Made by a program: the position numbers and the translations under genes. This document shows positions 1 to 32,140 of a DNA stretch of 32,140 bases, in pieces. Under the pieces are notes generated by a model. The model saw only the letters and a program-made list of their open reading frames with translations, did not search any database and had not been told where the DNA came from. Positions within the stretch are counted from its first letter, which is position 1, and every line of letters starts with the position of its first letter. Source of the stretch: an uncultured Eubacteriales bacterium (GTDB lineage Bacteria > Bacillota > Clostridia > Christensenellales > Aristaeellaceae); the NCBI GenBank assembly GCA_902790495.1, contig CADASK010000019.1, positions 1-32,140 of the forward strand. The letters run 5' to 3'.

Positions 1-366
1 TGACGCTGTCCGGGATGGTGATGCTGGCCAGGCTGGTGCAGTTATAGAAAGCATAGCCGCCAATACTTGTGACACTGTCCGGGATGGAGATGCTGGTCAG
101 GCTGGTGCAGCCAAAGAAAGCATAGCCACCAATGCTGGTGACACCGTCCGGGATGGAGATGCTGGTCAAACTGCTGCAGCCAAAGAAAGCATCGTCGCCA
201 ATGCTGGTGACGCTGTCCGGAATGGTGATGCTGGTCAGGCTGGTGCAGTTATAGAAAGCAGAGACGCCAATACTTGTGACACTGTCCGGGATGGAGATGC
301 TGGTCAAATTGCTGCAGCCAGAGAAAGCAAATCTGTCAATGCTGGTGACGCTGTCCGGAATGGGCG
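1..366 (-). pseudogene. Out-of-frame continuation of the BspA-like LRR gene, runs off the window
   Basis: Translated on the minus strand from about 366 in the shifted frame, this stretch reads [16 protein letters not shown] and then four more complete 23-residue LRR_5 repeats, with no stop before base 1. It is the disconnected distal part of the upstream gene. If the 32-nt deletion were repaired, the protein would have at least 15 repeats plus whatever lies beyond the window, including any C-terminal anchor. The persistence of an open frame suggests the break is recent, reversible or an assembly artefact. Confidence 0.8.
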
Positions 367-1337
367 TAGCCAATGCTGGTGACGCTGTCTGGGATAGAGA
401 TGCTGGTTAGGTTGCTGCAGCCAGAGAAAGCATAGTCGCCAATGCTGGTAACGCCGTCCGGGATGGAGATGTTGGTCAAACTGCTGCAGCCAGAGAAAGT
501 AAATCTGTCAATGCTGGTGACGCTGTCCGAGACGGTGATGCTGGTCAAACTGCTGCAGCCATAGAAAGCAAAGCCGCCAATGCTGGTGACGCTGTCCGGA
601 ATGGTGATGCTGGTCAAGCTGGTGCAGCCACGGAAAGCACAGCCGCCAATGCTGGTGACGCTGTCCGGGATGGAGATGCTGGTCAGGCTGGTGCAGTAAT
701 TGAAAGCATAGCCGCCAATGCTGGTGACACCGTCCGGGATGGAGATGCTGATCAGGGTGGTGCAGCCATAGAAAACAAAGTCGCCAATGCTGGTGACGCC
801 GTCCGGGATGGAGATGCCGGTCAAGCTGGTGCAGTCAGAGAAAGCAGAGTCGCCAATGCTGGTGACGCCGTCCGGGATGGAGATGCTGGTCAGGTTGGTG
901 CAGCCATAGAAAGCAGAATTGCCAATGCTGGTGACGCTGTCCGGAATGGTGATGCTGGTCAAACTGCTGCAGCCACGGAAAGCATTGTTGCCAATGCTGG
1001 TGACGCTGTCCGGGATGGAGATGCTGGTCAGGCTGGTGCAGCCATAGAAAGCAGAGCCGCCAATGCTGGTGACGCCATCTTCAATGGTTACATGGGTGAT
1101 TTCTGCACCCCACGGCGCAGTTGTTTTATAAACATAGCTACCATTAGTGTAAGTGCTTGTATAACTATAGTTATTCACAGCCCCCTCACCACTGATGGTG
1201 AGCGTTCCGTCATCCGCCAGCGTCCAGGTCAGATTCGCCCCGCACGTTCCAGTTCTCGTTTCCGCCCCCGCCACCGTGCAGACCAAAAGCGCACAAAGCA
1301 GCGCCACCAACGCCAGCCCCATCCGCCAGGTCTTCAT
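336..1337 (-). CDS. BspA-like leucine-rich-repeat secreted protein, 5' in-frame portion
   Basis: Secreted protein of the BspA/LRR_5 family. These proteins often act in surface adhesion, but the role here is unknown. I start it at the ATG at 1337, not the longer ORF start at 1373, because GGAAGGGAG lies just upstream and a clean signal peptide ([14 protein letters not shown], then AGAE) follows. A BspA-type N-terminal segment ([22 protein letters not shown]) precedes ten 23-residue repeats of the form [21 protein letters not shown]. Repeats are nearly identical at DNA level (69 bp units). The frame ends at 336 after an aberrant tail ([11 protein letters not shown]) because about 32 nt of one repeat are missing near 365; the repeats continue in another frame to the window edge. 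It is either a pseudogene, a phase-variable gene or an assembly collapse. Family call is firm; integrity is not. Confidence 0.85.
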
Positions 1338-1454
1338 AAGCGTCTCCCTTCCTTTATCTTCATTACGCCACATGGCTGTTCAGCATCTCTTCCATCTCGG
1401 CGTCCAGCGCGTCCATGACCTCGCCGTGCAGACACGAGCCTTGGATACAACGTT

Positions 1455-1482
1455 ATGATACCACAAACACCCCTGTTTGCAA
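1455..1482 (-). promoter_or_regulatory. Putative sigma-A promoter of the LRR gene
   Basis: On the minus strand TTGCAA (1482-1477), a 16-nt spacer and TATCAT (1460-1455) form a reasonable housekeeping promoter. It would give a leader of roughly 110 nt before the ATG at 1337. Inferred from consensus only. Confidence 0.45.
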
Positions 1483-1519
1483 AGACCCCGCCGAGGGGCG
1501 CGGCGGTCCTCCGGCGGGG
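1483..1519 (-). terminator. Probable terminator of the esterase gene
   Basis: Inverted repeat CCCCGCCG (1486-1493) / CGGCGGGG (1512-1519) lies 12 nt past the esterase stop codon. On the minus strand it is followed by TCTTTG, a weak U-tract. The loop is long (18 nt), so it may instead be a generic hairpin separating the esterase and LRR transcripts. Confidence 0.45.
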
Positions 1520-1530
1520 CAAAACGTGGG

Positions 1531-4257
1531 TTATTTTCCGATCTCGACCGTGGCCAGCTCCGCCAGGCGATCCAGTGGCGCGGCCTTGAGGGTCAGGGTC
1601 GCGGGGGCGTCCGCGGCGGCGGCGGGCAGCTCGTTGGTGACCTCGGCGGTCGGGCTGTCCGCGGTGAAGACCGCGTCGCGGGAGGCCAGAGTGCAGAGGG
1701 TCTCGCCGTTCCGGCTGACCTCGAGGATCACCGGCACGCGCAGGGCTGGGGTCTCCTCCAGCGTGTAGGACGAGGCGGGCAGGGCGGGCAGCCAGGCGGC
1801 GAGGCCTTCCCCGGCGCTCACACGGACGGTGACCTGCGCGCCCTCCACCGTCATCTCACCCGTGAAGAGGGTGTCCAGACGCTCGTCGCCGCGGAGCATG
1901 TGGGCGCGGGCGTAGGCGAGGCCCTCCTGGAAGCGCGGCAGGTAGAAGCCGCCGTCGTGGGCGCCGTTCTCAATGTAGAAGCCGTGGGGCACGCCGAGGG
2001 CCTTCAGCTGCTGGTGCAGGCGGATGGCCGGCTCGCCGAAGCCGTAGTTGTCCTGGTTGCCGCAGACGAAGTAGAGGGCGAAGTGCCGCAGGTAATCGGC
2101 GGACTCCGCGGCGGCGATGGCGTTGGGGCTGCTCGCGCCGCCGTAGCTGAACGCGCCGAAGAAGGACACCGCGCCGCCGAAGAAGTTCGGGTTGCGCAGC
2201 GCCACGCCATAGGCCCCCTGGCCGCCCATGGAGCAACCGGCGGTGAGGCGGAAGCGCGGGTCGTCGATAGTGCGGTACCTGCCGTCGATCAGCGGGATCA
2301 GCTCCTCGGTGATCATCTTCTCCCAGTGGCCCGTCCACCAGCTGTTCTCGTCGGAATTGGGGATCACCACGATCATCCCGTCGAACAGCCCCCGGGCGAT
2401 GCCGTCGTCCAGCAGCTCGTTGACGCGGTCGGTGCGGTAGGCCGTGTGGTCGGAGTTGAACTGGTGCAGCAGGTACACCGTGGGATAGTACCGCCCGGAG
2501 GTCGCGTAATCCTCCGGCAGGTAGATCAGGTACTTCTCCTCCCAGGGCTCGGACTTGGTCAGGGCCGCGGCCGCGCGCCTGGAGGGGTAGCTCTCCTCGT
2601 AGAACCGGGCGTTGGCCGCCTCGCCGAAGCGCGCGTCGAAGGCTGCTCGGCTGTAGAGGCCCACGGGCCCGCCGTACCAGCCGCCCGCGCCGTAGGGCAG
2701 GTCGTTCCAGGCGCGCACCACCACGGTGTTCTCGCCGCCGATGTGCAGCAGGTCGGACGCCACCGGGAAGTGGCTGAACACGGCCCAGGTGGTCTCCTTG
2801 GTGGGCTGACCCCGGTCGTCCATGCCCGTCGCGCCCACGCGCGTCCCGTTCACGAAGACCTCGCAGCGGTCATCCACGTAGCCCACGGCCAGCTCGTAGG
2901 CCGCGGCGTCAAAGCCCTCGGGCACGGTGAAGATGCGGGCGTAGTAGCCGTTGCCCACGATGTAGAAGCCGAAATAGTCCGGGCTGGGCGAGCGGACATT
3001 CTTCTCGCTGATGTCGCCGAAGCCCTTGGCCCAGTTGCCCAGGCCGGGCTGCACCACGGGCCAGGCCTCGAAGGTTTCGCGGGTGAGGGCGGCGGCGTCC
3101 AGGGCGTTCTTCGCCCCGACGTAGGTGAAGTGCCAGTCGCCCATCAGGTCCAGGATCTGGGTCTCGCCGTCCAGCACCGGGGCCTGCACGCGGATGATGT
3201 CGGCGCTGCCCAGCGGGAACTGAGCGCCGAAGAGCTTCGCCGTGAGCCGCACCGTGGCGGAGGCGGCCTTGCCCGTGTTCATCAGCTGCACGCGGCCGCC
3301 CGCCAGCTCCGTGGCGGTGATCTCGAAGTCCTCGACCTGCTCCTCAGCGCCGTTCTCCTCCACGGCGATGTGGATGCCCACCGGCGCCTCGCCCTCCATG
3401 AAGGCCCGCACCTTCTCGCCCAGGGCGATGTCGAAGTTCGCGGCGAAGTCCCTGTCCGCGGGCGTCAGCACGGTCTGCTCCAGCGTCAGATTGCCGGTGA
3501 TGGCGCCGGAGAGCATGGAGGCCGTCAGCCGGTTCAGCGCGCGCCGGGCAGATTCGGCCAGAAAGGCCTCGTCGTACGCGCCGGCCCGCACGGTGAACTC
3601 ATGGAAGGCGCTGCCGGTCTTGTAGCTGATGAAGAGCGCGCCAAGGTCGTCGGTGGAGCCGGGCATGTCCGTCCAGTCGTCCTCCACCGGCGCGTCCATG
3701 TAGGTGTAGATGGCGTTGAGGGCGTCCGCGTCCTTCCGGTGCAGGGCCTCGAGCTTCTCCCGGATCTCGCCGCAGACGCTCACCCAGGGGTTGGCCTCGC
3801 TCACGAAGTCGCCGCGGATGCTGGCCGCCGCCCGGACGGGACTGTTTTCCGCCTCTGCCAGCGCCACGGCGTAGGCCAGGTAGCCGCCCACGCCGGTGCC
3901 CGCCGCCGCGCGGTAAGCCGGGTCGGCCACGGTGCGGTAGTTCGCGTCCACGTCCGCCGCCACGGCCCGGATCGCCGCCACGGGGTCGCAGCCCTGCTCC
4001 AGTGCGGGCCGCACGAGGAGCATCTCCGCGCCCGCGCCCTCCGCCATAGCGGCGGTGAGCTGCTCCGTGAGCCCGCTGGCGTCCGGCGTGAAGCCGTCCT
4101 CCGGCAGCACGAAGAGCACAGGGTAGCGCTGCTCGCTCTCCTCGTAGGACGCCGGCAGCGTGACCTCATAGGCCGGGGCGTTGCCCTCCGCCAGCGCCGC
4201 CACGGACAGCAGCATCGCGAGCGCAAGCAGGGCAAGCCCATATCTGCTGTGTTTCAT
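1531..4257 (-). CDS. Secreted two-domain esterase (esterase D/feruloyl-esterase-like) with central sugar-binding-like domain
   Basis: Exported 908-residue protein with a signal peptide (MKHSRYGLALLALAML, then AALAEG); the start is supported by AAGGAGG about 8 nt upstream. Residues about 30-250 form an alpha/beta-hydrolase unit (PVLFVLP, DANYRTVADP) with GTGVGG at 120-125, where family members have GxSxGG. The nucleophile serine is therefore replaced by Gly122. Residues about 370-560 resemble the jelly-roll sugar-binding domain of GH2 enzymes (GDWHFTYVG, YYARIFTVP, VFVNGTRVG). Residues about 570-800 are a complete esterase-D-type hydrolase with GCSMGG (Ser676), GNQDNYG (Asp736) and GAHDGG (His767), a plausible catalytic triad. 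A C-terminal beta-rich tail follows. Expected role is removing acyl groups from plant or host polysaccharides outside the cell; the substrate cannot be read from sequence. Transcribed alone from the promoter at 4296-4324. Confidence 0.8.
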   Translation of the reverse strand: MKHSRYGLALLALAMLLSVAALAEGNAPAYEVTLPASYEESEQRYPVLFVLPEDGFTPDASGLTEQLTAAMAEGAGAEMLLVRPALEQGCDPVAAIRAVAADVDANYRTVADPAYRAAAGTGVGGYLAYAVALAEAENSPVRAAASIRGDFVSEANPWVSVCGEIREKLEALHRKDADALNAIYTYMDAPVEDDWTDMPGSTDDLGALFISYKTGSAFHEFTVRAGAYDEAFLAESARRALNRLTASMLSGAITGNLTLEQTVLTPADRDFAANFDIALGEKVRAFMEGEAPVGIHIAVEENGAEEQVEDFEITATELAGGRVQLMNTGKAASATVRLTAKLFGAQFPLGSADIIRVQAPVLDGETQILDLMGDWHFTYVGAKNALDAAALTRETFEAWPVVQPGLGNWAKGFGDISEKNVRSPSPDYFGFYIVGNGYYARIFTVPEGFDAAAYELAVGYVDDRCEVFVNGTRVGATGMDDRGQPTKETTWAVFSHFPVASDLLHIGGENTVVVRAWNDLPYGAGGWYGGPVGLYSRAAFDARFGEAANARFYEESYPSRRAAAALTKSEPWEEKYLIYLPEDYATSGRYYPTVYLLHQFNSDHTAYRTDRVNELLDDGIARGLFDGMIVVIPNSDENSWWTGHWEKMITEELIPLIDGRYRTIDDPRFRLTAGCSMGGQGAYGVALRNPNFFGGAVSFFGAFSYGGASSPNAIAAAESADYLRHFALYFVCGNQDNYGFGEPAIRLHQQLKALGVPHGFYIENGAHDGGFYLPRFQEGLAYARAHMLRGDERLDTLFTGEMTVEGAQVTVRVSAGEGLAAWLPALPASSYTLEETPALRVPVILEVSRNGETLCTLASRDAVFTADSPTAEVTNELPAAAADAPATLTLKAAPLDRLAELATVEIGK

Positions 4258-4295
4258 CAGAGGAGCCTCCTTGGTATGTCACTTTTTCTGACAGA

Positions 4296-4324
4296 AGTAT
4301 ACTCCGATCCGGGAGGAATGTAAA
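4296..4324 (-). promoter_or_regulatory. Putative sigma-A promoter of the esterase gene
   Basis: On the minus strand TTTACA (4324-4319), a 17-nt spacer and TATACT (4301-4296) each match the consensus hexamers at five of six positions. The predicted leader is short (about 30 nt) and contains the AAGGAGG ribosome binding site. Confidence 0.65.
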
Positions 4325-4548
4325 TAAAACAGACATGTTTCCACACCTGCCATGCGCCGGGCGTCTGTCTGACATAAAAATACAGTGGAAATACAACTTT
4401 CTTCCTATAAAATGCCGCTTTCCCAGCCCCCACCATTGCCGGATATGCAAGGAAAATGCAGCGATCATGTCCAATCCGGTCTGTTGGCTACCATCGGCGC
4501 TAAATATACGCCAATATTGCATAAATCTAAAATTTCTTGTATATTTCC

Positions 4549-4577
4549 TTGACTTTTCCCGCATAATGCTGTATATT
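4549..4577 (+). promoter_or_regulatory. Putative sigma-A promoter of argG
   Basis: TTGACT (4549-4554), a 17-nt spacer and TATATT (4572-4577) form a strong housekeeping promoter, five of six matches in each hexamer. The start site would fall near 4584, leaving about 30 nt of leader with GGAGG at 4601-4605. Confidence 0.7.
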
Positions 4578-4581
4578 CATG
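4564..4581. promoter_or_regulatory. Candidate ArgR/AhrC operator overlapping the argG -10
   Basis: The minus strand reads CATGAATA at 4581-4574, identical to one half of the Bacillus ARG box (CATGAATAAAAATKCAAK). The second half is imperfect (TACAGCAT). A looser CATAAAT-like site lies at about 4519-4540. Binding here would block polymerase, as expected for arginine repression of a biosynthetic gene. No argR gene is in the window, so this is inference. Confidence 0.35.
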
Positions 4582-4614
4582 CACGTACCCCAAACACAAC
4601 GGAGGCGTAAAGCT

Positions 4615-5832
<1,218 letters not shown>

Positions 5833-5839
5833 GCAAGCA

Positions 5840-5899
5840 TTCCGCGCCTGCAGGCGCGGGCAGGGGGCTTTGCGATCGCCCCCTGCACCCCTTCGCCCG
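5840..5899 (+). repeat. GCGATCGC double-hairpin repeat, copy 1
   Basis: A 60-nt element beginning TTCCGCGCC and ending CTTCGCCCG. It contains two hairpins: CGCGCC-TGCA-GGCGCG, and AGGGGGC/GCCCCCT around the palindrome GCGATCGC. It is nearly identical to 5984-6043 and 15734-15793 and occurs inverted at 5924-5974 and 8584-8640. Lying 8 nt after the argG stop, it may also act as a 3' stem-loop. Confidence 0.8.
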
Positions 5900-5923
5900 T
5901 TCTTCTGAAGGAAGGACGCATCC

Positions 5924-5974
5924 CGAAGGTCCAGGGCGACCGGAAAGCCCTGGTCGCCGCCTGCAGGCGGCGAA
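5924..5974 (-). repeat. GCGATCGC double-hairpin repeat, inverted diverged copy 2
   Basis: Inverted variant of the family: CCAGGGC/GCCCTGG flanking GCGACCGG (the GCGATCGC core is degraded), then GCCGCC-TGCA-GGCGGC. It lies between copies 1 and 3, so the argG-ABC transporter spacer is a +/-/+ cluster of three copies. Its closest relative is copy 4 at 8584-8640. Confidence 0.7.
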
Positions 5975-5983
5975 AGCTCAGGG

Positions 5984-6043
5984 TTCCGCGCCTGCGGGCG
6001 CGGGCAAAGGGCTTTGCGATCGCCCCCTGCACCCCTTCGCCCG
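5984..6043 (+). repeat. GCGATCGC double-hairpin repeat, copy 3
   Basis: Same 60-nt element as copy 1, with a few substitutions (TGCGGGCG for TGCAGGCG, CAAAGGGC for CAGGGGGC). The changes weaken the stems but leave GCGATCGC intact. Confidence 0.8.
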
Positions 6044-6124
6044 CCGACCTGTGTTGTTGATTTATAAGGTCTTCTGGCCGGTTTTCCGGCTCCCATATCG
6101 ACCAAACTTATCAAGGAGGACACC

Positions 6125-6874
6125 ATGATGAAGAAGATCGTTGCTATCCTGTGCGCCATGATGCTCACCCTGACCGCCGTGAGCGCCTTCGCCGCCGATT
6201 TCACCACCATCGAGGCCGGCAAGCTCACCATGTCCACCAGCCCCGACTTCCCGCCCTTTGAGAACACCGACGACGACGGCAACATCATCGGCATCGAGCC
6301 CGACCTGATCGCCCTGATCTGCGAGAAGCTCGGCCTGGAGCCCAACTGGCTGGCCATGGACTTCGACTCCGCCCTGCTCGCCCCGCAGACCGGCAAGGCT
6401 GACGCCGTGGTCTCCGGCGTGACCGTCCGCGAGGACCGCAAGACCCAGTTCGACTTCACCACCAGCTACGTGAGCATCCATCAGGCCATCGTCTGCAAGG
6501 AAGACAAGGACATCACCATGGACAACCTCGGTGAGCAGACCATCGGCGTGCAGAACGGCACCACCGGCCAGATCTACGCCGTGGACGACTTCGGCGAGGA
6601 CAACGTGGTGGCCTACAACACCTACTCCGTGGCCTTCCTGGCCCTGACCAACGACCAGGTGGACTGCATCGTGGTGGACGACCTGGTGGGCAAGGCCTAC
6701 GCCGCCACTATCCCCGGCCTGAAGGTTGTGGAGACCACCTATGAGGCGGAGGAGTTCGCCTTCGGCGTGAGCAAGGGCAACACTGCTCTGGTGGAGGCCA
6801 TCAATGAGGTGCTGGAAGGGCTGATCGCCGACGGCACCGTTGAGGAGATCATCCTCAAGCACTCGATGAACTGA
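6125..6874 (+). CDS. Polar amino-acid ABC transporter substrate-binding protein (possibly arginine)
   Basis: Extracellular binding protein (SBP_bac_3 family) of a polar amino-acid importer, 249 residues. The signal peptide MMKKIVAILCAMML ends in SAFA-AD and fits signal peptidase I. There is no lipobox cysteine at the cleavage site, which is unusual for a Gram-positive solute receptor. Family segments include STSPDFPPFE, GIEPDLIALI and SGVTVREDRK, the last placing an Arg in the ligand-carboxylate-binding region. AAGGAGG at 6113-6119 supports the start; the ATG at 6128 is equally well spaced. Permease and ATPase genes follow. Arginine specificity is suggested only by neighbouring argG and argF; glutamine, cystine or histidine remain possible. 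Confidence 0.88.
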   Translation: MMKKIVAILCAMMLTLTAVSAFAADFTTIEAGKLTMSTSPDFPPFENTDDDGNIIGIEPDLIALICEKLGLEPNWLAMDFDSALLAPQTGKADAVVSGVTVREDRKTQFDFTTSYVSIHQAIVCKEDKDITMDNLGEQTIGVQNGTTGQIYAVDDFGEDNVVAYNTYSVAFLALTNDQVDCIVVDDLVGKAYAATIPGLKVVETTYEAEEFAFGVSKGNTALVEAINEVLEGLIADGTVEEIILKHSMN

Positions 6875-6892
6875 GGAATGCCCCACCCCCTG

Positions 6893-6916
6893 CCCCTCCC
6901 CGCAAGCGGGGAGGGG
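6893..6916. repeat. Perfect GC-rich palindrome after the binding-protein gene
   Basis: CCCCTCCCCGC-AA-GCGGGGAGGGG, an 11-bp perfect stem 19 nt after the stop codon, without a T-tract. It may stabilise the 3' end of the abundant binding-protein mRNA, or be part of an interspersed repeat. Confidence 0.55.
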
Positions 6917-6933
6917 AGAGGTTCATTGGTCGC

Positions 6934-6968
6934 CCGGGGAAACCTTTCCTCCGGAAAGTTTTCCCCGG
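6934..6968. repeat. Long imperfect hairpin in the binding protein-permease spacer
   Basis: CCGGGGAAA (6934-6942) pairs with TTTCCCCGG (6960-6968) and CTTTCC (6944-6949) with GGAAAG (6953-6958). One mismatch separates them and the loop is TCC. The 15 paired positions make this one of the strongest foldbacks in the window. It lacks a T-tract and looks like a mobile or processing-type palindrome. Confidence 0.55.
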
Positions 6969-7032
6969 ACCCCTTGTAAAGGCGCTCCTGCGGAGGGCTT
7001 CCTATCGTCCTTCCCAAATTCCGGTCATCCCT

Positions 7033-7069
7033 CCCGAAGCGGGCAGCCTATCGCCTACTTCGGGTTTTT
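7033..7069 (+). terminator. Terminator-like stem-loop just before the permease gene
   Basis: CCCGAAG (7033-7039) pairs with CTTCGGG (7058-7064), directly followed by five Ts. It stands 17 nt upstream of the permease ribosome binding site and 160 nt after the binding-protein stop. Partial termination here would give more binding protein than membrane components, a common arrangement in ABC importers. Confidence 0.55.
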
Positions 7070-7099
7070 GAGACAATCCCCTTTCAGGAAGGTGATCAC

Positions 7100-7861
7100 T
7101 TGGAGCAGTACGCGGCTTGGCAAGCCCTGGTCAAGGCCGGAGAGGCCACCAGCTGGCAGAAGTATTATGTCTATTTTTATCAGGCCTTTGTGGACAAGGA
7201 TCGGTGGATGCAGTACCTCAACGGTGTGCTGACCACCCTCTACGTCACGGCCCTGGCCCTGCTGATCGGCGTCATCCTGGGCGTCATCGTGGCCGTGGTG
7301 CGCACCGCCCACGACCAGCAGCGCCCCGGCAAGCGCAGCCCGGTGCTGGGCTTCTTCAACGCCATCCTCAAGGTCTACGTCACGGTCATCCGCGGCACGC
7401 CCATGATGGTGCAGCTGATGATCATGGGCTTCGTCATCTTCGCCTCCAGCCGGGATTTCGCCCTGGTCGGCGCCCTGACCCTGGGCATCAACTCCGGCGC
7501 CTACACCTCGGAGATCATCCGCGGCGGCCTGATGAGCGTGGACGCGGGGCAGATGGAGGCCGGGCGTTCCCTGGGTCTGAACTACACGGACACCATGCGC
7601 TTCATCATCGTGCCCCAGGCCATCAAGGCCATCCTGCCCTCGCTGGGCAACGAGTTCATCGTGCTGCTGAAGGACACCTCCCTCATCAGCGTCATCGGCG
7701 GCAAGGAGCTGATTTACGCGGCCCGCGCCATCGTCAGCCGCACCTACGAGGCCCTCTTCCCCTACCTGGGCACAGCCTTGATCTATCTGGTGCTGGTGAT
7801 GCTCTTTACCTGGCTGCTGGGGATCTTTGAGAGGAGGCTGCGCGCCAGTGATCTACGTTAA
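7100..7861 (+). CDS. Polar amino-acid ABC transporter permease (GlnP/HisM type)
   Basis: Inner-membrane channel subunit of the amino-acid importer, 253 residues, HisMQ family. The start is TTG at 7100, supported by AGGAAGG at 7086-7092. Several membrane segments are visible, first at about residues 45-70 ([21 protein letters not shown]). The EAA loop that docks on the ATPase is present ([18 protein letters not shown], then [14 protein letters not shown]). The IRGTPMMVQ segment is typical of the family. A hydrophilic 40-residue N-terminal lead precedes helix 1. The 3' end overlaps the ATPase gene by 14 nt, so the two are translationally coupled. Confidence 0.92.
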
Positions 7862-8570
7862 CAACCTGTGCAAGCGCTTCGGCAAGCTGCAGGTGCTGGA
7901 CAACATCTCCGAGCACATCCAGAAGGGCGAGTGCCTGGTGCTCATCGGTCCCTCCGGCTCCGGCAAGTCCACCTTCCTGCGCTGCCTGAACCTGCTGGAG
8001 GAGCCGACCTCCGGCGAAATCCTCTTCGACAACGTGAAGCTGACCGACCCGAACACGGACATCAACAAGATGCGCCAGCGGATGGGCATGGTGTTCCAGC
8101 ACTTCAACCTCTTCCCCAACATGACCATCCTGAAGAACCTGACTCTCGCGCCGATCCGCACCGGCCTGCGGAGCAGGGAGGAGGCCGAGAAGAAGGCCCT
8201 CGAGCTCCTGCGCCGCGTCGGCCTGGAGGACAAGGCCAACGCCTACCCGGCCCAGCTCTCCGGCGGCCAGAAGCAGCGCGTGGCCATCGTGCGCGCCCTG
8301 TGCATGGAGCCCGAGGTGATGCTCTTCGACGAGCCGACCTCCGCCCTGGACCCCGAGATGGTCGGCGAGGTGCTGGACGTGATGAAGACCCTGGCCCGCG
8401 ACGGTATGACCATGGTGGTGGTGACCCACGAGATGGGCTTTGCCCGCGAGGTCGGCACCCGGGTGCTCTTCCTGGACGAGGGCAGGATCCAGGCCAGCGG
8501 CACCCCGGACGAGATTTTCAACCACCCCCAGAACGAGCGCCTCAAGAGCTTCCTGGCCAAGGTGCTGTGA
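7848..8570 (+). CDS. Polar amino-acid ABC transporter ATP-binding protein (GlnQ type)
   Basis: Cytoplasmic ATPase driving the importer, 240 residues. I use the GTG at 7848, with AGGAGG at 7832-7837, giving the family-typical [12 protein letters not shown]. The in-frame TTG at 7827 would add seven atypical residues. Walker [10 protein letters not shown] lies at residues 34-42, with the ABC signature [11 protein letters not shown], Walker [15 protein letters not shown] and the switch histidine in VVTHEMGFA. Spacing and sequence match GlnQ/ArtP-type subunits. Last gene of the transporter operon; a T-run hairpin at 8694-8720 probably ends the transcript. Confidence 0.95.
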
Positions 8571-8583
8571 GTAGTATTGGCAG

Positions 8584-8640
8584 CGAAGGTTTCCAAAGGG
8601 CGATCGCAAAGCCCTTTGGTCGCCGCCCGCAGGCGGCGAA
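8584..8640 (-). repeat. GCGATCGC double-hairpin repeat, inverted copy 4
   Basis: Inverted copy starting 14 nt after the ATPase stop. AAAGGGC-GATCGCAAA-GCCCTTT forms hairpin one with GCGATCGC at its heart, and GCCGCC-CGCA-GGCGGC forms hairpin two. Stem changes are compensatory relative to copy 1 (GGGGGC/GCCCCC becomes AAGGGC/GCCCTT), which suggests selection on the folded structure. Confidence 0.75.
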
Positions 8641-8693
8641 ATCTGTTGCTGCAACAGCACATGGCAGGAATCAAGTTCTTCACCGCGAACAGA

Positions 8694-8720
8694 GAAGGAT
8701 GACGCAGCTCATCCTTCTTT
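8694..8720 (+). terminator. Rho-independent terminator of the ABC transporter operon
   Basis: GAAGGATGA (8694-8702) and TCATCCTTC (8709-8717) form a 9-bp stem with a 6-nt loop, followed by TTTG. The T-tract is short, but the stem is perfect and placed between two transcription units. Confidence 0.6.
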
Positions 8721-8733
8721 GCGTGAAGAAGGA

Positions 8734-8862
8734 AAGCCTTCCCCCTCCGGGGGAAGGTGGCCGAGCGCAGCGAGGCCGGATGAGGGGCTGCCGCCAGTCT
8801 CGCACATATACCCTCATCAGTCAGCCTTTCGGCTGACAGCTTCCCCCAGAGGGGGAAGCCTT
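8734..8862. mobile_element. MITE-like inverted-repeat element upstream of argF
   Basis: A 129-bp non-coding element with near-identical inverted ends (AAGCCTTCCCCCTC and GAGGGGGAAGCCTT) and inner inverted arms GATGAGGG (8779-8786) / CCCTCATC (8811-8818). Local hairpins are CCTTCCCCC/GGGGGAAGG (8737-8757), GTCAGCC/GGCTGAC (8820-8837) and CTTCCCCC/GGGGGAAG (8840-8858). It has no ORF. Similar CCCTCATC-GTCAGCC-CTTCCCCC elements are, as I recall, abundant in gut Clostridia genomes; I could not search to confirm this. It ends 34 nt before the argF start codon. Confidence 0.6.
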
Positions 8863-8895
8863 ATCATCCACCCCACCCCCGAAAGGAGCAAGCTT

Positions 8896-9894
8896 ATGTC
8901 CCTGTACAAGCGCAGTTTTCTGACCCTGCTGGATTTCACGCCCGAGGAGATCACCAGCCTCATCGACCTGGCGTCGCGCCTCAAGGCCGAGAAGAAGGCC
9001 GGCACGCCCCACCGCCTGTGCGCGGGCAAAAACGTGGCCCTCATCTTTGAGAAGACGAGCACCCGCACCCGCTGCGCCTTCGAGGTGGCGGCGGCGGACC
9101 TGGGCATGCATCCGGTCTACCTCGACCCCACGGGCTCCCAGATCGGCAAGAAGGAATCCATCGCCGACACCGCCCGGGTGCTGGGCCGCATGTTCGACGG
9201 CATCGAGTACCGCGGCTACGACCAGGAGATCGTGGAGGCCCTGGCGGAGAAGAGCGGCGTGCCCGTGTGGAACGGCCTGACCAACGAGTACCACCCGACC
9301 CAGGTGCTGGCCGACTGCATGACCATCCGCGAGCACTTCGGCCAACTGAAGGGCATCAAGCTGGTCTATCTCGGGGACGCGCGCTACAACATGGGCAACA
9401 GCCTGATGATCGGCTGCGCAAAGCTGGGCATGCACTTCGTGGCCTGCGCCCCGAAGGCCTACTTCCCGGACGGCGCGCTGGTGGAGAAGTGCCGGGCCAT
9501 CGCGGCCGAAACCGGCGCGACGCTGGACTTCATCGAGGATCCGCTGCAGGCCGTGCAGGGCGCGGACGTGCTCTACACGGACGTGTGGGTCTCCATGGGT
9601 GAGCCGGACGCGGTGTGGCAGGAGCGCATCGCCGCCCTGACGCCCTACCGCGTGACCGCCGAGCTGATGGCCGCCGCCGGCAGCACGGCCGTGTTCATGC
9701 ACTGCCTGCCCTCCTTCCACGACCTGAACACCGTCATCGGGAAGGACATCTACGCCCGCTTCGGCATCGACTGCATGGAGGTGACCGACGAGGTCTTCGA
9801 GGGCCCCCAGTCCATCGTCTTCGACGAGGCTGAAAACCGGATGCACACCATCAAGGCCGTGATGGCGGCGACGCTGTGTGAAGGGCTTCTGTAA
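8896..9894 (+). CDS. argF: Ornithine carbamoyltransferase
   Basis: Catabolic or anabolic transcarbamylase that converts ornithine and carbamoyl phosphate to citrulline; 332 residues, normal for the family. STRTR at residues 55-59 binds carbamoyl phosphate, HPTQ-type and DARYNMGNS segments are present, and HCLP at 269-272 carries the catalytic cysteine and the ornithine-site residues. I start it at ATG 8896 after AAAGGAGC. Longer in-frame starts run back through the MITE-like element and are not credible. With argG upstream and carAB downstream, an anabolic role is favoured; no arcA or arcC is seen. The ribosome binding site is only a few bases beyond the MITE-like element, whose hairpins could affect its expression. 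Confidence 0.96.
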
Positions 9895-9921
9895 GTTTTA
9901 CGAAGAATATATCGTAAGTTC

Positions 9922-9950
9922 TTGCGCAGTATCCTTCTTTATGCTATGCT
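9922..9950 (+). promoter_or_regulatory. Putative promoter of the toxin-antitoxin pair
   Basis: TTGCGC (9922-9927), a 17-nt spacer and TATGCT (9945-9950). The -35 is weak and the -10 good. It sits in the locally AT-rich 109-nt gap after argF. Confidence 0.45.
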
Positions 9951-9979
9951 GAACCCAGACGTGCGGGACATCCGTGCGA

Positions 9980-9999
9980 TCACATGTGAGGGGATGTGA
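9980..9999. promoter_or_regulatory. Candidate autorepression operator of the toxin-antitoxin pair
   Basis: Inverted repeat TCACAT (9980-9985) / ATGTGA (9994-9999), with the palindrome CACATGTG inside, between the putative promoter and the antitoxin start. Antitoxin-toxin complexes usually repress their own promoter through such palindromes. Inferred from position only. Confidence 0.35.
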
Positions 10000-10003
10000 C
10001 GAT

Positions 10004-10267
10004 ATGGCCACCATCAAGCCGGTGTCGGACCTGCGCAATTACAACACCGTCCTGGAGAAGGTATCGGTGGGTTCCCCGGTCTATCTGACAGTCAACGGCA
10101 GAGGCCGCTACACCATCCGGGACATCGCTGAGGACGAGGAATTCGAGAAGACCAAGGCGATGCTGCGCCTCATGTGCGAGCTGAACGAAGGCCGGCGCGC
10201 CGGCGAAGAAGAAGGCTATGTCTCGTCTGATGATGTGCGCGCACACATCAGGAGGAAGCGGACATGA
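10004..10267 (+). CDS. Phd/YefM-family antitoxin
   Basis: Small acidic protein, 87 residues, of the Phd/YefM antitoxin type. The N-terminal half (IKPVSDLRNYNTVLEKV, then PVYLTVNGRGRY) matches the family's DNA-binding fold. The charged C-terminal part would wrap the toxin. I start it at ATG 10004 after GAGGGG (9988-9993); the longer ORF from 9974 would begin inside the putative operator. Its last four bases overlap the toxin start (ATGA), so the two are co-translated. The expected role is neutralising the downstream toxin and autorepression. Confidence 0.85.
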   Translation: MATIKPVSDLRNYNTVLEKVSVGSPVYLTVNGRGRYTIRDIAEDEEFEKTKAMLRLMCELNEGRRAGEEEGYVSSDDVRAHIRRKRT

Positions 10268-10596
10268 GCGGCCGGGCTATATATTCCCCCACCGCCATGC
10301 GTGACCTCGACCGTCTCTGGGCGGAGGTCTTCGAGGTTTCCCAAAGCTATGAAATCGCGGAGAAGTACGTTTTCGGGCTGATGGACCGGGTGGAGGCAAA
10401 GGCTGAGTTTCCAAGATCCGGGTCGCCGCTGTACTATGAGAACGGCTTCACGGGCTACTACTTTGTCGTATACAAGTCCTACCTGGCGTTCTACCGGGTC
10501 GAGGATCATGGCATTCTGATCGATCGCGTCCTCATGGCAAAAAGCGATGATCTGCGGAAGCTTCACCTTGGACCGTCCGAAACACAAAGCGAATAA
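10264..10596 (+). CDS. RelE/ParE-family toxin
   Basis: Compact 110-residue protein with the RelE/ParE layout: an N-terminal strand (IYSPTAMRDL), two helices, and a C-terminal sheet with YYFVVYKSYLAFYRVED and LIDRVLMAKSD. Members either cut mRNA in the ribosome (RelE) or poison gyrase (ParE); which applies here cannot be told from sequence. It overlaps the antitoxin by 4 nt and stops 27 nt before carA, with no terminator seen between. Transcription from the toxin-antitoxin promoter may therefore reach carAB. Confidence 0.85.
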   Translation: MSGRAIYSPTAMRDLDRLWAEVFEVSQSYEIAEKYVFGLMDRVEAKAEFPRSGSPLYYENGFTGYYFVVYKSYLAFYRVEDHGILIDRVLMAKSDDLRKLHLGPSETQSE

Positions 10597-10623
10597 AGAA
10601 TAACCATCTGGAGAAAAAACGCT

Positions 10624-11688
10624 ATGGCTTATCTGGTCCTATCCAACGGCATGACCTTCGAGGGGCGGCGCATCGGCGCGCCCGGCTCCGCCATCGGCGA
10701 GCTGGTCTTCACCACCGGCATGGTGGGCTACCTCGAAACCCTGACCGATCCCTCCTACGCGGGGCAGATCGTGCTGCAGACCTTTCCGCTCATCGGCAAC
10801 TACGGGGTGATCCCGGAGGACTTTGAGGGCAAGCCCGCCCTGCGGGGCTACGTCGTGCGCGAGCTGTGCGGCGAGCCCAGCAACTTCCGCAGCGAGGGCG
10901 CGCTGGACGGCTGGCTCAAATCGCGCGGCATCCCCGGCATCGCGGGCATCGACACCCGCGAGGTGACCCGCGTCATCCGCGAGGAGGGCGTGATGAACGC
11001 CGTGATCTGCGACGAGCTTCCCGCCGACCTGGCGCCGGTGAAGGCCTACACCGTGCGCGGCGCGGTGGCCGAGGTCAGCCGCAAGGCCGCCCAGGTCTAT
11101 CCCGCCGAGGGCGCGCCCGCCTTCCGCGTGACCCTGATCGACTACGGCGCGAAGCAGAACATCATCCGCTCCCTGTGCGCCCGCGGCTGCGAGGTGACCG
11201 CCGTGCCCCACGACACCCCCGCCGAGGCCATCCTTGCCGGACATCCGGACGGCGTGATGCTCTCCAACGGCCCCGGCGACCCCGCGGAAAACACGGCCTG
11301 CATCGCCGAGCTGCGCAAGCTCATCGGCCAGGTGCCCGTGTTCGGCATCTGCCTCGGCCACCAGCTGGCCGCTCTGGCCATGGGCGGCCAGACCATGAAG
11401 CTCAAGTACGGCCACCGCGGCGCGAACCAGCCCGTGAAGGAGACCGCCGGCGCCCGCACCTTCATCACCAGCCAGAACCACGGCTACGCGGTGGTGGCGG
11501 ACAGCCTGAAGGGCATCGGCGTGGAGACCTTCGTCAACGCCAACGACGGCAGCTGCGAGGGCATGACCTACCCGGGCAAGCGCTGCTTCACCGTCCAGTT
11601 TCACCCGGAGGCCTGCGCGGGCCCCCGCGACACCGGTTTTCTCTTCGACCGCTTCATGCGCATGATGGGAGGTGAGGAGCTTGCCTAA
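10624..11688 (+). CDS. carA: Carbamoyl-phosphate synthase small (glutaminase) subunit
   Basis: Class I glutamine amidotransferase that releases ammonia from glutamine and channels it to CarB; 354 residues, normal length. The N-terminal CarA domain (LVLSNGMTFEG, GYLETLTDPSYAGQI) is followed by the amidotransferase domain. Nucleophile Cys243 lies in FGICLGHQ, and His327 and Glu329 in FHPEA complete the triad. TGGAG stands about 10 nt upstream. The stop codon overlaps the carB start by 8 nt. Product supplies carbamoyl phosphate to both arginine (ArgF here) and pyrimidine synthesis; no pyr genes are seen, so an arginine-linked copy is plausible. Confidence 0.96.
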   Translation: MAYLVLSNGMTFEGRRIGAPGSAIGELVFTTGMVGYLETLTDPSYAGQIVLQTFPLIGNYGVIPEDFEGKPALRGYVVRELCGEPSNFRSEGALDGWLKSRGIPGIAGIDTREVTRVIREEGVMNAVICDELPADLAPVKAYTVRGAVAEVSRKAAQVYPAEGAPAFRVTLIDYGAKQNIIRSLCARGCEVTAVPHDTPAEAILAGHPDGVMLSNGPGDPAENTACIAELRKLIGQVPVFGICLGHQLAALAMGGQTMKLKYGHRGANQPVKETAGARTFITSQNHGYAVVADSLKGIGVETFVNANDGSCEGMTYPGKRCFTVQFHPEACAGPRDTGFLFDRFMRMMGGEELA

Positions 11689-14600
11689 GGATTCATCCAT
11701 CCGGAAGGTGCTGGTCATCGGCTCCGGCCCCATCGTCATCGGCCAGGCCGCCGAGTTCGACTACGCCGGCGCCCAGGCCTGCCGCGTGCTGCGGGACGAG
11801 GGCATCAACGTCGTCCTGGTCAACTCCAACCCCGCCACCATCATGACCGACAAGCACCTGGCGGACGAGATCTACCTGGAGCCCCTCAACGCGGAGACCG
11901 TGCGCCGCATCATCGAGAAGGAGCGGCCCGACGGCCTGCTGGCGGGATTGGGCGGACAGACCGCCCTGACCATCGCCATGCAGCTGAGCCGGGACGGCAC
12001 CCTCGCCCGCTACGGCGTGCGGCTGCTGGGCTCGGATATCGGCGCGATCGAGAAGGCCGAGGACCGCGAGCAGTTCCGCGACACCATGCTGAGGATCGGC
12101 GAGCCCTGCGTGCCCTCCGAGATCGCGGAGACCCTCGAGGACGCCGTGCGCGCGGCCCGGGACATCGGCTACCCGGTCATCGTGCGCCCGGCCTACACCC
12201 TCGGCGGCTCCGGCGGCGGCATCGCCCAGGACGAGCAGGAATTCAGAACCATCGCCGCGGGCGGCCTGGACGCCTCGCCCATCCACCAGATCCTGGTGGA
12301 GAAGTGCATCGCGGGCTGGAAGGAGATCGAGTTCGAGACCATGCGGGACAGCGCGGGCAACGTCATCGCGGTCTGCTCCATGGAAAACGTCGATCCCGTG
12401 GGCGTCCACACCGGCGACTCGGTGGTGGTGGCCCCGGCCCTGACCCTCTCGGACAAGGAATACCAGATGCTGCGCTCGGCCTCCCTGCGGATGATCGAGG
12501 CCATCGGCATCGTGGGCGGCTGCAACTGCCAGTTCGCCCTCAACCCCGATTCGTTTGAATACGCGGTGATCGAGGTCAACCCCCGCGTGTCCCGCTCCTC
12601 GGCCCTGGCCTCCAAGGCCACCGGCTACCCCATCGCGAAGATCACCACCCGCATCGCCCTGGGCTACACCCTGGACGAGATCCCCAACGACATCACCGGC
12701 AAGACCTGCGCCTGCTTCGAGCCGACGCTGGACTACGTGGTGGTGAAGTTCCCCAAGTGGCCCTTCGACAAGTTCGCCGGCTCCTCCCGCCGCCTGGGCA
12801 CCCAGATGAAGGCCACCGGCGAGGTGATGGCCATCGGCCAGAGCTTCGAGGCCGCGCTGATGAAGGCCGTGCGCGGGGCGGAGATCTCCCTGGAGACCCT
12901 GAACGCCGCGCCTCTGAGCGACGCTCCCGTGGAGGAGCGCCTGCGCGAGCAGAACGACCGGCGGCTCTTCACCGTGTTCGAGGCCCTGAAGAAGGGCGTC
13001 TCCGTGGACGACATCTTCGATGTCACGAAGATCGACCGGCTCTTCCTGCGCGCCCTGAAGCGCCTGGCGGACTTTGAGCAGAGCCTCGCCGCCGGCCTCA
13101 CGCCCGACAAGCTGCGGGAGGCCCGCCGCCTGGGCTACACGGCCTCCGCCCTGAAGCACCTGACCGGCGAGGACGTGCCGGAGATGGCCTGGAGCTACAA
13201 GATGGTGGACACCTGCGGCGCGGAGTTCGACGCCCAGACGCCCTACTTCTACTCCTGCGCGGACGAGGTCTGCGAGGCGCGGGCCTTCCCGCGCTCCGGC
13301 AAGCCCGTGGTGATGGTGCTGGGCTCCGGCCCGATCCGCATCGGCCAGGGCATCGAGTTCGACTATTCCTCGGTGCACTGCGTGTGGACCCTGCGCCAGC
13401 TGGGCTACGACGTGGTCATCGTCAACAACAACCCGGAGACCGTCTCCACCGACTACGACACCGCCGACCGCCTCTACTTTGAGCCCCTGTGCCCGGAGGA
13501 CGTGATGTCCATCATCCGGGTGGAAAAGCCCATCGGCGTGGTGGTGGCCTTCGGCGGACAGACGGCCATCAAGCTGACCCAGTACCTGGACCGCCACGGC
13601 ATCCCCATCCTGGGCACCTCGGCGGATTCCATCGACGTGGCGGAGGACCGCAGCCGCTTCGACGCCCTGCTGGAGCGCTTCGGCATCCGCCGCCCCAAGG
13701 GCTTCTCCGCCACCAGCGTGGAGGAGGCCCTGCACGCGGCGGCCACCCTCGGCTACCCGGTGCTGCTGCGCCCGTCCTACGTCATCGGCGGCCAGAACAT
13801 GACCATCGTGCGGGACGAGGGGCAGACCGTCGCCTACATGGAGCGCATCCTGGCCGGCGGTATCGAGAACCCGGTGCTGGTGGACAAGTACATGCCCGGC
13901 GTGGAGCTGGAGGTGGACGTCATCTCCGACGGCACCGACGTGCTGATCCCCGGCATCATGGAGCACGTGGAGCGCGCGGGCGTCCACTCGGGCGACTCCA
14001 TCGCGGTCTATCCGCCCTGGAACCTGAACGACCCCTTCCTGCACAAGGTCTGCGACTGCTCCGAGAAGCTGGCCCTCGCCCTGGGCACCCAGGGCCTGGT
14101 CAACATCCAGTACCTGATCTACCAGGACGAGCTGTACGTCATCGAGGTGAACCCCCGCGCCAGCCGCACCGTGCCCTACATCAGCAAGGTGACGGGCGTG
14201 CCGATGGTGGACCTGGCCTCCCAGGTGATGCTGGGCACCCCCCTGCGCGACCTCGGCTACGGCACGGGGCTGTACCGCACGCCGCCCTACGTGGCGGTGA
14301 AGGTGCCGGTCTTCTCCTTTGAGAAGCTGACCGACGCCAACTCCATCCTCGGCCCGGAGATGAAGTCCACCGGCGAGGTGCTGGGCATCGGCAAGACCAT
14401 GGCGGAGGCCCTGTTCAAGGGCCTGAGCGCCGCGGGCTTCAAGGTGCCGCGCAGGCACGCCGGCGCGGGCGTGCTGATCTCCGTGGAGGACAGCGACTAC
14501 CAGGAGATTCTCTCCCTGGCCAAGCGCTTCCACGACCTGGACATCCGCCTCTACGCCACCAGCGGCACCGCGGCCACCATCGCCCAGATGGGCCTGGACG

Positions 14601-15712
14601 TCACCGCCGTGCCCAACCTGACCGAGGACGACACCCTGATCCGCCTGATGGAGGGCGGCGCCTTCTCCTACATCATCTACACCGGCGCGGTGAAGGACGC
14701 CTCCGTGGGCGATTTCACCGTGCTGCACCGCCGCGCCATGCAGCTGGGCATCCCCTGTCTCACCTCCACCGACACCGCCGGGGCCCTGGCCGAGATCATC
14801 GAGAGCGGCTTCACCCTGGACAACACGGAGCTGGTGGACATCTGCGCGATGCGGCCCTGGCGGCAGCGCATCCACTTCGCGAAGATGCAGTCCTGCGGCA
14901 ACGACTACATCTTTGTGGAGAACTTTGACAATCAGATCACCTGCCCGGAGAGCCTGTGCGTGAGCCTGTGCCGCGAGCACTACGGCATCGGCGGCGATGG
15001 CATCGTGCTGATGGAGCACTCCGCGGTGGCCGACGCCCGCATGCGCACCTTCAACCGCGACGGCAGCGAGGGCCGCATGGCCGGCAACAACATCCGCTGC
15101 GTGGCGAAATACCTCTACGACAAGGGCTATGTCCACGCCGGCCACATGAGCCTGGAGACCATGAGCGGCGTGAAGCACCTGAAGCTCTACCTGCGCGACG
15201 GCAAGGTCTCCTCGGTGACGGTGGACATGGGCGAGGTGTCCCTGGATCCCCAGCGCCTGCCTGCCCTGACGGAGGCCGAGCGGCTGGTCGACACCCCGCT
15301 GACCCTGGACGGGGAAGGCGGCGAAACCTACCGCGTGACCTGCGTGGACGTGGGCAACCCCCACTGCGTGGTGTTCATGGACGGCATCGACGGCCTCGAC
15401 CTGGAGGAGCTGGGCCCGCGGTTTGAGTACGCGCCCATGTTCCCGGAGCGCATCAACACCGAGTTTGTGCGCGTGGTGAACCCCACCACCCTGCGCATGC
15501 GCGTGTGGGAGCGCGGCAGCGGCGAGACCATGGCCTGCGGCACGGGCGCGTGCGCGGCGGTGGTGGCGGCCTGCGAGCTGGGGCTGTGCCCGAAGAACAC
15601 GGACATCACGGTGAAGCTGCTGGGCGGCGACCTGACCGTGCGGTATGACGGCCGGCGGGTGATGCTCACCGGCAGCGCGGTGATGGTGTTTGAAGGGGAA
15701 TTTGTGTACTGA
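11681..15712 (+). CDS. carB: Carbamoyl-phosphate synthase large subunit fused to a diaminopimelate-epimerase-like domain
   Basis: Single uninterrupted 1343-residue frame. Residues 1-1062 are a full CarB: two homologous ATP-grasp halves (GSGPIVIGQAAEFDYAG near residue 14 and GSGPIRIGQGIEFDYSS near 548; VNPRVSRSSA and VNPRASRTVP) and a C-terminal MGS-like regulatory domain from about 930. Without a linker, residues 1064-1343 match DapF (HFAKMQSCGNDYIFVEN onward). The fusion joins carbamoyl-phosphate synthesis to a lysine/peptidoglycan-type epimerase domain. I prefer the TTG at 11681, with GGAGG eight bases upstream and the family-typical MPK start, over the GTG at 11672. The DapF part lacks one catalytic cysteine, as described in its own entry. 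CarB function looks intact. Confidence 0.93.
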   Translation: MPKDSSIRKVLVIGSGPIVIGQAAEFDYAGAQACRVLRDEGINVVLVNSNPATIMTDKHLADEIYLEPLNAETVRRIIEKERPDGLLAGLGGQTALTIAMQLSRDGTLARYGVRLLGSDIGAIEKAEDREQFRDTMLRIGEPCVPSEIAETLEDAVRAARDIGYPVIVRPAYTLGGSGGGIAQDEQEFRTIAAGGLDASPIHQILVEKCIAGWKEIEFETMRDSAGNVIAVCSMENVDPVGVHTGDSVVVAPALTLSDKEYQMLRSASLRMIEAIGIVGGCNCQFALNPDSFEYAVIEVNPRVSRSSALASKATGYPIAKITTRIALGYTLDEIPNDITGKTCACFEPTLDYVVVKFPKWPFDKFAGSSRRLGTQMKATGEVMAIGQSFEAALMKAVRGAEISLETLNAAPLSDAPVEERLREQNDRRLFTVFEALKKGVSVDDIFDVTKIDRLFLRALKRLADFEQSLAAGLTPDKLREARRLGYTASALKHLTGEDVPEMAWSYKMVDTCGAEFDAQTPYFYSCADEVCEARAFPRSGKPVVMVLGSGPIRIGQGIEFDYSSVHCVWTLRQLGYDVVIVNNNPETVSTDYDTADRLYFEPLCPEDVMSIIRVEKPIGVVVAFGGQTAIKLTQYLDRHGIPILGTSADSIDVAEDRSRFDALLERFGIRRPKGFSATSVEEALHAAATLGYPVLLRPSYVIGGQNMTIVRDEGQTVAYMERILAGGIENPVLVDKYMPGVELEVDVISDGTDVLIPGIMEHVERAGVHSGDSIAVYPPWNLNDPFLHKVCDCSEKLALALGTQGLVNIQYLIYQDELYVIEVNPRASRTVPYISKVTGVPMVDLASQVMLGTPLRDLGYGTGLYRTPPYVAVKVPVFSFEKLTDANSILGPEMKSTGEVLGIGKTMAEALFKGLSAAGFKVPRRHAGAGVLISVEDSDYQEILSLAKRFHDLDIRLYATSGTAATIAQMGLDVTAVPNLTEDDTLIRLMEGGAFSYIIYTGAVKDASVGDFTVLHRRAMQLGIPCLTSTDTAGALAEIIESGFTLDNTELVDICAMRPWRQRIHFAKMQSCGNDYIFVENFDNQITCPESLCVSLCREHYGIGGDGIVLMEHSAVADARMRTFNRDGSEGRMAGNNIRCVAKYLYDKGYVHAGHMSLETMSGVKHLKLYLRDGKVSSVTVDMGEVSLDPQRLPALTEAERLVDTPLTLDGEGGETYRVTCVDVGNPHCVVFMDGIDGLDLEELGPRFEYAPMFPERINTEFVRVVNPTTLRMRVWERGSGETMACGTGACAAVVAACELGLCPKNTDITVKLLGGDLTVRYDGRRVMLTGSAVMVFEGEFVY
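14870..15709 (+). other. dapF: DapF-like domain of the CarB fusion, one active-site Cys replaced
   Basis: About 280 residues, the normal size of a whole diaminopimelate epimerase, which interconverts LL- and meso-diaminopimelate with two cysteines acting as base and acid. The second cysteine is present (Cys1286, in ACGTGACA). The first motif, normally NxDGSxxxxCGNGxR, reads NRDGSEGRMAGNNIR: the catalytic Cys is Ala1134 and the following Gly is Asn. DGIVL, VDVGNPHCVVF and RVWERGSGET segments are conserved. A two-base racemisation by the usual mechanism is not expected. It may use another residue, act on another substrate, or be a structural or regulatory domain. Codon use and GC resemble the CarB part. 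Confidence 0.88.
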
Positions 15713-15733
15713 TACAGCCTGCAGCGGCAGAGG

Positions 15734-15793
15734 TTCCGCGCCTGCAGGCGCGGGCAGGGGGCTTTGCGATCGCCCTTTGCAAACCTTCGCCCG
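15734..15793 (+). repeat. GCGATCGC double-hairpin repeat, copy 5
   Basis: Third forward copy, 21 nt after the carB-dapF stop, with TTCCGCGCC-TGCA-GGCGCGG and GGGGGCTTTGCGATCGCCC intact. The right arm is altered (CTTTGCAAAC for CCCTGCACCC). As with copies 1 and 4, it lies directly downstream of a stop codon. Confidence 0.75.
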
Positions 15794-15834
15794 TCATGTT
15801 AAGATTTGGCGTTGTTTGCGAAGAGAAAACGCAT

Positions 15835-15862
15835 TTGCTTTTGGGCCGCGGTATGTTATACT
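15835..15862 (+). promoter_or_regulatory. Putative sigma-A promoter of the MATE gene
   Basis: TTGCTT (15835-15840), a 16-nt spacer and TATACT (15857-15862), giving a leader of about 35 nt. Confidence 0.55.
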
Positions 15863-15905
15863 CATAGGGTGAATATCACGCACCCCAAGGCAAAGGAGTT
15901 TTCCC

Positions 15906-17318
15906 ATGAGCGGCTTCAAATCCCTCTTCGGCACCCAGGACATGACGGTCGGCAGGCCGCTGAACGTCCTGGCGCGCTTCTCCGTACCGCTGCTGATCGG
16001 CAATTTCACCCAGCAGCTGTATAACACCGTGGACTCCATCATCGTGGGCCAGTACATCGGCGACACGGCCCTGGCCGCCGTGGGCACCGCGGGCCCCATC
16101 CTGAACCTGCTGCTGGTGCTCTTCATGGGCATCTCCACCGGCGCGAGCATCCTGGCCGCCCAGTATTTCGGCGCGCGGGACCGGGCCACCCTCTCCCGGG
16201 CGGTGGGCAGCACCCTGCTGCTCACCCTGGCCAGCGGCCTCGTTATGTCGCTGGTGGGCTACCTGGTCACGCCCTTCCTGGTCGGCCTGACCAATCCGCC
16301 GGAGGAGGTCGCGCGAGGCGCCGTCATCTACCTGCAGATCATCTTCATCGGCTTTTTGGGCGGCGGCGCGTACAACATCCTCTCCGGCGTGCTGCGCGGC
16401 ATGGGCGACAGCGTCTATCCGCTGATCTACCTGATCATCGCCAGCCTGCTGAACATCGTGCTGGACATCGTGTTCGTGGCCAACGTGGGCATGGGCATCG
16501 CCGGCGTGGCCTGGGCCACCATCATCGCCCAGGCGGTCTCCGGCGCGCTGTGCGTGGTGCGCATCATGCGCATGAAGAAGCAGATCGACCTGAACAAGCA
16601 CACCCTGCGCCCGGACGGCATGATTCTGCGCAAGCTGTGCACCCTGGGCATCCCCGCCGGCATCACCATGGCCATCTTCTCCATGGCCTCCATCCTGATC
16701 CAGGGCCTGGTCAACTCCATGGGCACGGCGGTCATCGCCACCAACGTGGCCGTGATGCGCGTGGACGGCTTCGCCATGATGCCGAACTTCACCTTCGGCA
16801 CGGCTGCCACCACCTACATCGGCCAGAACATCGGCGCGATGAAGACCGAGCGCATCAAGAGCGGCGTCCGCGACCTGATGAAGCTGGCCCTGGGCGTCTC
16901 CTGCGTGCTGGTGCTGGCCATCATCTTCTTCGGCAAGAACCTGATCGCCCTGTTCACCCAGACCCCCGAGGTCATCGAGCTGGGCCGCCAGGGCCTGCTG
17001 TGGCTGAGCTTCGGCTACATCTGCTTCGCGGTGCAGCAGGTGCTGCAGGGTGTGATGCGCGGCGCGGGCGACACCCTCGTGCCCATGTGGCTGTCCATCA
17101 TCACCACGGTGGTGCTGCGCATGCCGCTGGCCTACGGCCTGGCCGCCCTGACCCGCAGCGAGGCCTTCCCGCAGGGCTCGCCCCACGCGATCTTCGCCTC
17201 CCTGCTCATCGCCTGGGTCATCGGCACCGTCCTGTCCATCCTCGCCTACCGCAAGGGTCTGTGGCGGAAAAAGCTCCCCGAGCAGATGCGCCGCGAGATG
17301 GAGGCAGGCAAGGCCTGA
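15906..17318 (+). CDS. MATE-family efflux transporter
   Basis: Multi-helix membrane exporter of the MATE family, DinF/NorM-like, 470 residues with about twelve hydrophobic segments in two homologous halves. Family features include the N-terminal FSVPLLIGNFTQQLYN, VDSIIVGQYIG and ISTGASILAAQYFGA, and in the second half QGVMRGAGDTLVPM. Such proteins extrude cationic drugs or metabolites using Na+ or H+ gradients; the substrate here is unknown. AAAGGAG lies just upstream of the ATG. Expressed alone: promoter at 15835-15862 and a terminator at 17332-17361. Confidence 0.93.
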   Translation: MSGFKSLFGTQDMTVGRPLNVLARFSVPLLIGNFTQQLYNTVDSIIVGQYIGDTALAAVGTAGPILNLLLVLFMGISTGASILAAQYFGARDRATLSRAVGSTLLLTLASGLVMSLVGYLVTPFLVGLTNPPEEVARGAVIYLQIIFIGFLGGGAYNILSGVLRGMGDSVYPLIYLIIASLLNIVLDIVFVANVGMGIAGVAWATIIAQAVSGALCVVRIMRMKKQIDLNKHTLRPDGMILRKLCTLGIPAGITMAIFSMASILIQGLVNSMGTAVIATNVAVMRVDGFAMMPNFTFGTAATTYIGQNIGAMKTERIKSGVRDLMKLALGVSCVLVLAIIFFGKNLIALFTQTPEVIELGRQGLLWLSFGYICFAVQQVLQGVMRGAGDTLVPMWLSIITTVVLRMPLAYGLAALTRSEAFPQGSPHAIFASLLIAWVIGTVLSILAYRKGLWRKKLPEQMRREMEAGKA

Positions 17319-17331
17319 ACGATCTGATACA

Positions 17332-17361
17332 AAACGGACGGCTCATCACCGCCCGTTTTTT
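17332..17361 (+). terminator. Rho-independent terminator after the MATE gene
   Basis: AAACGGACGG-CTCATCA-CCGCCCGTTTTTT: a stem with one A/C mismatch followed by six Ts, 14 nt after the stop. The downstream phosphoesterase ATG is only 11 nt away. Confidence 0.85.
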
Positions 17362-17372
17362 GGTGACAACCT

Positions 17373-18230
17373 ATGAGAAAAGACAATTCCCGCTGGCTCA
17401 TCCTCACCGACATCCACGCGAACCTTCCCGCCCTCGAGGCCGTCCTCGCGACCCCCGAGGCCCGGCGCTGCTCCCGTGTCATCTCCCTGGGCGATCAGGT
17501 CAACTTCGGCCCGAAGCCCCGGGAGGTGCTGCAGCGCCTGCGCGGCCTGGACGCCATCCTCCTGCGCGGCAACCATGAGGACCGGCTGACCCGCGTGGAC
17601 GACTTTCCCGGCTACGGCTACGGCATCCTGCGCTTCACGGCGGAGCAAACCCCCGGCGAGGACTACGCCCTGCCGCTGGATTTCCGCGCGGGCAAGGCGC
17701 TGTTCACCCACGGCACGCCGGGCGACCCTTGGCATTTAGTGGACGCAGCCACCGTCGCACCGGTGCTGGACACCCTGCCCGACGGCGTCACCTGGCTGAT
17801 CAGCGGCCACAACCACGTCACCTGGCGCGTGGCGCGCGGCGGCAGAACCGCCTTCAACCCCGGCTCCGTGGGCGTGGACGAGAACGGCGTGGGCGGCATG
17901 GCCTCCTTCGCCGTCGCGGAGGAGCTGGACACCGCACCCCGGGTGACCCGCTTCACCGTGCCCTACGACGTGGAGCGCGTGCGCCGAGATTACCTGGAGA
18001 CCGGCGCGGCCGCCGCCTGCCCCGAGATGACCCGCGCCATCCTCCAGACCATGCGCACCGGCGAGCCCTGGCTCGGTCTGCGCTTCGCCCGCTTCGTGGC
18101 CGAAACCGCCGCCCGTCTCGGCCTGACCCCCGAGGACGAGGCCGCCTGGCGCGAGGCCGATCTGGCCTTTGACGGATGGACGGAGAAAGGGGTTTCGGCG
18201 AGGGAGGTTTGGGGGATAGGAAACGCCTGA
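17373..18230 (+). CDS. Calcineurin-like metallophosphoesterase
   Basis: Cytoplasmic 285-residue metallophosphoesterase (YfcE/MJ0936-like). All metal-binding motifs are visible: DIH at residues 13-15, GDQVNFGP with Asp41, GNHED with Asn67/His68, the FTHGTPGDP histidine, GHNHV, and NPGSVG. A C-terminal helical extension of about 90 residues follows. Likely phosphodiesterase or phosphatase activity; the substrate cannot be inferred. The ATG at 17373 has only GGTGAC as a weak ribosome binding site and follows the MATE terminator by 11 nt, so it depends on read-through or on a promoter hidden in the terminator region. The final codons become purine-rich near 18180. Confidence 0.9.
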   Translation: MRKDNSRWLILTDIHANLPALEAVLATPEARRCSRVISLGDQVNFGPKPREVLQRLRGLDAILLRGNHEDRLTRVDDFPGYGYGILRFTAEQTPGEDYALPLDFRAGKALFTHGTPGDPWHLVDAATVAPVLDTLPDGVTWLISGHNHVTWRVARGGRTAFNPGSVGVDENGVGGMASFAVAEELDTAPRVTRFTVPYDVERVRRDYLETGAAAACPEMTRAILQTMRTGEPWLGLRFARFVAETAARLGLTPEDEAAWREADLAFDGWTEKGVSAREVWGIGNA

Positions 18231-18329
18231 TAAGAACATATGAAAGGCATTATCGGATAGAAGGATTTTCCTATTCTTTATCGAAAAATGTTTTCATACA
18301 GATTTCCTACAGAATAGAGGCTAATGACA

Positions 18330-21300
18330 ATGACCGATCTGGAGACAAAGATTTATCAGGCAGTTGCCAGTGGAAATGGACCCAAAGGCGTAGAGATAGC
18401 AAGTTTAATCGGCGCTGAAAAGCAGCTTGTCAATTCAACTCTTGCACACAGCGATACCCTGAAAGCGCATATTGTACAAGATAGAAATTATCGCTGGTGG
18501 TTGCGAAATAAAGATGCTCAAAGCACATCATCGCAAGGGAATAGCACAGTTGCAGCTGCAGACTCCGATCTTAGGAATCTATGCAATTATTACTTGAACT
18601 GTATCGCTTTAGAATCGAGCAGTTCTGTTTCTCAGTTTTTGACCGGTCATTATGGACTAAACTATGCACTGTTACATGGTCTTGAATTGAATCCAGAAAG
18701 GGACGAAGACGCCATACAGTTTCTAAAAAAAGTCAGTACTGATAAGAATAAAACTGTATATTTGGGCTACCCTGTACGTGTATTCACCATTTGGGGAAAG
18801 TATAATACCCCTTACAAAAAAATCGCACCTGTTTTCATGTTCTCTATCAACTACCATGGAGGGCAGGCTGAAATTGCATCCATTCCAACCATCAATATGG
18901 AAGTCATCAGAGCCTTTACACAACCAAGTACAGAGGCTCTGGTAAACGAGCTTATCAGCTTGGAAAACGAGTTGGGTCTTGATGCAGAAGATGTGGAAAT
19001 TGAAAAGGATGAATTAGCTCTACGGCTCGCCGAAATCCGCAGTTGGGATTATAAGGAAAGAATTGACCCATATCATATTCCGTCAACCTATTTTGATGCC
19101 TCCACAGAGGATGGTATCTATAACAGAGCCATTGTGATAGAGACAGAACGTAAGACCTATACACAGGGCTTGGAATCAGAGCTTATGGTCTTATCCAATA
19201 TGCCAGCAAGCAGCTACAGGGGAACAGCTCTTTATTCTTGGATTAAAGGTGAACACACAGCAGTATCAGGAGATAGCATCAAGCCTCTGCTTGAAGTGCT
19301 GCCGCTCAACTTGGAGCAGGCAGATGCAGTCAACACGGCACTGCGCTCTGATTTGACTATTATTACAGGTCCCCCCGGGACAGGCAAGTCTCAGGTAGTA
19401 ACCGATTTATTGATAAACATCATCTGGAATGGAAAGAGCGCTTTATTCTCAAGTAAAAACAACAAGGCTGTGGATGTGGTCGATGCACGAGTCAATGGCC
19501 TATGCAAACGACCAGTACTTTTAAGAATCGGTTCAAATCAATACGCAAGTAGACTTGCCGAAATCATAGAAGGGTTATTGAACTCTCGCCCAAACAAACA
19601 AGATATTGCCGATGCCGAGTTTTATCTGAAGGAGTATAAGCGCAAATCCAAGGAAATAGACAAGATAGCAGAAGAGAAGAAAGCAACGATGGCCGCAAGG
19701 AACCATCTTGATGATATTGAACAGGAATACTGCGTCGTCAGAGATCGTGTTGGAAAATGGATGAAAACCAGCGAACTGCCTGCAGAAGGGGAGATTCTGC
19801 AGGCAGCAAAGAACTATGACAAGGCGCATGAAGCGGCAACCAGAGAGAAGCAAAGTTTCTTTATCAAGCTTTTCTGGCCTGCTTTTTCCAAGAAAAGAAA
19901 GGAACTAGAATTCCAGGCCGCGCAAGCATACGATCGTTATGCAAAGAAATATGAAATCATGTCTACAGCTGACACAGTTGCACATAGGGATTCACGCGAG
20001 CTTGTCAAACAGGCTGAAGGCTTTGAAGAAGCGTTAAAGATAGGTCGCTCGTACAAGCAAGCCTTTGATTCACTGAAAAACACCAAGCCAATGGAACAGT
20101 CCGATGGACTGTTAATGACCAACAAGCAGGAGACCGCGAGCATTGCCCAAAAGCTTTGGGGCAAATGGCTTGTTTCACAGGTTCTACCTTTTTCTGCGAA
20201 TGATCGCGAAGAAATGACTGCTTTTGTGACAGCCATGAAACTAACTGGAAATGTTGATTTATCAGAACAACCGGAGCTGAGAAAGAAATACTCAAAAATG
20301 ACCCAGCAGATGACAAAGTATCTGAAATGTTGGGCTGTTACTTCTTTGTCAGCGAAAAACCGTATTCCTTTTGAAGCCGGTTATTTCGACTATCTCATTA
20401 TTGATGAGGCAAGTCAATGCGATATTGCATCAATTCTGCCATTATTGTACCGCGCTAAAAGAGCTGTCATTATTGGCGATCCAAAGCAATTGAGTCACAT
20501 ATCACAGCTTTCGAGAAAGCAGGACCTTGCACTGCTGAATCGCTATCATATTGAGCCAAACTGGTCATATTCTACAAACTCTCTGTATGCTTTAGCATCG
20601 GGAAAAGTGGCGGTTGATCAGATTGTCCAGCTTAAAGACCATTTCCGATGCTGTGCGGATATTATTGAATTCTCAAACGAAGAATTCTATGATGGCTCCC
20701 TACGAACTGCAACAAAGTATTCAGGGCTAAAAACACCTCCGGGAGAAAAGCCCGGCATTCGATGGATTGATATAGACGGGCAAACAGTCAGACCGACAAG
20801 TGGAAGCGCTTATAATCTAAAAGAAGCCGAGGCTGTTGTCAAAGAACTCAATCGATTGGTTTCCATCGGGTATCAAGGAACGATAGGTGTAGTCACTCCA
20901 TTCACACGACAAGCGGCGTTAATCAGAGAAATCCTTGAAAAGCAGGAAAACAAGCTAACCTATGAAAAACTCCTGCTCCATCATGAATTCATAGCGGACA
21001 CAGTTCATAAGTTCCAAGGCGACGAAAGAGATTTGATGATTTTCTCATCTGTCGTGTCTCATGGAGCCGCTGACTCAACACTAGGATATCTTTCAAGTCA
21101 AGGAAATCTGTTTAATGTAGCCATCACCCGAGCACGTGCCGTCTTGGTCGTTATAGGCAATCATCAATATTGTTCCCAGTCATCGGTCTCATACTTAAGA
21201 GATTTTGCAGAATACTGCAAAAAGCTATCTTTTGATACTCCGGAGATTCGATCAATACAGCAGATTGCAGAGAGCCGAGAATACCCATGGGTTGCAAATC

Positions 21301-21626
21301 CTGAACAAGTATCTGATTGGGAAAGAGTCTTCTATACCGCTCTCTATGATGCAGGGATTCAGACCATCCCGCAATACTCCGTAGAAAAATACAAGCTTGA
21401 TTTGGCTGTCATTCTCGATAACACTCGGAAGCTTGACATCGAAATAGATGGAGAAATGTACCATAAGCAGTGGAACGGTGAACTCTGTTATCGCGATCAG
21501 CTGCGAAATCAGCGCATGTTTGAACTTGGTTGGGACGTGAAACGCTTTTGGGTATACCAAATTCGTGATGATATGGACTGGTGCATTGGTCAGATCAAGC
21601 AATGGATGGCAGATCATGCAAGTTAG
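18330..21626 (+). CDS. Superfamily-1 (UPF1-like) helicase with C-terminal DUF559/Vsr-like nuclease domain; candidate defence gene
   Basis: 1098-residue protein. Residues 1-60 look like a winged-helix domain. The SF1 helicase core follows: Q-motif-like LNLEQADAVNTAL, Walker A GPPGTGKS (347-354), DEAS (692-695), GDPKQL (716-721), HKFQGDERD, and NVAITRARA (929-937). A charged, coiled-coil-rich insert of roughly 200 residues (about 410-600) splits motifs I and II. The last 110 residues match DUF559-type PD-(D/E)XK nucleases: Asp1024, Glu1038-Ile-Asp1040 and His1045. The gene is far more AT-rich than its neighbours, indicating horizontal transfer. ATG 18330 is chosen because AGAGG stands nine bases upstream; 18324 is the alternative. 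Helicase-nuclease fusions of this kind are common in anti-phage systems, but I cannot match it to a named one. Confidence 0.88.
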   Translation: MTDLETKIYQAVASGNGPKGVEIASLIGAEKQLVNSTLAHSDTLKAHIVQDRNYRWWLRNKDAQSTSSQGNSTVAAADSDLRNLCNYYLNCIALESSSSVSQFLTGHYGLNYALLHGLELNPERDEDAIQFLKKVSTDKNKTVYLGYPVRVFTIWGKYNTPYKKIAPVFMFSINYHGGQAEIASIPTINMEVIRAFTQPSTEALVNELISLENELGLDAEDVEIEKDELALRLAEIRSWDYKERIDPYHIPSTYFDASTEDGIYNRAIVIETERKTYTQGLESELMVLSNMPASSYRGTALYSWIKGEHTAVSGDSIKPLLEVLPLNLEQADAVNTALRSDLTIITGPPGTGKSQVVTDLLINIIWNGKSALFSSKNNKAVDVVDARVNGLCKRPVLLRIGSNQYASRLAEIIEGLLNSRPNKQDIADAEFYLKEYKRKSKEIDKIAEEKKATMAARNHLDDIEQEYCVVRDRVGKWMKTSELPAEGEILQAAKNYDKAHEAATREKQSFFIKLFWPAFSKKRKELEFQAAQAYDRYAKKYEIMSTADTVAHRDSRELVKQAEGFEEALKIGRSYKQAFDSLKNTKPMEQSDGLLMTNKQETASIAQKLWGKWLVSQVLPFSANDREEMTAFVTAMKLTGNVDLSEQPELRKKYSKMTQQMTKYLKCWAVTSLSAKNRIPFEAGYFDYLIIDEASQCDIASILPLLYRAKRAVIIGDPKQLSHISQLSRKQDLALLNRYHIEPNWSYSTNSLYALASGKVAVDQIVQLKDHFRCCADIIEFSNEEFYDGSLRTATKYSGLKTPPGEKPGIRWIDIDGQTVRPTSGSAYNLKEAEAVVKELNRLVSIGYQGTIGVVTPFTRQAALIREILEKQENKLTYEKLLLHHEFIADTVHKFQGDERDLMIFSSVVSHGAADSTLGYLSSQGNLFNVAITRARAVLVVIGNHQYCSQSSVSYLRDFAEYCKKLSFDTPEIRSIQQIAESREYPWVANPEQVSDWERVFYTALYDAGIQTIPQYSVEKYKLDLAVILDNTRKLDIEIDGEMYHKQWNGELCYRDQLRNQRMFELGWDVKRFWVYQIRDDMDWCIGQIKQWMADHAS

Positions 21627-21699
21627 TTCGCAAAACTAATCACACTGACATAACTGTTGTTTGATTTGCAATAGCTGCCATTCACGAAGAAATCTACTT

Positions 21700-21734
21700 A
21701 CAAAGAAAAGAAGCTGCCCCGCACGGGACAGCTC
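21700..21734 (-). terminator. Terminator of the Tat/FMN redox gene, possibly bidirectional
   Basis: On the minus strand AGCTGTCCC-GTGC-GGGGCAGCT is followed by TCTTTTCTTTG, 20 nt after the redox-protein stop codon. On the plus strand the same stem is followed by CCCTTTTG and could stop helicase transcripts. Confidence 0.85.
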
Positions 21735-21753
21735 CCTTTTGTAATCCATGTCT

Positions 21754-22686
21754 TTACTTCTTGATCTGGCTCAGCGCGTCCTTCACGGCCTCCATGATGG
21801 CGTTGGAGGACTCGGTGGCGTTGGTGATGGCATCCACCTCGGCGCTCTGCTTCTCGACGATGGCCTTGGGCACGGCGTCGAAGGCGGCATCGCGGATACC
21901 GGGGGTCTCGCTGCTCTCCAGAATCTCGATGTTGGCGATCTTGTCACCGTCCATGGTGACCTTCACCTTCATCTCGCCGCGGCTGGTGGAGCTGGTGCCG
22001 ATGTACTCGTTCGCGGCCAGCTCGGGGGCGGCTTCCTCCACCACGGGGGCGGCCTCCTCATAGCCGTACAGCACGTTCAGCAGTTCGATCGCCTTCACAA
22101 CGACCTCGCCGGTCAGCGCCGCGCAGCGGGCTTTGCGGGCATCGTCGCCCATCTGCAGGTTGTTCGCCTTCATGAACTTGTTCACGGAGGAGTTGCAGGT
22201 GATGTCTTCCGCCACAGTCGTGACGGCCTTGTACTCGGGCTGATAGGTGGGGAAGGGCTCCTTGCGGTACCAGTCAAACAGCTGGTTGCGCAGCTCGTTC
22301 GCGGCCTTGGGCTCGCAGAAGAAGCCGAACATCAGGCACGCGCCAGCCAGCGCGCCGCACAGGGTCTGGCAGCCGTAGCCGCCGGCGGCAAGGCCCATGA
22401 TCTTGCAGGGGATCACGTTATAGGGATAGCCGTACTCCTCGGCCAGCAGCTCCATGATGCCCGCCACGGCGCCCGCGCCGCAGCCGCCGACCTCAAACCA
22501 GCGCTTGTAGGTGTATTCCAGCGCCTTCTGCTTATCAATCGGATGCCACGTCCAGGGATGCTCGGGGATCTCCGGGTCGTCCGCCAGCGCGGGCATCACG
22601 GGCAGCATGCCCGCCATCGCGACGCCAGCCGCGCCCAGACCGAGTCCCTTCAAAAACGAGCGGCGATCCATTTCCTTCTGAGCCAT
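21754..22686 (-). CDS. Tat-exported C_GCAxxG_C_C redox protein with C-terminal FMN-binding domain
   Basis: 310-residue exported redox protein. Twin-arginine signal DRRSFLKGLGLG (Arg8-Arg9) with an ALAD cleavage region implies export of a folded, cofactor-bearing protein. The middle carries the C_GCAxxG_C_C pattern: VGGCGAGAVAGIME, then IPCKIMGLAAGGYGC, LCGALAGACL and FGFFC. After a linker rich in Glu, Ala and Pro, residues about 233-310 form an FMN-binding domain (PF04205 type) with DAITNATES, close to the covalent flavinylation motif. FMN would be attached by an ApbE enzyme, not seen here. A role in extracytoplasmic electron transfer is likely but unproven. I use ATG 22686 (AGGAGG upstream); the longer ORF starts upstream of the promoter. 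Confidence 0.85.
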   Translation of the reverse strand: MAQKEMDRRSFLKGLGLGAAGVAMAGMLPVMPALADDPEIPEHPWTWHPIDKQKALEYTYKRWFEVGGCGAGAVAGIMELLAEEYGYPYNVIPCKIMGLAAGGYGCQTLCGALAGACLMFGFFCEPKAANELRNQLFDWYRKEPFPTYQPEYKAVTTVAEDITCNSSVNKFMKANNLQMGDDARKARCAALTGEVVVKAIELLNVLYGYEEAAPVVEEAAPELAANEYIGTSSTSRGEMKVKVTMDGDKIANIEILESSETPGIRDAAFDAVPKAIVEKQSAEVDAITNATESSNAIMEAVKDALSQIKK

Positions 22687-22717
22687 GTGAAAAAACCTCC
22701 TCCTATTTTTCCATGAT

Positions 22718-22747
22718 CCATCCCGCCGGAATGCGTCGGCAGGATGG
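22718..22747. promoter_or_regulatory. Inverted repeat in the leader of the Tat/FMN gene
   Basis: CCATCCcGCCG / CGGCaGGATGG forms a near-perfect 10-bp inverted repeat around a 7-9 nt centre, between the promoter and the ribosome binding site of the minus-strand redox gene. It could be an operator or an mRNA hairpin; there is no other evidence. Confidence 0.4.
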
Positions 22748-22759
22748 CCTCTAAGGTCT

Positions 22760-22788
22760 ATTGTAAACCATCCGCGCCAAAATGGCAA
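22760..22788 (-). promoter_or_regulatory. Putative sigma-A promoter of the Tat/FMN redox gene
   Basis: On the minus strand TTGCCA (22788-22783), a 17-nt spacer and TACAAT (22765-22760), five of six matches each. It points to the start codon at 22686, with a leader of about 65 nt. Confidence 0.65.
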
Positions 22789-22885
22789 CCCTTGGCACAC
22801 CATATTTCCATCGTTTACGAAATCTGACAGTGCAGCATCTGCCTAAAACCGCGGAAGAGACGCACGGCGGATGCCGCCAAACCGA

Positions 22886-22914
22886 TTGCCGAAGACGGCT
22901 TTTCATGATAAAAT
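22886..22914 (+). promoter_or_regulatory. Putative promoter of whiA
   Basis: TTGCCG (22886-22891), a 17-nt spacer and TAAAAT (22909-22914). It gives a leader of about 30 nt with GGGAGG before the GTG start. Confidence 0.55.
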
Positions 22915-22951
22915 ACACCCAGACCAAATCAGCAGCCGGGAGGTGCGGGCC

Positions 22952-23950
22952 GTGTCCTTTTCAAGCCGGGTAAAGGAGGAGCTGATTCCCCAGCCCCTGG
23001 AAAAGCCGTGCTGCGTGCTGGCGGAGACTGCCGCGCTGACCCAGGCCACCGGCACCCTCGGCTTTTTGGGCGCGGGACGGCTGAGCGTCACCTGGCGCAT
23101 GGAGAACGCGGCCCTGGCCCGGCGCGTGTTCCGCCTGCTCCGGGAGGGCATCGGCCTGAAGCCGCAGCTGCACTTTGTGGAGCACGCGCGCCTGGGCGGA
23201 CGCCGCACCTGCGTGCTGACCGTGGAGGGCGAGGACGCCGAGACCCTGCTGGTGGCCCTGCGCATGGCTGAGCGCGAGCCCGACGGCCAGGTGCGCCTGC
23301 GCCACACCTCGCCCCGGCCTTCCCTCGGCAAGGACTGCTGCCGCAGGGCCTACCTGCGGGGCGCGTTTCTGGGCTGCGGCTCCATCAACGAGCCGGAGAA
23401 AAGCTACCGCCTGGAGTGCGCGGCGGCCGACATGGGCCTGGCCCAGAGCGTGCAGCGGGCCCTCGCCCACGGCGGCGTGGAGAGCAAGGTGTTTGAGCGG
23501 CGCGGCCACTGGGTGGTGTACCTCCACCGCGCCCAGGACCTGGCCGACACCCTGGCCATGATGGGGGCCTCCCGCGCGGTGATGGAGCTGGAGAACCTGC
23601 GCATCACCAAGCAGATGCGCTCCAACGCCAACCGGGCCTCCAACTGCGACGAAGGCAACTCCGAGAAGCAGGTGACCTCCGCCCACCGGCAGGTGGACGC
23701 CATCAAGCTGGTGAGCATTCACCGGGGCCTCTACACCCTGCCGCCGGCCCTGCAGGAGATTGCTCGGCTGCGGCTGGAGCACCCGGAGGTGACATTGGAG
23801 GAGCTGGGGCAGCTGGCCGAGCCGCCCGTGGGGCGCGCCGCCGTGCATCACAGGCTGAAGCGGCTGGAGGCCCTCGCGGGGGAGATTGAAGCCTCATGGG
23901 ACAAAGCGGAGGAAGAAAAGCACGAAACGGAGCGATCAATCGATGCATAG
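22952..23950 (+). CDS. whiA: DNA-binding regulator WhiA
   Basis: WhiA-family protein of 332 residues, conserved across Gram-positive bacteria, with an N-terminal LAGLIDADG-like fold and a C-terminal helix-turn-helix. It is linked to sporulation in Streptomyces and to division and chromosome segregation in Bacillus. Family segments are FSSRVKEEL at the start, YLRGAFLGCGSINEPEKSYRLE, RSNANRASNCDEGN and LGQLAEPPVGRAAVHHRLKRLE (helix-turn-helix). The start is GTG 22952 with GGGAGG (22938-22943); the ORF extension to 22871 crosses the promoter. The usual upstream partners rapZ and yvcK are absent here. The last 8 bases overlap the CapA-family gene. Confidence 0.93.
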   Translation: MSFSSRVKEELIPQPLEKPCCVLAETAALTQATGTLGFLGAGRLSVTWRMENAALARRVFRLLREGIGLKPQLHFVEHARLGGRRTCVLTVEGEDAETLLVALRMAEREPDGQVRLRHTSPRPSLGKDCCRRAYLRGAFLGCGSINEPEKSYRLECAAADMGLAQSVQRALAHGGVESKVFERRGHWVVYLHRAQDLADTLAMMGASRAVMELENLRITKQMRSNANRASNCDEGNSEKQVTSAHRQVDAIKLVSIHRGLYTLPPALQEIARLRLEHPEVTLEELGQLAEPPVGRAAVHHRLKRLEALAGEIEASWDKAEEEKHETERSIDA

Positions 23951-25106
23951 CCTGCGGCGGGCTGCCGCGATTTCCCTGGCGCTGATGCTGCTCACCGGCT
24001 CGGCGCTGGCCGGCGGGACCTGGCGAACCCTCACCGGGGACACGGCCGCGCCGGACACCCCGGCGGAGGCGGCTGCCTTCACCGGAACCGTGACCATGAC
24101 CTTCCTGGGCGACTGCACCCTCGGCGGCGAATCGAAGAACCGCAGTACCCCCACGGGCTTTTTCCGGCGGATCGAGGAGAACGGGTACGGCTACCCCATG
24201 CGCAACCTGAAACGGCTGACCCTCACCGACGACCTGACCGTGGCCAACCTGGAGGGCGTGCTGACCGACCGGAAGCTGCAGAAGCGGCAGAAGACCTACA
24301 ACTTCAGCGGCCCCACAGCCTACACGCAGATCCTCACCGAAGGCGGCATCGAGTGCGTGACCCTGGCCAACAACCACAGCCACGATTACGGCGACGCGGG
24401 CTACGCGGACACCAAGGCTGCCCTCGAGCGGGCGGAGGTCGCCTGGTTCGGCACGGACGCGCCCGCCCTCTGGGAGAGCGAGGAGGGCCTGCGCATCGGC
24501 TTCCTTGGCGTGAACTACGCGCTCTACGAGGGCCAGGCCGCCGTGTACCGCCGTCAGCTGCAGGCCCTGCGGGACGCAGGCTGCGCCGCTGTCGTCACCG
24601 TGATGCACGCCGGCGAGGAATACACCCAGACCATCCACGCGCGCCAGCGGCAGATCGCGCAGATTGCCGCCGACGCCGGCGTCGACCTGGTGGTGGGCCA
24701 TCACCCCCACGTGGTGCAGGGCTTCGACCTGGTGGACGGCATGCCCGTGGTCTACAGCCTCGGCAACTGCGCCTTCGGCGGCGCGCGCCACGTGAAGGAC
24801 GCGGACGCCCTCGCGCTGCGGGCCGAGCTGCGCTTCACCGCGGGCGCGCTGGAGACCGTCACCCTGCGCTTCTACCCCATCACCGTGACCACCGACGAGC
24901 GCTACAACGATTTCTCCCCCGCCTTCCTCACCGGCGAGGACGCCCAGCGCGTGCTGGACAAGATGCTGAAATCCACGGGCTTCGACATCGGCGTCTTCGA
25001 CCCGGAGAAGGGCGCGGTGGTGGAATGCCCCGCACGGAAACCCAACGTGATTCCCCTGTCTCCCGAAACCCCAACGACCACATCGGAAGGAGAACAACAG
25101 CCATGA
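23943..25106 (+). CDS. CapA-family secreted metallophosphatase-like protein
   Basis: 387-residue exported protein of the CapA (PGA_cap) family, related to calcineurin-like phosphoesterases and named after poly-gamma-glutamate capsule export. A signal peptide (RRAAAISLALMLL, SALAG) is followed by TFLGDCTLGG, ANLEGVLT, TLANNHSHDYG, MHAGEEY, and VVGHHPHVVQG with MPVVYSLGN, which supply the metal-ligand residues. I start it at ATG 23943 (GGAG ten bases upstream), overlapping whiA by 8 nt; a TTG at 23886 would put a basic tail before the signal peptide. No capB or capC is present, so a wall- or capsule-related hydrolase role is more likely than capsule synthesis as such. The 3' end overlaps the next gene by ATGA. 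Confidence 0.88.
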   Translation: MHSLRRAAAISLALMLLTGSALAGGTWRTLTGDTAAPDTPAEAAAFTGTVTMTFLGDCTLGGESKNRSTPTGFFRRIEENGYGYPMRNLKRLTLTDDLTVANLEGVLTDRKLQKRQKTYNFSGPTAYTQILTEGGIECVTLANNHSHDYGDAGYADTKAALERAEVAWFGTDAPALWESEEGLRIGFLGVNYALYEGQAAVYRRQLQALRDAGCAAVVTVMHAGEEYTQTIHARQRQIAQIAADAGVDLVVGHHPHVVQGFDLVDGMPVVYSLGNCAFGGARHVKDADALALRAELRFTAGALETVTLRFYPITVTTDERYNDFSPAFLTGEDAQRVLDKMLKSTGFDIGVFDPEKGAVVECPARKPNVIPLSPETPTTTSEGEQQP

Positions 25107-25747
25107 AGAAACTCACCGCCATTCTCTTCGCCCTGATCCTCGTGCTGACGGCCACGGCCGCCTGCGCCAAGGACGTGAACCCCCTGCCCTCCGAGACCCT
25201 GAAAGGCCTGCTCGCCGGCAAGACCTTCAACGCCCGCGTGTCCGGCTACGGCTTCGTGGAGGACGAGAACGGCAACGGCTACACCGACGTCTGGCTCAGC
25301 TTCACCATCTGTGAGCGCGACCGCTACACCGCCGAGGACATCCAGAGCCTCGAGGTGGGCGACAAGCTCATCCTCGGCATCCGCAGCCCCTACGACGTGC
25401 TGGACATCACCACCGACGAATACAACTACGTGACCCTCAACGACAAGACCGAGTGGTATGAAAACCTGGTTCTCTATCCAGAGGAGGACGGCACCTACGT
25501 CTCCGCCAACGCCACCGAGAACCCCTACTGGCACGACATCCTCAGCTTTGAAATCGAGGCGGATGACAGCATGATCTTCCGCGATTTCAGCGATCCCGAG
25601 GCTGAGGAGCCCACCGACCGCACCCTGAACGATTTCCTGAAGATGGTCTCCGAAGAGGTGAGCTTCAATGAGGACAACACCGAGATCACCTTCGACGAAA
25701 ACGGCCACCTCGCCGTCCTTCTCTACAAGTACACCCCCTGGAACTGA
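25103..25747 (+). CDS. Small secreted protein of unknown function
   Basis: 214 residues. The signal peptide MKKLTAILFALILVL ends at TAACAKD; cleavage after ACA by signal peptidase I or lipidation at the Cys are both conceivable, as the lipobox is poor. The mature part is strongly acidic (DENGNGYTD, PEEDGTYVS, DDSMIF, DPEAEEPTD, NEDNTEITFDENG) with alternating hydrophobic strands, suggesting an all-beta fold, possibly calcium-binding. I recognise no family. AAGGAG lies about ten bases upstream, and the ATGA overlap with the CapA-family gene implies translational coupling and a shared role at the cell surface. Confidence 0.8.
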   Translation: MKKLTAILFALILVLTATAACAKDVNPLPSETLKGLLAGKTFNARVSGYGFVEDENGNGYTDVWLSFTICERDRYTAEDIQSLEVGDKLILGIRSPYDVLDITTDEYNYVTLNDKTEWYENLVLYPEEDGTYVSANATENPYWHDILSFEIEADDSMIFRDFSDPEAEEPTDRTLNDFLKMVSEEVSFNEDNTEITFDENGHLAVLLYKYTPWN

Positions 25748-25778
25748 TGCGATTCTCTCTTCCATGGAGGAATTCACC

Positions 25779-26417
25779 ATGCACTTTTCCGCCGACTCTT
25801 CCTCTTTCGTCTCCGTCAGCGCCTTCATTCCTGACACCATCCTCGAAATCCGCTACCACACCACCTACAACTTCATCGGCGACCGCATCGACGGCTACGA
25901 GCAGCCCGTCGCCCTGATCACCCGCCCTGCCGCCGAGGCCCTGCGCCCCGTCAGCGACGCCCTGGGCCGCGAGGGCTTCCGGCTGAAGGTCTTCGACGCC
26001 TACCGCCCCCAGATGGCGGTGGATCACTTCATGCGCTGGGCCCGGGATATCGAGGACACGCGGATGCAGGCCTGCTTCTACCCCGGCCTGACCAAGGCCG
26101 AGCTGATCCCCGGGGGCTACATCGCCGAGCACTCCGGCCACAGCCGGGGCAGCACCATCGACCTGACGCTGCTGGACATGGCCACGGGCCGCGAGGTGGA
26201 CATGGGCGGCCCCTTCGACTTCTTCGGCGAGCTCAGCCACCCCGGTTACCGGGGCGTCACCGAGGCGCAGTACGCCAGCCGGATGCGCCTGCAGGAGGCC
26301 ATGGTGCGCGGCGGCTTCCGCCCGCTGGAGAGTGAGTGGTGGCACTTCACCCTGGAGAACGAGCCCTTCCCGGACACCTATTTCACCTTCCCGGTGAGGG
26401 ATATTCCTTTGGTATGA
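25779..26417 (+). CDS. VanX-type D-alanyl-D-alanine dipeptidase
   Basis: 212-residue zinc dipeptidase of the VanX/DdpX family that hydrolyses D-Ala-D-Ala. Zinc-ligand motifs are visible: SGHSRGSTIDLTL (His and Asp) and SEWWHFT (catalytic Glu and ligand His), with FDAYRP upstream. There is no signal peptide, so it acts in the cytoplasm. I start it at ATG 25779, with GGAGG seven bases upstream; ATG 25764 is too close to that site. No vanH, vanA or vanRS genes are nearby, so a housekeeping role in cell-wall peptide recycling is more likely than vancomycin resistance. It follows the acidic secreted protein by 31 nt without a terminator. Confidence 0.93.
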   Translation: MHFSADSSSFVSVSAFIPDTILEIRYHTTYNFIGDRIDGYEQPVALITRPAAEALRPVSDALGREGFRLKVFDAYRPQMAVDHFMRWARDIEDTRMQACFYPGLTKAELIPGGYIAEHSGHSRGSTIDLTLLDMATGREVDMGGPFDFFGELSHPGYRGVTEAQYASRMRLQEAMVRGGFRPLESEWWHFTLENEPFPDTYFTFPVRDIPLV

Positions 26418-26461
26418 CAGACAAGGCACCTTCCCTTTCTTTTTCAAGGAGTTTGATTCCC

Positions 26462-26806
26462 ATGAAAAAGTTTCTTTCCCTGATTCTCGCGCTGGCCCTC
26501 GTGCTGAGCCTCGGCGCCGCCCAGGCGGAGCAGAAGGTGTACCGCATCGGGCGCAGCCTCTTCTCCTTCAGCGACAATTTCCAGAGCCTCTACCGCGCCG
26601 AGCTGGAGCGCTACATCGCCTCCCTGGAGACGGACGAGGTGTGCTACGTGGACGCGGACGCCCGCCAGAGCGGCACCATGCTCAACGACCATGTGGGCCA
26701 GTCCCACACCGCGGCGGACGTGGCCATCCGCCTGATCAACGGCGAGCCGGTGGAGAACTACTATCGGGTCGACTACGTCAAGATCGACCGTGACCATCTT
26801 GAGTGA
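26462..26806 (+). CDS. Internally deleted galactose-type (MglB-like) solute-binding protein remnant
   Basis: 114-residue secreted protein. A signal peptide (MKKFLSLILALALVL, AQAE) is followed by YRIGRSLFSFSDNFQSLYR, the start of MglB-like periplasmic sugar-binding proteins, up to about residue 67 (YVDADARQ). The next residues, TMLNDHVGQSHTAADVAIRL and then VENYYRVDYVKIDRDHL, match the extreme C-terminus of the same family. Roughly 200 or more central residues normally found between are missing, yet the frame is kept and GC content matches neighbours. It cannot form the two-lobed sugar-binding fold and may be a decaying gene or a repurposed mini-protein. AAGGAG (26446-26451) supports the start. 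There is no lipobox. Confidence 0.75.
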   Translation: MKKFLSLILALALVLSLGAAQAEQKVYRIGRSLFSFSDNFQSLYRAELERYIASLETDEVCYVDADARQSGTMLNDHVGQSHTAADVAIRLINGEPVENYYRVDYVKIDRDHLE

Positions 26807-27875
26807 CCGCGGGGCCCTCGTCGGCACCCTCTGCGAAAGCCTGCGCCTGGAGCGGGAAAAGCGCCCCGCCCTGGAGGCGCAGGACGCGGTCAAGCACATC
26901 TTTCAGGCCCTTTTAGGCGTAGGCCACCTGCTGGGCCGGCGGGAGGCTGTCGCCGCGCGCATCGCCGCAGAGGAGGAGGGCCTCGCCGCCGATCCCGCCG
27001 AGCCGCTGCTGGAGGCCGTCGGCCCCTTCTGGTGCCGGCTGAACCTGCGCCGCGCCATGGTGGAGGGCCTCGCTCCGGACATGATCGCCAGCCTGATGCT
27101 GCAAAGCGCCAGCAACGAATTCTTCACCCGCCGCGACGTTCATGCGCTGTGCGGCGAACTGGTCGACGGCATCAGCCCTGCGGATCAGGACGCTATTCTC
27201 GACGAGGGCTGGCTGCCCTCCCACTCAGAGGCCTACCGCGCCGCGTACCGGCCGGCCTACCGCGTGATCTCCGCCGACTGGCTTCCCTGCGCCGAGGCCC
27301 TGTGCGCCATCGCCCGCGCCGTGCGGGAAGAACCCCGCTTCCTCGTCACGCTGGACGGCCCCTGCGCCTCCGGCAAGACGACCCTGGCCCGGCGTCTGGC
27401 GGAGGTCTTCCGCGCCGAGCTTGTCCACACGGACGATTTCTACACGCCCCACACGCAAAAGACGCCGGAGCGGCTGGCCATCCCCGGCGGCAACTGCGAC
27501 GCCGACCGCCTGGCCGCGGAGCTGATCGCCCCCTGGCGGAAGGGCGAACCCGCCGTCTATCGCCGCTACGATTGCCACAACGACTGCATGGTGCCCCCTG
27601 AACCGCTGTCCGGCAGCCCGGTGATGCTCCTGGAGGGCAGCTACTGCAACCTGCCCGTCCTCCGCGCCTGGGCCGACGTGCGGCTCTTCCTCGACGTGCC
27701 GGAGGAGCTGCGGATGCGCCGCCTGCAGCAGCGCGAGAGCGAAGCCTCCCTGCGCCAGTTCGCCGCCCGCTGGATCCCCCTGGAGAACGCCTATTTCACG
27801 GCCTACGGTCTGCCGGATGAGGGCTGTTTGGTGTTGAGGATGGCGGAGGATGAGATGATCGAAAAAATGGCATAA
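26790..27875 (+). CDS. Uridine-kinase-like P-loop NTPase with N-terminal helical domain
   Basis: 361 residues. The C-terminal half is a nucleoside-kinase-like P-loop protein: Walker A DGPCASGKTT, the substrate region VHTDDFYTP, MLLEGSYCN (Walker-B-like), and a lid with MRRLQQRE. The N-terminal 150 residues (HIFQALLGVGHLL, FWCRLNLRRAMVEGL, LMLQSASNEFF) are helical and unassigned; I recall similar hypothetical domains in Clostridia, sometimes fused to uridine kinases. The GTG at 26790 overlaps the preceding gene by 17 nt and has no clear ribosome binding site; TTG 26799 is an alternative. The phosphorylated substrate is unknown. Terminator at 27883-27920. Confidence 0.82.
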   Translation: MTILSDRGALVGTLCESLRLEREKRPALEAQDAVKHIFQALLGVGHLLGRREAVAARIAAEEEGLAADPAEPLLEAVGPFWCRLNLRRAMVEGLAPDMIASLMLQSASNEFFTRRDVHALCGELVDGISPADQDAILDEGWLPSHSEAYRAAYRPAYRVISADWLPCAEALCAIARAVREEPRFLVTLDGPCASGKTTLARRLAEVFRAELVHTDDFYTPHTQKTPERLAIPGGNCDADRLAAELIAPWRKGEPAVYRRYDCHNDCMVPPEPLSGSPVMLLEGSYCNLPVLRAWADVRLFLDVPEELRMRRLQQRESEASLRQFAARWIPLENAYFTAYGLPDEGCLVLRMAEDEMIEKMA

Positions 27876-27882
27876 CGTTGGA

Positions 27883-27920
27883 ATTCCCACGCGGCTAAAG
27901 TATGCCTTGTGGGAGTTTTT
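27883..27920 (+). terminator. Terminator after the uridine-kinase-like gene
   Basis: ATTCCCAC (27883-27890) pairs with GTGGGAGT (27909-27916), one G-T wobble, followed by a T-run ending at 27920. It abuts the convergent anti-sigma-type gene. Confidence 0.7.
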
Positions 27921-27921
27921 G

Positions 27922-29727
27922 TTACTGGAATGAAGCGTCAATTAATGTTCCGTCAATTGCGTTGAATAAAGCATAACCATCCCATCCCTGTTCAGATGCT
28001 TTCTGATCCTGATAAATCACCGACCATGTTGGAACAAACACCATACCGTCTGCACTGTCAGATGCCCGAACGGACTCATACGTCAGGGCGACCCGTAAGA
28101 TAGTAATTTTGTGCGCATCCGAGCCATACCGGGATCGATTGATCTCTTTGATGAGGTTGGCAATTGCCTCTTCATTGGTAATCAGTTTTTCCGGCGTTTC
28201 CATAAGAGCACCCATATTGAACTGATTGCGCAGATGAGCATAAACGATTCCCCGGCTGTTCACAAAGAAGACTAGTTCGTAGCGGCGGGTTGAATCTGTC
28301 GAATCAATCAGCGCGGGACGATATTCCAGATAGAATCCTTCTTCGCCGGCGGGAATGATACTGTAGTCGTAGGGCTCCCAATCGTCATCTGTCAGCAGTT
28401 CACCGTCTACAATGGCCTTCTCATAGATCGCGCCCATGGTCTGAATACGCTCAAGGCTCATATCCAGAGCATAATGGCAAACATACTGATTGCAGCCAAG
28501 TCCCAGTTGGGTGATCATCTCCTCAGCCTGTTTTTTTGCTTCTTCCAGAGTGATGCCGGATAAAGCGGTCTGTTCGAGATTAAACTCTCCGCGATGATTG
28601 ATCCAATCCTTAATCCAGATGATGCGCGTAATGGCACCAGAATAGGCTTCGGAAAACGGCTCGTCCTGATATTCATCGTAGAATAGTGCTTCCGGGGCAG
28701 AGGAAAGAACAGCATGATCATTGAACTCGACAAAGTCTGTTCCTGCCCCGTTTAAAATACCAGTCGTATTGAACCACTCCGGAAGAACGTCTTTTGTCAA
28801 GTCTGTTTCAATTGCCTGGTAGATAGGCATTGTACCAGATTCCTGATACTCCTTTGGCGTAATCAATTCATACCCGTCTTTAGTCAGGACAGACACATTT
28901 GATGTCGTATCACCAGTTAATTGACTGGAACTACTCATGAATACCGGGGTGCAGGAGATCGTCCATTCGTACCGCTGCATTGTTCCGTCAACGGGCAAGC
29001 CCTTTTCACCGATCTGTTCTACTACACTCTCCATCTGGATCTGATAGGTGGTTCCCTCGTTTACAGCAAAGCCGTCAGAAGCTTCAAAGGAATAAGTGAG
29101 AGAGCCGTCCTCATTGGCAATATCATAAAACCCAATGGTACCTGGCATCAGCATGGTTCCGTCATCAACGCCGATCTTAAGCGGCATAGATTTCACTGTC
29201 AGCATTTTTCCGCCTGAAGATTGTGCCCTTGCAACAAGGTCCATTGCTTTCAGAGCGGGCGTTTCGTCATCCAGGTGGAAATCCTCATTCTGAGACTCGT
29301 AGAGCATTTCGGCAGTATCCATCGGAAACAATACATCCTGTTCGTTGACGAGCCGAACCGTTCCCACACCGTAAAGCCCACGATCCCGATAAACAATCTC
29401 ATCAAGGGTGATTACAACATCGCCCGCTGTGACTGATTCTCCGATCTGTGCGATTTTCCCCCCATGAAGCCACTCACCGTAATCACCGTTCCAGTGCTGC
29501 CCGAAGAACTCAGCAACCTGGGAAGAGAACAGAGCATAAGCCGTTCCCATCACGGCAAGTATTCCCGCAATGCTCAATACCAGGGCAAGCGAAATTTTCC
29601 TTTTCACAGGTTCTTCTCCCTTCGCGTTTGCAAGAACCCGCTGCGTGAGCCATGGATCTTCCTGCAAACCAGAAAGAGTGGTGTTCATCGCCTTTTGTAC
29701 TTTTTTCTGTTCTTCATGCAGGTTCAT
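27922..29727 (-). CDS. Membrane-anchored anti-sigma-type protein with large extracellular region
   Basis: 601 residues: a short cytoplasmic N-terminus (about 1-43; EEQKKVQKAMNTTLSGLQ), one membrane helix (about 45-66; ISLALVLSIAGILAVMGTAYAL), then about 530 extracellular residues. The external part starts with a DUF4179-like beta-rich segment and later contains PepSY-like repeats (ITLEEAKKQAEEMI, LITNEEAIANLI). No zinc-finger anti-sigma motif is seen. It directly follows, and overlaps by 14 nt, an ECF sigma gene, so it most likely holds that sigma factor at the membrane and senses an external signal. ATG 29727 with GGAAGGAAG upstream is preferred over GTG 29736. GC is lower than in the arginine block. 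Confidence 0.78.
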   Translation of the reverse strand: MNLHEEQKKVQKAMNTTLSGLQEDPWLTQRVLANAKGEEPVKRKISLALVLSIAGILAVMGTAYALFSSQVAEFFGQHWNGDYGEWLHGGKIAQIGESVTAGDVVITLDEIVYRDRGLYGVGTVRLVNEQDVLFPMDTAEMLYESQNEDFHLDDETPALKAMDLVARAQSSGGKMLTVKSMPLKIGVDDGTMLMPGTIGFYDIANEDGSLTYSFEASDGFAVNEGTTYQIQMESVVEQIGEKGLPVDGTMQRYEWTISCTPVFMSSSSQLTGDTTSNVSVLTKDGYELITPKEYQESGTMPIYQAIETDLTKDVLPEWFNTTGILNGAGTDFVEFNDHAVLSSAPEALFYDEYQDEPFSEAYSGAITRIIWIKDWINHRGEFNLEQTALSGITLEEAKKQAEEMITQLGLGCNQYVCHYALDMSLERIQTMGAIYEKAIVDGELLTDDDWEPYDYSIIPAGEEGFYLEYRPALIDSTDSTRRYELVFFVNSRGIVYAHLRNQFNMGALMETPEKLITNEEAIANLIKEINRSRYGSDAHKITILRVALTYESVRASDSADGMVFVPTWSVIYQDQKASEQGWDGYALFNAIDGTLIDASFQ

Positions 29728-30235
29728 GAACTTCACTTCCTTCCATCACAGAACGCAGTTTTCGTCTTGCACGGTTCAATCGGCTGCCGACAGCCTGAAG
29801 GCTGATGCCGAGTGTTTCAGCAGCCTCGTTATACGTCATTCCCTGAAACCAGCACAGCAACGCTACTTCCCTCAGCTTTGCCGGCAGTTTCATGATTTCC
29901 AGCGTAAGGCTTTCGTCTTCTGGTTCAACTGGATCAGCAGGCGCTGGGATCATATCCAATGTGACAGAGCGATCCACATGCCGAAACCAGCTTGTTCGCC
30001 TCAGATCTTTACAGGTATTGATCGCGATCCGGCTGAGCCAGGTCTTTTCTGAGGCATTCTCCCGAAAAGAATCCAGATTTCGGAAGGCCTTGATAAAGGT
30101 CTCCTGTACCGCATCCTTCGCCAATTCCTCATCATGCAAATAAGCATAGCAGAGTTGAAGCAGTGGAAGCTGGTACTGGAGCACCATGTGCTCAATTCTT
30201 TCTTCCTTACTGTCAGGGCCCTTGACAGTTTCCAT
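29714..30235 (-). CDS. ECF-type RNA polymerase sigma factor (module A)
   Basis: 173-residue ECF sigma factor. Region 2 (LPLLQLCYAYLHDEELAKDAVQ, then FIKAFRNLDSFR, ETWLSR-like KTWLSRIAINTCKD) binds core polymerase and the -10. Region 4 (LPAKLREVALLCWF, MTYNEAAETLGIS, GSRLNRARRKLR) is the helix-turn-helix for the -35. I start it at ATG 30235 after GGTGGTGAG; the GTG at 30256 would lie at or before the predicted transcription start. Overlaps the anti-sigma-type gene by 14 nt. A probable ECF-type promoter upstream suggests autoregulation. Target genes are unknown. Confidence 0.92.
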   Translation of the reverse strand: METVKGPDSKEERIEHMVLQYQLPLLQLCYAYLHDEELAKDAVQETFIKAFRNLDSFRENASEKTWLSRIAINTCKDLRRTSWFRHVDRSVTLDMIPAPADPVEPEDESLTLEIMKLPAKLREVALLCWFQGMTYNEAAETLGISLQAVGSRLNRARRKLRSVMEGSEVHEPA

Positions 30236-30259
30236 AGCGCTCTCACCACCTTTCACCCA

Positions 30260-30287
30260 TTAGACGAGGAGCTGCGGCAAATTTCAA
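30260..30287 (-). promoter_or_regulatory. Putative ECF-sigma promoter of module A
   Basis: On the minus strand TTGAAATTT (30287-30279), about 14 nt, then CGTCTAA (30266-30260). TGAAA/CGTCTA is the usual pattern for ECF sigma autoregulated promoters; the spacing is one or two bases short. Confidence 0.45.
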
Positions 30288-30360
30288 CATACTGAATCAA
30301 ATAAAGGATGATTGATTCAATCGCCTTGCATAGACTGTCCACGGCAGCACACAGTCTGTC

Positions 30361-30403
30361 AAAACCCTCCCGCGGAGACCGATGGGCCTTGCGGGAGGGT
30401 TTT
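30361..30403 (-). terminator. Strong bidirectional terminator of module B
   Basis: AAAACCCTCCCGC (30361-30373) and GCGGGAGGGTTTT (30391-30403) form a perfect 13-bp stem whose ends provide T-tracts in both directions. It lies 3 nt after the anti-sigma stop codon and separates the two sigma modules. Confidence 0.9.
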
Positions 30404-30406
30404 CGG

Positions 30407-31342
30407 TTATGCTTCTTTCCTTCGTGTCAGGAGCATCTGCCAGGCGATTGTCAGCAGCGCGTAAACCGCCAGCGCGACCAGCAGAATGCTGAGAAAATCC
30501 TGTTCCATCAAGAAGCTTGTTGTCTTGAAACCTTTTAAAAGAAGATGGGAAACGATATAGGCAACAGGCGCAAAGAACAGCTGACGCGGAATCCAGCTGG
30601 ATTTCCGCTTTCTCAGGATCATCCAAATCAGTCCGCATACGCCGGCGGCCGCCAGCGCAAACAGAAGGTAATAGGCCAGCGCCAGACGCGGAAGAATCTC
30701 CACCCCGCCTTTCATCGGCGTCCCCCACAGCAGGGTTTGAGGCTGCTCTAACCCGTAGATCAGACGGTCCGGCACAGGGAAAATGTTGCTCTCATAATAC
30801 GACTGGGCAAGACGATCGGAAGCCTGATTTGTGCTCAGCGCCTGAATCAGCAAGGTCTGTGTCCCGTCGTCATCCAACACGATATGCTCTTCAAAGCCGT
30901 TGACGATACTGTTCACCTTCAGAACAAGGCCTTCATCCGCAGGCCAGGATGCCATGGATTTGCCGATTTCCGTATCACACTCGTCGTCGCCAGCATCCGG
31001 ATGAGAAGCTTTGACCCCGACGACCTCTACCAAGCCGTCCTGCCAGGGTATCAGCTGGATCGCCATGAAGCGGAAGAAATAGGTATACACGCCCACAAAG
31101 ACGCACAGCGCTGCCAGCGCGGCCGCATACAAGCGCTTTCTCCGCAGCTGCTTCTTCAGATTCTGAAGCGGTTTGGCTGTGTCAACAGGGGGCTCGGCCG
31201 GAACGTTCATTTCCGAGAGCTTTCTTCTGCAATCGTCGCATGCCTTCAGATGCTCGTCCATCAGCGCCTTCGTTTCCTGCTCGACCATATCTTCGGCGTA
31301 AAGCGGCAGCAAATCACGTGCAACGGCACAAGGCAGTTTCAT
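30407..31342 (-). CDS. Zinc-finger (ZAS-type) anti-sigma factor, membrane bound
   Basis: 311 residues. The cytoplasmic N-terminus carries a putative zinc-finger anti-sigma motif, HLKACDDCRRKL (His-x3-Cys-x2-Cys), which binds the sigma factor. A first membrane helix follows at about residues 70-92 (LYAAALAALCVFVGVYTYFF), then an external segment of about 120 residues and three C-terminal hydrophobic helices. The start is ATG 31342 with GGAGG seven bases upstream; ATG 31348 is too near that site. The gene begins 3 nt after the sigma stop, so the two are coupled. The extra C-terminal helices are unlike the simple one-helix RsiW type and may be the sensory part. Confidence 0.85.
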   Translation of the reverse strand: MKLPCAVARDLLPLYAEDMVEQETKALMDEHLKACDDCRRKLSEMNVPAEPPVDTAKPLQNLKKQLRRKRLYAAALAALCVFVGVYTYFFRFMAIQLIPWQDGLVEVVGVKASHPDAGDDECDTEIGKSMASWPADEGLVLKVNSIVNGFEEHIVLDDDGTQTLLIQALSTNQASDRLAQSYYESNIFPVPDRLIYGLEQPQTLLWGTPMKGGVEILPRLALAYYLLFALAAAGVCGLIWMILRKRKSSWIPRQLFFAPVAYIVSHLLLKGFKTTSFLMEQDFLSILLVALAVYALLTIAWQMLLTRRKEA

Positions 31343-31344
31343 GC

Positions 31345-31830
31345 TCATTCCTCCATTTTCTCCTTGATCCGGGCGCGTGCGCGATGGTAAACCACGCAAG
31401 CCCAATTCTCCGATTTGCCGAACAGCTCCCCGATATCCCGGAAGCTGAGCTGTCCCAATGTCCGCAGCGTGAAGACCTCGCGGTACGGCTCATCGAGGCG
31501 GTGCAGCAGCCGATGGATGCGCATGCTTTCGTCCCGGCGCACGAGGGATTCCTCCGGGCCCATGCCCGGATCGGGAAGAGCCGACGCCTCGTCCATGGGC
31601 TGCGGCTTCCTCTTTCTCCGCTCGGAAAGGAAGATGTTTTTCGCGATGGCGCAAAGCCAGCTTTTCACGCTGCTGTCTCCGCGAAACTGATCCAGGGAGC
31701 GCAGCGCCTTGAAAAAGGCCTCCTGGGTGATTTCCTCCGCGATCTGAGGATCTCCGGAAAGGGAAAGCACATACCGATAGACTGCGTCAAAATAGCTTTG
31801 ATAGATCTCGTCAAAGGTTTCCGGTTCCAT
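31345..31830 (-). CDS. ECF-type RNA polymerase sigma factor (module B)
   Basis: 161-residue ECF sigma factor with region 2 (FDEIYQSYFDAVYRYVLSL, EEITQEAFFKAL, VKSWLCAIAKNIFL) and region 4 (LDEPYREVFTLRTL, LSFRDIGELFGKS, ARARIKEKM). ATG 31830 follows AGGAGG at eight bases. The partner anti-sigma factor starts 3 nt after its stop. An ECF-like promoter upstream suggests autoregulation. It is clearly distinct in sequence from module A. Confidence 0.93.
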   Translation of the reverse strand: MEPETFDEIYQSYFDAVYRYVLSLSGDPQIAEEITQEAFFKALRSLDQFRGDSSVKSWLCAIAKNIFLSERRKRKPQPMDEASALPDPGMGPEESLVRRDESMRIHRLLHRLDEPYREVFTLRTLGQLSFRDIGELFGKSENWACVVYHRARARIKEKMEE

Positions 31831-31854
31831 CGAGCGCTCCTCCTTTCACTCTAT

Positions 31855-31882
31855 TGGACGCACATGCGGCTGAAATCTTACA
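31855..31882 (-). promoter_or_regulatory. Putative ECF-sigma promoter of module B
   Basis: On the minus strand TGTAAG (31882-31877), a 16-nt spacer and CGTCCA (31860-31855). TGTAA/CGTC resembles Bacillus SigX/SigV-type promoters and sits 25 nt before the sigma start codon, consistent with autoregulation. Confidence 0.5.
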
Positions 31883-31924
31883 GGCTTTCAGAAAAAAACT
31901 GAACGCCCACGAAAGAATCTATGC

Positions 31925-31961
31925 AAAAAACCTCTGACAGCTTTACGCTTTCAGAGGCTTT
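31925..31961 (-). terminator. Rho-independent terminator of the rRNA/tRNA operon
   Basis: On the minus strand CCTCTGA (31957-31951) pairs with TCAGAGG (31937-31931), followed by six Ts. It lies just past the tRNA-Asn 3' end and closes the rRNA operon transcript. Confidence 0.88.
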
Positions 31962-31966
31962 TTGTG

Positions 31967-32038
<72 letters not shown>

Positions 32039-32047
32039 ATATTGGAA

Positions 32048-32140
32048 TCCGGCAGCGACCTATCCTCCCGGGCCGTTTCCAGCCAAGTACTTTCGGCACT
32101 GAAGGGCTTAACTTCTGTGTTCGGGATGGGAACAGGTGTG
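32048..32140 (-). rRNA. 5S ribosomal RNA, partial (5' end beyond the window)
   Basis: The minus strand reads CACACCTGTTCCCATCCCG, AACACAGAAGTTAAGC, and ends near GGTCGCTGCCGGA, the conserved body and 3' stem of bacterial 5S rRNA. About 93 nt are inside the window, and roughly 20-25 nt of the 5' end lie outside. It implies a complete rRNA operon to the right, transcribed towards this window. Confidence 0.95.

Follow-up and report, generated by a model that had tools for sequence, protein, structure and literature searches.

Organization of the Locus

The window, a 32,140-nucleotide stretch of DNA from an uncultured Eubacteriales bacterium, carries arginine genes and an amino-acid-type ABC transporter upstream of carA and carB (Table 1). 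The carB frame extends through a DapF-like domain: from 11681 to 15712 (+) the translation runs for 1343 residues without a stop (enclosing ORF, 11672–15712), with TTG at 11681 or GTG at 11672 as the start codon. Profile searches match residues 2–1042 to the carbamoyl-phosphate synthase large subunit and residues 1064–1341 to DapF (TIGR00652), both above the respective cut-offs (1027 bits for TIGR01369 and 114.65 bits for TIGR00652). The full-length TIGR01369 match and the carA partner place the CarB part among large subunits of this synthase. A preliminary description of this DNA had reported a complete CarB, MGS domain included, and a full-length DapF in one uninterrupted polypeptide without a linker. 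The single frame and the complete CarB were confirmed, and the junction reads straight through; the two parts are, however, separated by a short linker of 12 residues, a length shared by 134 of 135 fused proteins, with 11 residues in the exception; the linker is of low confidence in the predicted structure. The predicted fold of the DapF domain agrees with solved DapF structures, and to that extent "full-length" is apt.

Table 1. Features of the carB:dapF locus (window coordinates)
Feature	Position	Strand	Evidence
argG, argininosuccinate synthase	4579..5832	+	NF001770, 573.7 bits
Amino-acid-type ABC transporter	6125..8570	+	PF00497, PF00528, PF00005
Transporter binding protein	6125..6874	+	
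Transporter permease	7100..7861	+	
Transporter ATPase	7827..8570	+	
ORF with argF, ornithine carbamoyltransferase (matched residues 65–386)	8719..9894	+	TIGR00658, 430.8 bits (cut-off 280.85); PF02729, PF00185
carA, small subunit (glutaminase), overlapping carB:dapF by 8 bases	10624..11688	+	NF009475, 430.4 bits
CarB part, residues 1–1042	11681..14806	+	NF003671, 1420.6 bits; TIGR01369, 1384.2 bits; E. coli CarB alignment from residue 1
MGS-like allosteric domain, residues 942–1028	14504..14764	+	PF02142, 38.6 bits; residue comparison
Linker, residues 1054–1065, from D of NTELVD to F of DapF strand 1	14840..14875	+	
DapF-like domain, residues 1064–1341, predicted catalytically dead	14870..15703	+	TIGR00652, 265.3 bits; PF01678 in two stretches
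Ala1134 codon, place of catalytic Cys73	15080..15082	+	Alignments
Cys1286 codon, equivalent of catalytic Cys217, kept	15536..15538	+	Alignment

Distribution and Origin of the Fusion

The window comes from a draft genome of 78 contigs, in which an assembly chimera or a missed stop would be conceivable. However, a search of 60 genomes, the window's and 59 relatives, found the same architecture as one full-length frame of 1342–1395 amino acids in 22 of the relatives; in three more (G005, G017, and G054) it is broken into pieces or lies at a contig end. Across the order, the fusion was counted in at least 87 of 297 genomes, a figure that includes the window's genome and some cases at contig ends. 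It is also present in many families and in Ruminococcus sp. FC2018, whose fused gene encodes both catalytic cysteines. With the stop-free frame and the straight-through junction, these occurrences make an artifact vanishingly improbable, and we rejected it. No description of a carB:dapF fusion was found in the papers searched, and a literature search on fused pseudoenzymes in general, including excerpts of PMC6941894, gave nothing specific.

In a DapF tree, the 97 fused domains from the relatives and the window's order group in a single clade (support 94). The 94 fused CarBs require two changes on the CarB tree, which we interpret as a single gain and a single loss. Two changes are likewise required when the tree is widened to 180 fused and 71 standalone domains, one of them forced by well-supported branches. 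These trees of the sampled sequences support a single origin, with one fusion of carB to dapF in an ancestor belonging to the window's phylum. The CarB of one clade (G015, G045) lacks the DapF domain, and thus the synthase can do without it.

Active Site and Ligand Pocket of the Window Domain

Diaminopimelate epimerase (EC 5.1.1.7) uses two cysteines, Cys73 and Cys217 in H. influenzae and E. coli numbering (Cys73 is Cys83 in C. glutamicum). In the window domain, the first is replaced by Ala1134, in a motif reading MAGNN rather than MCGNG or MCGNA, and the second is retained as Cys1286. The window sequence NRDGSEGRMAGNNIR accordingly departs from the PROSITE active-site signature N-x-(DN)-(GS)-(SENGFT)-x(4)-C-(GI)-N-(GA)-x-R, in the form given by PMC8225329, with A at the C position and N at the (GA) position. 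All eight substrate-binding residues are present (N1074, N1125, N1136, N1226, N1259, E1277, R1278, and T1288, corresponding to C. glutamicum DapF N15, N74, N85, N159, N194, E212, R213, and T223). In the C. glutamicum enzyme each of these eight residues and each cysteine is needed, and alanine at either cysteine nearly abolishes activity, according to the excerpts of PMC5296763. A working epimerase in the window domain is therefore very unlikely. A separate dapF, which the preliminary description had proposed looking for, was found elsewhere in the genome (G000:C44:5016-5843 (-)); it is intact and lies beside dapL. With Cys73 lost and this gene present, we rejected the idea that the window domain is an ordinary second epimerase.

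Cysteine State and Other Sources of meso-DAP

We surveyed 137 fused domains, comprising an order set and a class set. In 85 of them the catalytic pair is broken, and 78 of these come from genomes that have a second dapF match or encode a meso-DAP dehydrogenase (ddh); in the other 52 it is intact, and 48 of these come from genomes without a second dapF. In the order set, Cys73 is kept in 1 of 56 domains with a further dapF match versus 35 of 41 without; the class set shows a weaker form of the same pattern (3 of 16 versus 16 of 24). Both cysteines are kept in all 34 standalone DapFs read. Seventeen genomes combine a broken pair with the absence of a second dapF; ddh is encoded in 10, and in the remaining seven, three of them more than 90% complete (G217, G306, and G664), no other route to meso-DAP was found. 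A second dapF match coexists with an intact cysteine pair in four genomes, and ddh is also present in two of five intact sole-DapF genomes checked. The raw Fisher P value for cysteine loss against a second dapF, about 2e-18, ignores relatedness, and we discounted it as evidence; on the CarB tree, only two to three independent pairs link the two, all in agreement and none opposed, a number that does not reach significance.

Such a pattern might be expected if the domain were a functionless relic, decaying once dapF became redundant: catalytic residues tend to be absent where another route exists, one clade lacks the domain, and a few domains, L270 and L247 among them, are down to three of the eight pocket residues. 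However, the 12 Cys73-lost pairs have dN/dS values of 0.02–0.22, near those of seven Cys73-kept pairs (0.02–0.14; both uncorrected for relatedness), and the linker length is fixed. By this measure Cys73-lost domains are under purifying selection, and we regard decay as highly improbable, even though the sample consists of open frames only and wrecked copies could thus have been missed. A lost catalytic residue, a retained fold, and purifying selection, all three of them seen here, are what would be expected of a regulatory pseudoenzyme domain.

Alternatively, the remaining cysteine could catalyze the racemization, dehydration, or isomerization of another amino acid. Cys217 is retained in 55 of the 61 Cys73-lost domains of the order set, and PhzF and trans-3-hydroxyproline dehydratase are among the distant structural matches. 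But the Cys73 place has not settled on a single new residue (Ala in 39 of the 61 domains, Ser in 13, Gly in 8, and Pro in 1, with Thr in L176), several fused domains also lack Cys217, and the window domain retains the DAP-specific residues; a new enzyme is, on balance, rather improbable.

The pocket itself bears on a third alternative, that the dead domain is a dimerization or folding module of the synthase and carries no ligand signal. All eight pocket residues are present in 41 of the 61 Cys73-lost domains, and at least one is changed in 20. They are conserved about equally to other columns that are near-invariant in standalone DapFs, and fold stability alone could thus explain the pocket. 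The DapFs of several species are reported to be dimeric (PMC5296763, PMC4227774), the linker length does not vary, and the fold is predicted to be intact. Against this, N64, N157, E208, C217, the next Gly, and T/S219 are present in 90–100% of Cys73-lost domains, for which a pure dimer module has no obvious need, and the synthases of G015 and G045 are without the domain. We consider a purely structural role unlikely, although it deserves to be taken seriously.

Gene Neighborhoods and the MGS Domain

The two forms of the fusion differ in their surroundings. dapL lies downstream of the fusion in 7 of 16 Cys73-kept loci and 0 of 51 Cys73-lost loci, whereas argF lies upstream in none of the former and in 21 of the latter. 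The intact form is seen as carA–carB:dapF–dapL, and one relative has the run glmS–dapL–pyrG–carA–carB:dapF. The preliminary description had CarB and DapF belong to unrelated pathways, which is too strong because the neighbor in some intact forms makes LL-DAP, the DapF substrate; its suggestion of a tie to wall synthesis fits these arrangements; in the window, the neighbors are arginine genes. Low-identity argF matches were checked against pyrB, and for all 10 (nine below 45% identity and the window's) the best match was ornithine carbamoyltransferase. The argF match at L160 is a fragment. At L017, dapL lies upstream although Cys73 is lost, and dapL proximity is an imperfect marker. Four frames adjoining a second CarB of the genus (L072) were scanned; mutS2 was seen and no pyrimidine gene.

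The window MGS domain has Tyr at the place of E. coli Lys954, which we take to be a UMP-site residue, and Asn at the place of Lys993, the residue expected of a UMP-regulated synthase. The excerpts of PMC6245113 name Thr977, Lys993, and Ser948 as UMP-site residues, with Lys993 crucial for UMP binding, and we therefore placed weight on Lys993 rather than Lys954. Lys993 is retained in 45 of 45 Cys73-kept proteins versus 19 of 82 Cys73-lost proteins, counts uncorrected for relatedness. Thr977 is mostly retained in both groups alike, as is Ser or Thr at the Ser948 place; the UMP site has thus not been lost whole. An ornithine-site idea was also considered and rejected: Val occupies the E. coli Glu892 place in 132 of 135 fused C-termini irrespective of Cys73, and therefore says nothing about the DapF domain.

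Discussion

The loss of a catalytic residue together with retention of the ligand-pocket residues suggests that a former enzyme has become a sensor built into the synthase. On the reading that we favor, if by a modest measure, a bifunctional CarB–DapF became an arginine-type synthase with a pseudo-epimerase that probably acts as a regulator sensing DAP; the ligand binding and the regulation are the parts we infer. There is strong support for the fused domain having been the only DapF found in the cell, as it still is in many genomes, in some beside dapL and on a synthase with the UMP-site Lys993. Where another source of meso-DAP (a second dapF or ddh) exists, the survey supports a loss of the catalytic cysteine more than once; many of the resulting genes lie behind argF and carA, with Lys993 gone from most of their synthases, and the window is of this form. 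The dead domain may then have been kept for binding a ligand, most likely LL- or meso-DAP because the distal-carboxylate residues are intact, and the ligand signal would reach the synthase by way of the short linker and MGS domain, so that carbamoyl-phosphate output would be set by the state of the DAP/lysine branch. The earlier suggestion of a DAP or amino-acid sensor on CarB fits the cysteine loss, the kept DAP-binding residues, the fixed linker, the purifying selection, and the loss of Lys993, while binding and regulation themselves stay predictions. More tentatively, a DAP-sensing allosteric module may have replaced a lost UMP control of the MGS domain, setting arginine and perhaps pyrimidine supply by the peptidoglycan/lysine branch, with the catalytic loss repeated in independent lineages; we hold this fuller version to be possible rather than probable.

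The fusion offers a natural experiment in the passage from enzyme to regulatory domain, with intact and dead forms of one architecture across many families and an active-site state that tracks the presence of another meso-DAP source. A further prediction is that the supply of cell-wall precursors and the synthesis of carbamoyl phosphate are directly linked. The TIGR00652 score of the dead domain lies far above the cut-off, and such domains may thus be credited with an epimerase activity that is absent.

Among known systems, the window domain resembles DapF (EC 5.1.1.7, TIGR00652, PF01678) in fold, length, the eight substrate-binding residues, and Cys217, but differs in Ala at the Cys73 place, the fusion to CarB, the lack of an adjoining dapL, and the existence of a separate intact dapF. 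The synthase has all the domains of E. coli CarB (TIGR01369) and, like E. coli carAB, carA directly upstream, but carries ∼290 extra C-terminal residues and Tyr and Asn at the Lys954 and Lys993 places. Human CPS1 also retains a dead domain, its catalytically dead glutaminase-like part. It is likewise a carbamoyl-phosphate synthetase and its effector acts at the C-terminal part (PMC4655335), although that effector is N-acetylglutamate. E. coli DapF retains its ability to bind and stimulate RppH when both cysteines are missing (PMC4227774), a precedent for a DapF without catalytic cysteines regulating another enzyme; there, however, the partners are separate proteins, whereas the window would join the regulator covalently to a different enzyme. 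Finally, the 2,4-diaminobutyrate racemase PddB, DapF-like in its modeled fold, keeps both cysteines and has its distal-carboxylate residues replaced (PMC8225329), the opposite of the pattern in the window.

The fused gene and its distribution

The preliminary description had placed CarB and a full-length diaminopimelate (DAP) epimerase, DapF, in one polypeptide, and both model matches do span a single open frame. Translation also bears out its statement that no stop interrupts the junction, but not that a linker is missing: the two parts are separated by 12 residues, as in 134 of the 135 fused proteins.

Features of the window, with coordinates in nucleotides or in residues of the carB:dapF product
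Feature	Position	Description	Basis
carB:dapF frame	11681-15712 (+)	open, 1343 residues	translation
Carbamoyl-phosphate synthase large subunit	residues 2-1042	complete	model match
MGS domain	residues 942-1028		model match
DapF	residues 1064-1341	full	model match
SF1 helicase	18324-21626 (+)	AAA_11, AAA_12; C-terminal MTES_1575 nuclease-like domain	
BspA-type leucine-rich-repeat protein	336-1373 (-)	345 aa	
tRNA and cut 5S rRNA	31967-32140 (-)	contig end	

The window is one of 78 contigs of a 2.47-Mb draft genome and, given the tRNA and cut 5S rRNA at its end, apparently breaks off in front of or within an rRNA operon. Matches of the helicase to the models of the anti-phage proteins ProA and Hhe fell far under the cut-offs.

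An assembly chimera had been named as one outcome that would undo the fusion. In a search of 60 related genomes, the window's own among them, the fusion occurs as one frame of 1342-1395 aa in 22 of the 59 others; in G005, G017, and G054 it is split into pieces or cut by a contig end. Among 297 genomes of the window's own order, at least 87 from 16 family groups carry it, the window's counted and some frames stopping at contig ends; a class sample of 391 genomes adds at least 52 fused genes outside that order. A phylum sample of 398 genomes, searched with a stringent E-value cut-off of 1e-95, gave 18 fused frames including the window's, 16 of them marked as same phylum, different class. The fusion is no artefact. 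In named collections, the MGS-DapF part is matched best by three sequences (62-67% identity), from a Clostridia MAG (L173), Candidatus Geddesella stercoravicola (L155), by placement a member of class Clostridia, and an uncultured Clostridia bacterium (L193); Ruminococcus sp. FC2018 (L172) is a named carrier. The fusion, with the first catalytic cysteine lost, is also present in two MAGs (L194, L201) that bear the labels Spirochaetaceae and Treponema, where queries with neighboring genes (carA, argF, argG, dapL, and others) matched nothing in the flanks; transfer and wrongly labelled contigs are both possible. Our searches of a collection of open-access papers returned none describing a CarB-DapF fusion; protein databases with automatic names may list the architecture.

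Origin of the fusion

All trees were built with FastTree and carry its local support values. On a CarB tree of 105 rows, 94 of them fused, two changes are needed, which we read as one gain and one loss, the latter in the clade containing G015 and G045, whose CarBs both stop at the former CarB/DapF boundary. In a DapF tree, 97 fused domains form one clade (support 94), separate from 34 standalone DapFs. Sampling in both trees is confined to relatives and the window's own order. Once the class set and the named loci are added, the DapF tree (180 fused and 71 standalone domains) requires two changes, one of them forced by well-supported branches. The trees are compatible with a single origin.

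Loss of the catalytic cysteine

In Corynebacterium glutamicum DapF, alanine at either catalytic cysteine, or at each of eight substrate-binding residues, almost abolishes activity (PMC5296763, in excerpt). The window's domain has Ala1134 at the first cysteine (Cys73) and Cys1286 at the second, with all eight binding residues present. Both cysteines are found in all 34 standalone DapFs read, 26 of which come from genomes that also have the fused gene, whereas the first is lost in 61 of 97 fused domains (replaced by Ala in 39, Ser in 13, Gly in 8, and Pro in 1).

Loss follows the presence of another route to meso-DAP. Where the genome has a further dapF match, 1 of 56 fused domains of the order set retains the first cysteine; where it has none, 35 of 41 do. 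The further matches were counted from search results that may include fragments, with only 26 second copies read. For other orders, 40 of at least 52 fused genes were read, comprising all 16 from genomes that have another dapF match and 24 of the 36 from genomes that lack one, a subset thinned by genus and without regard to the cysteine. Of these, 3 of the 16 and 16 of the 24 retain the cysteine, a trend in the same direction but weaker.

A broken pair, in which either cysteine is lost, without a second dapF occurs in 17 genomes (8 in the order set, 9 in the class set), each of which gave one match in a repeat DapF model search. Ten of them encode the meso-DAP dehydrogenase Ddh, and a lysine route with Ddh in place of DapF is listed in PMC9026213. 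Overall, a second dapF match or ddh accompanies 78 of 85 broken domains, and 48 of 52 intact domains come from genomes without a second dapF; the other four genomes (G088, G370, G333, G335) do have such a match, perhaps as a recent gain. Of the seven broken-pair genomes with neither, G014, G451, G421, and G686 are 65-88% complete, and G217 (91% complete), G306 (96%), and G664, in which no other dapF and no ddh were found at 99% completeness, are real exceptions. The fused domain of G664 (L270) is among the most degenerate, with three of eight binding residues and no second cysteine. Among five searched genomes with an intact sole domain, ddh is also present in two (G039, G189); thus, ddh permits cysteine loss but does not force it. 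The CarB tree requires at least five changes of cysteine state, without giving their direction, and offers only two to three independent pairs, all concordant in linking a second dapF to cysteine loss. The separate dapF that the preliminary description had advised looking for is present in the window's genome, directly adjoining dapL on another contig (C44); no ddh match was found in that genome.

Gene neighborhood

Flanks were available for 69 fused loci (25 from relatives, 43 named, and the window), with the cysteine readable in 67; L166 and L178 were left out as incomplete, and L023 and L184 are apparently the same contig. Within 4 kb downstream, a same-strand dapL accompanies 7 of 16 Cys73-kept but 0 of 51 Cys73-lost loci; within 4 kb upstream, argF accompanies 0 of 16 but 21 of 51. 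The absences are partly blind because flanks are short at some loci (<2 kb upstream in 12, <1.5 kb downstream in five). In Ruminococcus sp. FC2018, dapL starts 24 bases past the fused gene. The window's run is argG, an amino-acid-type ABC transporter, argF, carA, and carB:dapF, and in an unfused sister, G049 (L045), a 10-kb stretch has dapF, dapL, carA, and carB all in the same orientation. Two kinds of argF precede the fused gene, with about 70% (L015, L155, L162) and about 40% (L026, L028, L158) identity to the window's; both are ornithine carbamoyltransferase-like, the latter confirmed by model. A cysteine-lost locus, L017 (contig C32 of G020), unites wall-sugar, DAP, and pyrimidine genes on one strand as glmS-dapL-pyrG-carA-carB:dapF.

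A possible regulatory role

The cysteine-lost domain is still under selection: dN/dS of the DapF part is 0.02-0.22 in 12 close cysteine-lost pairs and 0.02-0.14 in seven cysteine-kept pairs, dS being near or above 1 in several pairs and undefined in an eighth cysteine-kept pair. All eight binding residues remain in 41 of 61 Cys73-lost domains of the order set, with seven in 10 more, and in 15 of 21 of the class set. They are not clearly better conserved than other near-invariant columns, so the counts support a kept pocket that may bind a ligand; the main rival reading is that the DapF domain has a purely structural role.

The synthase part differs as well. Lys993, an MGS-domain residue described as crucial to the binding of UMP in Escherichia coli (PMC6245113, in excerpt), is kept in 45 of 45 Cys73-kept versus 19 of 82 Cys73-lost proteins, counts uncorrected for relatedness and omitting 8 of 135 proteins in which the start motif is absent. 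The window has Asn at this place, and Thr977, another UMP-site residue, is kept there and in most proteins of both classes. With Lys993 mostly lost, the dead form resembles a synthase that has in part escaped pyrimidine control. A second CarB is found in several genomes of the window's genus; none was found in the window's own, where it may be absent from the draft only.

An AlphaFold2 model of residues 924-1343, built with 39 sequences, has a mean pLDDT of 87.4 and a pTM of 0.65; linker confidence is low, so the packing of the MGS domain against DapF is not fixed by the model. Its best solved matches are DapFs, including the C73S mutant 2q9h and the RppH-DapF complex 6d13. According to PMC4227774, RppH is still bound and stimulated by an E. 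coli DapF without its two cysteines, and DapF is thus able to regulate without catalysis. The fused domain may pass a DAP signal to the synthase. The distal-carboxylate residues are replaced in PddB, which is related to DapF but acts on a different substrate (PMC8225329, in excerpt), whereas in the window's domain they are kept, a difference that points to DAP itself as the probable ligand.
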